64,000 bases of DNA from Methanoculleus horonobensis (GTDB lineage Archaea; Halobacteriota; Methanomicrobia; Methanomicrobiales; Methanoculleaceae), in assembly GCF_001602375.1 (NCBI RefSeq), contig NZ_BCNY01000013.1:248001-312000 (forward strand), read 5' to 3'. Both the position numbers and the translations under genes were made by a program. Under the pieces are notes generated by a model. That model was not told where the DNA came from. It searched no databases and worked only from the letters and a program-made list of their open reading frames with translations. Each line of letters opens with the position of its first letter. Position 1 is the stretch's first letter. Shown here in pieces: positions 1 through 64,000 of this stretch.

Positions 1-794
1 AGAGCACCACCATCCTGATGCTCGTCGGGCTCATCCAGCCGACCTCGGGCGCATGCTCCATCGGCGGGACCGAGGTCGCCGCCCACCCGATCGAGGTGAA
101 GAAGAAGATCGGCTACATGCCTGAAGACGTCGGGTTCTACGCCGACCTCACCGCAGAAGAGAACCTCGACTACGCGGCGAGGTTCTACGGGCTCAGCGAG
201 GCCGAGCGGAAACGGCGGGTCGACGACCTCCTCGCCCTCGTCGGGCTGGACGGTGTCGGGACGAAGGTCGGCGGCTACTCGAAAGGGATGCGGCAGCGGC
301 TCGGCCTCGCCCGGGCCCTCGTCAACGATCCCGCCGTCGTCATCCTCGACGAACCCACGGCGAACCTCGACCCCCGGGGAGTGCTGGACTACCGCCGGAT
401 CGTCAGGGAACTTGCCGACCGGGGAACGACCGTCCTCGTCTCCTCGCACATCCTCTCGGAGGTGAGCAAAGTCTGCACCTCCGTCGTGATCCTCGCACGC
501 GGCAAACTCATCGCGTCCGGCGACCGGGAGATGCTCTCGCGCGCCGCGCTACAGGACCGGGTGACGATCGACGTCGACACCATGACCCCGATGCCCCGGC
601 TCACGAACCCGGAGATCCTCTCTGCGGAGTATTCGCAGGACGCCTGTTCCGCCCGGATCGTCGCGAAGCATGATATCAGCGGTTTCATCGCAGAGACCCT
701 GTATGCCGAAGGTATCCTCCCCCGGCGGCTGGCGGTCGAGATGCCCGACATGGAGGATATCCTGCTCTCGTATTACGCGGAGGGGACCGCATGA
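1..794 (+). CDS. ABC transporter ATP-binding protein (5' truncated)
   Basis: Nucleotide-binding subunit of an ABC-2 type exporter; it hydrolyses ATP at the inner face of the membrane to drive the permease that follows. The window opens inside the Walker A motif (the first visible residues are STT), so roughly 40 N-terminal residues are missing. The signature region YSKGMRQRLGLARAL (about 280-325) and the Walker B/D-loop VVILDEPTANLDP (about 335-375) are intact, followed by an H-loop histidine in SSHILSE. The stop overlaps the permease start (ATGA at 791-794), which indicates translational coupling. Substrate unknown; family assignment is secure. Confidence 0.93.
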   Translation, partial: STTILMLVGLIQPTSGACSIGGTEVAAHPIEVKKKIGYMPEDVGFYADLTAEENLDYAARFYGLSEAERKRRVDDLLALVGLDGVGTKVGGYSKGMRQRLGLARALVNDPAVVILDEPTANLDPRGVLDYRRIVRELADRGTTVLVSSHILSEVSKVCTSVVILARGKLIASGDREMLSRAALQDRVTIDVDTMTPMPRLTNPEILSAEYSQDACSARIVAKHDISGFIAETLYAEGILPRRLAVEMPDMEDILLSYYAEGTA

Positions 795-1849
795 CGCAGG
801 CGGCCTTGCGTATCATCGCGGGCAAGGAGTTCTCCGACCATCTCCGGAGCAGGCGGTTCCACCTCCTCTTCGCGATCCTGGCCGTCGTCGCCGCCGTCGG
901 CATGATCACCGGAGCGGTCCAGTACTCGAAAGACCTCTCCGACTACAACGCGGTCCAGATGATCGCGGAGAGTGACGACGACCCGACGCTCGCCGGCAAC
1001 CTTGCCGGGATGAAACCCTCCATCCTCTCGGCATACTCCCAGATGGGAATGCTGATGGCCGGTATCGGCGTGGTGCTCGGGATCGCGATGGGGTTCGACC
1101 TGGTGACCCGGGAGAAAGAGAGTAAATCCCTCAAAAGCCTGCTCGCCTACCCGGTGTTCCGCGACGAGGTGATCAACGGAAAAGCCCTCGGGGGCGTCGG
1201 CGCAATCGCGCTCGCGATGGGGGTCGTCCTGGTCGTCTCCGTTGCAATCATGGCCCTGTTCGGCATCGTCCCGAACCTCGACGAACTGGTACGCATCCTG
1301 GTCTTCGGGGTGACGTCGTTCCTCCTCGTCTTCACGTTCTTTGCCCTCGCCCTCCTGATGTCGACGGTCTCGAAAGACAGCGGGAGCGCCCTGCTATACT
1401 CCCTGATCGTGATGATCGTCCTCTCTTCGTTCGTCCCGATCTTCGCGTACACCCCGGTGTACTCGGCCGTCTTCGGCGACGTCCCCACCCCGCCGGGCAT
1501 GTCCACCTACTCCTACCAGCAGAGTTCTTCGGCCTACACGGTGACATCGGTCGCGGTTTCATACAAATCCAACGATGCCGTAGACCCGGAAGCCCTCGTG
1601 GAGTACGAGCGGGCATCGAGAGAATATATGAACCAGAAACGGACGATCACCGATATCGTCACGCTCGTCTCGCCGACCGGCAACTACCAGACGATTCTCG
1701 GCGCTGCATCACAGCCTGCAGGGGATAATACCCCGGGACTCGGAAACCTCCTCGGCGCCCTCGCCTGCAACATCATCGCCCTGCTCGCGATGCCGGCGGC
1801 CTTCTTCGGGCTGGCATGGGTCCGGTTCATGCGGGAGGATATCCGATGA
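791..1849 (+). CDS. ABC-2 type transporter permease
   Basis: Membrane subunit of the exporter, 352 aa. Hydrophobic segments lie near residues 17-37, 85-107, 130-160, 165-190, 195-220 and 320-345. A large extracytoplasmic loop of about 100 residues between the fifth and sixth is rich in Ser, Tyr and Pro. The motif GFDLVTREKESKSLKSLLAYP after the second segment is typical of NosY/ABC-2 permeases. Start and stop overlap both neighbours by ATGA, so ATPase, permease and the small membrane protein downstream form one coupled operon. The exported substrate cannot be told from sequence. Confidence 0.9.
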   Translation: MTQAALRIIAGKEFSDHLRSRRFHLLFAILAVVAAVGMITGAVQYSKDLSDYNAVQMIAESDDDPTLAGNLAGMKPSILSAYSQMGMLMAGIGVVLGIAMGFDLVTREKESKSLKSLLAYPVFRDEVINGKALGGVGAIALAMGVVLVVSVAIMALFGIVPNLDELVRILVFGVTSFLLVFTFFALALLMSTVSKDSGSALLYSLIVMIVLSSFVPIFAYTPVYSAVFGDVPTPPGMSTYSYQQSSSAYTVTSVAVSYKSNDAVDPEALVEYERASREYMNQKRTITDIVTLVSPTGNYQTILGAASQPAGDNTPGLGNLLGALACNIIALLAMPAAFFGLAWVRFMREDIR

Positions 1850-2163
1850 CCGGAGCCCACTCATGGCTGGACAAGCCGGGCGTGGTGCTCATCATTCTCC
1901 TTGCCGGACTGACGGCGGCGACGGTCTCGAACATCGGCGGGAGGGAGGTCGCCGTCTATCTCATGGCGGTACTGGCGGTCGCGAGCGCAATCGTCGTGTA
2001 CTTCGATGCGACGGCGATCGGTGCCGGAACCCGGGTAAAGACCGAACGGCTCCGCGATATCGAGACATGGAAGCCGGCCTCGTGGGCGATCTGGGTCGTC
2101 ATCTTCTGGCCGCTCTTCCTGCCGTATTATCTCTGGAAGCGGAATGTGGTAAAGAACCCCTGA
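1846..2163 (+). CDS. Small membrane protein coupled to the ABC exporter
   Basis: A 105-aa protein with three hydrophobic segments (about residues 11-27, 33-51 and 80-98) and a positively charged C-terminus (WKRNVVKNP). I chose the ATG at 1846 because it overlaps the permease stop in ATGA, as in the previous gene pair; an earlier in-frame ATG at 1816 lies inside the permease. I do not recognise a named family. Its coupling to the ABC genes suggests an accessory subunit or stabiliser of the exporter, which is inference from position only. Confidence 0.75.
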   Translation: MTGAHSWLDKPGVVLIILLAGLTAATVSNIGGREVAVYLMAVLAVASAIVVYFDATAIGAGTRVKTERLRDIETWKPASWAIWVVIFWPLFLPYYLWKRNVVKNP

Positions 2164-2261
2164 ACCCCCACCCGGGAAGATGCTCATCCGACTGCAGGCC
2201 GGGGCCACGGGCCTGCTGACGCTCACGTCCCGCAGAGGTTCGCCGGACGCCTTCATGGAGC

Positions 2262-2477
2262 TCAGAACGCCGGTTTCGTGAAGTACCTGAGCGCCTCAGG
2301 CCGGTGCCGCTTGAGTTCCACAAAGAAGTACCGTGCGAGCTCTGGGTCGGAGTCGTCGATAGCCTGCTGCAGGGCGTGGAGCAGCCACCCCCGGATCTCC
2401 GGGTCCGCATCAAGCGTATTCATCACGACAACGATTGCCTCGTCTACATCCTGTCCATCGTTCCAGCGATAGGGCAC
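2262..2477 (-). CDS. Small hypothetical protein, GTG start
   Basis: A 71-aa acidic, helical-looking protein (pattern EIRGWLLHALQQAIDDSDPE then ELARYFFVELKRHRPEAL). The frame stays open further upstream, but that part is Cys/Pro/Arg-rich and not protein-like. A GTG at 2475-2477 preceded by GGAG about 10 bases upstream gives a sensible N-terminus (VPYRWNDGQDVDEAI). It could also begin at the internal ATG (MNTLDADPEI). No function is recognised. It converges on the ABC operon, with about 100 bases between. Confidence 0.5.
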   Translation of the reverse strand: MPYRWNDGQDVDEAIVVVMNTLDADPEIRGWLLHALQQAIDDSDPELARYFFVELKRHRPEALRYFTKPAF

Positions 2478-2605
2478 CCGACACCATCTCCGGAGAGGAG
2501 ATACCTGTCTCGCGCATAAAGCGTCTCCGGGATGTCCCGGTTCCGCAGGAACACGAGGTTTAAGTGACCCACAGGACAACAGGAGGTGCGGATGAGGTGT
2601 CCATA

Positions 2606-3019
2606 ATGTTTCGTACGACAATCCGGGTAGATACGCACGGGGAGGGGGAGATCATCGACCTCACGCCCCAAATAGCACAGGCGGTCGCCGAGAGCGGTGT
2701 TCGGGAAGGGCTCGCGAACGTCTTCGTCGCGGGCTCGACCGCCGCCGTCACCACCATCGAGTACGAGCCCGGCGTCCTCTCCGATCTCTCCCGGGCGCTC
2801 TCGGTCATCGCCCCGGCCGATATCCCCTACGCCCACGATGCGGCGTGGGGCGACGGCAACGGCCGCTCACACGTCAGGGCGGCGATCGTCGGCCCGTCGC
2901 TCTCGGTCCCGGTCATCGCCGGTGCGCTCGCGTGCGGCACCTGGCAGCAGATCGTCCTCCTGGAACTCGACGTTCGATCGAGACGTGAGCGGACGGTATA
3001 CGTCACCGTCATGGGCTGA
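2606..3019 (+). CDS. YjbQ/UPF0047 family protein
   Basis: A 137-aa protein of the YjbQ/UPF0047 family, small trimeric metal-binding proteins reported to have weak thiamine-phosphate synthase activity. Family hallmarks are visible: STAAVTTIEYEPG near residue 45, GDGNGRSHVRAAIVGPS in the middle, and GTWQQIVLLELDVRSRRERT near the C-terminus. The ATG at 2606 is preferred over an in-frame ATG at 2564 because family members begin with a short beta strand (MFRTTIRVDT) and a GAGGTG ribosome-binding site lies just upstream. It is monocistronic here. Physiological role uncertain. Confidence 0.85.
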   Translation: MFRTTIRVDTHGEGEIIDLTPQIAQAVAESGVREGLANVFVAGSTAAVTTIEYEPGVLSDLSRALSVIAPADIPYAHDAAWGDGNGRSHVRAAIVGPSLSVPVIAGALACGTWQQIVLLELDVRSRRERTVYVTVMG

Positions 3020-3137
3020 GACGTTCGGCCCGGTTGCCGCACGACGGGTAAAAGGGGTCGGTGATCGGGCCGGTAACCCGGATAGTATCGCCCTGCTTCC
3101 CGGTCTTCACCGGAATCGCTCGGGAAGAATGAGTGAT

Positions 3138-3401
3138 TTAGTCGAGAGGTACCGTCTCGAGTTGCGATACCAGCTCCCAGATGCGGGTCCGTGCATGAAC
3201 CGGCATGTTCGGATCGTTGCTGATCTCGTCGATCATAGAGATTGCGGTTGCGGCGCGAAGACCGATGCTTCTCGATTCGTCCTGGAGAACCGATCTGGTC
3301 GAGTCTGCGACGCGCCTGATATTTCTTGGAATGGTGGAATCCTCACTGATATTCTGCAGCATCTGGATGCAGATCCGTATTGTTTCTTCTGGACTTGCCA
3401 T
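3138..3401 (-). CDS. UPF0147 family protein
   Basis: An 87-aa all-helical archaeal protein. The patterns [18 protein letters not shown] and [18 protein letters not shown] are characteristic of UPF0147, a conserved archaeal family without an assigned biochemical role. It is transcribed away from the zinc-protein gene at 3468, and the two share one TATA-containing region (3435-3446). The start ATG is 10 bases downstream of the expected transcription start, so the mRNA is likely to have a very short leader. Confidence 0.88.
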
Positions 3402-3434
3402 TAGAATTACCCCTCTATTATTAATGGCATCCAG

Positions 3435-3446
3435 ACATATATAAGT
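3435..3446. promoter_or_regulatory. Bidirectional TATA region
   Basis: The AT-rich ACATATATAAGT reads as a TATA box on both strands. On the plus strand the start would be near 3467, at the ATG of the zinc protein (3468); on the minus strand near 3412, just ahead of UPF0147 (3401). The 66-base divergent gap holds no other TATA candidate. Confidence 0.55.
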
Positions 3447-3467
3447 TCATTAAGGGAGTTCAACGAA

Positions 3468-3842
3468 ATGACGGCTGATCAGGCTGACGAAGTCATGGCC
3501 GAGTATCTCCTCAAGGGAGGAAAGATGCTCGCTAAATCCTGTAAGGTCTGCGGCTATCCCCTGTTTGAGTATAAGGGAGAGACACAGTGCGTCGTCTGCC
3601 CGCTTGCTGCGCAAAAAGAGCCTCTTCCCGAAGCGGAGCCTCCTGCACCCGCACCGGAGTCCGGGCAGTCCTCTGCGCCGGCCGCACGGAAGGTGCAGGG
3701 CGAGGCCGCCGCCGAGATCGAGCGGACGATCGTCCACCTCTGTGAGCGGATCAGGGAAGAACAGAGGCCCGACGAGTGCCTGACCCTGATGAAGGCGGTC
3801 GAGCGGGGCGCGAGAGCCCTCGCACGACTGGGTCAGCGGTAA
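3468..3842 (+). CDS. SSSCA1/autoantigen p27-type zinc protein
   Basis: A 124-aa protein resembling the archaeal Sjogren syndrome/scleroderma autoantigen 1 family. The helix AEYLLKGGKMLAKSC leads into a zinc ribbon with cysteines at about residues 25, 28, 41 and 44 (CKVCG...CVVC). A Pro/Ala/Glu-rich linker and a C-terminal helical segment (EIERTIVHLCERIREEQRP) follow. The family's function in archaea is unknown. The 3' end overlaps the end of hef on the other strand by 10 bases, so the two genes converge. Confidence 0.85.
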   Translation: MTADQADEVMAEYLLKGGKMLAKSCKVCGYPLFEYKGETQCVVCPLAAQKEPLPEAEPPAPAPESGQSSAPAARKVQGEAAAEIERTIVHLCERIREEQRPDECLTLMKAVERGARALARLGQR

Positions 3843-6094
3843 GATCTCCGGGCCAGATCCCATATCGCACGGGCGGTCTTCTCCCCGATCCCGTGCACCG
3901 CAGAGAGCTCCTCCGGTTCGGCATCGACGATCGCCTTGAGCGACCCGAAGTGTTCGAGGAGGAGCCGGGCGCTTTTCAGACCGACGTTCGGGAACGCAGA
4001 AAGCGCGTACTCCTGCTCCTCGCGGACCGAGCGGTACGACTTCTTCGGGTGCACCTTCCGCTCTCCCCGCTCGCTCCCCTCTCGCTGTGCAAGCACATAG
4101 AGCGTCTCGGCGGTGTCGTCCGCATCCCGCGTGCGTATCAGCGCGACACCCATATCGACCGTGATGGCCGCGAGCGTGCCCCGGATAGCGTTCGGATGGA
4201 TATTCCTCACCGAATAGAGGTCGTCCTCCCCCTCGATGATCAGGACGGGACGCAGCACCGCGTCGGCCATCGCCTTGATCTGCCCGAAGAGGTCGCGCTC
4301 GACGAGGGTGTTCATGAAGTCCTGCACGGTCTTCCTCTCCACGAGGATGCGGTCGCCGACGGCGTAGTCGCCGACCTCGAGGCGTTCGAGGGTGATCGCC
4401 GTCCCGAGTTCGTACAGGCGCCCGACGACCCTCGACGACGTCTCACGGTCATCAACGGTGATCGCCGGCCCCGCAGGGGCAAACGAGAGAATGTCCGCCT
4501 GTCTGGTGACGGACGGAGCGGACGGGGCAGGTGCGGGATCGGGTGGGGGCGTGGGTGCAGTGCTCATCCCTTTGATCCCCGTCACCATCGCCCGCTCCCG
4601 GCTCTGGCTCACATACCGGAACGTCTCATCGGACGTGCCTTTCGTCACCAGCACGACGATCGTGCCGCTGCCGCTCCTTCCCGTCCGTCCCTTCCGCTGG
4701 ATGCTCCGGATCTCCGAGGGGACCGACTCGTAAAAGATCACCATATCCGTCGAGGGGACGTCGAGCCCCTCCTCGCCAACAGAGGTCGCGATCAGGCACT
4801 TGAACTCGCCCTCCCGGAATCGGGCGAGGCTCGCGATCTGCTCCTTCTGCGAGAGACCCCGCTCCGCGTCCCGGGACGCCTGGCCGACAAACCGCTCGCA
4901 GGCGATGCCGGCAGCGGTGAGCGTATCCACGAGCGTCTGGACGGTGTCGCGGTAGGTGGCGAAGACGATGATCCGGCTCTCGGGGTGCGCCGCAAGCTGC
5001 GCCCGCACCAGTTCGCGGACGATCGAAGCCTTGGGGTGCAGTTCCTCCTTCCAGCCGGCGGCGGCCTCGACGAGGCTTATGTAAGCGGGATCGGCGACGA
5101 GGCGCTTGCTCGCCTTGCTCCCCGAGCTCGAGGCTCCTTCTGCGCCGAGCCGGGCGAGGTAGAGTTTGAGCGCCTCGCTTCCTTGCGTCTCGGCAAGCGA
5201 TATGGCGTGCCGGAGTTTCATGCACTCGGCGTGCAGGGATGCCGCGATGAATGCCGAGGGATCGCGCGTCCGTATACGCTGCTGGATCTGGGCATTTAAG
5301 GCATTAAGCGCCTTCATCGAGAGCTTGTCGGGTTTCGGGACGCGGAAGTTGAGTTTCGCGAGCCGGCCAAGACGCGACTCCACGAGCCCCCGGAGGACGA
5401 CGAGGGCCGCCTGCAGTTCTTCGGGCAGGTAGACGTCGACGTACTGGATATCGCGCTCGTGAATGTAGGGGCGGACGTCCTCGTCGGTCTCCACCCTCGT
5501 CTCGACCGCCTCGATCTGCAGGTTGTTGCAGACCTCCTGCACCTTCACCGGATCCCCGCCGGGCGAGGCGGTCATCGCGAGCAGCAGGGGATCTTTTGCC
5601 GCGGTGCAGTAGTGCCCGGCAAGGAAGACGTAGGCGTAGTTCCCCACCCCCCGGTGGCACTCGTCCACGACCAGCAGCACGACGTCGGCAAGGCTGTACC
5701 TTCCTGCCAGGCAGTCGTTCTTGATCACCTGCGGAGTGGCGAAACAGATCCGGCACGCCTCCCAGGCCCGCGCCCGCTCCTCCGGGGAGGTGTCGCCGGT
5801 GAACATGACAAAATCGGACTCATTCGGCTCGGAGCCGTCCCGGATGAGCAGGAACTGTTTGAAGAAACGAAGGTGCTGCTCGACCAGGGGCTTTGTGGGC
5901 GCAAGCACGAGGACTCTCCCGGGGTGAGAATAGAGGCGGGACGCTGCAACGATGAGCGCAACGGCCGTCTTCCCGAGCCCCGTCGGGAGGACGACCATCG
6001 TGTTCGCATCAAGCGCCCGGAGCGCGATGGAGAGTTGGTACCGCCGTTCCTCGATGCTCTCTGGCCGGATCAGCGGGTGGGAGACGTAGTTCAT
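3833..6094 (-). CDS. hef: Hef-type helicase/XPF nuclease
   Basis: Archaeal Hef processes stalled replication forks and branched DNA. The 753-aa protein is complete. An SF2 helicase comes first: Walker A PTGLGKTAVAL near residue 37, DECH box near 144, and the C-terminal lobe with FATYRDTVQTL and RKGRTGRSGSG. An ERCC4/XPF nuclease domain follows (VDDRETSS, then GDYAVGDRILVERKTVQDF, which contains the ERKxxxD catalytic motif). Tandem helix-hairpin-helix motifs end the protein (FPNVGLKSARLLLEHFG; VHGIGEKTARAIW). Both activities look intact. It starts in an ATGA overlap with the glyS stop, so it is co-translated with glyS. Confidence 0.95.
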   Translation of the reverse strand: MNYVSHPLIRPESIEERRYQLSIALRALDANTMVVLPTGLGKTAVALIVAASRLYSHPGRVLVLAPTKPLVEQHLRFFKQFLLIRDGSEPNESDFVMFTGDTSPEERARAWEACRICFATPQVIKNDCLAGRYSLADVVLLVVDECHRGVGNYAYVFLAGHYCTAAKDPLLLAMTASPGGDPVKVQEVCNNLQIEAVETRVETDEDVRPYIHERDIQYVDVYLPEELQAALVVLRGLVESRLGRLAKLNFRVPKPDKLSMKALNALNAQIQQRIRTRDPSAFIAASLHAECMKLRHAISLAETQGSEALKLYLARLGAEGASSSGSKASKRLVADPAYISLVEAAAGWKEELHPKASIVRELVRAQLAAHPESRIIVFATYRDTVQTLVDTLTAAGIACERFVGQASRDAERGLSQKEQIASLARFREGEFKCLIATSVGEEGLDVPSTDMVIFYESVPSEIRSIQRKGRTGRSGSGTIVVLVTKGTSDETFRYVSQSRERAMVTGIKGMSTAPTPPPDPAPAPSAPSVTRQADILSFAPAGPAITVDDRETSSRVVGRLYELGTAITLERLEVGDYAVGDRILVERKTVQDFMNTLVERDLFGQIKAMADAVLRPVLIIEGEDDLYSVRNIHPNAIRGTLAAITVDMGVALIRTRDADDTAETLYVLAQREGSERGERKVHPKKSYRSVREEQEYALSAFPNVGLKSARLLLEHFGSLKAIVDAEPEELSAVHGIGEKTARAIWDLARRSYR

Positions 6095-7821
6095 GCCCTG
6101 AGTTCACGAAACGTGGTGGTGCCGGAGATGAGTGCGGAGAGGATCTCGGACAGCCGCTCTATCGGTACCCGAACCTGCTCCATGCTGTCGCGGTCTCTCA
6201 CGGTCACGGTGTTGTCTTCGAGCGTATCGTAGTCGACAGTGACGGCAAAGGGTGTCCCGATCTCGTCCTGTCTCCGGTAACGCCTGCCGATGGCGCCGGA
6301 GTCGTCATACTGGGCGAGGATGCGGCACTGCGTGAGCCTCTCAGTGATCGTCTGCGCGACGGTATCGAGGCCGTCCCGGTTCATCAGCGGGAAGACGGCG
6401 ACCTGGATCGGTGCGACCGCCGGCGGGAGCCGGAGAACCTTCCGGATCTCGCCTTCGACCTCCTCTTCGGCGTAGCTGTGCTCCAGCGCAACGTAGATCA
6501 TCCGGTCGATGCCGTATGACGGTTCGATGACGTGAGGCATCACCTCTTCGCCGCGAACTTCGACCTCCTCTTCCCGGATCTGGTAGAGATCGGCGGGGAT
6601 GAAGAACTCCTCGCCGTCGACGGTGACCCGCGCACCGTCCTCTCCCGGCTCAGAGGCGGCGAGAGCGTCCGCGATTGCCTTCGCCTTGCCGCGATACCGG
6701 GGGCCGAGCACGCCCATGTCGGCCACGATCCGCCGCTTTACGACCCGTTTCGGCTCGTCGTAGGGGATGAAGACCGTCATCGAGGTGCCGGAATGCCCGG
6801 CGTGCGAGCGCAGGTCATAGTTGGTGCGGTCGGCGATGCCGACGATCTCGACCCATCCGAACCGGCCGGAGTAGACCTCGGCGTCCCAGCAGTCGGCCGC
6901 ATAATGTGCCCGCTCATCGATCAGGTGCTGGCGGAACCGGAGTTTTGCCGGGTCGACACCGATGCCGGTCAGGATCTGGTGCGTGAGCGCGATGTAGTAG
7001 GCGACATACTCGTTCGCGACGAGGCCCTCGTCCACGGCCTCGCGCATCGTGATTGCGGCCGGCTCCTGGCCGTCGAGCTGCCGCGCGATGGTGAGGAGGG
7101 GTGCCATGTAGTCCGCGTAGCGGTGGAAGGCAGGGTGATCCTTACACTCCGGATGTACGAAGATCTCGGCTTCCGCCTGGGAGAACTCCCGCAACCGGAT
7201 CATGCCCTGGCGAGGAGAGATCTCGTTTCTGTAGGACTTCCCGATCTGGACGGCGCCGAAGGGAAGTTTGTCCCGGTAAAAGCGCAGGAGCCGGGAGAAG
7301 TCGGTGAAGATGCCCTGGGCGGTCTCTGGCCGCAGGTAACCTTTCCGCTGCGAGCCGGGGCCGATGGTCGTCTCGAACATCAGGTTGAACGCAAAGACGC
7401 CCGTTTCGCCCAGGGGTTCCTTGCACGACGGGCAGGGGAGTTGATAGAGCGCCGCCTGAAGCGCTTCCGCCGAAAGCGTGCCCGCGTTGTGGATGCCGTT
7501 CTCCTCCGCGATGTGATCGGCGCGGAGATACTCGCCGCAGTGCGGGCACTGCACCATCTTGTCGGCAAACTCTTTCACATGACCGGATGCGACGAAGATT
7601 GCTTCATTCCCGACGGTGGGGCACTCGATCTCGTAGTAACCTTCCTGGAAGACGTAGAACGACCGCCAGAGATTCTCGACGTTTCGCTTCAGCATCGCTC
7701 CGAGCGGGCCGTAGTCGATGAACCCGGCGATCGACCCGTATATCTCGGATGAGGGCCAGACGAAACCACGTCTTCTGGCTACTTCCATGACTTTTTCGTA
7801 AATATCGCTCGTCTCGGCCAT
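6091..7821 (-). CDS. glyS: Glycyl-tRNA synthetase
   Basis: Class II homodimeric glycyl-tRNA synthetase of the archaeal/eukaryotic type, 576 aa; it charges tRNA-Gly in the cytoplasm. Visible features are the N-terminal RRRGFVWPSSEIYG segment, a zinc site (CPHCGEYLRADH...CPSCKEPLG), motif 2-type RNEISPRQGMIRLREFSQ, motif 3-type SYGIDRMIYVALEHSY, and the C-terminal anticodon-binding domain. Start ATG at 7821. On the minus strand a TATA-like TTCTTTATTA about 30-40 bases upstream is a plausible promoter. First gene of the glyS-hef operon. Confidence 0.97.
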   Translation of the reverse strand: MAETSDIYEKVMEVARRRGFVWPSSEIYGSIAGFIDYGPLGAMLKRNVENLWRSFYVFQEGYYEIECPTVGNEAIFVASGHVKEFADKMVQCPHCGEYLRADHIAEENGIHNAGTLSAEALQAALYQLPCPSCKEPLGETGVFAFNLMFETTIGPGSQRKGYLRPETAQGIFTDFSRLLRFYRDKLPFGAVQIGKSYRNEISPRQGMIRLREFSQAEAEIFVHPECKDHPAFHRYADYMAPLLTIARQLDGQEPAAITMREAVDEGLVANEYVAYYIALTHQILTGIGVDPAKLRFRQHLIDERAHYAADCWDAEVYSGRFGWVEIVGIADRTNYDLRSHAGHSGTSMTVFIPYDEPKRVVKRRIVADMGVLGPRYRGKAKAIADALAASEPGEDGARVTVDGEEFFIPADLYQIREEEVEVRGEEVMPHVIEPSYGIDRMIYVALEHSYAEEEVEGEIRKVLRLPPAVAPIQVAVFPLMNRDGLDTVAQTITERLTQCRILAQYDDSGAIGRRYRRQDEIGTPFAVTVDYDTLEDNTVTVRDRDSMEQVRVPIERLSEILSALISGTTTFRELRA

Positions 7822-8051
7822 AGTCTTGCAGTACAGTTGAGCGGCGGTGCTAATAAAGAATAGTCCTCACCTCGCGCGGGATCACGATCCTTCGAGAAAT
7901 GGGCGATGTGACAAAGGTTTTTTTCACGGCGGGGAATATCCCGGAAGATATGGTTACATCCACTGAAACGATCCTTCTGTTTTGAGAGTTTATATGGTAA
8001 TGTTTAAATGTTAGCAGTTGTAATGTAGGGAACGTTACGCCCCGGCCCGGG
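7822..8051. other. Divergent intergenic region
   Basis: Between glyS (minus) and the Cmi4-like gene (plus). It holds the glyS promoter near 7850-7861 (minus) and an AT-rich stretch with a second TATA-like sequence on the plus strand near 7988-7995, about 65 bases before the main promoter. No open frame or hairpin stands out. Confidence 0.4.
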
Positions 8052-8069
8052 GAAAACCTTTATATAAAG
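8052..8069 (+). promoter_or_regulatory. Strong archaeal promoter (BRE + TATA)
   Basis: GAAAACC followed by TTTATATAAAG is close to the archaeal consensus for a purine-rich BRE plus TATA box. The predicted transcription start is near 8090, giving a leader of roughly 40 bases before the ATG at 8129. Confidence 0.7.
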
Positions 8070-8128
8070 GGTCGTCATGGGTGACCCTCAGAACCAGACG
8101 GTGGAATACAGAACTGAGAGAGACGGAC

Positions 8129-8737
8129 ATGGCAGAAGATACCCGCAAGCAGCAGCTCCTCGAGCTGTTCACGACCATCACGAACAAGAAGACGATCGTC
8201 GAACCGATGAGAAAGGTTCACGGTACGCTCCGGGATCGCGACGCTGTGGAGCGCGAGATTGCCCTGATCATGCGGGAGATCCTCGATCGGGGGTATTTCA
8301 AGACCAAACTCGCCCCGCGGCAGCTCGCGAAGCTCGTGGTTGCGTACTACGACGGTAAGAACGACACCGAAATCGCGAGGGCGCTCGGCGATGAGAAGCT
8401 GAGCAAGACCGTGGCACGTGCTCGGGTTCGCCTCAAACTCTTCCGGGAGCTCGATTTCAAGATGCCGTTCGACCAGGCGGCGATGGGGGAACTTCTTGAT
8501 TCGGGAAAGACCATGAAGGAGATCAGCGAGGAACTCGATATAAGCCCCTCGACCCTTCGTGAGTACCGCCACGTGATCGAGCAGCAGAGAGACACCACGC
8601 TCGACCCGTTCCTGGAACGTATCAGGGACGTCATGGAAGACCGTGATCTCTCCGAGATGATGACGCGGGGTGTCGCGAACGACGGCCTTAGCGAGGCGAT
8701 CGACATCACCGAAGCGATCGACATGGGGGAGTTCTGA
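8129..8737 (+). CDS. HTH protein, Cmi4-like (conditioned medium-induced protein 4)
   Basis: A 202-aa protein containing two helix-turn-helix-like segments: VVAYYDGKNDTEIARALGD followed by VARARVRLKLFRELD, and LLDSGKTMKEISEELDIS followed by STLREYRHVIE. This layout resembles the haloarchaeal Cmi4 family as I remember it, which makes the name tentative; a DNA-binding regulator is the safer reading. I chose the ATG at 8129 over an in-frame ATG at 8081, because 8081 would lie at or ahead of the predicted transcription start and codes for an unlikely Arg-rich N-terminus. Confidence 0.65.
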   Translation: MAEDTRKQQLLELFTTITNKKTIVEPMRKVHGTLRDRDAVEREIALIMREILDRGYFKTKLAPRQLAKLVVAYYDGKNDTEIARALGDEKLSKTVARARVRLKLFRELDFKMPFDQAAMGELLDSGKTMKEISEELDISPSTLREYRHVIEQQRDTTLDPFLERIRDVMEDRDLSEMMTRGVANDGLSEAIDITEAIDMGEF

Positions 8738-8799
8738 ACCCCCGTCCATCCCCATAACCCACTGAACACTTTTTTAGTATTCGTGACGATCTCTTCTTC

Positions 8800-9474
8800 A
8801 TGAGGTTGACCTGGCTTGGCCACGCGTGTTTCTTGCTTTCCGGATCGCGGACGGTCATCATCGATCCTTTTATCCCGGAGGGCTCTCTTGCCGTGGAGCC
8901 CGATATCGTTGCCGTGACGCACGCCCACGCCGACCACCTGGGCATTGCCGCGGAACTCTCGAAGAAGACGGTCGCCGTCAACGAGGTGGCGAAGTACCTG
9001 AAAGCAAAGGGCGTTCCCGCCGAAGCAATGAACCTCGGCGGCACCATCACCGTCGACGGCGTCCGGTTCACGATGACGCCCGCGCTCCACTCGTCGTGGC
9101 TGGAGGACGAGGGGGCCGGGTTCTACGGCGGTGCGGCCGCCGGATTCGTCATCACGATGGACGGCGTCAGCATCTACCACGCCGGCGACACGGCGCTCTT
9201 CTCCGACATGCAGCTCATCCGCGACCTCTACCGGCCGGACGTGGCGCTCCTCCCTGTCGGCGGACGTTTCACGATGGGGCCCGATGAGGCGATGATCGCG
9301 GCGCGGTACGTCGGCGCGCCGCTCGTGATCCCGATGCACTACGACACCTTCCCCGCCATCCGGCAGAACCTGGAGGAGTTCAAGCGAATCATCGAGCGGA
9401 CGACGTCGATCCGGGTCACGCTGCTCTCCCCGGGAGAGAGCATCGAGGTCGGCCCGGAGGGGAGCGGGGAGTGA
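8800..9474 (+). CDS. UPF0173 family metal-dependent hydrolase
   Basis: A metallo-beta-lactamase-fold hydrolase, 224 aa, close to the usual size for UPF0173. It opens with MRLTWLGHACFLL, has the metal motif THAHADH near residue 40, further ligands in HAGDTALFSDM near residue 128, and the late histidine in VIPMHYDTFP. Substrate unknown. The ATG follows a GATCTCTTCTTC stretch with no clear Shine-Dalgarno sequence, while a TATTCGTGACG-rich region lies about 25 bases upstream, so the mRNA may be leaderless or short-leadered. Next to it begins a repeat-rich region. Confidence 0.9.
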   Translation: MRLTWLGHACFLLSGSRTVIIDPFIPEGSLAVEPDIVAVTHAHADHLGIAAELSKKTVAVNEVAKYLKAKGVPAEAMNLGGTITVDGVRFTMTPALHSSWLEDEGAGFYGGAAAGFVITMDGVSIYHAGDTALFSDMQLIRDLYRPDVALLPVGGRFTMGPDEAMIAARYVGAPLVIPMHYDTFPAIRQNLEEFKRIIERTTSIRVTLLSPGESIEVGPEGSGE

Positions 9475-9588
9475 GAGGGGCCCGCGTATCTCCCACGATA
9501 CTTTGCGGTTACAGAGAGTGAATACGGGGGGAAAGACACCTTCCAGCGGCATGCATGGCAGATGAGCAGAGGCTAACGGTTCACGCCC

Positions 9589-9688
9589 ATAGTGCTCTCA
9601 CGCTCCCGTCCTGCAGACAGTCGCGACCCGCACCTAACAGTGCTCACGCTCCTGTCCTGCAGACAGTCGCGACTGCAACGTCGCTTAC
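9589..9688. repeat. Two direct copies of a ~49-bp hairpin unit
   Basis: GTGCTC(TC)ACGCTCC-GTCCTGCAGACAG-TCGCGAC occurs at about 9592 and again at about 9641. On the minus strand each copy reads GCGACTGTC-TGCA-GGACAGGAGCGTGAGCAC, the same linker/hairpin layout as the repeats elsewhere in the window, here with the stem CTGTC/GACAG. Confidence 0.75.
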
Positions 9689-9692
9689 GTAC

Positions 9693-10109
9693 ACGGATTT
9701 CCATCGAATATCGCCAATAGGGGGAGGGGCTGACGGGGAGGGGGGAGCATCCCCCCTCCCCTGTCTCTATCCCATAAAGCTCTACTTGTGACCCCACCTC
9801 ACCCGGCCTCCGGCCTCCTCCTCTGCACCTGCGGTGCTCAAACTCCCGCCGTCCGCTCCGCTCCCGGCAGTCGTTCCCCGCCCCAGAGGGGCGGAGGCAG
9901 TGCGTGGCGATATGCGACTGGCCGAAGGTGCGATGTTCCGGAGGAACGGAGCTGGAACACCATTAGGTGCGAGGTGCGACTGACCGTAGGACAGGAATTT
10001 GATAAGACCGGAGGTCTTCGAGGCGTGAGCGATAGCGAACGTAAGCACCGTCAGGTGCGAGGAACGGAGCATGAGCACCGTCAAGGTGCGATACCCAATG
10101 GAAATCCGT
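9693..10109. mobile_element. Repeat element A with terminal inverted repeats
   Basis: A 417-bp non-coding element. The left end (9693-9714, starting ACGGATTTCCATCG) and right end (10088-10109, ending TGGAAATCCGT) are inverted copies matching at 19 of 22 positions; four more outer bases extend the match with one mismatch. Inside is a core shared with elements B and C: a GGGGAG...CTCCCC hairpin near 9735-9765, the stem GGCC-TCC-GGCC, a GCACC/GGTGC stem, a C-rich/G-rich stem, and then the GGCAGTGCGTGGCGATA segment near 9895. No transposase is encoded, so it would be a non-autonomous, MITE-like element. No clear target-site duplication is visible. Confidence 0.65.
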
Positions 10110-10139
10110 GCACAGGCTTTGCAACAGAGTGAAGAAAAA

Positions 10140-10470
10140 TCGTCCGTACGAAGATGCTTCGCACATCCAAACCCCCACCCTTCGGCGCCTGTTGAACCAG
10201 CGCACCAGCCTCCAGGACTCACCGCTCTAGCAAATGTGCTCGCCGGAGCGCAATACTTCTCCTCACCAGACCCCGCCCCCTCGAAGAACTTCGTTCTTCT
10301 CGTCCTCCTGCCCCCGCACCTCACACCTTCGGTGCTCGAACTCCGTTCCCATGGAACGTCGTTCCTAACGGTGCTCCAACTCCGTTCCGGAGGAACGTCG
10401 CACCTTCGGCCAGTCGCACACCCAACCCTGCACAAGGTATATGTGCTCTCAAGCCTCGATTGACGCGGGC
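10140..10470. repeat. Palindromic repeat cluster, minus orientation
   Basis: Read on the minus strand this is a string of linker-plus-hairpin units: stems GCACC/GGTGC, GTTCC/GGAAC with loops TCC and CATG, and a GAAGAACG-rich palindrome (10285-10305), separated by GGAGTTGGAG- or GGAGTTCGAG-type linkers. It continues element A towards the rhodanese gene. No credible gene lies in it. Confidence 0.7.
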
Positions 10471-10514
10471 TCACCGCCCCCCGGTGAGAGTATCCAGCAT
10501 GAGGTGAGGGAAAA

Positions 10515-11477
10515 ATGGAAGAGAAGATGTTTACTCCCGGCGGCATGGATCGCCTGCAGGCCACGAGCGACCGGGAGAATATCCCGTATCCCCGTGGGGA
10601 CGGGAAGGTCAAACTGGTGAACTCGGAGTGGCTGGACCGCCACTTAAACGATGCCAACCTGACGGTCGTCGACGTCCAGCCGAACATACACGACTATATC
10701 CAGGAGCACATCCCCGGTGCCGTCCACCTGACCGAAGGCGTGCTCCGGGTATCCAACCGCGGTTTCCCGGGATCCTACAGTCCGAACGCCTGCATCCAGG
10801 AGTCGTTTCGGCGTGCGGGTATCGACGCCGACTCCCCGGTCGTCGTCTACACAGGGAAAGGCGCGTTTTCCGGCGCGGGCGACGGGCTCGGACAGACGAT
10901 GATGGCCTACTCCCTGGCAAAATACGGCCACAACACCGTGTATATCCTCGACGGCGGAATTGATGCATGGAAGAGCGAAGGAAGGGAACTCTCGCAGGAC
11001 TACCCCGCGGTCGAGCCGTCCACCTTCATCGCCGAGGTTCGTAACGACTACCCCATCGGATACGAGGAGTTCGTGCGGATCAAGGACAACGACGATGTGG
11101 TCGTGCTCGATGCACGCCCGGCAAAGGTCTATGAGGGGAAGGGGCCCTGGCGGAAGGCCGGGCATATCCCCGGTGCCGTCAACCTGCCCTGGAAGAGCCT
11201 GATGCACGAGGCGAATCCGGCACGGCTCAGATCCAACGACGAACTCGACATGATCCTGGAAGAGCACGGCGTCGACCGGAGCAAGACGGTCATCTGCTCG
11301 TGCGGAACCGGCCGGGAAGCCACGAACGAGTTTGTCCTCTTAAAATGGCTCTACCTCTACCCGAACGTTCGGATCTACGAAGGATCGTTCACCGAGTGGG
11401 TCACCTATCCGAATAACCCGGTCGTAGAGGGGCCGGAGCCCCGAGGGGCGAGCGTTGAGGCGGCTCCTGCACGATAA
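10515..11477 (+). CDS. Two-domain rhodanese (sulfurtransferase)
   Basis: A thiosulfate/3-mercaptopyruvate-type sulfurtransferase, 320 aa, that moves a sulfane sulfur through a cysteine persulfide. The N-terminal rhodanese domain (about 33-160) lacks an active cysteine: the loop reads VYTGKGAFSG. The C-terminal domain (about 180-305) carries ICSCGTGREAT, with the probable catalytic Cys at about 263, plus AGHIPGAVNLPW. An inactive first and active second domain is normal for this family. The ATG at 10515 has a strong GAGGTGAGGG ribosome-binding site, and a TATA-like GGTATATG sits near 10436-10444. Probably cytosolic; sulfur acceptor unknown. Confidence 0.9.
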   Translation: MEEKMFTPGGMDRLQATSDRENIPYPRGDGKVKLVNSEWLDRHLNDANLTVVDVQPNIHDYIQEHIPGAVHLTEGVLRVSNRGFPGSYSPNACIQESFRRAGIDADSPVVVYTGKGAFSGAGDGLGQTMMAYSLAKYGHNTVYILDGGIDAWKSEGRELSQDYPAVEPSTFIAEVRNDYPIGYEEFVRIKDNDDVVVLDARPAKVYEGKGPWRKAGHIPGAVNLPWKSLMHEANPARLRSNDELDMILEEHGVDRSKTVICSCGTGREATNEFVLLKWLYLYPNVRIYEGSFTEWVTYPNNPVVEGPEPRGASVEAAPAR

Positions 11478-12254
11478 CCCTTAAATGCCCGGGCAACCGG
11501 CCAAAACCTTTATTTTCTACATTTCCAAAACAGAAACCATTAAATGATAGAATGCACTAGATAGACCTAGAGAGATTTGGATCCACACAAGACACTTCCC
11601 CCCTTGACGTCGTCTTTTCGTGTATCCTCTTCTCTCTAAATGCGACGGGCCGAAGGGTGCGACGCTCCTTAGGAGCAGAGCATGAGAAGGCCGAAGGCCT
11701 TCGAGTCCGGAGCTCAAGAAAACACGAAGTGTTTTCGAGTTGCGAGGTTCCGCAGGAACCGAGCAGGAGCACCGTTCGGTGCGACTTGCGACGGGTCGGA
11801 TCATCACAGGCACAAAACCGCATTTCTTCAAAAATCGCGCTCCACCGCAAGGCAGGTCTCCACGACCCATCACCGCGCTCTGCCGGGAAAACCGTCATTG
11901 GGACAAGCGGTGCCGGTTCGCCTCTTCTCCACTGTACTTCCGGGAAAACTTAATCTCATCCGCCGCCACTACTCTCTTCGTGGATAGCACTGTCGCCGGG
12001 ATCGCTCCCGTGGACGACGAAGATCCCGCCGATCACACGACGGGGAACGCCTTGTCGACATTTCTCACCCCTAAAGACTCGTATTGTCACATAGCGGAGC
12101 ATTGTCTCCATGCGCCTGCCGGCTGCCATGGTGCAGCACCCGCCTTTCTAGGATCGGCTCCCGGGGAGAGCCTCTGGCCGGGCACACGGCATGAAACAGA
12201 TCGGGCACGGGAACTTGCGCGCATCGGCGGAGCCGCCGACGGCCGGACGGAGAG
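11478..12254. other. Long intergenic region with an embedded repeat cluster
   Basis: A 777-bp gap. The first 160 bases are AT-richer than the surroundings and show no ORF or repeat. Bases 11641-11800 are the palindromic cluster listed separately. From 11800 to 12254 I see no credible gene, only a TATA-like GGGAAAACTTAATC near 11941-11954 that could serve DUF389 with a leader of almost 280 bases. Confidence 0.5.
11641..11800. repeat. Palindromic repeat cluster
   Basis: At least five successive hairpins with different stems: GCTCC-TTA-GGAGC, AAGGCC-GAA-GGCCTT, AAAACAC-GAA-GTGTTTT, GGTTCC-GCA-GGAACC and GCACC-GTTC-GGTGC. Linkers of the GAGCATGAG, GGAGCTCAAG, CGAGTTGCGA and GAGCAGGAG type join them. 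Each stem differs in sequence but remains complementary. Confidence 0.8.
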
Positions 12255-13229
12255 ATGAAGAAGATCGTCGTTCACGTGCGCGAAGACGGGCACGAGAAGA
12301 TAGAAGAAGTTCTCGAGGGGCTTCACTATACGGTATCGCTCGTCCAGGACGTCTACCAGATCACCATATACACGCCGAACGAGAACCTCGACGAACTGAT
12401 CGAGAAACTCCAGGATGCACTCGATCTCCGGTACAACGAGAACATGATCGAGGTATCGGCGCCGGAGTTCGTCATCTCGTCGCTCCTGAAACGTGCCGAA
12501 AAAAAGGTCGAGGAGAAGGAAGAGAAGACGCCGGTCGAGAAACTGCTCGACACCATCCAGGGTTACGCCGAACTCGATCTCGAAAAACTCGCGCTGACCT
12601 CCATCGCCGGACTGGTAGCCCTCTCCGGACTGCTGCTCGACAACCAGACGATCATCATCGGGGCAATGCTCCTCTCCCCGATCATGGGCCCGATCTACGG
12701 GTTCTCCGTCTATGCCGGCCTCGGCAAGATCGAGAACGCCCTGCGCTGCCTTGGCGTGCTCGCGGCGCTGCTCCTGGGTGTCTTCATCCTCTCCGCAATC
12801 GCCAGCTTCCTGATCAACCTCGTCATACCGCTCACGATCACCGAAGAGGTTGCCACGCGCCTCGTCTTGAATCCAATCTACAGCCTGATGGCGGTCCTCC
12901 TCGGCTTCGCGGCGGCGGTGGCATTCAGCAAGGGTACAGCGGAGATCATCGCCGGGGTCGCCATCGCCGCCGCCATCATCCCGCCGACGGTGGTGGCCGG
13001 CCTCGTCCTGGTGATCCAGCCGATGAGCCTGATCACGTCCGGGGTGCTGGTTGCCGGACAGATCGTCGGGCTGATTGCAGGCGCACTCGTCGCCGTGGTC
13101 ATGATGAAGATAGAGCCCCGGACTCCCCAGGACAAGGCCGTCGCACGGCGATACCGGATCGGGTCGATCGTAACCACCGTCATCCTCTTCACCCTGCTTC
13201 TCTGGATCACGGCGCTCATGTGGATGTAG
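12255..13229 (+). CDS. DUF389 (TIGR00341) family membrane protein
   Basis: A 324-aa protein with a soluble N-terminal alpha/beta domain (about 1-95: MKKIVVHVREDG...) and a charged linker (KRAEKKVEEKEEKTPVEKL). An integral membrane DUF389 domain of about six segments follows, with the family motif GAMLLSPIMGPIYGFS near residue 135 and AAAIIPPTVVAGL near 235. No biochemical function has been established. It precedes a PhoU-like regulator and an SLC13 transporter on the same strand, hinting at a role in ion or phosphate transport, which is inference from context. Confidence 0.88.
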   Translation: MKKIVVHVREDGHEKIEEVLEGLHYTVSLVQDVYQITIYTPNENLDELIEKLQDALDLRYNENMIEVSAPEFVISSLLKRAEKKVEEKEEKTPVEKLLDTIQGYAELDLEKLALTSIAGLVALSGLLLDNQTIIIGAMLLSPIMGPIYGFSVYAGLGKIENALRCLGVLAALLLGVFILSAIASFLINLVIPLTITEEVATRLVLNPIYSLMAVLLGFAAAVAFSKGTAEIIAGVAIAAAIIPPTVVAGLVLVIQPMSLITSGVLVAGQIVGLIAGALVAVVMMKIEPRTPQDKAVARRYRIGSIVTTVILFTLLLWITALMWM

Positions 13230-13298
13230 CGGCGGCATCTGCCCGCCGATAACCGTACGGGCGGATATTCCCGAGAACGGCTATATCACTATAGTTAC

Positions 13299-13317
13299 CC
13301 CCCGAACATATCGGGGG
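13299..13317. promoter_or_regulatory. 7-bp inverted repeat upstream of the PhoU-like gene
   Basis: CCCCCGA-ACATA-TCGGGGG is a perfect inverted repeat with a five-base spacer, 55 bases before the ATG at 13372. It could be an operator or the 3' hairpin of the DUF389 transcript. There is no T-run behind it, so an operator is somewhat more likely. Confidence 0.4.
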
Positions 13318-13371
13318 CGAATATAGTCCAGAGAACACATATGTCCTCCCGGCGCCAACGCCCACCAACCC

Positions 13372-14379
13372 ATGGAGATCAGAAAAGTCCAGATCACCGG
13401 CGGTTTATCCTACATCGTATCCCTGCCGAAACAGTGGATCAGGGACGCGAAGATCCAGAAGAACGATCCGGTGGGACTGGTCGTGCAGCCCGACGGATCG
13501 CTCCTGATCACCCCGAAGATCGGCGGCGAGTCGGCCCAGCGAACCAGGGTCTTCGAGGTCGGGGCCGCGACCGACCGCACCTACCTGCTCCGCCTCCTTA
13601 TAGGTGCGTACATTGCCGGCTTTGCGATCATCCGTCTTGATTCGAAAGGAAGGATGCCGCCGTTCATCCTGCAGCTCGTCCGGGAGTTCACGCAGATGGC
13701 GATCGGGCAGGAGGTGATCGGCGAGACCGACACCTCGATTACGATCAAGGATCTCCTCAACCCCGCGGAGATGCCGTTCGAGAACACCATCAGACGGATG
13801 CACCTTCTCGCGCGGGGCATGCAGCAGGACGCAATGGTCGCGATACGGGGGCACGATGCGGCTCTTGCGGACGATGTCGTCGCGCGGGACACGGAAGTCG
13901 ACCGGCTGCACTGGCTCGTTGCGCGGCAGGACAATCTCATCATGAGCGACGCCACGCTCGCGCGCCGGATGGAGATCCCGGTGGCCCGGGCGGCGTACTG
14001 CTTCCAGGTGAGCAGGATCATCGAGCGGATCGCCGACCACGCCACCCGGACCGCGCACAACGCCCTCCTCCTGATCGACCGGGATATCGAGGCGGCGACG
14101 CTCGACCGCATGGACGAGGCAAGCGCGCTTGCCCTGCAGATCTTCTCGTGGAGCATGGAGGCGTTTCACACGGGAGAGATCGAGAAGGCGAACACGACGC
14201 TTGAGCGGGTGCGCGACCTCGAGGAGATGACCCGCGAGATCGATACCCGGGTGCTCCGGTTCGAGGCGGTGAAGGCGATCCCGACAGGGCAGGTTGCAGA
14301 CAGTATCCGGCGGATCGGGGAATATTCCGGCGACATCTGTGAGAGCGTCATCAACTATACCGTCGGGCAGACGGCCTGA
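13372..14379 (+). CDS. PhoU-family phosphate uptake regulator with AbrB/SpoVT N-terminus
   Basis: A 335-aa protein. Residues 1-50 form an AbrB/SpoVT-like DNA-binding swapped-hairpin domain (MEIRKVQITGGLSYIVSLPK...). The remainder is a helical PhoU repeat pair, including RRMHLLARGMQQDA, DTEVDRLHWLVARQDNL and RIIERIADHATRTAHNALL; the ERIADH motif contains typical PhoU metal ligands. Archaeal proteins of this layout are considered regulators of phosphate transport. The ATG lacks a clear Shine-Dalgarno sequence, and a CACATATGTCC sequence about 30 bases upstream may be the TATA box, so the mRNA may be almost leaderless. Confidence 0.88.
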   Translation: MEIRKVQITGGLSYIVSLPKQWIRDAKIQKNDPVGLVVQPDGSLLITPKIGGESAQRTRVFEVGAATDRTYLLRLLIGAYIAGFAIIRLDSKGRMPPFILQLVREFTQMAIGQEVIGETDTSITIKDLLNPAEMPFENTIRRMHLLARGMQQDAMVAIRGHDAALADDVVARDTEVDRLHWLVARQDNLIMSDATLARRMEIPVARAAYCFQVSRIIERIADHATRTAHNALLLIDRDIEAATLDRMDEASALALQIFSWSMEAFHTGEIEKANTTLERVRDLEEMTREIDTRVLRFEAVKAIPTGQVADSIRRIGEYSGDICESVINYTVGQTA

Positions 14380-14403
14380 GGGCTCTTCGGCTCAGGGAGA
14401 TCC

Positions 14404-14409
14404 TTTTTT
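14404..14409 (+). terminator. Oligo-T terminator after the PhoU-like gene
   Basis: A run of six T about 25 bases after the stop codon, the simple form used by archaeal RNA polymerase. It sits before the SLC13 start at 14461. Confidence 0.4.
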
Positions 14410-14460
14410 CCGGTAGAGAGCAAACCAATCGGTTGCACACAGTTCTTCGCCGGCGATATC

Positions 14461-15714
14461 ATGGGCACACTCATCCCGCTCGTCGTTCTCGTCATCGTCT
14501 TCCTCCTGATCGCGGTCAGAAAGATCGGGAACGTCGACTTCCGCATCTGGCAGGTGATGCTCCTCGGTGCGGCGGCCGTCCTCGCGACGGGATCGATCGC
14601 GCCGCTCGACGCGCTCGCGTCGATCAACCTCGACGTGATGCTCTTCCTCTTCTTCATGTTCGTGATCGGGGAGGCGCTCGCGTCGAGCGGCTATCTCCAC
14701 CATCTCTCCTTTCGCCTCTTCTCACGGGCGGGGTCGGTCCGGCACCTGGTCTTGCTCATCCTCATCGGCGCAGGAGCCCTCTCGGCGCTCCTGATGAACG
14801 ACACGCTCGCGGTCGTCGGCACCCCGCTGATGCTCTACTTCGCACGGCGGCACGGCATCCCTTCAAAACTCCTGCTGCTCACCCTTGCGTTCGCCGTCAC
14901 GACAGGAAGCGTCCCAAGCCCCATCGGGAACCCGCAGAACCTCCTCATCGCGCTCTCGGGTGATGTCGCAAACCCGTTCATCACGTTCCCCCTCTACCTC
15001 GCCGCCCCGACGGCGATCTCCCTCCTGCTCGCCTATGCCTTCCTCTGCCGGGCGTTCCCGGACGAACTCAACTCCACCGTCCCGCTGGTTCACCGCGAGG
15101 AGACGATCTGCGATCCCGCTCTCGCGGCCCTCGCCCGTCTCTCGCTCATCCTGCTCGTCCTCATGATCGCAGTCAGAATAGCGGCGGTGATGCTCGTCCC
15201 GGGCCTCGATATCCCGCTGACCTGGATCGCGGCCGTTGCGGCCATCCCCATCCTCGCCGGGAGCGGGCAGCGGTTCGAGATCCTCCGCCGGATCGACTGG
15301 CCGACACTGGTCTTCTTCGCCGGCCTCTTCGTCCTCATGGCAAGCGTCTGGGAATCGGGGCTCTTCCAGCCGCTCGTAGAAGGGAGTTCGCTCGATCTCG
15401 GCGCCGTCCCGGTCATCGTCGCAACCGGCGTCGTCGTCTCCCAGTTCATCTCGAACGTCCCCTTCGTCGCCCTCTTCCTCCCGGCCCTCTCCCACCTCGG
15501 GACGTCCACGGTCGGGCTGATGGCGCTTGCGGCCGGCAGCACCATCGCCGGGAACATGCTGATCCTCGGCGCGGCCAGCAACGTCATCGTCATCCAGGGT
15601 GCGGAGAAGGAAGGCGAGACGCTGACGTTTGCCGAGTTTGCGCGGGTCGGCGTCCCGCTCACCCTCGCCCAGGCGGCGGTCTACATACTCTGGCTCTCGC
15701 TCATCCCGGCGTGA
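14461..15714 (+). CDS. SLC13/ArsB-type anion permease
   Basis: A 417-aa integral membrane protein with about ten to twelve hydrophobic segments. It belongs to the citrate/arsenite/divalent-anion (CitM/ArsB/SLC13) superfamily. Helpful motifs are LLMNDTLAVVGTPLMLYF near residue 105, GSVPSPIGNPQNLLIAL near 150 (the conserved re-entrant loop), and its pseudo-repeat FISNVPFVALFLPALSHLG near 325 with AAGSTIAGNMLILGAASN. The substrate (arsenite, phosphate, sulfate or a carboxylate) cannot be decided; the preceding PhoU-like regulator makes phosphate a reasonable guess. Confidence 0.85.
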   Translation: MGTLIPLVVLVIVFLLIAVRKIGNVDFRIWQVMLLGAAAVLATGSIAPLDALASINLDVMLFLFFMFVIGEALASSGYLHHLSFRLFSRAGSVRHLVLLILIGAGALSALLMNDTLAVVGTPLMLYFARRHGIPSKLLLLTLAFAVTTGSVPSPIGNPQNLLIALSGDVANPFITFPLYLAAPTAISLLLAYAFLCRAFPDELNSTVPLVHREETICDPALAALARLSLILLVLMIAVRIAAVMLVPGLDIPLTWIAAVAAIPILAGSGQRFEILRRIDWPTLVFFAGLFVLMASVWESGLFQPLVEGSSLDLGAVPVIVATGVVVSQFISNVPFVALFLPALSHLGTSTVGLMALAAGSTIAGNMLILGAASNVIVIQGAEKEGETLTFAEFARVGVPLTLAQAAVYILWLSLIPA

Positions 15715-15719
15715 GGGAC

Positions 15720-16598
15720 TCACCGCCGGAACGACTCGATCGACCCCGGAGCCGCCCCGAGAGCCAGGGAGACCGAACCGAACCGGACCGACGCGACGGC
15801 GTCCGGGTCGAAGGGCGGGGCGAAGATCTCGAGCCGTCGTCCTCCGGGATGCAGGTCTTCGACGATGCCGAGGGCGACGACGAAGTTCTCGGGGTCGTTG
15901 AGGGAGACCAGCCTTCCGCCGATCCCGCGGGGGTTTCCGAGGTCGGGCACCCTGCCCTGGAGACCGAGCCCCCGGAGCGAGATCTCCTGCGACTCTGCAC
16001 CGGCAAAATAGACCCTGAAGCGTTCCTCGCGGTAACGCCGCCGGGCAGCGGCAGGCCGGACGACGACCGCAGGGGAGACCGCGATCCGGTGGACCGCAAC
16101 CCCCGGATTGCGGGTGAAGTTCGCGAGCAGCCGTTCGAGCTCCCGCCCGCGCTGGAGGGCGACGATGCGGGTGGGGCGGAGGAGGTCGATCATCTGGAAC
16201 TGGAACTCGACCCCTACCCCGCCGGAGACGAGCCCGGGCGAGTCGATGACGGTGACGCGAGCGGAGAGTTCGTCGGCCTTCTCGACGAGACGTTTTGCTC
16301 CCGTGATGGTCTGGACGAAGTGGCCGCCCGGGGACGTCGAGCCGACGAACCGGAGGTAGGGTTCCGACGGGTCGGGATAGACGGCCATCCCCTCGGTCGT
16401 CGGCGGCCCGATCCGGGACTGCCCGGTGTCGCAGTCGACGTATGCCGTCCTCGCCTGCACCGCCGCCGTATCGACGAGATACCGGCAGAGCGTCGTCTTC
16501 CCGCTGTCCGTCGCCCCGACGACGTAGACGCGTTCCCCGGCGTCCGACCCCCGGAGCGCCGAGGCGAGGTCTTTCCACCCTTCCCCGATGCTGATCAA
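15720..16598 (-). CDS. Clp1/Grc3-type polynucleotide 5'-kinase
   Basis: A 292-aa P-loop protein with Walker A GATDSGKTTLCRYL near residue 28, a DCDTGQS motif near 56 and TVIDSPGLVSGG near 116. These place it in the Clp1/Grc3/Nol9 family of RNA 5'-hydroxyl kinases. A C-terminal beta-rich region (GGRLVSLNDPENFVVALGI) matches the domain that follows the kinase in archaeal members. It probably phosphorylates 5'-OH ends during RNA processing or repair. It converges on the SLC13 gene, with stops about 5 bases apart. Confidence 0.83.
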   Translation of the reverse strand: MISIGEGWKDLASALRGSDAGERVYVVGATDSGKTTLCRYLVDTAAVQARTAYVDCDTGQSRIGPPTTEGMAVYPDPSEPYLRFVGSTSPGGHFVQTITGAKRLVEKADELSARVTVIDSPGLVSGGVGVEFQFQMIDLLRPTRIVALQRGRELERLLANFTRNPGVAVHRIAVSPAVVVRPAAARRRYREERFRVYFAGAESQEISLRGLGLQGRVPDLGNPRGIGGRLVSLNDPENFVVALGIVEDLHPGGRRLEIFAPPFDPDAVASVRFGSVSLALGAAPGSIESFRR

Positions 16599-16725
16599 AC
16601 CGGTACGCCTCCCTGGAGGAACTGTTGCGCTCGAGAGTTATAGTGCTTGGCGCAACGCCTCCCGCACGAAGGCCGCATCCCACCCGGGAGAGGGTTTATC
16701 TTAAGGGGGTCCCTACCCGCAGGCC

Positions 16726-17247
16726 ATGGACAGAACGCCAACAACCACCGAACCGGTGCCCGCAGCCCTCGGCAGGACGTTTCCCACCCTCATGGCAGCG
16801 TCCCTCTCCGGCAGGGTCGTCACCCTCCCCGACGACGCGGGAGGCGACGTCTCGCTCGTCGTCCTCGTCTTCCTCGAGTCCGCCGGGCCGATGGCGGAGT
16901 CCTGGAGCGGCCCCTTTGTCGGAGCGTTCACCGAGAATCCCCGGGTGAAGCCCTATCTCGTTGTGGTCATCGGGGACAGCCTCATCGGGAGTTCCCTCGC
17001 CGACAGAATCCGGCAGGGGCTCGCGGGCGGCACCCCGCCTGCAGAGCATGACCGGGTGCTGATCTTCCCGGAGGATATCGAGCGGTGCAGGCGGGCCTAC
17101 GCAATCGGCGACCCCTCGCTCGCCTACATCTACCTCCTGGACGGGCGCGGGATCATCCGCTGGATGGAGAAAGGAACCGCAACGCCGGAAGGGCTCGCCG
17201 GCCTGCTCAATACCGCCGGAACAATGATCGAGCCGCTCTTCACGTAA
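16726..17247 (+). CDS. Thioredoxin-fold protein, ATP10-like
   Basis: A 173-aa protein with no signal peptide. The pattern FPTLMAASLSGRVVTLPDD, then VVLVFLESAGPMAESWSGPF, and finally AYIYLLDGRGIIRWMEKGTA resembles the thioredoxin-like ATP10/AhpC-TSA group, but there is no CxxC or peroxidatic cysteine, so a redox role is doubtful. A TATA-like GTTTATCTTAAG lies about 30 bases upstream, which would put the transcription start almost at the ATG. Family placement is from pattern memory and moderately sure. Confidence 0.55.
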   Translation: MDRTPTTTEPVPAALGRTFPTLMAASLSGRVVTLPDDAGGDVSLVVLVFLESAGPMAESWSGPFVGAFTENPRVKPYLVVVIGDSLIGSSLADRIRQGLAGGTPPAEHDRVLIFPEDIERCRRAYAIGDPSLAYIYLLDGRGIIRWMEKGTATPEGLAGLLNTAGTMIEPLFT

Positions 17248-17248
17248 T

Positions 17249-18238
17249 TCACGGCGGGCGACGGCGGGCCGGCAGGACAGCGGCAACGAAGGCAAGCACG
17301 GGGCCAAGCACGAGCCCCGCCCAGGTGACGAGGCCGATAGCCCCGAGCGCCGCCATGGCAAGCCGCTCCCCGGTTCCGATCTGCCTGCGGAAGGCCACCA
17401 GGAGCGCCCAGATCCCGAGGAGAACGGGGATGACCGCGAAGGCACGGGTCAGGAGGAGAGCGGCCCCGGCGTCCGTTCCCACGGCCGCGATGGCCATCTG
17501 CATCAGGGTCATGGCGCCGCTCCCGATGGAGAGGAGACCGGCGATCGCTCCAGAGAGCGCGAAGGGAGAGAGGGATCGGCGGCGCCGGAGGAGCAGGGCG
17601 GCTCCTGCGGCAAGGACGGCGATCATCGGTGCGAAGATGAGGAGGAGAGGCTGCCCCTCGTGGCGGTGGATGGCGACGACGTCGATAGGCACCCGCACCC
17701 ATTCTCCGGGGGTATAGGACTCGACGTAGCCGAGCGCGAGAGCGTAGTTTCCTCCCTCCCCGGGGGTGTAGACCGCGAGGATATAGTCGCCGGCCGCCGG
17801 CGCCGGCGTGTCGATCCGGCCGAGTTCGTAGAGTTTCGACGGCGTGAACGGTTCATACTCCGGCTGTTCCGGAAGACGCCCCGGCACCGCCGTCGCGCCG
17901 GCACCCTCCGGGAGAGCCACGTATGGCGGAACGGTGCCCGAGCCCTCGATCCCCGGCCCCGCGAGCACCATGCCCGGCACAAACCCGCCTGCATAAGGGA
18001 CCTGAAGCGTCGCATATATCCGCTCCCCTTCCTCCATTCGGAACCGGTAGTACCGGGCGGCGGGGCCTTCCGGCAGGGTGCCGTAGATCACCCACGACTT
18101 CGTCGGATCTTCGACGACGAACGCCGCATCAGGCGACGACCCGTCCCGGGCGAAGAGCGGAACGTGAGCAAGGGCAGGGGTTGCGATCAGTAGCGCGATA
18201 AGAAGAACGGAGAGCGCCGGACGGCATCCCGGGGCCAT
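17249..18238 (-). CDS. Membrane-anchored extracytoplasmic protein
   Basis: A 329-aa protein with an N-terminal signal peptide (LSVLLIALLIATPALA, cleavage after about residue 24). An extracytoplasmic beta-rich domain of about 175 residues follows (YYRFRMEEGERIYATLQVPY; GDYILAVYTPGEGGNYALALG). Then come four C-terminal membrane segments between about residues 200 and 322, ending in a short basic tail (PARRRPP). The beta domain looks like a PPC or Ig-like fold. Function unknown; probably a surface receptor or anchor. Its stop lies 1 base after the stop of the convergent thioredoxin-fold gene. Confidence 0.7.
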   Translation of the reverse strand: MAPGCRPALSVLLIALLIATPALAHVPLFARDGSSPDAAFVVEDPTKSWVIYGTLPEGPAARYYRFRMEEGERIYATLQVPYAGGFVPGMVLAGPGIEGSGTVPPYVALPEGAGATAVPGRLPEQPEYEPFTPSKLYELGRIDTPAPAAGDYILAVYTPGEGGNYALALGYVESYTPGEWVRVPIDVVAIHRHEGQPLLLIFAPMIAVLAAGAALLLRRRRSLSPFALSGAIAGLLSIGSGAMTLMQMAIAAVGTDAGAALLLTRAFAVIPVLLGIWALLVAFRRQIGTGERLAMAALGAIGLVTWAGLVLGPVLAFVAAVLPARRRPP

Positions 18239-18276
18239 AGCCGTCCCGTGTCTTCCCGGCTCATAAGGGTTCCGTC

Positions 18277-18283
18277 AAAAAAA
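18277..18283 (-). terminator. Oligo-T terminator of the FMN-binding protein gene
   Basis: On the minus strand, seven T follow directly after the stop codon at 18285-18287. Confidence 0.45.
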
Positions 18284-18284
18284 G

Positions 18285-18761
18285 TTAGAGGTTCTTTAAG
18301 GCAACGATATCGGTCACGCCGGTAAGTTTCCAGATGTTCGAACGCTCTTCGGAGGCGATCGCCTCTATCGGCTCCTCCGGCTTGTGGCCGAGCGCTGCGA
18401 GGATGTTCTTCGAGAGGTTGTGCTCCTTGATCATATTCACGAACTTCTCTCTGATGAGCTTCTTCTCGATCGCGTCCTCGAGTTGCACCAGGTAGCCCTG
18501 CATCGTCACGAAGGTGTAGCAGGAGAGGTCGCCGGAATACCGCTCGACCTCAACGGAGACATACGGGTGCTGCCGGAAGAGGTCGTTCTTCCTGCCGTAC
18601 TTGGTCGCCAGGAAGTAGAGGAACTTCCCGTCGAAGACATACAGGAACGGGGCGATATACGGGTATTTACCGCCCTGGAATGCGATACGGCTGAGAAAAC
18701 CCTCCTCGATGAGTTTATCGTACTCCGCTTTATCCATATTCGGTATCTTCACGATCTCCAT
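18285..18761 (-). CDS. Pyridoxamine 5'-phosphate oxidase-family FMN-binding protein
   Basis: A 158-aa split-barrel flavin-binding protein. Typical elements are FLSRIAFQGGKYPYIAPFLY, FLYFLATKYGRKNDLFRQHPYVSVEVE and a C-terminal helix ending before IWKLTGVTDIVALKNL. I chose the ATG at 18761 because a GAGGAT ribosome-binding site is 6 bases upstream; the frame is open for 35 more codons but these look non-coding. A minus-strand TATA (CCTATATGTA, about 18797-18807) fits a 15-base leader. Flavin reductase or nitroimidazole-type activity is possible; substrate unknown. Confidence 0.8.
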   Translation of the reverse strand: MEIVKIPNMDKAEYDKLIEEGFLSRIAFQGGKYPYIAPFLYVFDGKFLYFLATKYGRKNDLFRQHPYVSVEVERYSGDLSCYTFVTMQGYLVQLEDAIEKKLIREKFVNMIKEHNLSKNILAALGHKPEEPIEAIASEERSNIWKLTGVTDIVALKNL

Positions 18762-19114
18762 CAGGTATCCTCTTAACCCGGTAACCCGCGAGAGTACATA
18801 TAGGTTTCCAAGGGAGAGAAGGCGGCGTCCCCCGGGTTCACCGTGACTGACCGGCAGCAGGCGCAATCACTATGAGATCAGACTCAAGAGCCGAGATCGA
18901 GGCTCGTGACCCAAACTGGAGCAGAGCCATCTGCTCCTCTCCATCGCAGGGCTTTCGCGGCTCAGGAGAGGCCGGGAGAGGTTCGCCTGTCGGCCGGTTC
19001 CGGCCCGGGTCTTCTGTGACGGCTTCGGTGCTGCCGGGTGCGTAGTCAGGCGATGGCGGATCTCCGGCGGTAACGGAAACGGTTTTGCCGGAGCGGTGTT
19101 TTTTCAAAACACGC
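18762..19114. other. Divergent intergenic region
   Basis: Contains the minus-strand promoter described with the FMN protein and little else recognisable. A minus-strand open frame from a TTG at 19116 to 18838 exists, but it has no family resemblance, so I leave it out as a gene. Confidence 0.4.
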
Positions 19115-19139
19115 AATATAATAATATTTATATATATTT
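19115..19139 (+). promoter_or_regulatory. AT-rich promoter of the secreted-protein gene
   Basis: Overlapping TATA-like sequences (AATATAATAATA and TTTATATATATTT) lie 13-37 bases before the ATG at 19152. The upstream one is at the right distance for a leader of 7-13 bases. Confidence 0.5.
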
Positions 19140-19151
19140 GTTGAAAGAAAA

Positions 19152-20543
19152 ATGCTCATGAGCAAGCACCATGAGAACGTCCTCATTTTCCTGGGAATTG
19201 CCGTTTGCGCGGGGTTCCTCCTTGCCATACCCGCCGTTGCCGGCTCAGGCCAGGGGCTCACGGCACTTGAGTCGGGAGAGTTGCTACCGTTCTCGCCCGG
19301 CAATCTGTCGGCGATAGGGGACGAGCTGGAGCCATCCGACCTTCCGAAACTCCCCGAAGAGGGGAACGCAACAGATGCAGCCACTGTACTCCCGGAGGAG
19401 AACGACACAACCGGGACCTTCCCGGTGCTCATGGATGAGAGGGACAACCCCGATCCGTTCACAGAGTTCCGGAACGGGGAGAACGTCTCCTCAGTCTCTG
19501 AAGAACCCCGCTTCGAGAGCGAACCGGAGCCGGTGACGCCTGTCAGTACCGGCAGTCCTGCTCCTGTGGTCGGGGCACTTCACGAGGGAACCGGCGGTTA
19601 TGACGACGAACGGCTGGCCGGACTGGTCGACACCGCCAGCATCCGCCTGATGAGACTCTCGATGGCGCATGCCCACGCCCTCTACCTGCAGGACGCAGAT
19701 GCCGCCGCCGCCACGGCCGACGAGCTGCACGCATTCTCCGTCAGGTTGCTACGCGAGGTGCAGCCGCTCCAGGTTTCACCGGAACGTCAGCCCTTCAAGG
19801 ACGAGTTCGTCAGATCGCTTGAGGCCTACTCCGCAGCAAGCAAGACGCTCCTCGCCCCGGTAGATGCCGGCGATGATGCCGTCCCGATGGCGTTCAAGGA
19901 TCTCGCCACGGCATCGGAGGGGCTTGAGAAGGTTACCCGGCAGGCCGCGGAGATACAGCCGGCAGATGCAGGTATCTCCACGATGAACGCCGCCCCCCTC
20001 GCAGCCCGGGCATCCGGGCTCCCGGCCGGCACAGGACCGGTCGTGGTCGCACCGCCCGAGAAGATTCTCCCGCTCATGGACCGCCACACCTACGACGATC
20101 CGGGCGCCGAGAACATGGTTTCGCTGCTCGCCGAGTCCACCCGAACCGCAACGGCATACCGGGAGGTTCCCGGCAATGAGTCGACGCCGACCGTCGAAGC
20201 GGGCGAAGGGCATAGGTTCCTCCTCGTAGCCGTCAAGTCGACCAACCTCGGGCACAAGGGCGACTCCGACCTCTACACCATCGAGGCGCCCGCAAGGGAC
20301 GCGTTCGTCCTCGAATACGGGGGAACCACGGTTGCCCCCCTGGATGTTCCGCCCTTCACCACGCTCGGGGAGTCGTTCGACAAAAAGCCGCTTGAGCGGT
20401 ACGAATCGCTGAAAGGCTACCTCTACTTCGATGTCCCGGATACGTTCGAGGTCTCGGAAGCGACGCTCAGGGCGGATCTCGGGTATGCCGGCACCCCGGC
20501 CTGGAGACTCGAAGAGAGATCCAGCGACGCGGAAGCGGTATAA
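19152..20543 (+). CDS. Secreted protein with DUF4352-like C-terminus
   Basis: A 463-aa exported protein. The signal peptide or membrane anchor is VLIFLGIAVCAGFLLAIPAV (about residues 10-29). A long Glu/Pro/Thr/Ser-rich low-complexity region extends to about 140. A helical domain (about 150-275; ASIRLMRLSMAHAHALYL, KDEFVRSLEAYSAASKTLL) precedes a C-terminal beta domain (about 340-460) with HRFLLVAVKSTNLGHKGDSD and ERYESLKGYLYFDVPDTF, resembling DUF4352/telokin-like extracellular domains. A second ATG at 19158 could be the start. Surface-associated; role unknown. Confidence 0.75.
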   Translation: MLMSKHHENVLIFLGIAVCAGFLLAIPAVAGSGQGLTALESGELLPFSPGNLSAIGDELEPSDLPKLPEEGNATDAATVLPEENDTTGTFPVLMDERDNPDPFTEFRNGENVSSVSEEPRFESEPEPVTPVSTGSPAPVVGALHEGTGGYDDERLAGLVDTASIRLMRLSMAHAHALYLQDADAAAATADELHAFSVRLLREVQPLQVSPERQPFKDEFVRSLEAYSAASKTLLAPVDAGDDAVPMAFKDLATASEGLEKVTRQAAEIQPADAGISTMNAAPLAARASGLPAGTGPVVVAPPEKILPLMDRHTYDDPGAENMVSLLAESTRTATAYREVPGNESTPTVEAGEGHRFLLVAVKSTNLGHKGDSDLYTIEAPARDAFVLEYGGTTVAPLDVPPFTTLGESFDKKPLERYESLKGYLYFDVPDTFEVSEATLRADLGYAGTPAWRLEERSSDAEAV

Positions 20544-20570
20544 CCCGCACCACCTCTCTTTTTACCCCCC

Positions 20571-21068
20571 TCAGAGGGAGAGCAGTTCCACGTTCCGGGT
20601 TCCCGTATCCAGCACGGCAACGGTCGGCCGCCCGGTCAGGTACCCGCAGGCCTCTCCGGGATTGACAACCAGCGTCCCGCAGAGCGTTCTGACCTGCGCC
20701 TGGTGGGTATGGCCGTGAACCATGACGTCGAAGGCCTTCCGCACGATGAGCGCCTGCAGGAGTTCCCGGTCATCGCCGTGGAGCAGCCCTATCGTCATGC
20801 CGCCTGCGGTGACGGCGGCAAACGTGCCCCGCAGGCTGAGCCGGTCGTGCTCGGCGAACCGTGCCGAGAGGAGACGGTGATCACCGTCGTTGTTCCCGAG
20901 GACGCCGATCATGGGCGACTGCAGGTTCGCAAGACGCGGGATGGCAAACGGCGAGACGTAGTCCCCGGCGTGAAGCACCAGATCTACCCGTTCCCCGTTC
21001 AGCTGTCGTACGGCTGCGTCCACCATCTCGAGGCAGTCATGTGTGTCGGAGAGGATCCCGATGCGCAT
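20571..21068 (-). CDS. YfcE/MJ0936-type phosphodiesterase
   Basis: A calcineurin-like metallophosphoesterase, 165 aa, similar to the small archaeal phosphodiesterase MJ0936. All metal motifs are present in order: GILSDTHD (5-12), HAGDYVSP, GVLGNNDGD, LLHGDD and MVHGHTHQAQV. It probably hydrolyses phosphodiesters with Mn or Ni. The ATG at 21068 is preferred because a minus-strand TATA (CATATATATCG, 21093-21103) lies just upstream and predicts a nearly leaderless transcript; the frame stays open 35 codons further but crosses that TATA. Confidence 0.9.
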   Translation of the reverse strand: MRIGILSDTHDCLEMVDAAVRQLNGERVDLVLHAGDYVSPFAIPRLANLQSPMIGVLGNNDGDHRLLSARFAEHDRLSLRGTFAAVTAGGMTIGLLHGDDRELLQALIVRKAFDVMVHGHTHQAQVRTLCGTLVVNPGEACGYLTGRPTVAVLDTGTRNVELLSL

Positions 21069-21092
21069 GTATGCATCCTTGGGCACCGTCAC

Positions 21093-21103
21093 GATATATA
21101 TGG
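21093..21103 (-). promoter_or_regulatory. TATA box of the phosphodiesterase gene
   Basis: CATATATATCG on the minus strand, about 25-30 bases from the ATG at 21068, implying a leader of only a few bases. Confidence 0.55.
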
Positions 21104-21221
21104 CTGCCCATCGCCGCAGGGGCAGGAGAATGTATCCCTCTATTACGACCCTCAAGGATGCGCTTCTATACACATCTCCCCGGAAATCAGGAATATTAAT
21201 ACCTAATCCTGCTATTTAAAG

Positions 21222-21238
21222 CGCAAAATCTTTATAAC
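21222..21238 (+). promoter_or_regulatory. Promoter (BRE + TATA)
   Basis: CGCAAAATCTTTATAAC is a good archaeal BRE/TATA match. The predicted transcription start is near 21262, before the small acidic protein gene. Confidence 0.55.
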
Positions 21239-21320
21239 GATGCCATCCGATACTGGAATGGGAGCATGCTCCCGGAATTATGCCGGGAGCACAGAACGAA
21301 TGGATCTGCAGAGGGACAGC

Positions 21321-21491
21321 ATGTGGGCGTACATCAAGTGCTCTGACGGCAGAACAGAGGAGCGGGAGTTTCCTGCAGGGGTATACATCGAGATCGGCGA
21401 CATCCTCGAGGACGGGTCGGTCGTCATCGACGTCCCGTACCCCGACGAGATCGAAGAGGACATGGATTTTCCGGATCTCTACGACGACTGA
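21321..21491 (+). CDS. Small acidic hypothetical protein
   Basis: A 56-aa beta-rich acidic protein (MWAYIKCSDGRTEEREFPAG, then VYIEIGDILEDGSVVIDVPY and an Asp/Glu-rich tail). I favour the ATG at 21321, which has GAGGGAC 6 bases upstream. An ATG at 21300 with GGAG about 10 bases upstream is the alternative, and 21240 would be ahead of the predicted transcription start. Not recognised as a named family. It converges with the stress-protein fusion, whose stop is about 20 bases away. Confidence 0.6.
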   Translation: MWAYIKCSDGRTEEREFPAGVYIEIGDILEDGSVVIDVPYPDEIEEDMDFPDLYDD

Positions 21492-21509
21492 AACTGACGG
21501 GGAGAACCG

Positions 21510-22748
21510 TTATCGCCGGAACCAGCCTGCGGCCCGGCGCATCGGCTGGACGTTCGCCCCCTCCATCTCCCCCAGGGCAAATGCGAACCTTGCCCGGATC
21601 GTCGGCGGAAGGTCGCTCTCGGGTATCGATATGAATCCATACTCCCCGTAGAAGTCGACGAGGTTTCTGACCGAGTGCATGTACAGGGTGTCGTGCTGGC
21701 ACGCCTCGACGAGTGCGTCCATCGCCCGCCGGGCATATCCCCGCCCCCGGAACCTGGCGGGGGTGAAGACGCCGTCCACCTCATAGCCGTCCGGGTGCCG
21801 GCGGCACCGGGCGACGGAGACCAGCATGCCGTCGACAAAGACCCCGAAGATTCGATCCGTCTTCGGGTTCGCCTTCAGCTCGTGGTAATCGAGCCAGATC
21901 TCTTCTGCGAGCCCGAACTCTTCGCTCCTGAGTTCCCGGGTCTCGATCACCAGGCGGATAGAGACCGCCAGCACCAGCACCGGCTGTTTTACACACCCTA
22001 TAACGGCACTCGTGACGCTCCCGAGCGGTGCGGCTCCTGCAGCGTCACGCCTCCCTATGCGCGGGATGGCAACCAGGGATGTGCCAAGCTCGTCCGCCAC
22101 GGCGCAGATGGTGTGCGCCGGATCCCCGGCTCGTACCAGCGGCTCGAGTTCCCGCCCGGGGGCAGAAAGATTGTTTTTCAGGGCGGCGATCCGGCCGCCG
22201 GCCTCCCGTTCGGCCTCCGAACGCCCGGGTTCGACGACGTGCAGGAGCACCGCCGTTCCGTCCCCGGCAGCGCCCTTGAGGAGCGAACGGACTTCAGGTG
22301 CCGGATCCGCGAGATCGGTCGGCACCAGCAGCCGCGAGAAGAGCGCCTGCCTGTCACCTGCCGTCGATTGCGGTACGATCAGGACGTGCACCCGGGCGTC
22401 CCGGAGCACGGTGGCCGCAACGTTGCCGGAGAAGAGGTTCCGGAGAAGCCCCTGGTCTCTGACTCCCATTGCTACCAGGTTCGCCCCCGTCGCCAGGGCG
22501 GTCCGGAGGATCCTCGCCGGGAGATCAGTCCCGTCATCCTCCGCAACCACCACCTCGACGGGGAAGCCCTGCCGCTGCACCAGTTCCCGCATCCGGCGGA
22601 GCGCATCCTCATCGGCAGACGAGAGGGCTGCCGATCTTTGGGCGTGGACGAGGACGACCTCGCGGACGCCCGGAACCTCGCCGACCCGCTCCGCCATGGT
22701 GACGGAGGCCGCGGAGAAGTCTGTCGGAATAAGCACCTTTGCAAACAT
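21510..22748 (-). CDS. Universal stress protein (two domains) fused to GNAT acetyltransferase
   Basis: A 412-aa fusion. Residues 1-128 form a first USP domain (FAKVLIPTDFSAAS... ending VHVLIVPQS). Residues 137-265 form a second (FSRLLVPTDLAD...GCVKQPVLVLAV). The nucleotide-binding glycine motif GxxG-9x-G(S/T) is recognisable in the first (GVRDQGLLRNLFSGNVAA) and degenerate in the second. Residues 266-412 are a GNAT domain with the acetyl-CoA loop VDGVFTPARFRGRGYARRAM and a GFISIPESDLPP end. The protein may acetylate a target in response to a nucleotide; this is inferred from the domains. Confidence 0.85.
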   Translation of the reverse strand: MFAKVLIPTDFSAASVTMAERVGEVPGVREVVLVHAQRSAALSSADEDALRRMRELVQRQGFPVEVVVAEDDGTDLPARILRTALATGANLVAMGVRDQGLLRNLFSGNVAATVLRDARVHVLIVPQSTAGDRQALFSRLLVPTDLADPAPEVRSLLKGAAGDGTAVLLHVVEPGRSEAEREAGGRIAALKNNLSAPGRELEPLVRAGDPAHTICAVADELGTSLVAIPRIGRRDAAGAAPLGSVTSAVIGCVKQPVLVLAVSIRLVIETRELRSEEFGLAEEIWLDYHELKANPKTDRIFGVFVDGMLVSVARCRRHPDGYEVDGVFTPARFRGRGYARRAMDALVEACQHDTLYMHSVRNLVDFYGEYGFISIPESDLPPTIRARFAFALGEMEGANVQPMRRAAGWFRR

Positions 22749-22757
22749 TCTTCTGCC

Positions 22758-24203
22758 TCAGATTATCCGGTATCCAGCCGGGGGCACGTGTATCTCGAAC
22801 CTCGCCCCCCTGCCGGGCGTTCCGGTCTCCCGGATTGTCATGTTCGTGATGGCAAGGATCTCCCGGACGAGGAAGAGCCCGAGCCCGCCCTCGATGCCGA
22901 CACCGTAGTCAAAGATCTGCTCCTTCTCCGCTTCGGGAATTCCCACGCCGTCATCCTCGATAGAGATCACGAGCCCGTCGTCCAGGATCCGGTAGGTGAT
23001 GACGACCGACGATACAGTCTTCCCGTGCCGGGCGGCGTTCTCCAGCAGGTTCGAAAAGACCCGGTCGAGCATCGGATCGGCGAAGACCTCGAGCCGCTCT
23101 ACCCAGGAACGAACCGATATTCCGGGAAGCACCAGACGCGACGTCACCTCCCAGATCACCTTCTGAACTGGCTGCCAGCCCGACGGCCGGAGGCCGAGAT
23201 CCTGGTAGTCCCGGGTGATCTCTGCACGCCGCTGCACCACCCGAGCGTCCTCTTCCAGGCTCCGGAGATACCGGTGGATACCAGGGTCGTCGAACTCCCG
23301 CATCCCTCCGGCGATCCGCTCGAGGAGTCCCGATACTGCCGCGGCGAGATCGCTCCGGGTGAGATGGCCCAGCATATTCAGTTTGGCGTTCGTCCGGCGG
23401 AGTGCGTCTTCGGCGTTCTTCCGGGCGGTGATATCGACGAGCGTGAGGACGATCCGCTCGCCCGGGAGCCGGCCGGCTGATACGAGCACCTGGACGGCTG
23501 TTCCGTCGATTCGGAGAAGCACTGTCTCGTAGTCATAGAGGGTTCCACTGCGGTCGATATCCGCCGCTAGCGTTTCCCAGGCTTCTGGATCTTCGAAGAA
23601 CCCGGCGACGTGCTTCCCGACCAGATCCTTCGTCGTGAAGCCGAGGAGCGCGGCGCCCACGTAGTTCGTCTCCTCGATCTGCGGCCCGGACTCGCCGGGG
23701 GCAATGATGAACGTTCCCGCCTCCGAGTTATCGAAGATCCCCCGGTACCGTTCTTCCTGCTCCCGCAGCCGGAGAGAGAGGAACGACACGACGGTGCCGA
23801 CGGCGGCGAAGACTACCGCCCGCGAGAGCGCCGAGACGACCGCTCCGGCCTCTCCCCCGGTGAAGGGCAGGGCCAGCGCCAGGTACCCGAGAGCCAGGGC
23901 AAGCGAGAAGAGGATTCCGCGGCGGGGGAACCAGTAGGCGGCAAGGACGATCGGCAGGTACAGCAGGTGCGGGAGGACGATGGTGACGCCGGCAAGGAGG
24001 CCGGCGGCGTTTGCGATGAAGGCAACGAGAACCGATGCGGCAACCAGGAGGAGCCGGGTATCCCGGATTGCGGATCGGCGGCTGTACGAGGTCAGGCTGA
24101 CCCCCCCCGGATACAGGTGCGCCACGCAACCGATGCGCCGGATCTCCGGCCGGGTGAGATCGCTCCACGGCATGCTCTCTGCATAGTCCTCTATAAGGCG
24201 CAT
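22758..24203 (-). CDS. PAS-domain sensor histidine kinase with atypical H-box
   Basis: A 481-aa membrane sensor. Four membrane segments lie between residues 50 and 145. A PAS domain (about 150-262; RYRGIFDNSEAGTFIIAPGE) is followed by a dimerisation helix and an HATPase_c domain (about 370-475) with N-box FSNLLENAARHG, G1 SIEDDGVGIP and G2 GLGLFLVREI. In the archaeal H-box one expects TRHD; here it is TRSD, with Ser at about residue 284. A histidine sits four residues earlier (LGHLT). Phosphotransfer may be lost or displaced. It lies 9 bases from the stress-protein fusion, so the two probably share a transcript. Confidence 0.87.
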   Translation of the reverse strand: MRLIEDYAESMPWSDLTRPEIRRIGCVAHLYPGGVSLTSYSRRSAIRDTRLLLVAASVLVAFIANAAGLLAGVTIVLPHLLYLPIVLAAYWFPRRGILFSLALALGYLALALPFTGGEAGAVVSALSRAVVFAAVGTVVSFLSLRLREQEERYRGIFDNSEAGTFIIAPGESGPQIEETNYVGAALLGFTTKDLVGKHVAGFFEDPEAWETLAADIDRSGTLYDYETVLLRIDGTAVQVLVSAGRLPGERIVLTLVDITARKNAEDALRRTNAKLNMLGHLTRSDLAAAVSGLLERIAGGMREFDDPGIHRYLRSLEEDARVVQRRAEITRDYQDLGLRPSGWQPVQKVIWEVTSRLVLPGISVRSWVERLEVFADPMLDRVFSNLLENAARHGKTVSSVVITYRILDDGLVISIEDDGVGIPEAEKEQIFDYGVGIEGGLGLFLVREILAITNMTIRETGTPGRGARFEIHVPPAGYRII

Positions 24204-24343
24204 TGACTTCCGGCCATTAAAAGGGGTATGGTCGGCGGGCGCGGGCAGTCAGGTGCCGGGAGACTTCCGTCCCGCGAGAATACGGCCATGCAAAGACATA
24301 TGCCATCCGTTTCGCCATTACTGATCATAATCGGGGAAGTACC

Positions 24344-25933
24344 ATGAAGATCTCACTCCTCCAGGTGAACACAGTCGTCGGCGACCTCGCCGGCAACGCC
24401 GGCCGGATTGCGGCGGGCACACGCGAGGCGGCCCGCCACCGACCGGACCTGATCGTCGCCCCGGAACTCTCCCTGACCGGCTGCCCGCCCCGGGATCTGC
24501 TCCTGCAGGCGGGGTTCATAACCCGGAGCCTCGCCGTCCTGGATGACCTGGCCGCCGGGCTCGCGGATGCCCCACCGGTGCTCGTCGGTTTCGCCGAGCC
24601 GAACCCCGCCGGAACCGGCCGACCGCTCTTCAACGCCGCCGCCCTCCTCCGGGACGGGGAGGTGCGGGGGACGTTCCGGAAAACCGCAATCTCCGGCAGC
24701 TTCGATGAAGGCCGCTACTTCGAGCCGGCGGCCGGGAGCCCCGGGACATTCCACCTCGGCGAGAGAACGGTCGGGGTCGCCATCGGCGAGGAGATCCGGT
24801 GCGGCGGAGAGGTGCCGGACGTGATCGTGAACCTCTCTGCGTCGCCGTTCGTCATCGGAAGACAGTGCCTGCGCGAGGAGATGTTCTCCCGGGCCGCGAA
24901 GGAGAACCGGGTCGCGATCGTCTCGGCAAACCTCGTCGGCGGGAACGACGACCTGGTCTTCGACGGCCGGAGCGTTGCTTTTTCCGCAGACGGAACCCTC
25001 ATCGCCCGCGGTGCGGCTTTTGCCGAGGAGATCGTAACCATCGATCTCGCCCGCCCCGCCCCGCAGGCGGTCGCTCCCGACGACCAGGGGCCCGAGTCCG
25101 AGATCTGGCGGGCGCTGGTGCTCGGCACCCGCGACTACGTCCATAAGTGCGGATTTAGATCCGTCCATCTCGGTCTCTCCGGCGGGATTGACTCCTCGCT
25201 CGTGGCCGCCGTCGCCGCCCGGGCGCTCGGGCAGGAGAACGTCCTCGGGGTGCTCCTCCCCTCTCCCCACACCTCCGCGGAGAGCATCGAGGATGCCCGG
25301 GAACTTGCGGCGAACCTTGGTATCCGGGTGCAGTGCATCCCGATTGCTCCTATGATGGAGGCGTTCGACAGCGGCCTCGCGGACGTCTTCGCGGGGCTTG
25401 CCCCCGACATCACCGAGGAGAACCTGCAGGCCAGGATCCGGGCGACGGTTCTGATGGCACTCGCGAACAAGTTCGGCTCCATGCTCCTCTCGACCGGGAA
25501 CAAGTCGGAGGTCGCGGTCGGCTACTGCACCCTCTATGGGGATGCGGCGGGGGGGCTCTCCGTGATCGCGGACGTCCCGAAGGGGATGGTCTACCGGATT
25601 GCCCGGTGGCTGAACGCCGAACGCCCCGTCATCCCCGAGAGGGTGCTCAAAAAACCCCCCTCAGCGGAGCTCCGGCCCGGCCAGACCGACCAGGAGATCC
25701 TTCCTCCCTACGACCTCCTCGACGCGATCCTTCACCGTCTTATCGACTGTCTCGAGTCGCCCGACGAGATCATCGCCGCCGGGTATCCCGAAGAGACCGT
25801 CCGGGAGGTCGCCGGAATGGTCGAGCGGGCTGAGTTCAAGCGCAGGCAGGCCCCGCCCGGGATAAAAGTGACCGACAGGGCGTTTTCCACCGACTGGCAC
25901 ATGCCGATCGCCGCGAAACCCTGGTGGCGGTGA
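24344..25933 (+). CDS. nadE: NAD synthetase with degenerate glutaminase domain
   Basis: Final step of NAD synthesis: amidation of deamido-NAD using ATP. The 529-aa protein has the two-domain layout of glutamine-dependent enzymes. Residues 1-250 form a nitrilase-type domain; from about 260 comes the synthetase domain with PP-loop LGLSGGIDSSLVAAVAA and GNKSEVAVGYCTLYGD. In the nitrilase part the catalytic Glu41 and Lys113 remain (PELSLTG; FRKTAISG), but the position of the catalytic Cys is Gly (VAIGEEIR, residue about 148, codon GGC versus TGC) and the LPNY segment is lost. It may therefore use free ammonia. A GGGGAAGT ribosome-binding site supports the start. Confidence 0.9.
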   Translation: MKISLLQVNTVVGDLAGNAGRIAAGTREAARHRPDLIVAPELSLTGCPPRDLLLQAGFITRSLAVLDDLAAGLADAPPVLVGFAEPNPAGTGRPLFNAAALLRDGEVRGTFRKTAISGSFDEGRYFEPAAGSPGTFHLGERTVGVAIGEEIRCGGEVPDVIVNLSASPFVIGRQCLREEMFSRAAKENRVAIVSANLVGGNDDLVFDGRSVAFSADGTLIARGAAFAEEIVTIDLARPAPQAVAPDDQGPESEIWRALVLGTRDYVHKCGFRSVHLGLSGGIDSSLVAAVAARALGQENVLGVLLPSPHTSAESIEDARELAANLGIRVQCIPIAPMMEAFDSGLADVFAGLAPDITEENLQARIRATVLMALANKFGSMLLSTGNKSEVAVGYCTLYGDAAGGLSVIADVPKGMVYRIARWLNAERPVIPERVLKKPPSAELRPGQTDQEILPPYDLLDAILHRLIDCLESPDEIIAAGYPEETVREVAGMVERAEFKRRQAPPGIKVTDRAFSTDWHMPIAAKPWWR

Positions 25934-26613
25934 TGGCGGCGACCCTCACCGAGGATCTCATTCAGATCTACGACGCCCTCTTCGCGGCGTTCGGCCACCA
26001 GCACTGGTGGCCCGCAAAGACGCCGTTCGAGACGATGGTCGGCGCGATCCTCACCCAGAACGTCTCCTGGACGAACGCGGCGCAGGCCATCGCAAACCTC
26101 GAAGACGCCGGGATGCTCGACCCCCATCTCCTCGCCGCGGCCGATGCCGCCGATATTGCTCCCCTGATCGTCCCTTCCCGGTACTACAACCAGAAGGCGG
26201 AGCGGATCCGGGAGTTTTCCCGAGTCTATGTCAGGGAGTTTCGCGCCGACCCGGCGGCGATGGCGGCCATGGAGACCGGCGAACTCCGCGAGCGGCTGCT
26301 CGCCCTCCGCGGTTTCGGGAAGGAGACAACGGACACCATCCTGCTGTATGTCTGCGAAAAGCCGGTCTTCGTCGTCGATGCCTATACCCGGCGGATATTC
26401 TCGCGCTACGGCTTCCTCCCCGAAGGGGCGTCCTACGACCTGACGCAACGGCTCTTTGCCGAGAACCTCGAGCCGGACGCGGAACTCTTCAACGACTACC
26501 ACGCCCAGATCGTGCGCCTGGGGAATACTATCTGCAAAAGATCGCCGCTCTGCGACCGCTGTCCCATCCGGGAGGTTCACGGGACGCTCCGGTGCGCCGT
26601 GGGGCGGGGGTGA
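25933..26613 (+). CDS. Endonuclease III-like HhH-GPD DNA glycosylase
   Basis: A base-excision repair glycosylase, 226 aa. The helix-hairpin-helix LLALRGFGKETTDTILLYV is followed by the catalytic-loop aspartate in FVVDAYTRRIFSRYGF. A C-terminal four-cysteine iron-sulfur site reads ICKRSPLCDRCPI...LRC. The layout resembles archaeal Nth/MIG-type glycosylases; the exact lesion is not decidable. The ATG at 25933 overlaps the nadE stop as TGATG, so translation is coupled; an in-frame GTG at 25924 is less likely. Confidence 0.87.
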   Translation: MAATLTEDLIQIYDALFAAFGHQHWWPAKTPFETMVGAILTQNVSWTNAAQAIANLEDAGMLDPHLLAAADAADIAPLIVPSRYYNQKAERIREFSRVYVREFRADPAAMAAMETGELRERLLALRGFGKETTDTILLYVCEKPVFVVDAYTRRIFSRYGFLPEGASYDLTQRLFAENLEPDAELFNDYHAQIVRLGNTICKRSPLCDRCPIREVHGTLRCAVGRG

Positions 26614-26756
26614 AGGGTGTTAGGCCTTCTGTGGCGCGAAGGGAAGGGAGACGCGTATCACAGACTCTGCTGAAACCCTTTTTCGCTCTTCCCCTACCCC
26701 GACGGGGTTGATGCTGGGCCCGGCAGTCCCTAGGATCAGCCTTTTTCCTCGAACAT
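26614..26756. other. Gap before repeat element B
   Basis: No gene or obvious regulatory site. A short CTTTTTCCTC T-rich run near 26741 could end the nadE-glycosylase transcript. Confidence 0.3.
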
Positions 26757-27192
26757 CCCCATGCAGTGGACCGTGGTTGCCTGCGCACCTTCGCACCTTC
26801 GGTGCGAGGTGGGGCTGACGGGGAGTGCGATGGGCGGAACGCCCGGAGCTCGAGCACCCGGAGGGTGCGGAGTGCGAGCGAAGCGAGCTTGAGCACCGAT
26901 AGGTGCGAAGGGGGCGTGCCCCCTCCCCTGTCTCCACCTTATGTAGCAATATCTGAAAATCCCACCCCGCCCGGCCTTCGGCCTCCTCACCCGCACCTGT
27001 GGTGCCTCAACTCCGCTCCTAACGGAGCGTCGTTCCCCGCCCCAAGGGCGGGGGCAGTCATGGCGATAAGCGACGTTCCGAAGCGCGACGGTTCGTAAGA
27101 ACCGGAGCGTGAGCACCGAAGGTGCGAAGGAACGGAGCTGGAGCACCGTTAGGTGCGATACCCGGTGGAAAGCCGTGCTCTTGGATTGCAAT
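26757..27192. mobile_element. Repeat element B
   Basis: About 436 bp sharing its core with elements A and C: a GGGGCTGACGGGGAGTGCGA left part, CCCCTCCCCTGTCTCC, a GGCC-TTC-GGCC stem, a CGCACC/GGTGC stem, a CGCCCC-AA-GGGCGG stem and GGCGATAAGCGACGTTCC. Its right end (GCGATACCCGGTGGAAAGCC...TTGCAATC) matches the right end of A and, inverted, the left end of C. Its left end (ATGCAGTGGACCGTGG, 26761) matches, inverted, the right end of C. Between the ends are linker-hairpin units with stems CACC/GGTG and GGTTC/GAACC. No transposase. Confidence 0.65.
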
Positions 27193-27346
27193 CATCCGGG
27201 GTAAACAGGTAGGGATTCAGTAAAGCCATGTCGCACAGATCTCGCGGCTTCACACGAACTTGCAGAGCGTGGATGGTGATACGGTTCACGCAAAATGAGC
27301 GGGGGCTCTCCCGGGCCACCAGCGCCGGGAGAAGATCAATGCCCGC
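27193..27346. other. Gap between element B and the small basic-protein gene
   Basis: About 150 bases with no gene. A CTCCCGGGCCACCAGCGCCGGGAG imperfect hairpin (about 27307-27330) lies just downstream of the minus-strand stop at 27347 and may act as its terminator. Confidence 0.3.
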
Positions 27347-27526
27347 TCACTTCTTCCGGTAGATGTTCAGCCCGATCTTGATATCCTCGTGCCCCGGCAC
27401 CGAGACGTTGCCCTCGGTCGAGGCGATCGTGATCGACTTTCCGCTTTTGGACACCCCGAACTCCTTTGCGAGATCCACCCGTATGGTGAGGACGCTGCCC
27501 TCGACCGTCATATCGACGTTCTTCAT
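27347..27526 (-). CDS. Small beta-rich conserved-looking protein
   Basis: A 59-aa protein of alternating beta strands (MKNVDMTVEGSVLTIRVDL, KSGKSITIASTEGNVSVPG) ending in a basic KLNIYRKK-like tail. The spacing of strands resembles small archaeal proteins seen beside DNA-repair genes, but I cannot name the family. The ATG at 27526 is chosen over further upstream codons because those run into the recQ leader. It is transcribed away from recQ, with a 107-base divergent gap. Confidence 0.6.
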   Translation of the reverse strand: MKNVDMTVEGSVLTIRVDLAKEFGVSKSGKSITIASTEGNVSVPGHEDIKIGLNIYRKK

Positions 27527-27633
27527 GCGTATCAGTGTGCGTCTCCGGGGAATATGCACATCGGTGCGGAGAAACAACAAACACTATCCCACCCCCCGCC
27601 CAACCGTACCAGCACATCGGGTATCGTGGCGCA

Positions 27634-29451
27634 ATGGATGCGAAATACAGTGTTCTGGAGAAATATTTCGGTTACACGTCGTTCCTCCCCCACCAGGAAG
27701 AGATCGTCGACGCCGTCCTCGCCGGGCGCGACGTCCTCGCCGTCATGGCGACCGGAGGCGGCAAATCCCTCTGCTACCAGCTCCCCGCCCTCGTCTTCGG
27801 CGGGCTTACGGTCGTCGTCTCGCCGCTCATCGCCCTGATGAAGGATCAGGTCGACGGTCTCCGGGCAAACGGCATCCCGGCGGCGACGATCAACAGCTCG
27901 CTCGGGTATGGGGAGCAGAAGATCGTCGAGCGGGTGATCCTCGAAGGCCGCATCCGGATCCTCTACGTCTCGCCGGAACGGGCAGTGCAGCCGTTCTTCC
28001 TCTCGCTCATCGCAAAAGCGGACGTCCGGCTCATCGCCATCGATGAGGCGCACTGCATCTCCATGTGGGGCCACAACTTCCGCCCCGAATACCGCCGGCT
28101 TCGGGTGCTCAAAGAGCGGTTCCCCACCGTCCCCGTCATCGCCCTGACCGCGACCGCCATCCCCGCCGTCCAGAACGACATCGCGGTCGAGCTCGCTCTC
28201 TCGAACCCTGCCCGGTTCGTCGGGAGTTTCAACCGCAAAAACCTCACCTACCGGGTGGTGCCGAAGGCACGCTACTTCCCGAGGCTGGTCGCCTACCTGA
28301 ATGAACACAAAAACGACGCCGGCATCATCTACTGCTTCTCCCAGAAAGCAACGGTGGAACTCGCGAAGAAACTGCAGGATAAAGGGTTCTCGGCGCTCCC
28401 CTACCACGCCGGCCTCCCCGACGCCGTCCGCGCGGAGCACCAGGAGGCCTTCTCCCGCGGCGACGTTGCGATCATCTGCGCCACCGTCGCCTTCGGCATG
28501 GGCATCGACAAACCGGACGTCCGGTTCGTCATCCACACCGACCTCCCGAAGGATATCGAGTCCTACTACCAGGAGACCGGCAGAGCAGGGAGGGACGGGG
28601 AGCCGGGCGACTGCATCCTCTACTACTCCCGTGGCGACTACGGCACGATCCGCTACATCATCGAGAAGGAGGGCGCCGATGCGACACAGAAGGACGTCGC
28701 CTACCGTAAAGTGGGGGCGATGCTCGACTACTGCGAGACTCCCGGATGCCGGAGGAAGTTCCTGCTCGCCTACTTCGGCGAGTCCTACCCGGAGGAGCGG
28801 TGCGGCGCATGCGACCGCTGCGAGACGCCGGTGAAGGTATTCGACGGGACGGAGGTGGCGGCGGCGGTCATCGCGTGCATCCGCGAGACAGGGGAACGGT
28901 TCGGCGCTTCCTACATCGCCGACGTCCTCGCCGGCTCGAAGAGCGCGAGGGTTCGCGAGAACGGGCACGACCGGCTTTCTGCCTACGGCTCCGGCAGGGG
29001 CTACACCCGCGACCAGTGGCTCCTCTTCATCCAGGAGATGGTCGGGAAGGGGTTCGTCGCGTCGACCGGCGGCCGGTACCCCGTCCTCGTTTCAAACGAC
29101 CGGAGCCGGGCGGTGCTCGCGGGGAAGAACCCGGTGCCGCTCGCAGAGCCGCGTCCGGAGGGCGTCGTCGCGCCGGAAACCGGGGAGAAGGACTACGACG
29201 AACCCCTCTTCCTCCGGCTCCGCCGGCTCCGGAAAGTCGTTGCCGACCTCGATCACGTGCCGCCGTTCGTCGTCTTCCACGACCGGAGCCTCAAGGAGAT
29301 GGCAACGTACTACCCGACCACCGGCGTTGCCCTCCTCGAGATCTACGGCGTCAGCGAGGCGAAACTGAAGCGTTACGGCAGGAAGTTCCTCGACGCCATC
29401 GATAAGCACTGCGCCGAACACGGGATCGGGCCGGAGCAGCGGAGAGGGTGA
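27634..29451 (+). CDS. recQ: RecQ-family ATP-dependent DNA helicase
   Basis: A 3'-5' DNA helicase, 605 aa, near the usual RecQ length. Walker A MATGGGKSLCYQLPAL (about residue 38), DEAH box IDEAHCISMWGHNFRPEY, and motifs V/VI VAFGMGIDKPDVRFVIH and YYQETGRAGRDGEP are intact. The RecQ zinc site (CGACDRCETP) and winged-helix domain follow, and an HRDC domain lies at about 515-600 (LFLRLRRLRKVVADLD...LLEIYGVSEAKLKRYG). The ATG at 27634 is the first that matches family N-termini. Acts in recombinational repair. Confidence 0.95.
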   Translation: MDAKYSVLEKYFGYTSFLPHQEEIVDAVLAGRDVLAVMATGGGKSLCYQLPALVFGGLTVVVSPLIALMKDQVDGLRANGIPAATINSSLGYGEQKIVERVILEGRIRILYVSPERAVQPFFLSLIAKADVRLIAIDEAHCISMWGHNFRPEYRRLRVLKERFPTVPVIALTATAIPAVQNDIAVELALSNPARFVGSFNRKNLTYRVVPKARYFPRLVAYLNEHKNDAGIIYCFSQKATVELAKKLQDKGFSALPYHAGLPDAVRAEHQEAFSRGDVAIICATVAFGMGIDKPDVRFVIHTDLPKDIESYYQETGRAGRDGEPGDCILYYSRGDYGTIRYIIEKEGADATQKDVAYRKVGAMLDYCETPGCRRKFLLAYFGESYPEERCGACDRCETPVKVFDGTEVAAAVIACIRETGERFGASYIADVLAGSKSARVRENGHDRLSAYGSGRGYTRDQWLLFIQEMVGKGFVASTGGRYPVLVSNDRSRAVLAGKNPVPLAEPRPEGVVAPETGEKDYDEPLFLRLRRLRKVVADLDHVPPFVVFHDRSLKEMATYYPTTGVALLEIYGVSEAKLKRYGRKFLDAIDKHCAEHGIGPEQRRG

Positions 29452-29517
29452 CCCCCCCTCCCCAAACACCCCAAATCCATCCTCAACTCGATGTATTAAT
29501 GAACGAGGAGCGCCAAT

Positions 29518-30504
29518 ATGCCAGGTACAAGGCATATGCGGCTCATTTCATGGAACATAGATCTCTTCCGCTCCGGCCTTAAGAGCGTGGAGAAGAAAGT
29601 CGAAGCGGTCTGTCGGCACTCGCCTGATATCGTCGCTTTCCAGGAGGTGACGGATCGGGCGCTGCCGCTCTTCCGGGAAGAACTGGAGAAGTTTGGACTG
29701 CTCCACTCCATCGACAGCCTTGCGCTGGTGGAGATCGCGCGGGTGGCCTATATGGCCGAACGACTGAACGACCTTCGCGCACGGGGCGCGAACGATCCCT
29801 TCCAGTTCGCGTATAACGTCTCCCGGCTCTCGGAACAGTACTATCCTCCCGGCGAAGCAAAGAGCTGCGGATGCCTGATCGCGAGCAGGTACCCCCTCAC
29901 GCCGTTAAACCCGCTCGACTTCGATATCCCGTGGAAACAGCGGGTGGTCTCTGCCGTCGTCAGCGCACCGGCGGGCGAGTTCGAGGTTCACAACGCCCAT
30001 GTGCCGACGGCGATCGGCACCCGGAGGAACGAGATCGTCAAGGCCGAGACGCTGGTCGGGATCTACCGGCACCTCGCCGTTCAGTCGGAGCGACCGCGGA
30101 TCCTCTGCGGCGATCTCCATATCCCGGAGGCGGAGCTCCCCGACGGAACGATCGTTCCCTTCTACCGCGACATCATACCGGACAGAAATTACAACACCAC
30201 GATCTCCGAGAGTGACGAGTACCTCGGCCGCCCGAGGAAGTGGTGGTACAACGCCGAGATGAACGTCCTCCCCGGTCTCGCGGAGTACGACCTCCCCGAC
30301 GTCTTCCGGAGGCTGCACGGCTACCAGGCGAGGGAGTACAGCTGGTGCCCCGACCGCGGGCCCGAGGACGTCCCGAAGTGCAAACGCTACGACCACATCT
30401 TCGCGTCCGTGCGCCTCAACCCGACGGCGTGCTGGTATCTCCACGACCTCCGGGGGCAGGGGTTGAGCGACCACTCCGCCGTCGTGATGGACTTCGAACC
30501 GTGA
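29518..30504 (+). CDS. Endonuclease/exonuclease/phosphatase (EEP) family protein
   Basis: A 328-aa metal-dependent phosphodiesterase of the EEP/DNase I fold. Motifs in order: RLISWNIDLFRSG near 7-19, IVAFQEVTDRALP (metal-binding Glu), VHNAHVPTAIGTRRNEIVKA, LCGDLHIPEAELPDG (catalytic Asp with the usual Asn replaced by His), YDHIFAS and LSDHSAVVMDF (catalytic Asp-His). The GDLH in place of GDxN is worth noting. The ATG at 29518 has a GAGGAG site 8-9 bases upstream. It could be an AP endonuclease-like or general phosphodiesterase; it follows recQ by 66 bases. Confidence 0.82.
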   Translation: MPGTRHMRLISWNIDLFRSGLKSVEKKVEAVCRHSPDIVAFQEVTDRALPLFREELEKFGLLHSIDSLALVEIARVAYMAERLNDLRARGANDPFQFAYNVSRLSEQYYPPGEAKSCGCLIASRYPLTPLNPLDFDIPWKQRVVSAVVSAPAGEFEVHNAHVPTAIGTRRNEIVKAETLVGIYRHLAVQSERPRILCGDLHIPEAELPDGTIVPFYRDIIPDRNYNTTISESDEYLGRPRKWWYNAEMNVLPGLAEYDLPDVFRRLHGYQAREYSWCPDRGPEDVPKCKRYDHIFASVRLNPTACWYLHDLRGQGLSDHSAVVMDFEP

Positions 30505-30597
30505 GCGGGGGCGGCCGTCTACGGCACAGCCCCGGCCCGCATCGCACCTCACCGTAAGCCCTTCCAGCTTCACTGCAACCCCCGTTTTCGATAGGGC

Positions 30598-30609
30598 CTT
30601 TTTTAAACC
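30598..30609 (+). promoter_or_regulatory. TATA box upstream of the FMN-binding protein gene
   Basis: CTTTTTTAAACC, about 32-43 bases before the ATG at 30641. Transcription would start near 30630, leaving a short leader that still contains GGTGA. Confidence 0.5.
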
Positions 30610-30640
30610 TGCAGTCGAGAGATTATACCGGTGAAAATCG

Positions 30641-31045
30641 ATGGTTGCACTTACTGAAGAGATGAAGACGGCGTTTCGCACGATGAAGGCCTTCCCGGTC
30701 GCCACGGCCTCGAAGGACGGCTGGCCGAACGTGGTGCCGATCGGGTTCGTCGAACTCGCCGACGACGAGACGATCTGGATCGCGGACAACTTCATGAAGA
30801 AGACGCTCGCCAACGTCCTGGAGAACCCAAAGATCTCCATCTACGTCTGGGGCCCCGAGACGAAGGGCTGCTTCCAGGTCAAGGGCGACGTCGAGATTCG
30901 GTCGAGCGGCCCGGAGTTCGAGAAGATGCAGTTCACCGTCCACTCGAAGATGGCGAAGGCCCCGGCAAAGACCCTCTTCATCGTGAAGATCCGCGAGATC
31001 TACGAGTGCTCCCCCGGGCCGAAGGCCGGGGAGAAGATCCTTTAA
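30641..31045 (+). CDS. Pyridoxamine 5'-phosphate oxidase-like FMN-binding protein
   Basis: A 134-aa split-barrel flavoprotein. Typical patterns: FPVATASKDGWPNVVPIGF near 20, DETIWIADNFMKKTLANVL near 47, and ISIYVWGPETKGCFQVKGDVE near 68. The family includes flavin-dependent reductases and F420-type proteins; the substrate is unknown. The ATG at 30641 carries GGTGA 6 bases upstream. A T8 run directly follows the stop. It is the last gene before the large repeat element C. Confidence 0.85.
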   Translation: MVALTEEMKTAFRTMKAFPVATASKDGWPNVVPIGFVELADDETIWIADNFMKKTLANVLENPKISIYVWGPETKGCFQVKGDVEIRSSGPEFEKMQFTVHSKMAKAPAKTLFIVKIREIYECSPGPKAGEKIL

Positions 31046-31046
31046 C

Positions 31047-31054
31047 TTTTTTTT
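31047..31054 (+). terminator. Oligo-T terminator
   Basis: Eight consecutive T start one base after the TAA stop of the FMN-binding protein gene, a typical intrinsic archaeal terminator. Confidence 0.6.
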
Positions 31055-31120
31055 GGAATCCTGCCGGGATCTGCTACGGGCAATATCCACGGCCTTCTCC
31101 CAGGTTCTCTTGCGCCGCAG

Positions 31121-31942
31121 GTGGCAATCCATACACAGCTTTCCGTTGGCTATCGCCACTGGGGGAGGCGGCTCGCGGGGAGTGCGACGGTTCGTAGAAC
31201 CGGAGCTCGAGCACCGGAGGTGCGAGGTGCGATGTTCCGACAGGAACGGAGCACGAGAAGGCCGAAGGCCTTTGAGGTGCGAGCGAAGCGAGCTTGAGCA
31301 CCGGAGGTGCGAGGTGCGATGTTCCGACAGGAACGGAGCACGAGAAGGCCGAAGGCCTTTGAGGTGCGAGCGAAGCGAGCTTGAGCACCGGAGGTGCGAG
31401 GTGCGATGTTCCGACAGGAACGGAGCACGAGAAGGCCGAAGGCCTTTGAGGTGCGAGCGAAGCGAGCTTGAGCACCGGAGGTGCGAGGTGCGATGTTCCG
31501 ACAGGAACGGAGCACGAGAAGGCCGAAGGCCTTTGAGGTGCGAGCGAAGCGAGCTTGAGCACCGGAGGTGCGAGGTGCGATGTTCCGACAGGAACGGAGC
31601 ACGAGAAGGCCGAAGGCCTTTGAGGTGCGAGCGAAGCGAGCTTGAGCACCGGAGGTGCGAGGGGGGGAGCATTCCCCCTCCCCTGTCTCTCCCTCATAAG
31701 ACTATATCTGTAACCCCCACCGCCCGCGCTTCGCGCTCCTCACTCGCACCTTCGGTGCTCAAACTCCTTCCCCAAAGGGGAAGTCGTTCCGCCCCCGGAG
31801 GGGGGCGGGGGCAGTGCATGGCGATAAGCGACGTTCCGGCAGGAACGACTGCCGCAGGACAGGAGTTTGAGAAGCCATCAGGCTTCGAGGAACGGAGCTC
31901 GAGCGCCGGAGGTGCGCAGTCCCCACGGTCCACTGCACGGGA
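31121..31942. mobile_element. Repeat element C (with internal tandem array)
   Basis: About 822 bp, the largest of the three related elements. Its left end (GTGGCAATCC...GCTTTCCGTTGGCTATCGCC) is an inverted copy of the right end of B, and its right end (CCCCACGGTCCACTGCACGG) is an inverted copy of the left end of B. Between them are a five-copy tandem array (31202-31661) and the shared core at 31662-31840: CCCCTCCCCTGTCTC, a GCGCTTCGCGC stem, GCACC/GGTGC, CCCC/GGGG stems and GGCAGTGCATGGCGATAAGC. No transposase gene is present. Confidence 0.65.
31202..31661. repeat. Tandem array, 5 x 87 bp
   Basis: Units begin with GTTCCGACAGGAACGGAGC at 31234, 31321, 31408, 31495 and 31582, exactly 87 bases apart and apparently identical. 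Each carries three clear hairpins (GTTCC-GACA-GGAAC, AAGGCC-GAA-GGCCTT, GCACC-GGA-GGTGC) and a short AAGC-GA-GCTT. Because 87 is a multiple of three, long open frames appear on both strands, but they encode only the repeat. Confidence 0.9.
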
Positions 31943-32103
31943 CTTTTCACGAACCCAAACGGTTCTGTCGATCGCCCACATAGGCTAGGATCACCAACCA
32001 TCTCCCATACGTTCGCGCACCGCCTCACAGAGGGGACTGCCTTCCCGGTTCTAAACTATTTTCCCACACCGCCGCCAACGCTTCCTCAGGATTTGATGAA
32101 AAA
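31943..32103. other. Gap between element C and the flavoprotein gene
   Basis: No gene. A TATA-like TTCTAAACTATTTTC near 32048-32062 could be the flavoprotein promoter. Confidence 0.3.
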
Positions 32104-32778
32104 ATGAAGATTGCCGCAGTTGTGGGAAGCCCGCGGGGAGTGCAGAGCAGAACGAGAAAACTTGTGAACTTCGTGCTCGCCGGGGCTAAAGAAGCCGGTG
32201 CCGAGATCGATATTATCGACCGCGCCGATCTGCAGATCGTCGCCTGCACCGGCTGCGAGAGTTGCAACCTGGATGGGACGTGCGTCTTTGGCGACGACTT
32301 CCCCGCCGCGTACGACCGGATGCGGGATGCCGACGGGCTGGTCTTCGCCTCGCCGGTCTATGTCGACAACGTCAGCGGGCAGATGAAGGTCTTCATCGAC
32401 CGGCTGGCGGACGCGATGCGCTACCAGAAGTTCGCCGGCAAGTACGGCTGCAGCGTCGCGACCACCGGGATCTCGGGAGGCGACGCGGTCGTCGGCTACC
32501 TGAACCACGCGCTCAACTACCTCGGGGTGACGACGGTCGGGGGGATGAGTGTCGCACTCGATGACGACCCGGAGGCGCTCGACCGGGCTGAACCGGCGGC
32601 ACGCGATCTCGGGCGGCAACTCGTCCTCGCCGTCAGGGACCGGCCGCGCTATCCCGAGCAGGAGGTCGGGATGGCGGAAAATCGGGCGTACTTCGCCGGG
32701 ATAGTCCGGGCGAACCGGGACTGGCGGCCGGACGAGTACGAGCGATGGGTACGGGAGGGCTGGATCGGGGAGGAATAA
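32104..32778 (+). CDS. Iron-sulfur flavoprotein (NADPH-dependent FMN reductase family)
   Basis: A 224-aa flavodoxin-fold protein beginning MKIAAVVGSPRGVQSRTRKL (FMN phosphate loop). It has the compact cysteine motif CTGCESCNLDGTC near residue 57, matching the CX2CX2CX4-7C cluster of archaeal iron-sulfur flavoproteins (Isf). ADGLVFASPVYVDNVSGQMK near 78 is also typical. Such proteins carry FMN and a 4Fe-4S cluster and pass electrons from ferredoxin in methanogens, possibly in oxygen detoxification. It is followed by a tRNA gene on the other strand. Confidence 0.82.
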   Translation: MKIAAVVGSPRGVQSRTRKLVNFVLAGAKEAGAEIDIIDRADLQIVACTGCESCNLDGTCVFGDDFPAAYDRMRDADGLVFASPVYVDNVSGQMKVFIDRLADAMRYQKFAGKYGCSVATTGISGGDAVVGYLNHALNYLGVTTVGGMSVALDDDPEALDRAEPAARDLGRQLVLAVRDRPRYPEQEVGMAENRAYFAGIVRANRDWRPDEYERWVREGWIGEE

Positions 32779-32830
32779 TGTAACCGGCGAGGCTTCGCCG
32801 TAAAAGAGCAGATCCGTTCTTAACTGAATA

Positions 32831-32915
32831 CGCCGGGAGGGAGATTTGAACTCCCGAGGTGCCAGGCACCAGTGGCTTTCAAGGCCACCGCCTTCCCGGA
32901 CTAGACTATCCCGGC
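32831..32915 (-). tRNA. tRNA-Ser (UGA)
   Basis: On the minus strand an 85-base cloverleaf: acceptor GCCGGGA/TCCCGGC, anticodon arm GTGGC-CTTGAAA-GCCAC giving anticodon UGA, a long variable arm (TGGTGCCTGGCACC) as expected for serine, and the T-arm GGGAGTTCAAATCTCCC. Discriminator base G. CCA is not encoded. Confidence 0.96.
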
Positions 32916-32954
32916 TCGCCTTAACCTATAGGTCACCGGACAAAAAAAGGTTGT

Positions 32955-34040
32955 TCATCCCCTGCGCGCGAAGACAACGGCAAGAAGCGCGAGGAGTGCG
33001 AGAGCAGCCGGGAGCGGTGCGGCCTGTGCAGGGGTGGGGGTCGCGTCTCCGAAGAGACCGGGCGCGGTCTGGCTCACCCGAACCGAGTCGGCGTTCGAGG
33101 CCGAGACCTGCACCGTGCCGCTGTCGGTGTAACTCTTAGGGTAGACCTTGACGTAGACCGGGCCACCCCGTGCGGCTACCTCCACGGATTCGGGATCGAG
33201 CATGCCCGTCTCGTCCACTTTATGGAGATTATTGTCCTCATCGATGTACTCGATCACCCAGTTGATACCGGCCGAGGTCACGATCTTCACGGTGCCGCTT
33301 CTGGTGTCGACCTCGAAGTAGGCCGGGGCGGCCTGGGTAGCGGGGGAACTCGCGGATATCATCGCCTCAGTCGGCATCGGCCCGGGTGTCCCGGCTACGA
33401 CGAATACGGCGTCGCCGATGTAGCCTTTGGTATCGGAGAAAGTGACCTCGTACGAACCTCCTTCGGAGACGGGCACCTCAACGGAGAATGCTCCGTTCTT
33501 GTCGGTCGCGACAAACTTCGGCCCGTAGACGGTAAAGCCGACTCGTTCGACCCGGACCTGTACTCCTGCGTCACCGAGATCCGCGATCGAACCCCGGAGG
33601 TCGAGCGTGCCGTCGAAGTCCTGGTTGCTTGGAGAGTCGATCTTGAGCGTCCCTGACCGGTCGACCAGGTTGACGATCTGCTGTTTCTTCGAACTGCTCC
33701 CGAAGGTGGAGAGCGTGGGATCGACGATCTCGATCGAGTACTGCCCCGGTTCGAGGCCGTCCGTCTCGAACGACGTGGAGAACGACCCGTCATCCTGAAC
33801 GACGATCGTCTTGCGGGCAATCTCGTGCTTCATGTACTGGGCACGGTATAGTATAACCTCCGTGCTGAACCCGGGATTGACCGTCGGTTTGGGAAGTCCC
33901 TCCACGGTCGTGGTGCCGGTGATCTCGAGTGTATCGCCGACATTCACCGTCTGCGGGGCACTGAATGAGATATATGCGGCCGATGCCGTACCGACGAGCA
34001 TCATCGCGGCGATGATCGTCAGCCATGCGATCCTTTTCAT
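32955..34040 (-). CDS. S-layer-like surface protein
   Basis: A 361-aa exported protein. Signal peptide MKRIAWLTIIAAMMLVGTASA (cleavage after about residue 21). Three or so beta-sandwich domains follow (AYISFSAPQTVNVGDTLEIT...; TLKIDSPSNQDFDGTLDLRG; TVQVSASNADSVRVSQ). A Thr/Pro/Ala linker leads to a C-terminal hydrophobic anchor (PLPAALALLALLAVVFARRG). It resembles the Methanoculleus-type S-layer glycoprotein family. ATG at 34040 is used because the signal peptide starts there. Likely a wall component or adhesin. Confidence 0.8.
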   Translation of the reverse strand: MKRIAWLTIIAAMMLVGTASAAYISFSAPQTVNVGDTLEITGTTTVEGLPKPTVNPGFSTEVILYRAQYMKHEIARKTIVVQDDGSFSTSFETDGLEPGQYSIEIVDPTLSTFGSSSKKQQIVNLVDRSGTLKIDSPSNQDFDGTLDLRGSIADLGDAGVQVRVERVGFTVYGPKFVATDKNGAFSVEVPVSEGGSYEVTFSDTKGYIGDAVFVVAGTPGPMPTEAMISASSPATQAAPAYFEVDTRSGTVKIVTSAGINWVIEYIDEDNNLHKVDETGMLDPESVEVAARGGPVYVKVYPKSYTDSGTVQVSASNADSVRVSQTAPGLFGDATPTPAQAAPLPAALALLALLAVVFARRG

Positions 34041-34068
34041 ATCATAACATCCTCGAATATGAGGTATA

Positions 34069-35055
34069 ATGGTATCCAAATTAACCGAGAAGCCGCTGGC
34101 GTCCTGGCGGGGGAAAGACCGCTTCGAAGGGCGGATCCTCGATACGCTGACGGTTATCTTTCGAAGCGGCGGGTGCTCCTGGAACCGGTGCAGGATGTGC
34201 GGCTACCGGCACGAGCGGTATCCCGACCTTCCCCGGGACGAACTCGCCGAACGGATGATCCGCCAGGTCCGCTGGGTGAAAGAGAACTTCCGCGACGAGG
34301 ACTACCAGGTGCTCAAGATCTTCACGTCGGGGAGTTTCTTCGACCCCGGCGAGGTTCCCCCCGACGTCCGGCGCGCAGTCGCGGAGGCGTTCCGGGGCAA
34401 GGCCGTGATCGCCGAGACGCGCCCCGAGTATGTCGAGGCCGACGCGGTTCGCGAGTTCCGCGAAGGGATCGATACCGGTGACTGGGACAAACCGCTCCAC
34501 GTCGCCGTGGGCCTCGAGACCACGAACGATCTCATCCGGGAGAGGAGCATCGACAAGGGGTTCTCGTACGCCGACTTCCTCCGCGCCGCAGAGGTCGCCC
34601 ACGCCGCCGGTGCGGGCATGAAGGCCTACCTGCTGATGAAGCCGCCGTTCCTGACCGAACGCGAGGCACGCGACGATATGATACGCTCGATCAGGGACGT
34701 CGCTCCCGTTGCGGACAGCATCTCCATGAACCTCTGCACCGTCCAGAGCAGAACCGAGGTCGAGCATCTCTGGAAGCAGCACGCATACCGGCCGCCGTAC
34801 CTCTGGAGCGTCCTTGACGTGCTGATAAGTTCCCCGGTGCATATCCTCTGCGACCCCGTCGGCGGCGGGCAGATGCGGGGGCCGCACAACTGCGGTGCCT
34901 GCGACAGCACGATCGTGAAGGGGATCGCCGACTACTCGCTCTCCGGCGACGTCGGGCTCCTGCGTGCCCTTGCGGAGACGGAGTGCAGGTGCAAAGAAGA
35001 GTGGGAGTTCGTGCTGAACCAGGAAGAGCCGTACTGTATGCCGCTCACCCGCTAG
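34069..35055 (+). CDS. Archaeosine biosynthesis radical SAM protein (RaSEA-type)
   Basis: A 328-aa radical SAM enzyme with the 4Fe-4S motif GGCSWNRCRMCGYRHERY near residue 38 (CxxxCxxC) and KIFTSGSFFDPGEVPPDVR near 93. The C-terminal part has zinc-like cysteines in GPHNCGACDSTIVKGIADYS. It matches RaSEA, which works with ArcS to convert preQ0-modified tRNA to archaeosine; ArcS is not in this window. Divergent from the S-layer-like gene with only about 30 bases between, and its end overlaps the TIGR00300 gene by 4 bases. Confident of the family. Confidence 0.85.
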   Translation: MVSKLTEKPLASWRGKDRFEGRILDTLTVIFRSGGCSWNRCRMCGYRHERYPDLPRDELAERMIRQVRWVKENFRDEDYQVLKIFTSGSFFDPGEVPPDVRRAVAEAFRGKAVIAETRPEYVEADAVREFREGIDTGDWDKPLHVAVGLETTNDLIRERSIDKGFSYADFLRAAEVAHAAGAGMKAYLLMKPPFLTEREARDDMIRSIRDVAPVADSISMNLCTVQSRTEVEHLWKQHAYRPPYLWSVLDVLISSPVHILCDPVGGGQMRGPHNCGACDSTIVKGIADYSLSGDVGLLRALAETECRCKEEWEFVLNQEEPYCMPLTR

Positions 35056-36281
35056 CACTTCTCCTGTTTTTCAAGCTGCTCGCAGAGCAGCGGGAGGAAC
35101 GTCCCCGCATCGCTCACGACACCGATCGCCTGCGTCGTGCCCCGGTCCATCAGTTTCGTCACCGATGCGGGGTTGATGTCGACGCAGACGGTCTTGACGT
35201 ACGAGGGGAGGCAGTTCCCGACGGCGATCGAGTGCAGAAGCGTCCCAACCATCACCACCATCCCGAGATCGTGGATATGCCGGCGCATGACCTCCTGCGC
35301 CTCGACGACGTCCGTGATCGTGTCGGGGAGCGGGCCGTCGTCCCGGATGGAGCCGGCGAGCACGAACGGGATGCCCTTCTTCACGCACTCGTACATGATC
35401 CCGCCGGTGACGACCCCCTGGTCGACCGCGTTCTTGATGGAGCCCGCCCGCATGATCTCGCTGATGGCGCGGATGTGGTGCTTGTGTCCGCCGGTGACGA
35501 GCGTGCCCGTCTTGACGTCCATCCCGAGCGACGTGCCGAAGAGGTTGGACTCGATATCGTGGGTGGCGAGCGCGTTCCCCGCAAAGAGCACGTCGATGTA
35601 GCCTTCGCGGATCATCTTCGCGAGGGCGTCGGCCGCTCCGGTATGGACGATGGCGGGGCCGCCGACGAGCGCGATCTTCTCGCCTTTCTTCTTCGATATG
35701 AGGATCTCGCGAGCGATCTTTGCGATGATCGCCTCGCTCGGCCGCTCGGACGAGACGGTTCCGTGCATGAACTCGAACGTGCTGACCTTCCTCGGCCGCT
35801 CGGGGTAGACCACGCGGACCCCGGTCTCGCTGACGACGACGGCATCCCCCACCTTTATCTTCGATATCGGGGTGCAGAACGCCCGTTTCTCCGTCTCGTC
35901 GACGACGATGTGGCAGTCCATCTCGATACGCTCGACGGGCAACCATTCGTCCCGGTATTTTACGAAGGTCGGGTGGTTGGTGGTCGAGTAGAACCCCTTC
36001 GGCAGGATCCGGTCGCCCTCTGCCGGTACGAGGGTGACGTCGCCGATCTCGGGGGCGCGTGCGCCGAGCCGGTGCAGCTCGGAGAGGATGGCGTCGAGTT
36101 GATGATCGTTGGGCGCCGTCACGCGAAGCCGTGCGTAACTCGTGTCCGTCTTCAGTCTTCCGACGTTGAACGTGAGGATCTCGAATTCTCCCCCCATATC
36201 CATGATCCTGTCAAACACCAGGGTCATGACGCCCGAATCGATGATATGGCCCTCTAGTTCGATTTCCCGGCAGGATTCCAT
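35052..36281 (-). CDS. TIGR00300/LOR-SDH family protein (archaeal ornithine cyclodeaminase-like)
   Basis: A 409-aa protein with an N-terminal alpha/beta region (MESCREIELEGHIIDSGVMT) and a long C-terminal domain with a glycine-rich nucleotide site (KIALVGGPAIVHTGAADALA), LVTGGHKHHIRAISEIMRAG, and VCVDINPASVTKLMDRGT. Members of TIGR00300 have been linked to ornithine cyclodeaminase/proline synthesis in methanogens. The frame is open to 36431, but upstream codons are Ala/Arg/Pro-rich and not family-like, so the ATG at 36281 is used. Its last codons overlap the RaSEA end, so the genes converge. Confidence 0.75.
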   Translation of the reverse strand: MESCREIELEGHIIDSGVMTLVFDRIMDMGGEFEILTFNVGRLKTDTSYARLRVTAPNDHQLDAILSELHRLGARAPEIGDVTLVPAEGDRILPKGFYSTTNHPTFVKYRDEWLPVERIEMDCHIVVDETEKRAFCTPISKIKVGDAVVVSETGVRVVYPERPRKVSTFEFMHGTVSSERPSEAIIAKIAREILISKKKGEKIALVGGPAIVHTGAADALAKMIREGYIDVLFAGNALATHDIESNLFGTSLGMDVKTGTLVTGGHKHHIRAISEIMRAGSIKNAVDQGVVTGGIMYECVKKGIPFVLAGSIRDDGPLPDTITDVVEAQEVMRRHIHDLGMVVMVGTLLHSIAVGNCLPSYVKTVCVDINPASVTKLMDRGTTQAIGVVSDAGTFLPLLCEQLEKQEKC

Positions 36282-36490
36282 ATGTAAGAGTTGGTGATTG
36301 TCCGATAATACAGTTTCCCCGGAGGATGCCGCCGTGCAACACGGTGCTCCCGCCCTCCGGCCGGCCGCCCTCCCCGCGTGGCGGCACGCCGCCGGGACTT
36401 TTGGGATACGCGCCAGAGCGGCGGTTTTCAAGAAGAGAATAAAGCTCCTGATGTCTCCTCAAACCACAGACCGGCCCGCCCCCCGGAGCC

Positions 36491-37096
36491 TTACTCGCCC
36501 CGCTTCCGGCAGAGGTACTCCTGCACCAGCGCCAGTTCCTCGCGGGTGTTGACGTTGAAGGCAAGCCGTCTGTCGTGCAGGAGAAGCTGCAGTTCATCCT
36601 GGGCCGCACCGGAACCGCCCGCCGTCAGGATGTTGATCCCGGCGGGACAGGCCGGGACGCCGTCGACCGTTTCCGTGTACCGCGTGCGGCAGCCGTGCTC
36701 CTCGCAGAGGTCGCGGGGCACCCACGTCGAGCATGCCGGCACTCCCGCCCGGCGCCAGGCCTCCTCGACACCGGCGACGATATCGGGCGCAAGGCAGGGG
36801 AGGTCGGAGACGCAGGTGAAGAACGGCGTTCCTTCCCCCTCCAGGTCTGCCGCAGCGGCGTTGATATCCTCAATGTAGCCGAGCCCTTCCGCCTCGTACA
36901 GGCCGACCCCCTGCGCCCGGCACCAGTTCTTGGTGAACGGCGTCCGGTACGAGGCGACCACGACCACCTCGTGGCCTGCGGCCGTGAAGGCGTCGGTGAC
37001 GTAGGAGAGCATCGGCCGCCCGCAGATGGTGACCAGGGGCTTCTCGCCCATCCGGAGACGGGTGCCCTCTCCCCCGGCCATGATCAGGGCAAGCAT
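36491..37096 (-). CDS. cobY: Adenosylcobinamide-phosphate guanylyltransferase
   Basis: A 201-aa nucleotidyltransferase (Rossmann-like) that opens with the activated-sugar-type loop MLALIMAGGEGTRLRMGEKPL. It has FFTCVSDLPCLAPDIV near 95 and ends in FNVNTREELALVQEYL. This matches CobY, which makes adenosylcobinamide-GDP from GTP in archaeal cobalamin assembly. It overlaps the end of the cobD-type gene upstream by 13 bases, which supports a cobalamin operon. Confidence 0.85.
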   Translation of the reverse strand: MLALIMAGGEGTRLRMGEKPLVTICGRPMLSYVTDAFTAAGHEVVVVASYRTPFTKNWCRAQGVGLYEAEGLGYIEDINAAAADLEGEGTPFFTCVSDLPCLAPDIVAGVEEAWRRAGVPACSTWVPRDLCEEHGCRTRYTETVDGVPACPAGINILTAGGSGAAQDELQLLLHDRRLAFNVNTREELALVQEYLCRKRGE

Positions 37097-38082
37097 GTTT
37101 CGAGCGCCTCGATGAGTTGCCGGTTCTCATCATGCGTCCGGACGGCCACGCGGATGTGGCGGGGAAGCCCGAACGACCGGCAGTCCCGCACCAGGATACC
37201 GCGGGAGAGGAGCCGCCCAACGAGCACCTCCGCCTCCATCGGGACTTCGATAAGGATATAATTCGCGGACGGCGGCGCATAGACGAGACCGAGAGCGTCC
37301 AGACGGCTGCAGAGCCAGGCCCGCTCCCGGGCAATCCGCTCCCGCGACGCCTCAAGGAGGTCGTAGTGCCGGAAGGCCTCGATCGCGAAGGACTCGGCGA
37401 ACGCGTTCACCGTCCAGGGAAGGCGCATGGTCTCCACATTCTCGATGAGCTCGGGCGTGCCGAAGGCGTAGCCGAACCGGATGCCCGGCACGGCGAAGCT
37501 CTTTGTGAGGGAGCGCAGCAGAAAGAGGTTCTCGTCCGAGACGTCGACGACGCTCTCGCGCGGGTCGGAGAGTTCGATGAAGGCTTCGTCGAGGAAGAGG
37601 CAGGCACCCTGCCCGGCGACTCCATCAAGCACCCGGAGGACTTCCGCCCGGGCCAGAAGTTCCCCGGTGGGGTTGTTCGGGTTGCAGAGGAACCGGACGG
37701 TAGCCCCGCTCTCCTCCGCCGTGCACCGGGCACCGGCGAGCCTCACCGCCATCCCGTACTCGGCGAACGTCGGCGACTCGATACGGGCGGTATCGCCGGG
37801 TCCGAGCACGGCAGAACAGAACGCGCGGATCAACTCGACGGATCCGTTCCCGACGGCGACCTCTGCGGCATCGCGCCCGAATGTTCTGCCGATTTCCTCT
37901 TTGAGCGTCTCATAACGGTCGTCCGGGTAATCTTTCAGCGCCGAAGCGTCCGGAATCCAGGGGAACGCCGGAGGATACGGATTCACGTTGGCACTGAAAT
38001 CAAGCACCTCGCCCCTCTTCCGGGTGCGGTGCCAGCGCACCCGACCGCCATGTTCCGCCCTTTTAGGGAGATTATCTCTCAT
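37084..38082 (-). CDS. cobD: Threonine-phosphate decarboxylase-type aminotransferase
   Basis: A PLP-dependent fold-type I enzyme, 332 aa, resembling CobD, which makes (R)-1-amino-2-propanol phosphate from threonine phosphate for the nucleotide loop of cobalamin. The N-terminus EHGGRVRWHRTRKRGEVLDF leads to SANVNPYPP, as in CobD. The PLP lysine is in LRSLTKSFAVPGIRFGYAF near residue 190. CobD and HisC are close relatives, but the adjacent cobY argues for cobalamin. First gene of the operon. Confidence 0.83.
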   Translation of the reverse strand: MRDNLPKRAEHGGRVRWHRTRKRGEVLDFSANVNPYPPAFPWIPDASALKDYPDDRYETLKEEIGRTFGRDAAEVAVGNGSVELIRAFCSAVLGPGDTARIESPTFAEYGMAVRLAGARCTAEESGATVRFLCNPNNPTGELLARAEVLRVLDGVAGQGACLFLDEAFIELSDPRESVVDVSDENLFLLRSLTKSFAVPGIRFGYAFGTPELIENVETMRLPWTVNAFAESFAIEAFRHYDLLEASRERIARERAWLCSRLDALGLVYAPPSANYILIEVPMEAEVLVGRLLSRGILVRDCRSFGLPRHIRVAVRTHDENRQLIEALETCLP

Positions 38083-38161
38083 ATTCGTGGCAACTCTTTG
38101 AGGATACGTTGTCGGCTGCTATCCATAAAACCGTTATGTCGGGTAGAATTGCATATCGATA

Positions 38162-38173
38162 GGTATATATACC
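38162..38173. promoter_or_regulatory. Perfect palindromic TATA region upstream of cdrS-ftsZ
   Basis: GGTATATATACC is a 12-bp perfect palindrome inside an AT-rich stretch (38140-38190) in the divergent cobD/cdrS gap. It can serve as TATA for the plus-strand cdrS-ftsZ transcript (start near 38195). Its symmetry also suits a ribbon-helix-helix dimer binding the promoter. Confidence 0.5.
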
Positions 38174-38279
38174 ATCCGAATATTATTATGGCTTATCTGA
38201 TGCAGTCAGACGAAAAGGTTACGATTGTCTGACAAATGACCGACAAGGGGCAGTCACATGTCAGATATGAGTGATTGAA

Positions 38280-38459
38280 ATGATGGATCGGATTACAATC
38301 AGATTGCCACGGCAACAGGTCGAGATGCTCGAGAGGCTGGTGGAAGCCGGCGAATTCCCCACGGTATCGGAGGCTGTGCGGTATTCGGTCAGGGCGCTTC
38401 TTGAAAGGCATGGAAACCGTGTTCTACGTGAGGCCGACCAGATTTCATTCAAAGTTTAG
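38280..38459 (+). CDS. cdrS: Ribbon-helix-helix regulator (CdrS-like)
   Basis: A 59-aa CopG/Arc-type protein: beta strand [20 protein letters not shown], then helix-turn-helix [20 protein letters not shown]. In haloarchaea the cell-division regulator CdrS is co-transcribed with ftsZ2; the same arrangement is seen here, 12 bases before ftsZ. I use the ATG at 38280 (a second ATG follows at once at 38283); a GTG at 38271 is in frame but GAGTGAT there reads better as the ribosome-binding site. Probably an autoregulator and divisome regulator, by analogy. Confidence 0.75.
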
Positions 38460-38471
38460 GAGGTATTATTG

Positions 38472-39599
38472 ATGCAGACGATCATCAACGAAGCGTTAAA
38501 ACACGCAGAACGTGAGAAGTACCTGAAGACGGACATAGCAGAGGGAGAAGAGGACATCATCGGCCAGCCGCGTATTGTCATCGTAGGTTGCGGCGGTGCG
38601 GGCAACAACACCGTCAACCGGCTGTACCACATGCAGGTCAACGGTGCGGAAACGATCGCGATCAACACGGACAAGCAGCACCTGGACATGATCCAGGCCG
38701 ATAAGAGAGTTCTCGTCGGCAAATCACTCACCAAAGGCCTTGGAGCCGGCGGGTTCCCCGATGTCGGCAGACGTGCAGCCGAGATGGCCCGGCCGACCCT
38801 GGAGAGCCTCCTCTGTGACGCCGACCTTGTCTTCATCACCGCAGGCATGGGTGGAGGCACCGGTACGGGTACCGCCCCGGTCGTTGCGCAGATCGCAAAG
38901 GAGCAGGGCGCCATCGTCGTCGGCATGGTCAGTTACCCCTTCCAGGTCGAGAAGGCCCGGCTTCTCCGTGCGGAAGAGGGGCTTGAACAACTCTCAGCCT
39001 CCGCCGACTCGGTGATCGTGCTCGACAACAACCGCCTCATCAAGTACGTGCCGAACCTCCCGCTCGGCCAGGCGTTCTCGGTCATGGACCAGCTCATCGC
39101 GGAGACCGTCAAGGGCATCAGCGAGACGATCACGGAGCCTTCGCTCATCAACATCGACTACGCCGATGTACGTGCCATCATGAGCAAGGGAGGCGTCGCC
39201 GTGATGCTCGTCGGCGAGAGCAAGCAGCAGAACAAGGCCGAGAGCGTCGTCCACGAGTGCTTGAACCACCCCCTGCTCGACATCGACTACCGCGGAGCCA
39301 CGGGGAGCCTCATCCACATCACGGGCGGGAACGACCTGACCCTCCAGGACGCCGAGGAGATTGCAAGCTCCCTGACCTATGAACTCGACCCCCACGCGGA
39401 CGTCATCTGGGGAGCGAGGGTGAACAGCGATTACGAAGGGAGAGTTCGCGTCATGGCGGTCATGACCGGCGTAAAAAGTGCACAGATCCTCGGAAGCCAC
39501 CGTGCCTACGAACCGGTGTCGCAACGGTCCAGCAGCGCACCCACCGGCAGGCGCATAGCAGGGGACGCCCCGAGCGGGCACCTCATTGACTTCCTCTAA
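38472..39599 (+). CDS. ftsZ: Cell-division GTPase FtsZ
   Basis: A tubulin-like GTPase, 375 aa, that polymerises into the Z-ring. A 30-residue N-terminal extension precedes [18 protein letters not shown]. The tubulin signature [12 protein letters not shown] is at about 126, and the synergy loop region contains [17 protein letters not shown]. The C-terminus ends in a short peptide (GHLIDFL) after a Ser/Gly linker. ATG at 38472 has AGGAGGT 7 bases upstream; a TTG at 38469 is too close to it. The FtsZ1/FtsZ2 paralog cannot be settled from sequence alone, though linkage to cdrS suggests FtsZ2. Confidence 0.96.
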
Positions 39600-39959
39600 A
39601 ATTCTCTACCCTCTTTCATACCTTTCTTAAATCGGAATCGTTCCACGGAGGCGTCTTCTACGCCCCTACGAAATACTTAAGAGTACAGATGACGTTTGAA
39701 ATATAGACGTTCTTGTATAATCCCTCCAGCACGGGGTGTATTGTGCAGGGCACAGACCCACCGGGTCTGCGATTGCCAAAGTACCGGGGTTGAACACATG
39801 AGCAGACAGATGAACGACGGCCTCGATTTCCGAGTCCGGGAAACGTCTTTTCTTGTGGTGTGGCCGCTACACGAGCCTCCGGCATCTTGCAGCATACGGG
39901 AGCGGCCTTTTGCTGGCGGGGATATGAGACAGGTACCGAATGTCGAGGATTGGTAAAGA
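39600..39959 (+). ncRNA. Possible structured leader or small RNA before the coiled-coil gene
   Basis: The gap of 360 bases has a promoter-like CGAAATACTTAAGAG at 39669-39683, which would start RNA near 39705. Downstream are two convincing stems: CAGACCC-ACC-GGGTCTG (about 39749-39765) and GGCCGCT...AGCGGCC (about 39860-39906). A 52-codon frame from the ATG at 39799 to the stop at 39956, ending just before the coiled-coil ATG, exists but resembles no known protein. I read the region as a leader or small RNA; identity uncertain. Confidence 0.35.
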
Positions 39960-40820
39960 ATGCTGAACGATCTGATTGAAAAGAGAAAAAAAGTCCTTGC
40001 GGAGTCTGAGCAGCACAAAGACCGGCGCAATGAGTTGAACGCGCTTGCCAGCAAAAACGCCCGTGAACGCAACACCTTAAACGCCCAGACCCGCGAGTTC
40101 GTCGAGGAGGCGCAGCAGCACAAGGAGCAGCGGGATAAGATCAACGAAGAAGTCCAGGCGCTGAAAGACCAGAGAAACGAGTACAACGACAAGGCAAACG
40201 CGCTCTTCGAGGAGATCGAGTCCTTCAAAAGAGAGCATGGCAACCTCCAGAACCGGGGCATCAAAGAGCTGCAGAAGCAGATCGAGCACCTGGAGTTCAA
40301 GCAGCAGACCGAGGTCTACAGCACCGATAAAGAGCGCGAACTTATCGAGAAGATCAAGCAGCTCAAGGCGGCGGCGAAGGACCAGGAGGCCGAGCTCGAA
40401 CAGAACAAGGAGATGCGGACGAAACTCACCGATGCCCGTGAGTTTCGCAGGCTGGCTTCCGAGATCCACAAGGATGTCACCGAGAAGGCCGAGGCCGCAC
40501 AGCAGCACCACGACCTGATGGTGGAGTCTTACAGGAAGGCCGACAAGTCCCGCGAAGAGGCCGATCAGGCCCACCAGCAGTTCGTCGAGGCCCAGGAGGC
40601 TGCGGACGAGGAGCACAAGCAGTTCATCGCCTGCCAGAAGGAACTCCGCGACTACGACAAGGTCATCTCGGGTCTCCGGAAGAAGACCAAGAAGACCAAG
40701 GTCACCAAAGAGCAGAAAGCCGTCCGGAAAGAAGCGGAACGTGTCTTCCAGCAGTTCCGTGACGGTGAGAAGATCACCACCGACGACCTGCTCCTGCTTC
40801 AGCGTGCAAAACTCATCTAA
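39960..40820 (+). CDS. Coiled-coil protein
   Basis: A 286-aa almost entirely helical protein of charged heptads (LIEKRKKVLAESEQHKDRR...; LQKQIEHLEFKQQTEVYSTD...; AEAAQQHHDLMVESYRKADK...), with KKTKKTKVTKEQKAVRKEAE near the end. It resembles the archaeal coiled-coil family sometimes misnamed phosphoserine phosphatase; there is no catalytic motif. Probably structural or nucleic-acid/ribosome associated; function unknown. Downstream of ftsZ but with its own promoter-like region. A T6 run (40824-40829) follows the stop. Confidence 0.8.
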   Translation: MLNDLIEKRKKVLAESEQHKDRRNELNALASKNARERNTLNAQTREFVEEAQQHKEQRDKINEEVQALKDQRNEYNDKANALFEEIESFKREHGNLQNRGIKELQKQIEHLEFKQQTEVYSTDKERELIEKIKQLKAAAKDQEAELEQNKEMRTKLTDAREFRRLASEIHKDVTEKAEAAQQHHDLMVESYRKADKSREEADQAHQQFVEAQEAADEEHKQFIACQKELRDYDKVISGLRKKTKKTKVTKEQKAVRKEAERVFQQFRDGEKITTDDLLLLQRAKLI

Positions 40821-40823
40821 TAC

Positions 40824-40829
40824 TTTTTT
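40824..40829 (+). terminator. Oligo-T terminator
   Basis: Six T four bases after the coiled-coil gene stop (TAATACTTTTTTATC). Confidence 0.4.
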
Positions 40830-40843
40830 ATCGCGCTGCAAAT

Positions 40844-40853
40844 CATTTAATAG
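40844..40853 (+). promoter_or_regulatory. TATA box of the DUF373 gene
   Basis: CATTTAATAG about 25-30 bases before the ATG at 40876, implying a leaderless or nearly leaderless mRNA. Confidence 0.45.
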
Positions 40854-40875
40854 ATCCGAGGCGATGTTCTATTGA

Positions 40876-42000
40876 ATGCCGAAAGAGCGGACGCTTGTCC
40901 TCTGTGTCGATCGCGATGACGATCTCGGGTTCAAAGCCGGGATCGATGGCCCCACCGTGGGCAGAGAGGCATGCCTCCATGCGGCGACCTCGCTTGCCCT
41001 GGTCGATCCCGAGGACTCCGACGTCAACGCCATCTTCGAGACGATCCGGCTCTACGACGAACTTGCAAAAAAAGGGGAAGAGGTCGCCGTCGCCGTCATC
41101 TGCGGCAACCACATGAACCTGCTCGAGGGTGACCGGCGGGTCGCGTCCGGTCTCGATGCAATTCTCTCCGCAACGGATTCTACATCCTGCATCATCGTGA
41201 CGGACGGTGCCGAGGACGAGTACGTTCTCCCCATCATCCAGTCCCGGGTGCCGGTCAGCAGCGTGCGGAGGGTCGTGGTCAACCAGATGCCGAACCTCGA
41301 GGGGACGTACTACATCTTACGCAGGCTTCTCGACGACCCGAAGGTCTCGAAGATCGTGCTCGTCCCGCTCGGCCTTGCCATGCTCCTCTATGCCGTGGGA
41401 TATCTGCTCGGGTACCCGGAGGGTGCGACCATCGTCGTCGTCGGTGTCATCGGCACCTACCTGCTCTTCAAGGGCGTCGGGATAGACGAGGTCTTCGGTT
41501 ACCTGATCACCTCGCTAAAGGCGTCGCTCCACGGCGGGAGGTTCACGTTCGTCTCCTACATCGCCGCGATACTCCTCGGTATCGTCGGGGTCATCCTCGG
41601 GCTCATAAGCCTCCTCGAATACTACTCCCCGTTCGGGATCATCATCCAGCTCCTGGCGTTCATCTACGGTTCCGTTGCCTGGTTCATCGCCGCCGGCCTC
41701 GTGGCATCGGTGGGAAAGATCATCGACGTCTTCTTAAACGAGCGCGAGGCGATCCAGCGGGTGATTGCCCTGCCGTTCTTCGTTCTGGCGATCGGAGGCA
41801 TCGCCTACGGGGCAAGCATCTACATCCTCTCGATCAGCAGCGAGATCTCCGGGTTCCCCATAACGAGCACGAGCGGTGCGCTGTATATCCTCTTCGCGAT
41901 AATCGGAGGCCTCTTCTGTGCCTTCTTCGGCGTTTACCTCCAGTCGTTCCTGGGCCGGTGGGTCGATGAACGCGAACCCGTCCCGAACCGGTCGCACTGA
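40876..42000 (+). CDS. DUF373 family membrane protein
   Basis: A 374-aa archaeal protein. Residues 1-150 form a soluble domain (TLVLCVDRDDDLGFKAGIDG, AVAVICGNHMNLLEGDRRVA, SCIIVTDGAEDEYVLPIIQS, VSSVRRVVVNQMPNLEGTYY). From about 155 to 360 there are six membrane segments. The family is conserved in euryarchaeota without a known activity. It stands alone on its transcript, facing the glycosyltransferase gene, whose stop is 44 bases away. Confidence 0.85.
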   Translation: MPKERTLVLCVDRDDDLGFKAGIDGPTVGREACLHAATSLALVDPEDSDVNAIFETIRLYDELAKKGEEVAVAVICGNHMNLLEGDRRVASGLDAILSATDSTSCIIVTDGAEDEYVLPIIQSRVPVSSVRRVVVNQMPNLEGTYYILRRLLDDPKVSKIVLVPLGLAMLLYAVGYLLGYPEGATIVVVGVIGTYLLFKGVGIDEVFGYLITSLKASLHGGRFTFVSYIAAILLGIVGVILGLISLLEYYSPFGIIIQLLAFIYGSVAWFIAAGLVASVGKIIDVFLNEREAIQRVIALPFFVLAIGGIAYGASIYILSISSEISGFPITSTSGALYILFAIIGGLFCAFFGVYLQSFLGRWVDEREPVPNRSH

Positions 42001-42043
42001 AGGCGTAGAGAGGGGCCTTCGGACCCGGGACCGTCTCGTCCCC

Positions 42044-42736
42044 TCACTTCTCGACGACGTAGCGGATGAACCGCTTCGGCCTGATACCGACCGTATTAAG
42101 GAGCATAACCAGGATATAGACGGCACTCAGGCGATACTTCCCCATCAGGAGGTATCGCCGCGGCGATACGACGATGGGGAGGTCGAGCCGGACAAGCCTC
42201 CCGTGCCGGCGTGCCGCCCGCGAGAATTCCACGTCCTCCAGATAGGGCAGCGGCTCGTACCCCCCGATCTTAAAGAACGCCTCTCGTCTTACGAATATAC
42301 CAAAATCCCCGAAGAACGTCTGCGTCTCCGCTGCCAGCAGGTTCCCGAACCGGCTTGTCAGGCGGAGCAGGGGGTCGCGGCTCGCGAACGCGTGCAAAAA
42401 GCCCCCGCCGATGACCCCCTCACGCTCCAGTGCCCGGCCGATCGCGTCCGGAGCACTCCGGGGGATCCTGCAGTCGACATGAAGGAAGAGGAGAGCGGTT
42501 CCCGTGGCGTGCCGGGCTCCGACGTTCATCTGGACGCCCCTTCCTGCCGGCGAGGAGAGCACGACGATCCTGTGGGCGAACGAACCCGCTCCCGCTTCGA
42601 GTGCACTGCACGTACCGTCCGTGCTCCCGCCGTCGACGACGATCAACTCGAACGAACCCTCGAGGTCGTCGATATGCGCCAGAAATTCAGGGATGTTCTC
42701 TTCTTCGTTGAGCACCGGCGTGATGATCGAGAGCAT
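42044..42736 (-). CDS. Family 2 glycosyltransferase (TIGR04283-like)
   Basis: A 230-aa GT2 enzyme. LSIITPVLNEEENIPEFLAH opens it, VVDGGSTDGTCSAL near 34 and FLHVDCRIPRSAPDAIG near 89 provide the nucleotide-sugar and DxD-type sites, and GGYEPLPYLEDVEFSRAARR near 168 the catalytic acid. One membrane segment is predicted near the end. It fits TIGR04283, often found in arsenosugar-type clusters. Transcribed divergently from the radical SAM gene over a shared promoter region (42737-42827). Confidence 0.82.
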   Translation of the reverse strand: MLSIITPVLNEEENIPEFLAHIDDLEGSFELIVVDGGSTDGTCSALEAGAGSFAHRIVVLSSPAGRGVQMNVGARHATGTALLFLHVDCRIPRSAPDAIGRALEREGVIGGGFLHAFASRDPLLRLTSRFGNLLAAETQTFFGDFGIFVRREAFFKIGGYEPLPYLEDVEFSRAARRHGRLVRLDLPIVVSPRRYLLMGKYRLSAVYILVMLLNTVGIRPKRFIRYVVEK

Positions 42737-42779
42737 GCGTGAAGACCCCCTCCCGCAAAGGGCGCATCTCCGTCACCCA

Positions 42780-42789
42780 CTTATATGAT
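42780..42789. promoter_or_regulatory. TATA region between glycosyltransferase and radical SAM genes
   Basis: CTTATATGAT is the only good TATA candidate in the divergent gap. On the plus strand it predicts a start near 42810 (ATG 42828); on the minus strand a start near 42755 (ATG 42736). Confidence 0.45.
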
Positions 42790-42827
42790 GATGCTTATGG
42801 TAGGGCGTGTTCTTCAGGGCTGCTGCC

Positions 42828-43901
42828 ATGGATGCGGGAGGACGAGATCTCGATAGGATCGCCACCCGGGGCTGCCTCCATCCTGCAACGGATGAGGCGG
42901 TGCGATACTTCGAAGAGGAGCGGGTCTACTCGCTGCAGATCGAGTCGACCCTCGCCTGCCCGCAGGAATGCCGCTACTGCTACGCTCCGGCCGATGCCGC
43001 CCGGGTCAGGGATCTCCCCGCCGGGGATATCGCCACTGCTCTCTCTTCGGCGGCAGAGATGGACGTGAAAGCCATCGACTGGCTGGGGGGCGACCCGCTG
43101 GTCCGTAGGGACTGGTACTACCTCGCACAGCATGCCCGCGATCTTGGTTTTGTCAACAATATCTGGTCGAGCGGCATCCCGCTCGCCGACCCGAAGGTCG
43201 CGGAGCAGGCTGTCGCCGTGGCCGAAGGGGGTTTCATCTCCGTGCACCTGGACACCCTCGATCCGGGTATCTATGCCCGGCTCCACGATGGGGATGCCGG
43301 GGAGAAGATCCGGGCCATCCGCCGCGGCGTCGAGAACCTTGTCGCCTTCGGCAAACCCGCGGGCGAACTGGTCAACTGCATCACGTTCACGCGGCCGCTC
43401 GCGGGGGACGACCTTGCGAAGACGATGCGCTACTTCTGCGAGGAGGTCGGGACGGCGATCTGCCTGACGCAGATCTGCACGGTCGGCAGGGCATGCCGCC
43501 ATCCGGAGTGGGTGCCGGAACCCGGGCAGATCCGGGACGCCTGCCGGGCACGGGATGCCATCTGCTACCCAGGTTCTCCCTGCTCGTTCGAGACGATGGA
43601 CGTCAACAAGTTCTACTGCGGCAGCATGGTCTGCCTGACGGTGGACGGCGACGTCACGCCCTGTTCGGTCATCAGGAAGGGGTTCGGGAAGATCAGGGAT
43701 CAGCCGCTCTCCCGGATCGTCGAAGAGCATCGGAGCGAGCTGCTCTTTTCGGGTATGCGGCAGCCGGGGCCGAACGCATCCTCCTGCACCCGGTGCGAGC
43801 AGAACACCGTCTGCTGGGGATGCCGGGCAACGGCATACTACGAGACCGGAGACCTCCTGGGCCCCGACCCGAACTGCTGGCGGGCGGCACAGGGAAGGTG
43901 A
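42828..43901 (+). CDS. Radical SAM/SPASM-type enzyme
   Basis: A 357-aa radical SAM enzyme: cluster motif LACPQECRYCYAP near residue 41 (CxxxCxxC), then DWLGGDPLVRRDWYYLAQHA, and a SPASM-like C-terminus with auxiliary Fe-S cysteines (FYCGSMVCLTVDGDVTPCSV and CTRCEQNTVCWGCRATAYY...C). SPASM proteins modify peptides or small molecules. The ATG at 42828 is preferred to a GTG at 42807, since AGGG lies 8 bases upstream and the predicted transcription start is near 42810. Substrate unknown; the methyltransferase follows 7 bases after the stop, so it is in the same operon. Confidence 0.82.
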   Translation: MDAGGRDLDRIATRGCLHPATDEAVRYFEEERVYSLQIESTLACPQECRYCYAPADAARVRDLPAGDIATALSSAAEMDVKAIDWLGGDPLVRRDWYYLAQHARDLGFVNNIWSSGIPLADPKVAEQAVAVAEGGFISVHLDTLDPGIYARLHDGDAGEKIRAIRRGVENLVAFGKPAGELVNCITFTRPLAGDDLAKTMRYFCEEVGTAICLTQICTVGRACRHPEWVPEPGQIRDACRARDAICYPGSPCSFETMDVNKFYCGSMVCLTVDGDVTPCSVIRKGFGKIRDQPLSRIVEEHRSELLFSGMRQPGPNASSCTRCEQNTVCWGCRATAYYETGDLLGPDPNCWRAAQGR

Positions 43902-43908
43902 AGGGAAT

Positions 43909-44694
43909 ATGCCTGATATCACTATCGACGACGTCACGGCTGCCTACGAAGGAGCGGTCGGCGTCATCTGGGAGATGCTGATGGGGGAGGAGATCCACGT
44001 CGGCGGCGAACGGGAGACGGATGTCCTCGCGGAGTTAGCAGGCGTGAGCGCAGGTACCCGGGTACTGGACGTCCTCTCCGGTCTCGGAGGGCCGGCACGC
44101 CACCTGGCACACACCTACGGCGCGACGGTGACGGGGCTCGATGCGACCGGGCGGATGGTGAACGAGGCGGTCTTACGCACGGCAAACGTTGGCCTTCACG
44201 ATCGCGTCACCTTCCGGCTCGGTAACGCTCTCGATATGCCTTTCAAGTCGGGGCTCTTCGACGTCGTCTGGGGGCAGGATTCCTGGTGTTACGTCACCGA
44301 TAAGGACCGGCTGATACGCGAATGCCGCCGCGTGGCGGTGCCCGGCGGCACGATCGCCTTCACCGACTGGATAGAAGCCGGGACCATGAGTGCGGAAGAA
44401 CGGCACAGCCTCAACGCTTTCATGCTCTTCCCGTACATGGAGACCCGGGACGGTTACCAGAGACTGCTCCGGCGGCACGGGTTTGCCCTGAAAGAATACG
44501 ACGATCTCAGCGAGGATTTTGCGTCGCAGATGCACCGTTACCGGGACGCCCTCGCCGGCGGCCTGAAAGGCCGGATCGTCGAATACTTCGGGGCAGAGAC
44601 GTTTCGGGATATGGAACGCGGCATCGGCCTCTGGGTGGATGCCGCCGACGAGGGGAAGGTAGGAAGGGGCCGGTTCGTGGGCAGAAAGGTATGA
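43909..44694 (+). CDS. SAM-dependent methyltransferase
   Basis: A 261-aa class I methyltransferase. Motif I is TRVLDVLSGLGGPARHLAHT near residue 50, followed by TVTGLDATGRMVNEA, FDVVWGQDSWCYVTDKDRLI and GGTIAFTDWIEAG. The N-terminus contains a helical region (VTAAYEGAVGVIWEMLMGEE) typical of sarcosine/dimethylglycine N-methyltransferase-like enzymes. Acceptor unknown. ATGA overlap with the next gene and 7-base spacing from the radical SAM gene indicate a tight operon. Confidence 0.88.
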   Translation: MPDITIDDVTAAYEGAVGVIWEMLMGEEIHVGGERETDVLAELAGVSAGTRVLDVLSGLGGPARHLAHTYGATVTGLDATGRMVNEAVLRTANVGLHDRVTFRLGNALDMPFKSGLFDVVWGQDSWCYVTDKDRLIRECRRVAVPGGTIAFTDWIEAGTMSAEERHSLNAFMLFPYMETRDGYQRLLRRHGFALKEYDDLSEDFASQMHRYRDALAGGLKGRIVEYFGAETFRDMERGIGLWVDAADEGKVGRGRFVGRKV

Positions 44695-45380
44695 TGCGGG
44701 CGGCTGCCGTCATGGCCCGGATGCCGGTTCCGGGAGAGGTGAAAAGAAGGCTCGTCCCGCCGCTCACGCCCAGCGAGGCAGCCCGGTTGTATGCAGGGTT
44801 CCTGCAGGACACCATTGAGCGGCTCGCCGGCCTCGAGGGGGTCCATCCATTCGTGGCCTACACGCCTCCTGCTGCAGACGGCTTCTTCTCCGGGGCTGCC
44901 CCCCGCGGGTTCTCCACCCTCCCCCAGGCCGGCGAAGACCTGGGAGAACGCCTTAGAAACGTTACAGCCACGCTCTTCTCACGGGGGGCAACGGCGGTCG
45001 TGCTCTGCGACAGCGACAGCCCCACCCTTCCCGGCCGGTACATCGAGGAGGCATTTCTCAGGCTCAATGAGACCGATCTCGTCATCGGACCGTGCGACGA
45101 CGGAGGCTACTACCTGATAGGGATGCGGAGGCACCTCCCCTGCCTCTTTGACGGCATCCCCTGGAGCACGGCTCATGTGACGCAGCGGACGGTCGAAGCC
45201 GCCGAACGCCAGGATCTCTCTGTCTCCCTGCTCAAGCCCTGGTACGACGTCGACACGGCGGCCGACCTGGATCGCCTCTGCCGCGAGATGGCGACGCCAC
45301 CGAAAGGCTCGCATCGTGCGCGCCATACCCGCCGGGCGCTTGCCGGGATCGGGCTGCTGCCGGAACGCCGCACCCGATAG
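44691..45380 (+). CDS. TIGR04282-type glycosyltransferase/nucleotidyltransferase (DUF2064)
   Basis: A 229-aa GT-A fold protein. AVMARMPVPGEVKRRLVPPL near 7, VVLCDSDSPTLPGRYIEEAF near 105 and DLVIGPCDDGGYYLIGMRRH near 132 match the DUF2064/TIGR04282 family, which often accompanies TIGR04283 enzymes. The start is one of two adjacent ATGs (44691, 44694), the first overlapping the methyltransferase stop. A basic C-terminal tail of about 25 residues is not family-typical. Confidence 0.82.
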   Translation: MMRAAAVMARMPVPGEVKRRLVPPLTPSEAARLYAGFLQDTIERLAGLEGVHPFVAYTPPAADGFFSGAAPRGFSTLPQAGEDLGERLRNVTATLFSRGATAVVLCDSDSPTLPGRYIEEAFLRLNETDLVIGPCDDGGYYLIGMRRHLPCLFDGIPWSTAHVTQRTVEAAERQDLSVSLLKPWYDVDTAADLDRLCREMATPPKGSHRARHTRRALAGIGLLPERRTR

Positions 45381-45430
45381 ACCCCCGGGTAGGCACCAGA
45401 AGATCGCCATCGCATCCGGCTTACCGACGG

Positions 45431-45874
45431 TTACGCAAAATAGCCGAGTCCGTCGGGGAACTCGCTGACGTCCTCGTAGTGTTTGACGTCCTGGGGGGTG
45501 ATGATGGTGAGCGAGGGCACGACCACGCCGAAACCGTGCGCGGGGAACCAGTAGGATCCCTGCCCGTAGTCGTTCGACGCGTCCTTCACGCGCACCTCGA
45601 TACGTTCGAGGTCGAGATACTGAACGGTGGCGTTGTTGAAGTTCAGTATCTCGAGTGCCTTCTGCCTCAAGTCGGACTTTCCAAGGAGGAGAACGAGGAA
45701 CCCGATGCCGTCGTCTATCGTATAGTTCATGGTGACGACGGCATCCGCCTTATCCAGCCGGACGGTGACGTCTTTGACGGTGATGTAACTGTACCGCTCC
45801 TCGCCCGCCGCCGCCGCGGGAGCAACGAGGAGGGCCACCAGCATCAGCACCATGCCGACCGCCAACCGTTTCAT
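45431..45874 (-). CDS. Secreted hypothetical protein
   Basis: A 147-aa protein with a signal peptide (MKRLAVGMVLMLVALLVAPAAAA). The mature part is beta-rich with SYITVKDVTVRLDKADAVV and a GFLVLLLGKSDLRQKALEI segment; it ends in PSLTIITPQDVKHYEDVSEF. Seems conserved in style with small exported proteins of methanogens, but I cannot name the family. A minus-strand TATA-like GCATATATGG... region lies just upstream of 45874. No clear operon partner. Confidence 0.65.
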   Translation of the reverse strand: MKRLAVGMVLMLVALLVAPAAAAGEERYSYITVKDVTVRLDKADAVVTMNYTIDDGIGFLVLLLGKSDLRQKALEILNFNNATVQYLDLERIEVRVKDASNDYGQGSYWFPAHGFGVVVPSLTIITPQDVKHYEDVSEFPDGLGYFA

Positions 45875-46106
45875 AGTATAGCATATATGGAGCGGCTCTT
45901 AAAGCCTTTATGGTCGATCCGCACAAAATCAGCCGTATATGAGGCTGTCAGACATATAGGGCGCGCAGGATGGATTTTACCGGAGCGCCGAAGACTCCGG
46001 CTCACCGTGCAGGGCCGCCGCTGGAAACACCTCTCGAACGGAGAGATTCCATCGACACCCGGCCGCTACGCTCTCAGGGCGGGTATCAAAAAAGTGCTTC
46101 GGGATC
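45875..46106. other. Gap between the secreted protein and Alba
   Basis: About 230 bases with no gene. It holds the minus-strand TATA-like sequence of the secreted-protein gene (near 45886-45895) at the left; nothing else is recognised. Confidence 0.35.
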
Positions 46107-46382
46107 TCACTTCGCATGAGTGAGAACGATCTCGATGCTTGATACGTTCGTTTTGCCGGTATCGGTGTCGATCATCTCGGTCGACGTGAAGATCTCTTTC
46201 TTGTCCACGTTTGCAAGGAACCGGTTGAGCGCGATCTCCGCCGTATCGACCGCACGTGAAATTGCCTTCCCCCGGGCCTTAATCGCGACTTCCTCCGCTC
46301 CGTTATTGAACTGGGTGACCACCGCAAGAACATAGTTCATGACCGGTTTGTTTCCCACGAATACTGTGTTGTCCTTTATCAT
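46107..46382 (-). CDS. albA: Alba-family chromatin protein
   Basis: A 91-aa DNA/RNA-binding protein. The N-terminus [20 protein letters not shown] and central [20 protein letters not shown] are typical of Alba, which coats DNA and also binds RNA. The distal part [12 protein letters not shown] completes the fold. It starts 14 bases after the asd stop and is probably in the same transcript. Lysine-rich loop residues that are targets of acetylation lie near the start. Confidence 0.95.
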
Positions 46383-46395
46383 TAGCCCACCTCGT

Positions 46396-47412
46396 CTAAA
46401 GGTACTTCCTCGAACATATCAGTTCTGCGTTGAGAACGGATGCGCCTGCGGCCCCACGAATGGTGTTGTGGCCGAGGGCAACGAACCGTAACCCTTCACG
46501 GATTCTCCCGACGGAGACCGTCATGCCCCGTCCGCGGTTACGGTCGAGCCGCGGCTGCGGACGGTCGGACTGGTCGAGGATCTCAACGGCCTTCTCCGGC
46601 TGTAAGGGTAGATTGCTGAAAGGGGACTTAAAGTTTGCGTAAGCTTTTTTCACCTCGGCAACCGGCTCCTTCACGTCGATCCAGACCGCAATGGTGTGTC
46701 CGTCGATGACGGGAACCCGGTGGCAGCTTGCGCTCACGCTGAACGGAGCCGGGGTTACCTCGGAACCGTCGAACGACCCCATGATCTTCAGTGTCTCGCT
46801 CTCCATCTTCTCCTCTTCGGAGCCGATATAGGGGACGACATTGTCGTAAATATCCATGGCGGAGACGCCGGCAAACCCGCCTCCCGAGATAGCCTGCATG
46901 GTCGCCGCACGCACGTCATGGAACTCGAACGACCGGAGGGGTGCAAGGGCCAGTGTAAGGACGATCGTCGAGCAGTTCGGGTTCGTCACGATGAACCCCT
47001 CACGTCCGCGATCCCGCTGGACGTCGATCAGGCCGAGGTGATCCGGGTTGACCTCCGGGATCACCAGCGGAACGTCCGCATCCATACGGTGCGAGCGGGC
47101 GTTGCTGCAGACGCCGATGCCTGCATCGGCGATCTCCGTCTCAAGGGACGCCGCCACCTCGGGAGGCAGCGCCGAGAAGACGAGGTCGCAGTCCTTCAGA
47201 CTCTCGACGGTTGTGGGAGTGACGACGATATCACTGACGTTGTCCGGGTACGGCGCATCGAGGCGCCAGTTGACCACCTTGCCGTACGGTTTTCCCGCAC
47301 TCCGCTCAGATGCGGTCAGCGTCTGGAGATGAAACCAGGGATGATCCGCCAGCAACTGAACAAAGCGCTGTCCCACCGCTCCTGTGGCACCAAGCACTCC
47401 TACATTTATCAT
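46396..47412 (-). CDS. asd: Aspartate-semialdehyde dehydrogenase
   Basis: Makes aspartate semialdehyde from aspartyl phosphate with NADPH, feeding lysine, threonine and methionine synthesis. 338 aa, beginning [20 protein letters not shown] (Rossmann). The catalytic cysteine is in [18 protein letters not shown] near 145, and [18 protein letters not shown] near 230 is the second substrate motif. ATG at 47412 is chosen because the Rossmann loop starts there. A TATA-like CTCTTTTAAT (minus, 47441-47450) gives it its own promoter besides possible read-through from dapB and ferredoxin. Confidence 0.95.
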
Positions 47413-47440
47413 AGACAAAAATATCTGTAGTGTAGGTGGT

Positions 47441-47450
47441 ATTAAAAGAG
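47441..47450 (-). promoter_or_regulatory. TATA box of asd
   Basis: CTCTTTTAAT on the minus strand, about 29-38 bases from the ATG at 47412; the predicted leader is about 8 bases. Confidence 0.4.
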
Positions 47451-47459
47451 TTGGTTTCT

Positions 47460-47633
47460 TTATTCCATGGAGATTGCTTCCGACGGGCACTCGTCGACGC
47501 AGGTTTCGCAATCAACACAGAGATCGACGTCTACTTTTGCCTTGCCGTCTTCCATGGTGATGGCTGAAGCCGGGCAGACGTCCACACAGGTTTCACAGCC
47601 GGTACACTTCTCAATATCAACAACTGCTGCCAA
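47460..47633 (-). CDS. 2[4Fe-4S] ferredoxin, TTG start
   Basis: A 57-aa ferredoxin with two clusters of the CxxCxxCxxxCP type: EKCTGCETCVDVCPASAITM and DLCVDCETCVDECPSEAISM. There is no ATG at the right place; TTG at 47631-47633 preceded by GGAGGA 6 bases upstream gives MAAVVDIEKC. It carries electrons between oxidoreductases in the cytoplasm. It sits between dapB and asd in the lysine operon, so its redox partner is not evident. Confidence 0.92.
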   Translation of the reverse strand: MAAVVDIEKCTGCETCVDVCPASAITMEDGKAKVDVDLCVDCETCVDECPSEAISME

Positions 47634-47694
47634 TTTGGTTCCTCCGAACGTACATAGGTTACGACTACACCAAAAATAAAGTTCGCGTTCCGCA

Positions 47695-48453
47695 TCACAG
47701 CCCGAGGACATCCTGCATCCCGTAGATGCGCGGCTCCCTGCCGACGACCCAGCGTGCGGCCCGGACGGCGCCCTGGGCGAAGACCGCCCGGTCGTATGCC
47801 CGGTGGGAGACCTCGATGCACTCGAAGTTCCCGGCAAAGAGGACGGAGTGATCCCCGACGATATCGCCGCCGCGGACGACATGAACGCCGATCTCTCCTT
47901 TCCGCTCGGTCTCGCCGACGCGGCCGTAGACCTTCTCGCGGCCACCGAGTTCCTGGTCGAGGATCTCGAGGATGGTCTTTGCCGTTCCGCTCGGGGCGTC
48001 CTTCTTGTAGCGGTGATGGGCTTCGGTGACCTCGATGTCGTAGTCGCCGAGCTCGCGTGCCGCTTCCCGCACGAGTTTCCAGAAGATGTTGACGCCGACG
48101 GAGAAGTTGCTCGATATCACCGCCGGGACGGTTCCTTCGACGGCACTCGCGATCGTCGCCCGCTGCTCGGGGGAGAACCCCGTCGTCCCGACGATGAGCG
48201 CCACGCCGTTCCGGGAGGCTGCTTTGATGTTCTCGACCGCAGCGGCCGCGACGGTGAAGTCGATCAGGACGTCGGGCTTCTTCTCCTTCAGGAACGCATC
48301 GATCTTCGCCGCCGGGACGACCTCGGTCTTAAAAAGCATCCCTTCCCGCACGTCGATGCCTCCCACGAGTTCCATATCGGGGGCTTCGTCGACGATCCGG
48401 CCGATGTTGGTGCCCATACGCCCCAGGGCACCGGACACGACTACCTTAACCAT
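47695..48453 (-). CDS. dapB: 4-hydroxy-tetrahydrodipicolinate reductase
   Basis: Second step of the diaminopimelate/lysine branch. 252 aa. Nucleotide loop VVVSGALGRMGTNIGRI at the start, and the family motif EVTEAHHRYKKDAPSGTAKT near 150 with the catalytic His/Lys. IGVHVVRGGDIVGDHSVLF near 195 is also typical. Its start overlaps the dapA stop by 8 bases, so the genes are co-translated. Confidence 0.96.
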   Translation of the reverse strand: MVKVVVSGALGRMGTNIGRIVDEAPDMELVGGIDVREGMLFKTEVVPAAKIDAFLKEKKPDVLIDFTVAAAAVENIKAASRNGVALIVGTTGFSPEQRATIASAVEGTVPAVISSNFSVGVNIFWKLVREAARELGDYDIEVTEAHHRYKKDAPSGTAKTILEILDQELGGREKVYGRVGETERKGEIGVHVVRGGDIVGDHSVLFAGNFECIEVSHRAYDRAVFAQGAVRAARWVVGREPRIYGMQDVLGL

Positions 48454-49321
48454 GGTTTACCAGCACCTTTCTCAGTTGTTCCGTCTTTGCTTCGTCGAGT
48501 TCGTCGAGCGGCAGCCTGACCGGTCCCGCGGCCATCCCGAGGAGTTCCACCGCCTTCTTCACGGGGATGGGGTTCGTGTCGATGAACATCGCCCGCATGA
48601 GCGCTGCAAGTTCGTAGTGCAGAACCCGTGCGCGGGCAAGGTCGCCGGCCCGGAAGGCCTCGTACATCCCGACCATCCGGCCGGGGTCGACGTTTGCCGC
48701 CACCGATATCACGCCCGCACCCCCGATGGCGAGGACGGGAAGAGTCATTGCGTCGTCCCCGGAGATCACGCTGAACTCCTCGTCCCGCGTCTCCTCAATG
48801 ATCCGTGAGATCTGGGTGATGTCGCCGCTTGCCTCCTTGATCCCGACGATGTTCGGGTGCCTCGCGAGCTCGGCCACCAGGTCGGGCTGGAGGTTCTGCC
48901 CCGTCCGGCCGGGGACGTTGTAGAGGACGATCGGGATATCGAGGTCGGCAAGTTTCGTGAAGTGCTTGATGAGCCCGGAGCGGTTTGGCTTGTTGTAGTA
49001 CGGGCTGATGACGAGCGCGCCGTCCGCACCCGCGTCCTTCGCCGATCGGGTCAGGCGGACGGCCTCTTCCGTGTTGTTCGATCCCGTCCCGGCAAGCACC
49101 GGCACCCGTCCGTTGACGACCTCGACGGCCTTGCCGATCACCTGCTCGTGCTCTTCGAACGTGAGCGTCGCGGACTCGCCGGTCGACCCGCAGGGCACGA
49201 TGCCGTGAACCCCGCGCTGCAGGAGTGATTCTATGTTGGACTGTAATCCTTCAATATCGGGACTCGTTCGCGAGTCCCGGTAAAAAGGGGTAATGATTGC
49301 CGGAAGGATTCCCTCAAACAT
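48446..49321 (-). CDS. dapA: 4-hydroxy-tetrahydrodipicolinate synthase
   Basis: Condenses pyruvate with aspartate semialdehyde. 291 aa, a TIM barrel. GVHGIVPCGSTGESATLTFEE is near 34; VISPYYNKPNRSGLIKHF near 104; VLYNVPGRTGQNLQPDLVAE near 133 (Tyr and Arg); IVGIKEASGDITQISRI near 158 holds the Schiff-base lysine. It follows the S17e gene with about 10 bases between. Confidence 0.96.
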   Translation of the reverse strand: MFEGILPAIITPFYRDSRTSPDIEGLQSNIESLLQRGVHGIVPCGSTGESATLTFEEHEQVIGKAVEVVNGRVPVLAGTGSNNTEEAVRLTRSAKDAGADGALVISPYYNKPNRSGLIKHFTKLADLDIPIVLYNVPGRTGQNLQPDLVAELARHPNIVGIKEASGDITQISRIIEETRDEEFSVISGDDAMTLPVLAIGGAGVISVAANVDPGRMVGMYEAFRAGDLARARVLHYELAALMRAMFIDTNPIPVKKAVELLGMAAGPVRLPLDELDEAKTEQLRKVLVNHG

Positions 49322-49331
49322 ACAGTTTGGT

Positions 49332-49520
49332 TTAACGTCTCTTTGTATTTATCTTTCTTGAGATGTACCCGGCTACCCGGTTCCGGACGGTTTTGCTGTC
49401 GATCACGGCAACCTCGGCGACCGCGTGCTTATTCTCTTCAAAGTCTCCACTGAATCTGTCGCGGTGCTTGACGATCAGTTCTTCGCCGAGGTTCTTGATA
49501 TATGACGGTTTTATTCCCAT
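49332..49520 (-). CDS. rps17e: 30S ribosomal protein S17e
   Basis: A 62-aa ribosomal protein, matching the short archaeal S17e: [40 protein letters not shown] and a basic end. Placed ahead of dapA, as in several methanogens. The ATG is preceded by AGGGTAGGTCC-like purine-rich sequence. Confidence 0.95.
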
Positions 49521-49532
49521 GTGGACCTACCC

Positions 49533-50081
49533 TTACAATTGTGCATAGATTATGCGATTCGACAGTTTAAGAATATTTTGTGCGACCGCGACCGGATCTT
49601 CCCCGAGAACCCGGATCATCGGCTCTTTCCCCACGGCCCCCCGATCGTAGATGACGTCGGGAACGCTCTCCCTGCAGCAGGAGGCGACGCCCCAGTCCAT
49701 TGTCTGTACGCCCGGCGGTTCTTTCTCCCGGTCGAACGAGCAGACTTCGAAGAGGAGGTTATCGAGCTCAGGGAGGATTGCTTCCGAGAAGCGGATGTTT
49801 GCGGCGCTCCGGATGCGCGGGTCGAAACGCATGGCCGTGATGACGATCCGGGCCACGTGGTCGCTTGCCCCGAACGCGATCTCCCCGACGGGGTGCACCG
49901 CCTCGCCGAGCCTGACGATCCGGCCGAGGACTCCCGCCACGTCCTCTTTGCTCCGCGCATCGGGCAGGGCGTAGACGATGTTCATCCCGACCTCCGGGAT
50001 GAGCCGGGCGTCCATCCGCTCGACGAGCAGCGCTACGGCCTCTTCCACGCGATCGATAACCTTGCCGCGCTCTTGCATCAT
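49533..50081 (-). CDS. ThiN-like (thiamine-phosphate synthase family) protein
   Basis: A 182-aa protein matching the ThiN domain found fused to ThiD or to an HTH (ThiR) in archaea; here it stands alone. Features: VGMNIVYALPDARSKEDVAG near 32, HPVGEIAFGASDHVARIVIT near 62, MRFDPRIRSAANIRFSE near 83 and DVIYDRGAVGKEPMIRVLG near 140. The domain makes thiamine phosphate or senses thiamine. No HTH is attached. A second ATG directly follows the first. Its stop is 12 bases from the S17e start, so it may lead the operon. Confidence 0.8.
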   Translation of the reverse strand: MMQERGKVIDRVEEAVALLVERMDARLIPEVGMNIVYALPDARSKEDVAGVLGRIVRLGEAVHPVGEIAFGASDHVARIVITAMRFDPRIRSAANIRFSEAILPELDNLLFEVCSFDREKEPPGVQTMDWGVASCCRESVPDVIYDRGAVGKEPMIRVLGEDPVAVAQNILKLSNRIIYAQL

Positions 50082-50121
50082 GCCTTCTATCCTCGGTCAG
50101 GGAGCCATATATGGGTTGCGC

Positions 50122-50759
50122 TCAGCCGAGATCGAGATCGCCGCGGCCTTCCGTGAGCCCCTCGATCGCGATGCGGTAGAACGTCTCGAGATCCATGAGC
50201 GGTTCGATCATCCGGATCCTCTTGCGCTCGCAGCCGGCGGCAAACGACTTCTCCTTGAACTTCTTCTTCACCGTCCGGGGGGTGACCTCGTCGATCGCAC
50301 CGCCCTTCACCAGGGCGCAGGCGATGATCAGGCCTGACGCGCTGTCCGCCGCCTGGAGCACAACCTCGACCGGCCGGACGTAATCCCCAAAGAGCATGTG
50401 GTTGTGGCGCCTGACGATATCCGCGATCTCTTCGGATACACCGTTCTCGATCAGAATCCGGTAACCCTCGACACCGTGCCGCTCCTTATCTCCGCCGACG
50501 ATGTCGTAGTCGATGTCGTGCAGAAGGCCGATCACCTCCCACGTCGCGGCATCCTCGCCGAGATGCTCCGCGGCCTTCCTCATGACGGCGGCCGTGGCAT
50601 GGCTGTGCATCGGGCCGAACGCGACCGGCCGAAGGGGGGAACGTGAGCACCGTTAGGTGCGAAGGGCCGTAGCAGCAGCACCGCAGGTGCGACTTGAATG
50701 ATGTGGGACGGCGATGTCACGTAACGCCGGAGCAGGGCCAGTGCCTCGTCTCTCTCCAT
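50122..50759 (-). pseudogene. HD-domain phosphohydrolase gene interrupted by a palindromic repeat
   Basis: The main frame (50122-50610, 162 aa) has the HD signature LLHDIDYDIVGG, then RRHNHMLFGDYVRPVEVVLQ and GCERKRIRMIEP, and is missing its usual N-terminus. Upstream on the same strand, from the ATG at 50757-50759, the first 18 or so residues expected for the family are found in another frame (MERDEALALLRRYVTSPS). Between them lie about 90 bases containing two hairpins of the repeat family (GCACC/GGTGC stems, 50645-50693). The repeat has split and shifted the frame. The remaining ATG at 50610 has no ribosome-binding site, so a shortened protein is uncertain. Confidence 0.75.
50631..50695. 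repeat. Palindromic repeat unit inside the HD gene
   Basis: On the plus strand: CGTGAGCACC-GTTA-GGTGCGA, then GCAGCACC-GCA-GGTGCGAC, the same hairpin/linker pattern as the larger clusters. It lies between the detached N-terminal codons and the rest of the HD gene. Confidence 0.75.
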
Positions 50760-50818
50760 GCGTGCGGGATTGTCGGTCGGCCCGGATAAGCGTGTGGGTC
50801 GCCCCCGCCCTATGGATA

Positions 50819-50828
50819 GAGATATACC
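50819..50828 (+). promoter_or_regulatory. TATA box of a leaderless small gene
   Basis: GAGATATACC, 23-32 bases before the ATG at 50851, so the transcript should begin at or next to the start codon. Confidence 0.5.
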
Positions 50829-50850
50829 TGCACATCCCCCACCTGTTTAC

Positions 50851-51033
50851 ATGAATCTACGGGTTCTTGAGGTGCTGGCCGCATTCGGGTGTCTTGCACT
50901 GTTTGTCGTGCTGCTGGTGACGCTGCCCAATCTTATGGTCGGGATGGAGGGGCTCGCATACGTCGTCGCACTGGTCGCCTTCATTGCCGTGCTCAGTATC
51001 GCCGGCTACCTGATCGATAAAAAGGTCGCTTAA
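50851..51033 (+). CDS. Small two-segment membrane protein
   Basis: A 60-aa protein with two hydrophobic segments (VLEVLAAFGCLALFVVLLVT and AYVVALVAFIAVLSIAGYLI) and a basic end (DKKVA). No Shine-Dalgarno sequence precedes the ATG, matching the leaderless promoter listed. Not recognised as a named family. Converges on priL, with stop codons overlapping by a few bases. Confidence 0.65.
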   Translation: MNLRVLEVLAAFGCLALFVVLLVTLPNLMVGMEGLAYVVALVAFIAVLSIAGYLIDKKVA

Positions 51034-52034
51034 CTCCGCTTTTTCTTTATATTTTTCTTGAGCCGGTAGTAACTCAGCGGATGGTTGACCCGGTCGCAGT
51101 CCTTGTCCCGGTTGGCACAGATCCCGAACGTGCGCATGGTGGCGCACGACGGCGGGGTATACTCGGTGCCGCCCCGGCCGGAGATGTGCTCCACCTGATA
51201 CATCGTCATATCCGGGTCGAAGTCGGGAGCCCGCGCGAACACGTCCGCTATCTGCGCGACGTTCATCCCGATGGTATGGAGGAACGACGTGATGGCGAAC
51301 CGGCCCATGTGCGTCAGGTTCGTCCCCGCGGTGATCGCCTGGATGAGCGCATTGATGCAGGGGGGGAACGCCTCCTCCCTGACCTCGCCGAACTGCTCGA
51401 GGGCCTGCTGCTGTTGCAGCGCGGCAATCTCGCCCGTCACCGGACTGAGGCGCTCGCAGATCCCCGTCGGAACCCGGAGCGGCAGCTGGTCGACGATGAT
51501 TGCCCGGATCCGTTCCCGGACGAGTTCGTCGATCTCGCCCGCCTCAAGGTTCACGCCTCCCTGCCGGACGTTCCTGTTGACGAGCCGCCAGCGCTTGTCG
51601 CGCAGGTGCGGAACCAGTTCGACGTACCGGGTGACCGGCATCACGGCCGCCCCGGTATCGATGCCGACGCTCCAGGCAACGAACCGCCGTATCTCCGGCT
51701 CTTCGGTCGCGAGGAAGAAGGATGCGCGTTCGGCCTCGTAGCGGGCAAGGCGATCGATGAGCGACCGGTCGCCGACGCAGGAGACGAGCATCCGGGCAAG
51801 GGCGTAACTCGCGATCTCGAGCTCGGGCTTGAGGTTCCGGGTATCTTCGTCCCCGAACTCCTTTTTGAACGTGAGCGCGGCAACGACCCGTTCCTTTGCC
51901 CGCTCGAGCGCCCCTGCGCCGGGGCTGCTTGTGAGAAATTCCTCGAGCGACTCCACGTGCCGGCGGGCCAGCTCCTGCGATTCTTTCAAAAAGGGATATT
52001 TGATGAGTTCTTTGCGATCGAGTACGATACCCAT
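51030..52034 (-). CDS. priL: DNA primase large subunit
   Basis: Fe-S regulatory subunit of the archaeal/eukaryotic primase, 334 aa. The N-terminal part is helical; the C-terminal domain carries four conserved cysteines (GICERLSP, FPPCINAL, PPSCATMRTFGICAN and KDCDRVNHPLSYY). Ends in a basic tail (KKNIKKKRS). The ATG at 52034 overlaps the pcn stop as TGATG; a TTG at 52037 is unlikely. With pcn it forms a replication operon. Confidence 0.93.
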   Translation of the reverse strand: MGIVLDRKELIKYPFLKESQELARRHVESLEEFLTSSPGAGALERAKERVVAALTFKKEFGDEDTRNLKPELEIASYALARMLVSCVGDRSLIDRLARYEAERASFFLATEEPEIRRFVAWSVGIDTGAAVMPVTRYVELVPHLRDKRWRLVNRNVRQGGVNLEAGEIDELVRERIRAIIVDQLPLRVPTGICERLSPVTGEIAALQQQQALEQFGEVREEAFPPCINALIQAITAGTNLTHMGRFAITSFLHTIGMNVAQIADVFARAPDFDPDMTMYQVEHISGRGGTEYTPPSCATMRTFGICANRDKDCDRVNHPLSYYRLKKNIKKKRS

Positions 52035-52777
52035 CAATCGGCCTCGATCCGAGGAGCAAGGAGGTACTCGACGCGGCCGTTGCCGCCCGCAATGTCAAAG
52101 ACAAACCGTACCGGGTGATCGATGCCGAGGTAGACCTCCACCTTCTCCGCGCGCGCCATGACGCGGCCCATGTCCTTCAAGTAGTCGATCGAGAAGAGAG
52201 AGCGGGCCCGCACCGGGTTTAACGCGACGAGTTCGTCCTCGCCGAGCGCGAGTTTGATCTGGTCGGTGTCCCCCTCCGCCTCCATGTAGAAGGTCATGGC
52301 ATCGGGGTCGATCCCGAGCGCGATCTTGTCGGAGATGACGGCAGCGGCTTTGATGGCGTTGTTCAGCGCGTCGCCCGGAACGACCGCCTTACCGGGGAGG
52401 TCGATTCCCGGCGGGTTCGGATCCTTCCGGATGGTGTTGACGTCAAGGAGCGAGATGGAGTAGCGGTAGCCGCCGAAACTCAGTTCCAGTTTCCGCTCTT
52501 CATCGAGCAGGTTCAGGGTCACCGCGTCGCCCTTCCCCATCATCCCGATGATGTTCTTCATCTTTGCGATATCCAGACCCAGCTCCCCGGCCGTCGCCGA
52601 GAAAGAGTTGAACGCCGTGCTCTGGAGCTCCAGGGAGACCATGGCCACGTTTGCGGTATCGACGGAGCGTGTCCTGATCTGATCCTCGGCCGTGTGCAGG
52701 CGGCACTCCGTCACCAGTGCGGCGATCGCATCGATGGATTCCCGAAATATTTCTGCGTCAATCGTTGCCTTTAACAT
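52034..52777 (-). CDS. pcn: DNA polymerase sliding clamp (PCNA)
   Basis: Homotrimeric DNA clamp, 247 aa. Starts MLKATIDAEIFRESIDAIAA. LGLDIAKMKNIIGMMGKGD near 70 and YLKDMGRVMARAEKVEVYLG near 205 match PCNA. The C-terminus YLLAPRIEAD gives the IDCL-adjacent binding site. The first gene of pcn-priL; a TATA is listed upstream. Confidence 0.96.
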   Translation of the reverse strand: MLKATIDAEIFRESIDAIAALVTECRLHTAEDQIRTRSVDTANVAMVSLELQSTAFNSFSATAGELGLDIAKMKNIIGMMGKGDAVTLNLLDEERKLELSFGGYRYSISLLDVNTIRKDPNPPGIDLPGKAVVPGDALNNAIKAAAVISDKIALGIDPDAMTFYMEAEGDTDQIKLALGEDELVALNPVRARSLFSIDYLKDMGRVMARAEKVEVYLGIDHPVRFVFDIAGGNGRVEYLLAPRIEAD

Positions 52778-52805
52778 TGTGACCCCTTATTAAACTCTCG
52801 TTGAA

Positions 52806-52816
52806 AGTATATAATT
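52806..52816 (-). promoter_or_regulatory. TATA box of the pcn-priL operon
   Basis: On the minus strand AATTATATACT about 29-39 bases before the ATG at 52777, predicting a leader of some 8 bases. Confidence 0.55.
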
Positions 52817-53022
52817 ACCCTATTCATTATAGTGCTTTACGATCAAAATCGGCAGACGGCTCATGACACCGGTCGCGGAGACGGTCGCGGCAGACACGGA
52901 TCGCCCGTACTCCGGAACCGTATCATTGATGTTTAACAGCACCGAATACTAGACATAATCTTCTTGATCGTGCCGGCGGTGCAGACAGTTATCCGTCGAC
53001 CTCAGGTGGAGGGTATCTTCCA

Positions 53023-53634
53023 ATGGGTTCTCAATGGACTAAAGACAGCGTCTATCGAAAGGCGATGAAGGCAGGGTACCGGGCACGTGCCGCCTACAAA
53101 CTGCTGGAGATCCAGCAGCGAAACGGTATCATCAGGCCCGACGATAACGTCGTCGACCTCGGGGCGGCGCCGGGCAGCTGGCTGCAGGTGCTCCGCGACC
53201 TGACCGATGGGAAGGTCATCGGCGTGGATCTCAATCCGATCGCGCCCATGGAAGGCGTCACCACCGTCGTCGGGGACTTCACCGACCCTCTCATCCAGGA
53301 GCGTATCCGCGAGGAGGCCGGCGGCGTCGTCAATGTCGTGGTCTCCGACGCATCGCCGAAACTCTCCGGCCAGAAGAGTTACGACCAGGCCCGTGCTATC
53401 GGGCTCGGCGAGGACGCACTGGCGTTTGCCTGCACGGTCTTGAAACCCGGCGGCAATATGGTGATAAAGTCGTTCCAGGGCGAGCTCTTCGGTGAACTGA
53501 TCGCCGAAGTGAGAAAGCATTTCTATTCCGTCCGGGGCTACAGAACGAAGGCGTCGCGGAGAGGGAGCGCCGAGACCTATATTATCGCAAAGAACTTCAA
53601 AGGAACATGCGATGGTGCTGAAAGATCCTTATAA
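53023..53634 (+). CDS. rlmE: 23S rRNA 2'-O-methyltransferase RlmE
   Basis: FtsJ/RrmJ family enzyme, 203 aa, that methylates U2552-equivalent in the A-loop of 23S rRNA. SAM site VVDLGAAPGSWLQVLRDLTD near 45. The catalytic K-D-K-E set is visible: Lys in RAAYKLLEIQ, Asp in VVSDASPKLSG, Lys in NMVIKSFQGE and Glu in GSAETYIIAKNF. Its end overlaps the moaA start by 23 bases in a different frame. Confidence 0.95.
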   Translation: MGSQWTKDSVYRKAMKAGYRARAAYKLLEIQQRNGIIRPDDNVVDLGAAPGSWLQVLRDLTDGKVIGVDLNPIAPMEGVTTVVGDFTDPLIQERIREEAGGVVNVVVSDASPKLSGQKSYDQARAIGLGEDALAFACTVLKPGGNMVIKSFQGELFGELIAEVRKHFYSVRGYRTKASRRGSAETYIIAKNFKGTCDGAERSL

Positions 53635-54490
53635 CCGAACCGTAACCAACCTCCGGATCAGCCTCACCCAGCGGTGCAACCTGCGGTGCATCTACTGCCA
53701 CGCCGAGGGAGAAGTGAGCCCGGAGGAGCAGATGAGCGCCGAGGATATCGCCGAGCTGATGCAGGTGGGCGCGCAGTTCGGGATCAGGAGCATCAAGTTC
53801 ACCGGCGGGGAGCCGCTGCTCCGCCGCGACCTCGTCGATATCATCCGCTCGGTGCCCCCGGGAGTGGAGTCGTCCCTGACGACGAACGGGACGCTGCTTG
53901 CAGAGATGGCCGCGGATCTCAAAGAGGCCGGGCTTGCCCGGGTGAACGTCAGCCTCGACACCCTCCGCCCGGACCGCTACCGCGAGATCACGGGCAAAGA
54001 CCGCCTCGCGGACGTTCTTAAGGGGATCGACGCGGCGATCGAGGCCGGGCTGACCCCGGTCAAGCTCAACATGGTGCTCCTCGACGGCATCAACGAGGAC
54101 GAACTGGACGACTTCATGGCGTTCGTCCGGAGCAAGCGCGACGTCATCCTCCAGGTCATCGAGTTGATGGAGTTCAACGAGTGCAAGTTCCACGGGGACG
54201 TGGACGGCGTCGAGCAGGACTTAAACGACCGGGCGAAACGGGTCGTCACCCGGCGGATGCACCACCGCAAGAAGTACTGCCTCGACGGCGCCGAGGTCGA
54301 GGTGGTGCGCCCGCTCCACAACACGGAGTTCTGCGCATTCTGCAACCGCCTCCGCGTGACCTCGGACGGGAAACTCAAGCCCTGCCTTCTCCGGAGCGAC
54401 AATCTGATCGATATCCGGGGCAAGCACGGCAAGGAACTCGAAGACGCCTTCCGCGAAGCCGTCGGCAGGCGGAAGCCGTTCTTTACATAA
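53612..54490 (+). CDS. moaA: GTP 3',8-cyclase MoaA
   Basis: Radical SAM enzyme for molybdopterin synthesis, 292 aa. Cluster motif LTQRCNLRCIYCHAEG near 19; KFTGGEPLLRRDLVDIIRSV near 62; the second Fe-S site CAFCNRLRVTSDGKLKPC near 243. It lacks the C-terminal GG and ends shortly after FREAVGRRKPFFT, slightly shorter than bacterial MoaA. The ATG at 53612 lies inside rlmE; no later ATG fits the family start. Confidence 0.95.
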   Translation: MVLKDPYNRTVTNLRISLTQRCNLRCIYCHAEGEVSPEEQMSAEDIAELMQVGAQFGIRSIKFTGGEPLLRRDLVDIIRSVPPGVESSLTTNGTLLAEMAADLKEAGLARVNVSLDTLRPDRYREITGKDRLADVLKGIDAAIEAGLTPVKLNMVLLDGINEDELDDFMAFVRSKRDVILQVIELMEFNECKFHGDVDGVEQDLNDRAKRVVTRRMHHRKKYCLDGAEVEVVRPLHNTEFCAFCNRLRVTSDGKLKPCLLRSDNLIDIRGKHGKELEDAFREAVGRRKPFFT

Positions 54491-54499
54491 CGATGTCTG

Positions 54500-55040
54500 C
54501 CCCGTTAGGGCGCGACGGACGGAACGTTCGGAGCGCGAGCACCGTAGGTGCGAAGGCAGGCGGAGTTCGAGAAAATTGCGCCGCAATTTTCGATGACGAT
54601 GTTCAGCCCGCAACGCTGAACGGAGTTTGAGAAAACGCGAAGCGTTTTCGATGGCGATGTTCTGCCCGCAACGCTGAACGGAGTTTGAGAAAACGCGAAG
54701 CGTTTTCGATGGCGATGTTCTGCCCGCAACGCTGAACGGAGTTTGAGAAAACGCGAAGCGTTTTCGATGGCGATGTTCTGCCCGCAACGCTGAACGGAGT
54801 TTGAGAAAACGCGAAGCGTTTTCGATGGCGATGTTCTGCCCGCAACGCTGAACGGAGTTTGAGAAAACGCGAAGCGTTTTCGATGGCGATGTTCTGCCCG
54901 CAACGCTGAACGGAGTTTGAGAAAACGCGAAGCGTTTTCGATGGCGATGTTCTGCCCGCAACGCTGAACGGAGCTTGAGAAGCCATCAGGCTTCGAAGGC
55001 GACACGTGCCCCGTAAGGGTGCGACGCGTGCCCCGAAGAG
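54500..55040. repeat. Palindromic repeat cluster with 6 x 58 bp tandem array
   Basis: The array spans 54621-54968: CGGAGTTTGAG starts at 54621, 54679, 54737, 54795, 54853 and 54911, each followed by the stem AAAACGC-GAA-GCGTTTT and the spacer CGATGGCGATGTTCTGCCCG. A variant with stem AAAATTGC-GCC-GCAATTTT precedes it (54559), and one with AAGCC-ATCA-GGCTT follows (54969). At 54520-54550 a GCACC/GGTGC unit is present. Unit length is not a multiple of three, so frames shift between copies. Confidence 0.9.
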
Positions 55041-55128
55041 GCAACCAGAGCCCCTCACCGCCCCGTATCACCGCCACTGTTGCGCGGAAGGAATACTTTT
55101 TGTACCTCTCTCCCCAATAGGAGAGAAT

Positions 55129-55638
55129 ATGCTGGAAATGAACGAGTACGTCCGCGTCATGCAGAAGCTGTACAGCAAATCGCTGATCCTGGAGAGCCCC
55201 ACCGAGTTCCATCCGGTTCTGCACTTCTACTTTACCGACGCCCTCGCCCACATCGACTACACGCTCGGCATCCTCGCCTACAACTACATGTCGCCCCGGA
55301 ATATCATGAGCATGGAATACATGCGGTGGCGTCTGGACGAGGAGAAGGTCGGCGACCGGGTGCACTTCCCGGGGTTCGTCAACTGGCTCAAAGAGGAGCA
55401 GCCGGAGAAGTACGAGGCGCTCCCGATGCTCTGGACCGGCGTCTACGGCGACGACGACCCCGCCCAGTACCGGAGCTTCCGGATCGTGCTCAACCCCGAC
55501 GACAAAAAAGCGATCCCGGCCGATTACCTCTCGACGTTCATCGACGAGTTCTTCGAGCCGAAGTTCGTCAAACAGCTCTATAAGACCTCGTCGCTCGCCC
55601 GGCTCTTCGACGAGTATGTCCGGAGCAGATCGGCATAA
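55129..55638 (+). CDS. Conserved-looking hypothetical protein
   Basis: A 169-aa soluble protein with no recognised domain. Sequence features: ESPTEFHPVLHFYFTDALAH near 24, several aromatic-rich helices (GILAYNYMSPRNIMSMEYMR), FPGFVNWLKEEQPEKYEALP and DDKKAIPADYLSTFIDEFF. The ATG at 55129 is well supported by TAGGAGAG just upstream; earlier in-frame codons come from repeat DNA. An M20 peptidase starts 13 bases downstream, so the two are co-transcribed. Function unknown. Confidence 0.7.
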   Translation: MLEMNEYVRVMQKLYSKSLILESPTEFHPVLHFYFTDALAHIDYTLGILAYNYMSPRNIMSMEYMRWRLDEEKVGDRVHFPGFVNWLKEEQPEKYEALPMLWTGVYGDDDPAQYRSFRIVLNPDDKKAIPADYLSTFIDEFFEPKFVKQLYKTSSLARLFDEYVRSRSA

Positions 55639-55650
55639 GGAGACCACTCC

Positions 55651-56817
55651 ATGGATGTCGCCCGACTCGCTTCATCGCTCATCCGGATACGGAGCGAGAA
55701 CCCCCCGGGGAGCACGGCGGATGTCGTCGCGTTCATCGGGGAGTTCCTCGACTCCCTCGGGGTGAAGAACCGCATCGTCTCCCATCCCGGCGGGCGGGAG
55801 AACCTCGTCACGACCGGAGCCGGTTCCCGGCTCCTCCTCTGCGGCCACGTCGACGTCGTCCCCGCCATCCCCGACGACTGGACGCACGATCCCTACAGCG
55901 GAGAGGTTGCCGACGGTTACGTCTGGGGAAGAGGCGCCACCGATATGAAAGGGGGATGCGCCGCCCTCCTTATCGCCTACCGTGACCTCATCGAGAGCGG
56001 GGTGGAGCCGGACGTCCAGTTCGCCTTCGTCTGCGACGAGGAGACCGGCGGGGAGCACGGGATCCGGTCGCTGCTTGCACAGGGCCTGCTCGAGCCCCGC
56101 GAGTGCCTGATCGCCGAACCGACCCCGGAGACCAGCCCCGCGGTCGGCCAGAAAGGGCTCTACCGGGTCGACCTCTCCTTCCGCGGCAGGCCGGGCCACA
56201 GTTCGCTCTACCCCCTGGTCGGGAAGAGCGCCGTCATGGCAGCGTTCGATCTCATCGGCTACCTCCAAGAGGTTCACGCCCGCCCGTTCCCCGTCGGCGA
56301 AGACCTGCAGCCGCTCATCGACCAGTCCGCCCGGGTCTTCTCCGAGATCTTCGGGATCGAGGGAGGGGACGAGATCCTCACACGGGTGATGTTCAACCCC
56401 GGCCGCATCGAAGGCGGCGAGAAGGCGAACATCGTGGCGGAGCAGTGCCGGATGGAACTCGACCTCCGGGTGCCGTGGGGCTGCTCCCTCGACGAACTCC
56501 GGAAAGGCATCGCGGAACATGCGCCGGACGCCGTGATACGCGAGACGGACGTGGCCGAACCGACCCTGACGCCCCCGGATGCCCGGATCGTCCGGACGAT
56601 CTCCCGCGAGGTGGAGCGGGTCTACGGGACGGTGACGCCGTTCCTCCAGTGGGCGGCAAGCGACGCGAAGTACCTCCGCGACGAGGGGTTCGATGTCGTG
56701 GAGTACGGCCCGGGAGAGATCCCGACGCTGCACGCGGTGGACGAGCGGGTCGGCGTGGAGCAACTCGAGAGGGTGGTGGATGTCTACCGCGGGGTCATCC
56801 GGGCGTACTCGGGGTGA
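55651..56817 (+). CDS. M20 family peptidase/deacylase (ArgE/DapE-like)
   Basis: A 388-aa zinc-dependent deacylase. LLLCGHVDVVPAIPDDWTHD near 68, WGRGATDMKGGCAALLIAYR near 93 and FVCDEETGGEHGIRSLLAQG near 128 give the metal and catalytic residues; GRPGHSSLYPLVGKSAVMAA near 178 starts the dimerisation domain. It fits succinyl-diaminopimelate desuccinylase or acetylornithine deacetylase. Lysine genes elsewhere in the window make a DapE role conceivable, but many archaea use DapL; the substrate is unsure. Confidence 0.85.
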   Translation: MDVARLASSLIRIRSENPPGSTADVVAFIGEFLDSLGVKNRIVSHPGGRENLVTTGAGSRLLLCGHVDVVPAIPDDWTHDPYSGEVADGYVWGRGATDMKGGCAALLIAYRDLIESGVEPDVQFAFVCDEETGGEHGIRSLLAQGLLEPRECLIAEPTPETSPAVGQKGLYRVDLSFRGRPGHSSLYPLVGKSAVMAAFDLIGYLQEVHARPFPVGEDLQPLIDQSARVFSEIFGIEGGDEILTRVMFNPGRIEGGEKANIVAEQCRMELDLRVPWGCSLDELRKGIAEHAPDAVIRETDVAEPTLTPPDARIVRTISREVERVYGTVTPFLQWAASDAKYLRDEGFDVVEYGPGEIPTLHAVDERVGVEQLERVVDVYRGVIRAYSG

Positions 56818-56871
56818 CCAGAGCCGCCGTCGACCTTAACCCGTTTTTTGTTCAAGCGGCGGGCACCCGCC

Positions 56872-57996
56872 TCAGTATGCTTCTGTCCACGTGTAGCGCC
56901 GGTTCACCATATAGTTCCAGGCAAACGCGACGAATATCCCTGCAAGGTTCGCGGCGAGGTAGTAGACGCCGGCAATATCCGCAAGGATATAGAGAACCCC
57001 CATATTGATGATGAGTCCCCCCATCGAAACCGCCTGGAACGATAGAATGCGCTGGATTCTTCGCCCGAACCTGAGGTTCCGCGCGGATTTGAACGTCCAG
57101 ACGTCGTTCCAGACGAAGTTGTTCACGATGGAGAGTTCGATCGCGATTGCGGCAGAGACGAGGTAGTAGAGGCCGGCAACCTCGGTCAGGGCGTAGAGGA
57201 GTCCCATGTTGACGAGGATGCCGGAGAGCCCGACGAGCCCGAACCGGACGACCTTTGTCCACTCGTTCCAGACCGATCCTGTTCGGTGGGCGACCGCAAA
57301 CCAGGCGATACCGCCGCACTGCCGGAGGTAGTCGATCATCGTGCCGGCCTGGAGTTTGCTCTCCCCCTCCTCGCGGTCTTTAAACACAAACGGGATCTCG
57401 ACGAACGAGTCCCACCGTCCTTTGCCGAGAACCTCCATCAGGATCTTGTAGCCCCGAGGGGCAAGCGGGGCGCCGTCGACGACCTCGCGCCGCACGGCAA
57501 AGAACCCGCTCACGGGATCGGTGACCTCCGGGAAGAGGATGCGCCCGAACGCGGTGGCCCCAAGCGATATGATCCTCCGCTTGAGCGGCCACGCCTCGAT
57601 GTCTCCGCCCTTCATGTACCTGCTCCCGATGACGATATCCGCTCCGCCCCGTATCGCCTCGTAGAACCGGGGGATGAGGTCCGGCGGGTGCGAGAAGTCG
57701 GCGTCGATGACCTGCAGGATATCCGAGCGCGCCGACCGGAATCCCTCGACGACCGACTGGGAGAGGCCGTGATCGTCTCTCCGCACGACCAGGCGCACGT
57801 TGTCGCACCGGTCGGCGATCTCCTGGACGATCGGGATCGTCCGGTCTTTCGAGGCGTCGTCCACCACCAGAACCTCGCCGCGGATGCTGCTTTGCCGGAA
57901 GACTTCGTTGACCGCTCCGATGATCGCGGCGATGTTCTCCTCCTCGTTGAAGGTCGGGATGATGACTGTCAGGTTGTAGGTATCGGTCGTTGCAAT
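56872..57996 (-). CDS. GT2 glycosyltransferase fused to GtrA domain, no standard start
   Basis: A dolichol-phosphate-mannose synthase-like domain with the N-terminal VIIPTFNEEENI, DDASKDRT and QVIDADFSHPPDLIPRFYEA motifs (about 1-235) is followed by a GtrA membrane domain (four segments, about 240-370; FGLVGLSGILVNMGLLYAL...). It makes and flips a lipid-linked sugar. The family N-terminus begins beyond the last ATG/GTG/TTG in frame: back to the upstream stop only ATT (57994-57996) or CTG (57970-57972) are available. Given coordinates assume ATT after GGGGGA. An indel or rare start is likely. It lies 6 bases from the GT39 gene. Confidence 0.7.
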   Translation of the reverse strand: MATTDTYNLTVIIPTFNEEENIAAIIGAVNEVFRQSSIRGEVLVVDDASKDRTIPIVQEIADRCDNVRLVVRRDDHGLSQSVVEGFRSARSDILQVIDADFSHPPDLIPRFYEAIRGGADIVIGSRYMKGGDIEAWPLKRRIISLGATAFGRILFPEVTDPVSGFFAVRREVVDGAPLAPRGYKILMEVLGKGRWDSFVEIPFVFKDREEGESKLQAGTMIDYLRQCGGIAWFAVAHRTGSVWNEWTKVVRFGLVGLSGILVNMGLLYALTEVAGLYYLVSAAIAIELSIVNNFVWNDVWTFKSARNLRFGRRIQRILSFQAVSMGGLIINMGVLYILADIAGVYYLAANLAGIFVAFAWNYMVNRRYTWTEAY

Positions 57997-58002
57997 TCCC
58001 CC

Positions 58003-59526
58003 TTAAGCCAACACAAAGAGGTAGATCCCCATGCGCTGCCCGGCGAACTCTGTATTCTTATCAAGCCAGCCCAGCGCATCCCCGGTTGGGTCCACGGCGA
58101 GGATGTCGGTGGTCACGATGTAGAACGCACGACGGTCTGGATACTGCTCCCGGATCGTCTCAAGATCTTCTCCGGTATTCGCCCCGAGTTCGAGGGTTCC
58201 GTCGGTCGCGTTGCGGTAATAATAGTCGAGCGGTTGCGCCATGTAGGGCGGCAGCACGACGACGAGATCACTCTCTTCCGTCACCCCGCTTAAGTCCGCG
58301 GAGAATCCCCGCCAGTCGTTCTTCTGCGGCGTCGTGTAGTAGGTGGCAAGGAAGGGGGCGCTGACGAGAAATGCCGCTGCAATAGCAAGGTAGACCGCTC
58401 TCCGGTCCTTGACGAGGGCATGGAGTCCAGGATACGCCGACGCAATCCCGATGAAGTAGACCGGGAGGAGGTAGATGAGGTAACGCGGGATCATCGGCAT
58501 CCGTGAGGAGAGGATGAGGCTCGCCGCCAGCGGGAGGACCATCATGAAGACGAGGAGGAGCGCTCCGTTCCGATCCTCGCGCCAGGTGAGGATGACGCCC
58601 ACCAGGAAGAGAATGATGAACGGTACCAGGATGATATCGCTGAATCCCGATAACTGCTGAAGCGTCTGGTAAACGACGTCGGTCCCCTGGATACCATAGG
58701 TTGGAGCGGACGAAGTCCGAATAAGGAAGAGGCCGATGGTGACGATGAGGAGAGGGAGGGCGGCAACGATGAAGGCACCAAGCCCGATAGCCAGGTTTCT
58801 CGCGCTCCGTGGGTCACGCCGGATCTCCCCGGCTCGGGCGACCAGGGCATGGAGAACGAGGACGGCGACCGGCACGACGGCGTAGAAGTGCATCCAGAAG
58901 GCGACTGCGGAGAAGAGGCCGAAGAGAGCCCAGGAACGGGTCTCGTTCGATCTGCTCGCCCGCACGTAGAAGAGCAGCGCGAGGGAGAAGAAGAAGAGCA
59001 TCGGGGCGTATGCCCGGGCATCCTAGGAGTAGTAGATGTGAAAGGGTGAGAACGCGAGGAGGGCGGCGGCGATGAGCCCGACGTTTCTGTCCCGGAACTC
59101 GGAGCCGATATAGTATACGACCGGGATCGTCAGGACGCCGAGGAGCGCGGGGAGGAACCGGAGCACGAACTCGCTCTCCCCGAAGACGAGCATCCCGTGC
59201 TCCAGCCAGTAGAAGAGCGGCGGGTTGAACTCTCCGCCCGCAGTGCTCTCCCAGATGCCGAGGAGCGACTGCCGGGCAAACGAGAGGGTCGAGGCCTCGT
59301 CGAGCCAGAGCGAGTTTCCGGCGAGGTTGTAAAATCGGAGGAGGAAACCTATGATGGTCAGCCCGAGGAGGGCCTGAACGTACCTGCTGGTTTTGATGGA
59401 CGTCGCGATCGTATCGAACGGGGATGCATCCGGGCGTGCCGAAGTGGAAACGCCGGAATCAAGATCTCTTTCGTTATCGTGCACGTCTGCTTTGCGTTTG
59501 TTCTGTTTCCCCTGATTTTTGCCCAT
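58003..59526 (-). pseudogene. GT39-type membrane glycosyltransferase with in-frame amber
   Basis: A 507-codon gene for a polytopic membrane mannosyltransferase-like enzyme (PMT/ArnT/GT39 style). The N-terminal part has LWLDEASTLSFARQSLLGIW with the catalytic Asp/Glu pair and EFNPPLFYWLEHGML; the long C-terminal part has many membrane segments. At 59023-59025 a TAG interrupts a conserved segment (FHIYYS-stop-DARAYAP), where family members usually have Gln; CAG to TAG is one change. Reading frame is otherwise uninterrupted. ATG at 59526 is assumed; 59535 is an alternative. Probably inactive, or read through. Confidence 0.72.
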
Positions 59527-59858
59527 CGTTATCATCAACCGTTGGCCTTGTGCGCTGATATACGTTACTGGATTGATTCGCAAACGGGTCCAGGGGCGGG
59601 TAAAGATTTTCACATCGATTACTGCATGCTGCATCCGTTTCTACATGTAGTATCCAGAATGTAGCAGACGCATTTTGGCGGATATAGCATTTTTTGCCGG
59701 CAAACTCCCCTAAAATTAGCACGACCATCCTCTTTGAGTCTGTTCCTTTGGAGGCCGGGCTGACATAATCCCTAATCCGGCCGGGGTCCGGGTTATAGTA
59801 CCCAGCTCGAATCCATATCGACCGTAGATAATATTTCACCGGGAATTCAAGCATAAAA

Positions 59859-59869
59859 ACATATATATC
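59859..59869 (+). promoter_or_regulatory. TATA box of the lipoprotein gene
   Basis: ACATATATATC, 22-32 bases before the ATG at 59891; the mRNA is likely leaderless. Confidence 0.5.
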
Positions 59870-59890
59870 CCCCTGGATAATCCCTCTACG

Positions 59891-60523
59891 ATGAGCAAGG
59901 TGTATAAATCGCTCTTTGCAGCTGCAGTGATGATCCTGGTCCTTGCATCCGCGGGGTGCGCGGAGATGCCGGCGAGCAACGATCCGGGCTGGTCCGGGGG
60001 CCTTTCGCCGGAAGAGCAGGCCGGAGATGATGACGATCCCGGGTACCTGACCCCGGCAACCCCGTATCCGACTGCAACAGGCAGTATGGCCGGCCCCACG
60101 CTCAGCAGGCCGACGGAGACCCAGCCGACGCAGGACCCCTACGTGACGCTCTTCAACAAAACAATAGAGTTCAGTCCCGCTCACCCGAGAGACGCCTACT
60201 CCTTCAACCTGACCGCGCCCCCGCTCATCATCGAGTTCGACGTGGAGCCGAAGATGATCACGCGGGAGAAGCGTACCACGAGCGATTACGGCAGTAAAAA
60301 GGACATAGTCGTCAAACAGGAATATCCGAGCGAGGACTCATGGTTTTTGGTGACCGTCCGGGAGCGTGAGTCCGGCAAGATCGTGGCCGAGGACGGGTTC
60401 GGGAAAGGTTTCGGCACGGCGACCGATAAGCGGATGTACCTCGGCAAGTACGGGGACTACCTGATCGAGCTCTCGGGGAACGAAGCGAAGGTGCATGTAA
60501 CGATGCGCGCCGGGGGCGTGTAG
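59891..60523 (+). CDS. Putative lipoprotein
   Basis: A 210-aa exported protein. The signal peptide MSKVYKSLFAAAVMILVLAS ends in a lipobox LASAGC (Cys at about 23). A Pro/Thr/Asp-rich linker follows to about residue 85, then a beta-rich domain (YVTLFNKTIEFSPAHPRDAY; PPLIIEFDVEPKMITREKRT; WFLVTVRERESGKIVAEDGF). Likely anchored at the outer face of the membrane. No known family. Confidence 0.72.
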   Translation: MSKVYKSLFAAAVMILVLASAGCAEMPASNDPGWSGGLSPEEQAGDDDDPGYLTPATPYPTATGSMAGPTLSRPTETQPTQDPYVTLFNKTIEFSPAHPRDAYSFNLTAPPLIIEFDVEPKMITREKRTTSDYGSKKDIVVKQEYPSEDSWFLVTVRERESGKIVAEDGFGKGFGTATDKRMYLGKYGDYLIELSGNEAKVHVTMRAGGV

Positions 60524-60665
60524 CCCCCCCGGGCAGATCGTCGAACGGGTTTTGCCGGGCGGATTCCGGCACCTGCAGCCGCCACCACGGCGTTCGGATC
60601 GCCTGGTGAGCAATCCTTTTTAACCTGAACAACCTAGTTGTTAGGGGAAAGACACTCATTCTTGT

Positions 60666-60737
60666 GTCCCGGTAGGGTAGTGGATATCCTAGAAGCCTGC
60701 GGAGCTTTTGACCCGGGTTCAAATCCCGGCCGGGGCG
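60666..60737 (+). tRNA. tRNA-Arg (GCG)
   Basis: A 72-base cloverleaf: acceptor GTCCCGG/CCGGGGC (one G-T pair), anticodon arm GAAGC-CTGCGGA-GCTTT with anticodon GCG, T-arm CCGGGTTCAAATCCCGG, discriminator G. No CCA encoded. A short T-run follows (60738-60742). A TATA-like CTTTTTAACC lies 40-50 bases upstream. Confidence 0.94.
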
Positions 60738-60912
60738 TTTTTCGATTTTGTGTTAAACCATTCATTTCAGGCCGTTTTTCGGATTTGGGGCTTCTTCGAC
60801 AGGCCATCCCGAACCGGGTTCGGTCGCCCGGGGTTCATGGATATGGCTATCCGCCCGCAGCCAGTCCTGCCGCGACCATACTTTTATCAGCACCGCGGGG
60901 AGGGATACCCGT

Positions 60913-61386
60913 ATGGCTGAGGAGAGTCGTCCCCCGCTGCCGCCGTTCACGTACGAAACGGCGGTACAGAAGGTTCGTATGGCCGAGGATGCCTGGAACT
61001 CCCGGGACCCCGCGAGGGTGTCGCTCGCATACAGCGTCGACAGCGTCTGGCGCAACCGGGCGGAGTTCGTGAACGGCCGCGAGGAGATCGTCGCGTTTCT
61101 GCAGCGGAAGTGGGCGAAAGAGCTCGATTACCGCCTGATAAAAGAGGTCTGGGCTTTTTGCGAGGCGCGGATCGCGGTCCGGTTCGCATACGAGTGGCAC
61201 GACGACTCGGGGAACTGGTTCCGCTCTTACGGGAACGAGAACTGGGAGTTCGACCGGCAGGGCCTGATGCGCATTCGTCATGCCAGCATCAACGATCTGC
61301 CGATCACTGAAGGAGAGCGGAAGTACCGCTGGCCGCCGGGGCGGCGCCCCGACGATCACCCCGGGCTCTCCGACCTGGGGCTGTAG
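60913..61386 (+). CDS. DUF1348 (NTF2/SnoaL-like) protein
   Basis: A 157-aa protein of the nuclear transport factor 2 fold. The DUF1348 pattern is clear: [20 protein letters not shown] near 23, [20 protein letters not shown] near 44, [16 protein letters not shown]-like segment near 80, and [20 protein letters not shown] near 108. Enzymatic role unknown. ATG at 60913 has GGAGGGAT 7 bases upstream, and a TATA-like ATACTTTTATC sits near 60878. Confidence 0.88.
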
Positions 61387-61785
61387 GGTTGTCCGGTAGA
61401 GGGCGGAACGGGGTCTCCGGGACCCGGACGGGCCATCGGCGCCGGAGCCGGCGGGGTCGTGGGCGGGGTGGTGGCGGTGATCGTGAGGGTGCTCGGCGGG
61501 GGTGAGCCCAGAGAGCCAGGATGAGTCACTGTTCCATACGATGTTTCCGGTGCATTGTTACATCCCGCCGGAGGAATGTGAGGTAGAAGGACAGTGCGTC
61601 TTCGCCCTGCCGTTCGGTCTCCGGTCTGCCAGGAGTACGGCACAGGCATACCGGCTGCAGTCGGCGGGAGCCGTGAGCCCATTACAACACGGCTATAATG
61701 GTAGTTTTAGGAGATTGGATGCACTTGCTCTGGTTTCGAGCATTCCCTGCAACCATGGATGAGCCCATTATGAGCCAATTGTGAT
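61387..61785. other. Accessory intergenic region
   Basis: No credible gene. It holds a GC-rich stretch (61440-61512) that is repeated in imperfect form at 63576-63636, and unremarkable sequence up to the HTH remnant. Confidence 0.4.
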
Positions 61786-62038
61786 TCATTTCGATCCCTT
61801 AGCGCAATCTGACGATCCCTCGCATTTTGTGTACCTCAACGAGTAGCACACGCCCGCTCCTGCCGTTCCCTCTTTACGGAAAATGCCGGTTTGAACCATC
61901 ACTTTAAGATCTCGCGTTGCGGTCGCCTTCTTCGCATTATTGAGTTGTTGGTACACCTGGTTTGAGATAGAACCCTCTCTTCAGGTAGTGTACGGCAGCA
62001 ATCTGCCGTTCATTCAGCCCGAGGGAATCAAGTCGCTC
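61786..62038 (-). pseudogene. Remnant of a winged-HTH regulator (RecG/AlbA_2-type C-terminus)
   Basis: Minus-strand reading in two frames gives the C-terminus typical of archaeal/bacterial ATP-binding HTH proteins: ERLDSLGLNERQIAAVHYLK, then after a frame change NQVYQQLNNAKKATATRDLK and VMVQTGIFRKEGTAGAGVCY. The N-terminal part is gone, and the break lies near 61965-61970. A degraded copy that once belonged to a mobile or defence-associated gene. Confidence 0.65.
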
Positions 62039-62149
62039 TCCATACGCGGAGGACGGTTCTCACACCCGTGATTATGGAAATAGTTATCTTTCTTTCCGGC
62101 GACCGTAGAATCATTGAAATGAACTAGTACTCCGGTGGAGGCTACCTGA

Positions 62150-62634
62150 ATGAATTTGCGGCTCACTGATGATGAGATCGATGCGTTACTCAGAGAGGCC
62201 AAGCCGCTGCCGGGAGATTTCTCCAGGAGATTTCGCCCTAAAGAGAAGGGCGGCCATAAGGAGTACGAGATCGGTATAGAGGGTGCGAATCAATCCCGGT
62301 TCAGGTTGATATTCCGGCAAAGTCTATTCAATTCGCTGGACTTCTCCGTGATCCTCGGCTATATCATTCCAAACACAAACCAGGTGTTCCGGCTACGCCG
62401 ATATACGGGAAAAGTCACGAACACACGAACAGGCTTGAGCAGGAGAAGTTTTATGATTTCCACATCCATACTGCAACAGAGCGCTACCAGACCGCGGGCT
62501 GGAACGAGGATGGGTATGCGGTTCCGACAGACCGGTACCCGGATCACCACGGCGCGCTGAAGAGCATGTTCAACGACTGCGGGTTTGAGGGTTCAGCGGT
62601 AACCACGAAGGATCTTACCGACTGGGGGATATAA
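62150..62634 (+). pseudogene. Hypothetical gene (DUF6978-like) with frameshift
   Basis: Two frames join to make a coherent protein of about 161 aa: MNLRLTDDEIDALLREAKPL...DFSVILGYIIPNTNQVFRLR, then after about 62405 EHTNRLEQEKFYDFHIHTAT...GWNEDGYAVPTDRYPDHHGA and GFEGSAVTTKDLTDWGI. Restoring one base near 62403 would give RYNGKSHEH. It has a GGAGG ribosome-binding site and ends 3 bases before the DUF1828 gene. The family name is tentative; the pair arrangement is clear. Confidence 0.6.
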
Positions 62635-62637
62635 CCG

Positions 62638-63423
62638 ATGGCAATCGAGGCAATCGAAGAGGAGTTTCGGAGGAAGGTCTGCAGCCAGATCCATCTCCGC
62701 CCGGAGGGTATCAACCGGTATCGGGTCTTCACACCGTTTGTCTTTGATGATGGGGATAACCTCGCGATCGTCCTGAAGGATGAGGACGGCGCCTGGACGC
62801 TGACGGATGAGGGGCATACCTTCATGCACCTGACCTACTCGATCGACGCAAGGGAGTTAGAGCGGGGAACCCGCCAGAAGGTGATCGCGAGTGTGCTGTC
62901 CCGGTTCGGGCTGGAGAACAACCGGGGCGAGCTCGCTATTCGCATCACGGGCGACCGGTTTGGGGACGCCCTCTGGAGTTTCATCCAGGCGCTGATCCGG
63001 ATATCGGATCTTACGTATCTGTCGAGATCGCGCGTTTACTCCACGTTCCAGGAGGATCTCCGTGCGCTCATCGAGGAGGCCGTCCCTGAGGGGCGCAGGG
63101 AGTTTGACTGGCACGATCCCGAGCATGATCCGGAAGGGAAATACACCGTTGACTGCAGGATCAACGGCATGCAGAGGCCGATCTACATCTTTGCGCTCGC
63201 GAACGACGACCGGGTCCGTGACGCGACGATAAACATCCTGCAGTTCGAGAAGTGGGGGCGGCCCTTCGTCTCGGTCGGCATATTCGAGGATCAGGAGGAG
63301 GTCAACCGCAAGGCCCTCGCGAAGTTCAGCGATGTCTGCGATAAGCAGTTCTCAAACCTGCCGGGGAACAAAGACCGGATTATGCAGCACCTCCGGGATA
63401 TGGCCGGGACGGCTTCCGGCTGA
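62638..63423 (+). CDS. DUF1828 domain protein
   Basis: A 261-aa soluble protein. The first 100 residues match DUF1828 ([20 protein letters not shown], then [13 protein letters not shown]), while the C-terminal half is alpha/beta ([40 protein letters not shown]). DUF1828 genes are found in prophage and defence-like settings, without known activity. It starts 3 bases after the stop of the frameshifted gene above, so the two formed an operon. Confidence 0.8.
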
Positions 63424-63838
63424 GGTTGCAGCGGCGTCCCGCTCTGCCCGGGGGAGGAATCCCCCTTTCGTCACGTGATAATACCCCCTGACCCGGAACG
63501 TCAGGCCGTCCCCTCCACGATTGCGATCTCCTCCTCGGTGAGCCCGTAGAGTGGGTACGCCAGTCGGCCGTGAGCGGCGGGGTGGTGGCGGTGATTGTGG
63601 GGGGATGGGCGGGGGGTGAGAGAGTGGAGAACCAAGCATTGCACCTCTGGAGCTACCCCAGTTACCGAACTACTGACGAATGTCCCATACTGCAGTAGGC
63701 ATCCTCGTCATTAGTATGCAGTTGCAGGATAATAGGATGAAGGTTCCTGCCTTTGCCATTGCTAAGAGATATGATATGAGAGGGGTTTTCGGATTGATCA
63801 GGAAAAATTAAAGAGTCCTTTTATCAATAGAGGCAGTC
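63424..63838. other. Non-coding tail with gene fragment
   Basis: Contains the R-M C-terminus remnant (63501-63572), the second GC-rich imperfect repeat (63576-63636) and, from 63640, AT-richer sequence with no gene until the ORF at 63839. Confidence 0.4.
63501..63572 (-). pseudogene. Fragment of a restriction-modification methylase C-terminus
   Basis: On the minus strand, LAYPLYGLTEEEIAIVEGTA followed by a stop closely resembles the end of Eco57I-like or type I/IIG DNA methyltransferases. Only about 24 codons remain; nothing upstream continues the gene. Confidence 0.5.
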
Positions 63839-64000
63839 ATGCACAAGACGTTCTTTAGGCCAACCCGCAATGTTACCAAGAAGCAACCGAAACCGCATTT
63901 CGGAAAAGTCGATGCTCCACATTTTACGGCGAGCGAGCTTGAACCCATTCTGATCGATGTTTTACAGGGTTTCAGTGGTTCTGCCTCAAAAAGAACCATT
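63839..64000 (+). CDS. Partial ORF at the window edge
   Basis: An open frame of 54 codons from an ATG at 63839, preceded by GAGG, without a stop before the end of the window. N-terminus MHKTFFRPTRNVTKKQPKPH, followed by FTASELEPILIDVLQGFSGS. Basic, possibly nucleic-acid binding at the start. No family recognised; the rest of the gene is outside the window. Confidence 0.5.
   Translation, partial: MHKTFFRPTRNVTKKQPKPHFGKVDAPHFTASELEPILIDVLQGFSGSASKRTI

Follow-up and report, generated by a model that had tools for sequence, protein, structure and literature searches.

The window, i.e., the whole 64-kb stretch of Methanoculleus horonobensis DNA that was analysed, harbors short palindromic units in six intergenic clusters, one of which is a single unit. 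A mechanical scan for GA-stem-loop-stem'-GA, the loop being GNA or GNNA, identified 39 units, as against 0-1 in block-shuffled windows (n=10). The features, with window coordinates and the means by which each was recognized, are as follows:

9597..9670, minus strand: two tandem copies of GA-CTGTCT-GCA-GGACAG-GA at a spacing of 46 bp (scan and reading)
9691..10111, unstranded: large foldback with outer stem ACACGGATTTCCAT / ATGGAAATCCGTG (inverted repeat)
9709..9914, unstranded: core of a genome-dispersed repeated element of ~200 bp, bounded by ATATCGCCA / TGGCGATAT (BLAST pile-up)
9913..10090, plus strand: GA-strand hairpin array with stems GTTCC, CACC, AAGACC and GCACC (scan and reading)
10277..10420, minus strand: hairpin array on the opposite strand (scan and comparison with Methanoculleus genomes G012 and G007)
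~11637..11795, plus strand: cluster of GCTCC, AAGGCC, AAAACAC, GGTTCC and GCACC hairpins, one branched tree when folded (scan and fold)
26785..27160, plus strand: cluster with the core element and nested hairpins AGC-GA-CGTTCC{..}GGAACG-GA-GCT (scan and fold)
31170..31920, plus strand: cluster with an 87-bp three-hairpin unit ~5 times in register, then the core element and further hairpins (scan)
50645..50662, plus strand: lone unit GA-GCACC-GTTA-GGTGC-GA (scan)
54491..54996, plus strand: cluster of AAAATTGC, AAAACGC (six copies), CGGACG and GCACC hairpins (scan)

Direct reading of 9589-10470 and of the long intergenic gaps reveals GA directly before and directly after every hairpin stem, as in GA-GCACC-GTCA-GGTGC-GA, GA-GAAAACGC-GAA-GCGTTTTC-GA and GA-TGTTCC-GACA-GGAACG-GA. 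The original prediction had described a linker, a hairpin and a CGA recurring in six clusters, and such a recurrence is indeed seen at 9589-10470 and at five other places, where the stems listed at that time (GCACC, GTTCC, CTGTC, AAGGCC, AAAACGC, AAAACAC, AAAATTGC and AAGCC) are present. The hairpin stands but the CGA motif does not, as its C is the last base of the stem; demanding a literal CGA 3' of the stem misses most units, whereas GA alone recovers them. Thus, a repeat family had been correctly recognized while its grammar, viz., GA on both sides, a C-G closing pair, GNA or GNNA loops and the use of one strand, had been overlooked.

The family extends over the whole genome of M. horonobensis (2.45 Mb), in which GAGCACC-loop-GGTGCGA has 102 exact copies and its reversed control none. 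Unit and locus counts, which cover 1.64 Mb of this genome, gave 203 units, 178 of them outside called genes at 61 loci. When all perfect noncoding hairpins (stem of at least 6, loop of 3-8) were collected from 1.24 Mb irrespective of flank or loop, GA..GA was the top flank pair (79 against 19 for the next) and GNA the leading triloop class, a pattern that is not seen in coding hairpins. We also selected noncoding sites of the form GA N6 GNA N6 GA with no pairing demanded: 18 of the 202 such sites are perfectly paired, with 11 different stems, where 0.40 would be expected with partners redealt, and control flanks or loops gave 0-3 perfect stems. The proposal that stems covary between copies is borne out by these pairing-blind sites and by two alignments, for which only the linker GGAGNNY upstream, the loop and the flanking GAs served to pick the sites. 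The 6-bp class (A2) has a covariation score of 0.610 (shuffled 0.207, sd 0.034; slid registers at most 0.25) and the 7-bp class (A1) a score of 0.350 (shuffled 0.176, sd 0.029; slid registers at most 0.20), with none of 500 shuffles reaching either score; the covariation is strong, yet it carries no formal probability, the alignment rows being related via common words. Many units have such words in common, as with GCACC, which forms the stem in 114 perfect units; the copies thus lack independence, and a shared stem dictionary accounts for part of the covariation. Derivation from a known element of fixed sequence, an outcome that would have spoken against the original prediction, was not what we found, as 50 distinct perfect stems occur under one grammar in the Methanoculleus-wide set.

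Loops and strands bear on the kind of molecule that folds. In the Methanoculleus-wide set, triloops outnumber tetraloops; GNA accounts for 284 of 594 triloop units and GNNA for 121 of 437 tetraloop units, and 341 of 405 units have C as their closing base. The third base of GNNA is T in 52, C in 45, A in 15 and G in 9 cases, so that 80% are GNYA, the opposite of the GNRA of RNA. Loops of the GNA or GNNA type, with any N and with G-C pairs, form extraordinarily stable, nuclease-resistant mini-hairpins in DNA (PMC4686876), and GNA loops contain a sheared G.A pair (PMC6479982). The GNA loop lies on the GA-flanked strand in 72 cases against 4 of the inverted TNC. Both strands are in use at 18 of 39 multi-unit loci and, with respect to genes, 17 loci are in sense and 9 are not (n=26; p=0.17, not significant). 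The GNA triloops, the prevalence of GNYA over GNRA, the use of both strands and the want of a significant gene-strand preference favour a fold of single-stranded DNA over one of RNA, as judged from sequence. As GA flanks and GNA loops share one strand, a symmetric cruciform is not the whole story either. Hence, of the earlier suggestion that a structure is conserved as RNA or as cruciform DNA, the conserved structure stands, RNA is disfavoured and the symmetric cruciform is insufficient. Neighbouring GAs are joined by ~4-nt linkers, and the linkers on either side of a unit pair mutually over at least 4 bp in 60 cases against 18.7 expected, in a symmetric register. We infer that the GA flanks form tandem sheared G.A pairs, the mutual pairing of linkers being counted in support, though GA might rather be a target for insertion or recombination.

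Whole clusters fold as well. The region 9675-10140 forms one branched hairpin with a DNA folding energy of -110.7 kcal/mol (z -7.2; none of 100 shuffles as good), and the folds of 11637-11795 (z -5.5) and 27065-27160 (z -5.2) also surpass shuffles, whereas those of 26800-26915 (z -0.8) and 54500-54640 (z -1.3) are not significantly better. Long-range enclosing stems with GA flanks are not enriched over those with other flanks, and nesting is therefore claimed from linker pairing and single loci only. The ~200-bp core emerges from BLAST matches that pile up and share ends near 9705 and 9910, with hairpin arrays surrounding it; bounded by inverted termini, it has many dispersed copies, and its discreteness suggests that transposition takes part in dispersal.

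The GCACC hairpin word is present in 31 of the 35 Methanoculleus genomes searched and is rare elsewhere in the order. Three Methanoculleus genomes have 87-225 units per Mb, as against 2 units in the 380 kb sampled from six other genera, and among the genomes sampled the variable-stem family is found only in Methanoculleus. No described archaeal repeat of a similar kind was found in the literature searched, in agreement with the earlier statement that none with these linkers had been described.

Comparison of orthologous gaps reveals a rapid turnover. The aligned fraction of the shorter gap is 0.35-0.57 for cluster gaps and 0.99-1.0 for other gaps. The gap that houses the 9589-10470 cluster lacks hairpin arrays in several species, where it spans 167-283 bp, and reaches 1101 bp in others. 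A 32-bp hairpin-plus-linker module has been gained or lost exactly and in register between identical flanks (near-repeats GGAGTTYGAG), and at one orthologous place three species (loci L223, L222 and L220) have the stems CTGCCG, CGTTCC and TCC, respectively. The 54491-54996 cluster is expanded relative to the orthologous gaps of genomes G006 and G003, and the ~5 repeats of the 87-bp unit at 31181-31660 are absent from the orthologous gap of the same two genomes. In one clean case the loop GACA is replaced by its inverse, TGTC, between orthologues with the stems unchanged, which is a signature of template switching. Template switching in hairpins has been documented to homogenize arms and invert spacers, with both arms altered at once (PMC8604942, PMC8794818). 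The inference that compensatory change means that the structure matters consequently holds for the covariation itself, and selection does not follow from it, for template switching changes both arms together. The part at 10277..10420 is identical at 149 of 150 positions to genomes G012 and G007, the flanking genes being ~92% identical. Between G012 and G007, the intergenic cluster (counterpart of window 9475-10514) is identical over ~700 bp while the adjoining genes are ~91% identical, which suggests a recent exchange between species, provided that a chimera in the G012 assembly, which consists of 310 contigs, is excluded. Two contigs of the M. horonobensis assembly (C7 and C11) start within 46-bp tandem arrays of GAGCACCGCAAGGTGCGA, with at least 3 and at least 11 copies, respectively; these arrays probably break the assembly. 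A replication-strand bias was also considered and rejected, as the complete unit list for G003 shows mixed strands.

The reading that we prefer, and consider moderately probable, is that of a Methanoculleus-specific intergenic mosaic of palindromic modules with a BIME/REP-like layout, whose identity resides in a fold of single-stranded DNA and which is reshaped by slippage and template switching. To the grammar, covariation, strand coherence and between-species turnover of clusters and modules, all of which are observed, it adds that the units would fold inside the cell, that a putative engine would consist of template switching together with slippage, and that no host function would be required. 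One strand would carry GA-stem-GNA/GNNA-stem'-GA units joined by ~4-nt linkers. When the DNA becomes single-stranded, as in replication, repair or uptake, the GA strand would snap into mini-hairpins with loops closed by sheared G.A pairs. The repeated GA-linkers would then allow slippage or recombination between them, leading to in-register gain and loss of modules, and template switching across hairpins would copy one arm into the other, such that both sides change together and the loop is sometimes inverted. Hairpin DNA would persist where it is least harmful, away from promoters; a host function is not needed, and roles in stabilizing or halting downstream of genes may exist. As loop inversion is rare, template switching alone would not keep the strand coherence, and selection or strand-biased copying would be needed in addition. 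A possible though doubtful variant is a sequence-free selfish or functional family, in which modules are kept for the hyper-stable GNA/GNNA mini-hairpins of one strand, joined by tandem G.A steps, and are exchanged via single-stranded DNA, with the letters of the stem being free.

The units or the ~200-bp ATATCGCCA..TGGCGATAT element might alternatively be non-autonomous transposons of the MITE or REP type that a transposase moves in trans, with GA as the target or its duplication. The discrete core with its common ends, inverted termini and many copies, the orthologous gaps that are filled in some species and near-empty in others, and the GA that flanks every unit at either end agree with this. 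However, the Y1/HUH transposase of the IS200/RAYT type (PF01797) has no match in the M. horonobensis genome, which rules against IS200/RAYT mobilization there, nor in 28 of the 35 Methanoculleus genomes. Six genomes exceed the cut-off and, apart from the unit-rich G017, they have 0-3 GCACC units each. No clean target-site duplication was found upon comparing filled with near-empty orthologous gaps, and module gain or loss lies between direct repeats, for which slippage suffices. We regard transposition in trans as an unlikely account of the family. Genome G033 has 19 Y1 matches, several of them broken, and zero copies of the GCACC hairpin word. A role for reverse transcriptase was likewise rejected, RVT_1 being present in only 3 of the 35 genomes and without a match in M. 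horonobensis. The Rad50 zinc-hook model PF04423 has no match over the cut-off in the 35 Methanoculleus genomes; it does match M. jannaschii and Sulfolobus but also misses E. coli, and is hence uninformative.

RNA elements, i.e., transcribed 3' regions whose hairpins have a role in termination, in mRNA stability or in the binding of protein (with GA/GA as a kink-turn-like tandem G.A), could explain why the loci shun divergent gaps (4 of 61 loci against 153 of 537 gaps, p=9e-5) and favour convergent ones. RNA folds of the clusters likewise beat shuffles, the GA strand tolerates T.G/G.T pairs (48) above A.C/C.A pairs (19), and the majority of loci with a gene orientation are in sense. Nevertheless, the GNYA tetraloops and more numerous triloops, the use of both strands with its non-significant sense bias, and the quick turnover of composition between species all speak against RNA, as do the Rfam models, which matched only two tRNAs in the window and none of the hairpin family; we consider this explanation improbable. 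It is highly improbable that the hairpins are a pure product of mutation, built and kept by template switching and slippage at palindromes with neither selection nor mobility, for while the GACA/TGTC inversion (a published signature; PMC8604942), the tandem expansions and the in-register module loss between direct repeats are of the expected kind, the single grammar (C-G closure, GNA loops, 72:4 coherence at 61 loci), the restriction to one genus and the dispersed core element are left unexplained.

The preferred reading, a mosaic of modules recognized by a single-strand fold, has partial precedents. Like the Methanoculleus units, REP/BIME elements are short palindromes of intergenic DNA that occur singly or in clusters, on either strand and away from promoters, and their subfamilies have alternative complementary stem letters (PMC3733652). 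Unlike them, the Methanoculleus units lack the GTAG tag in the flank census, any one-sided tag and a fixed family sequence, and have a GA at either end, loops of the GNA/GNNA type, modules that are nested and in tandem, and no Y1 match in the M. horonobensis genome. With the GTAG tag, the fixed consensus and RAYT all absent, they are not REPs by the definition applied; they do have the features of a BIME-like mosaic, being intergenic, clustered palindromes of mixed orientation with linkers. CGTC-tagged REPs are also palindromes without a dedicated transposase (PMC3733652), but differ in fixed stems of 8-9 bp with AT ends, loops of 4-5 nt and CCA tails; CGTC can also occur on the TC strand of the units here, solely as a stem end, CG, adjoined by TC, the GA flank of the other strand. 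The ~200-bp core resembles MITEs in its inverted ends and many dispersed copies, whereas the hairpin arrays reach beyond the core, and the orthologous gaps compared gave no clean target-site duplication. Extraordinarily stable DNA mini-hairpins are known from synthetic oligonucleotides and from parts of aptamers. The units share with the d(GCGAAGC) type a GNA/GNNA loop with any N and C-G closure (PMC4686876), and here a whole genomic repeat family has such loops. Evolution by template switching (quasipalindrome correction) similarly entails stem changes on both sides and spacer inversion (PMC8604942, PMC8794818), but is known from scattered events and not from a dispersed family with one grammar. 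Structured RNAs with GNRA tetraloops differ from the units at the third loop base.

The units are a naturally occurring repeat family whose stems covary according to statistics unbiased by pairing, and whose grammar indicates single-stranded DNA in preference to RNA; they caution that compensatory change is by itself no proof of a functional RNA. The conserved property appears to be the shape of DNA rather than its sequence, in hundreds of hairpins in the intergenic gaps of Methanoculleus. The family would offer a tractable archaeal system in which to study how palindromes arise, spread and stay paired, be it by selection or by template switching.

The 17-mer GAGCACCGNAGGTGCGA has bacterial matches, and a family spanning phyla was considered and rejected: several matches, in coding sequence, look like chance, and that of Dictyobacter is one fixed element without variable stems. 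GAGCACCGNAGGTGCGA occurs 66 times in Dictyobacter aurantiacus, in most cases with AAAACC directly after it and with a variable loop base N, and 9 times in D. kobayashii; this element looks unrelated to the variable-stem family. A Myxococcales MAG (G239) has 32 copies of the GNA-loop 17-mer, with triloops throughout.
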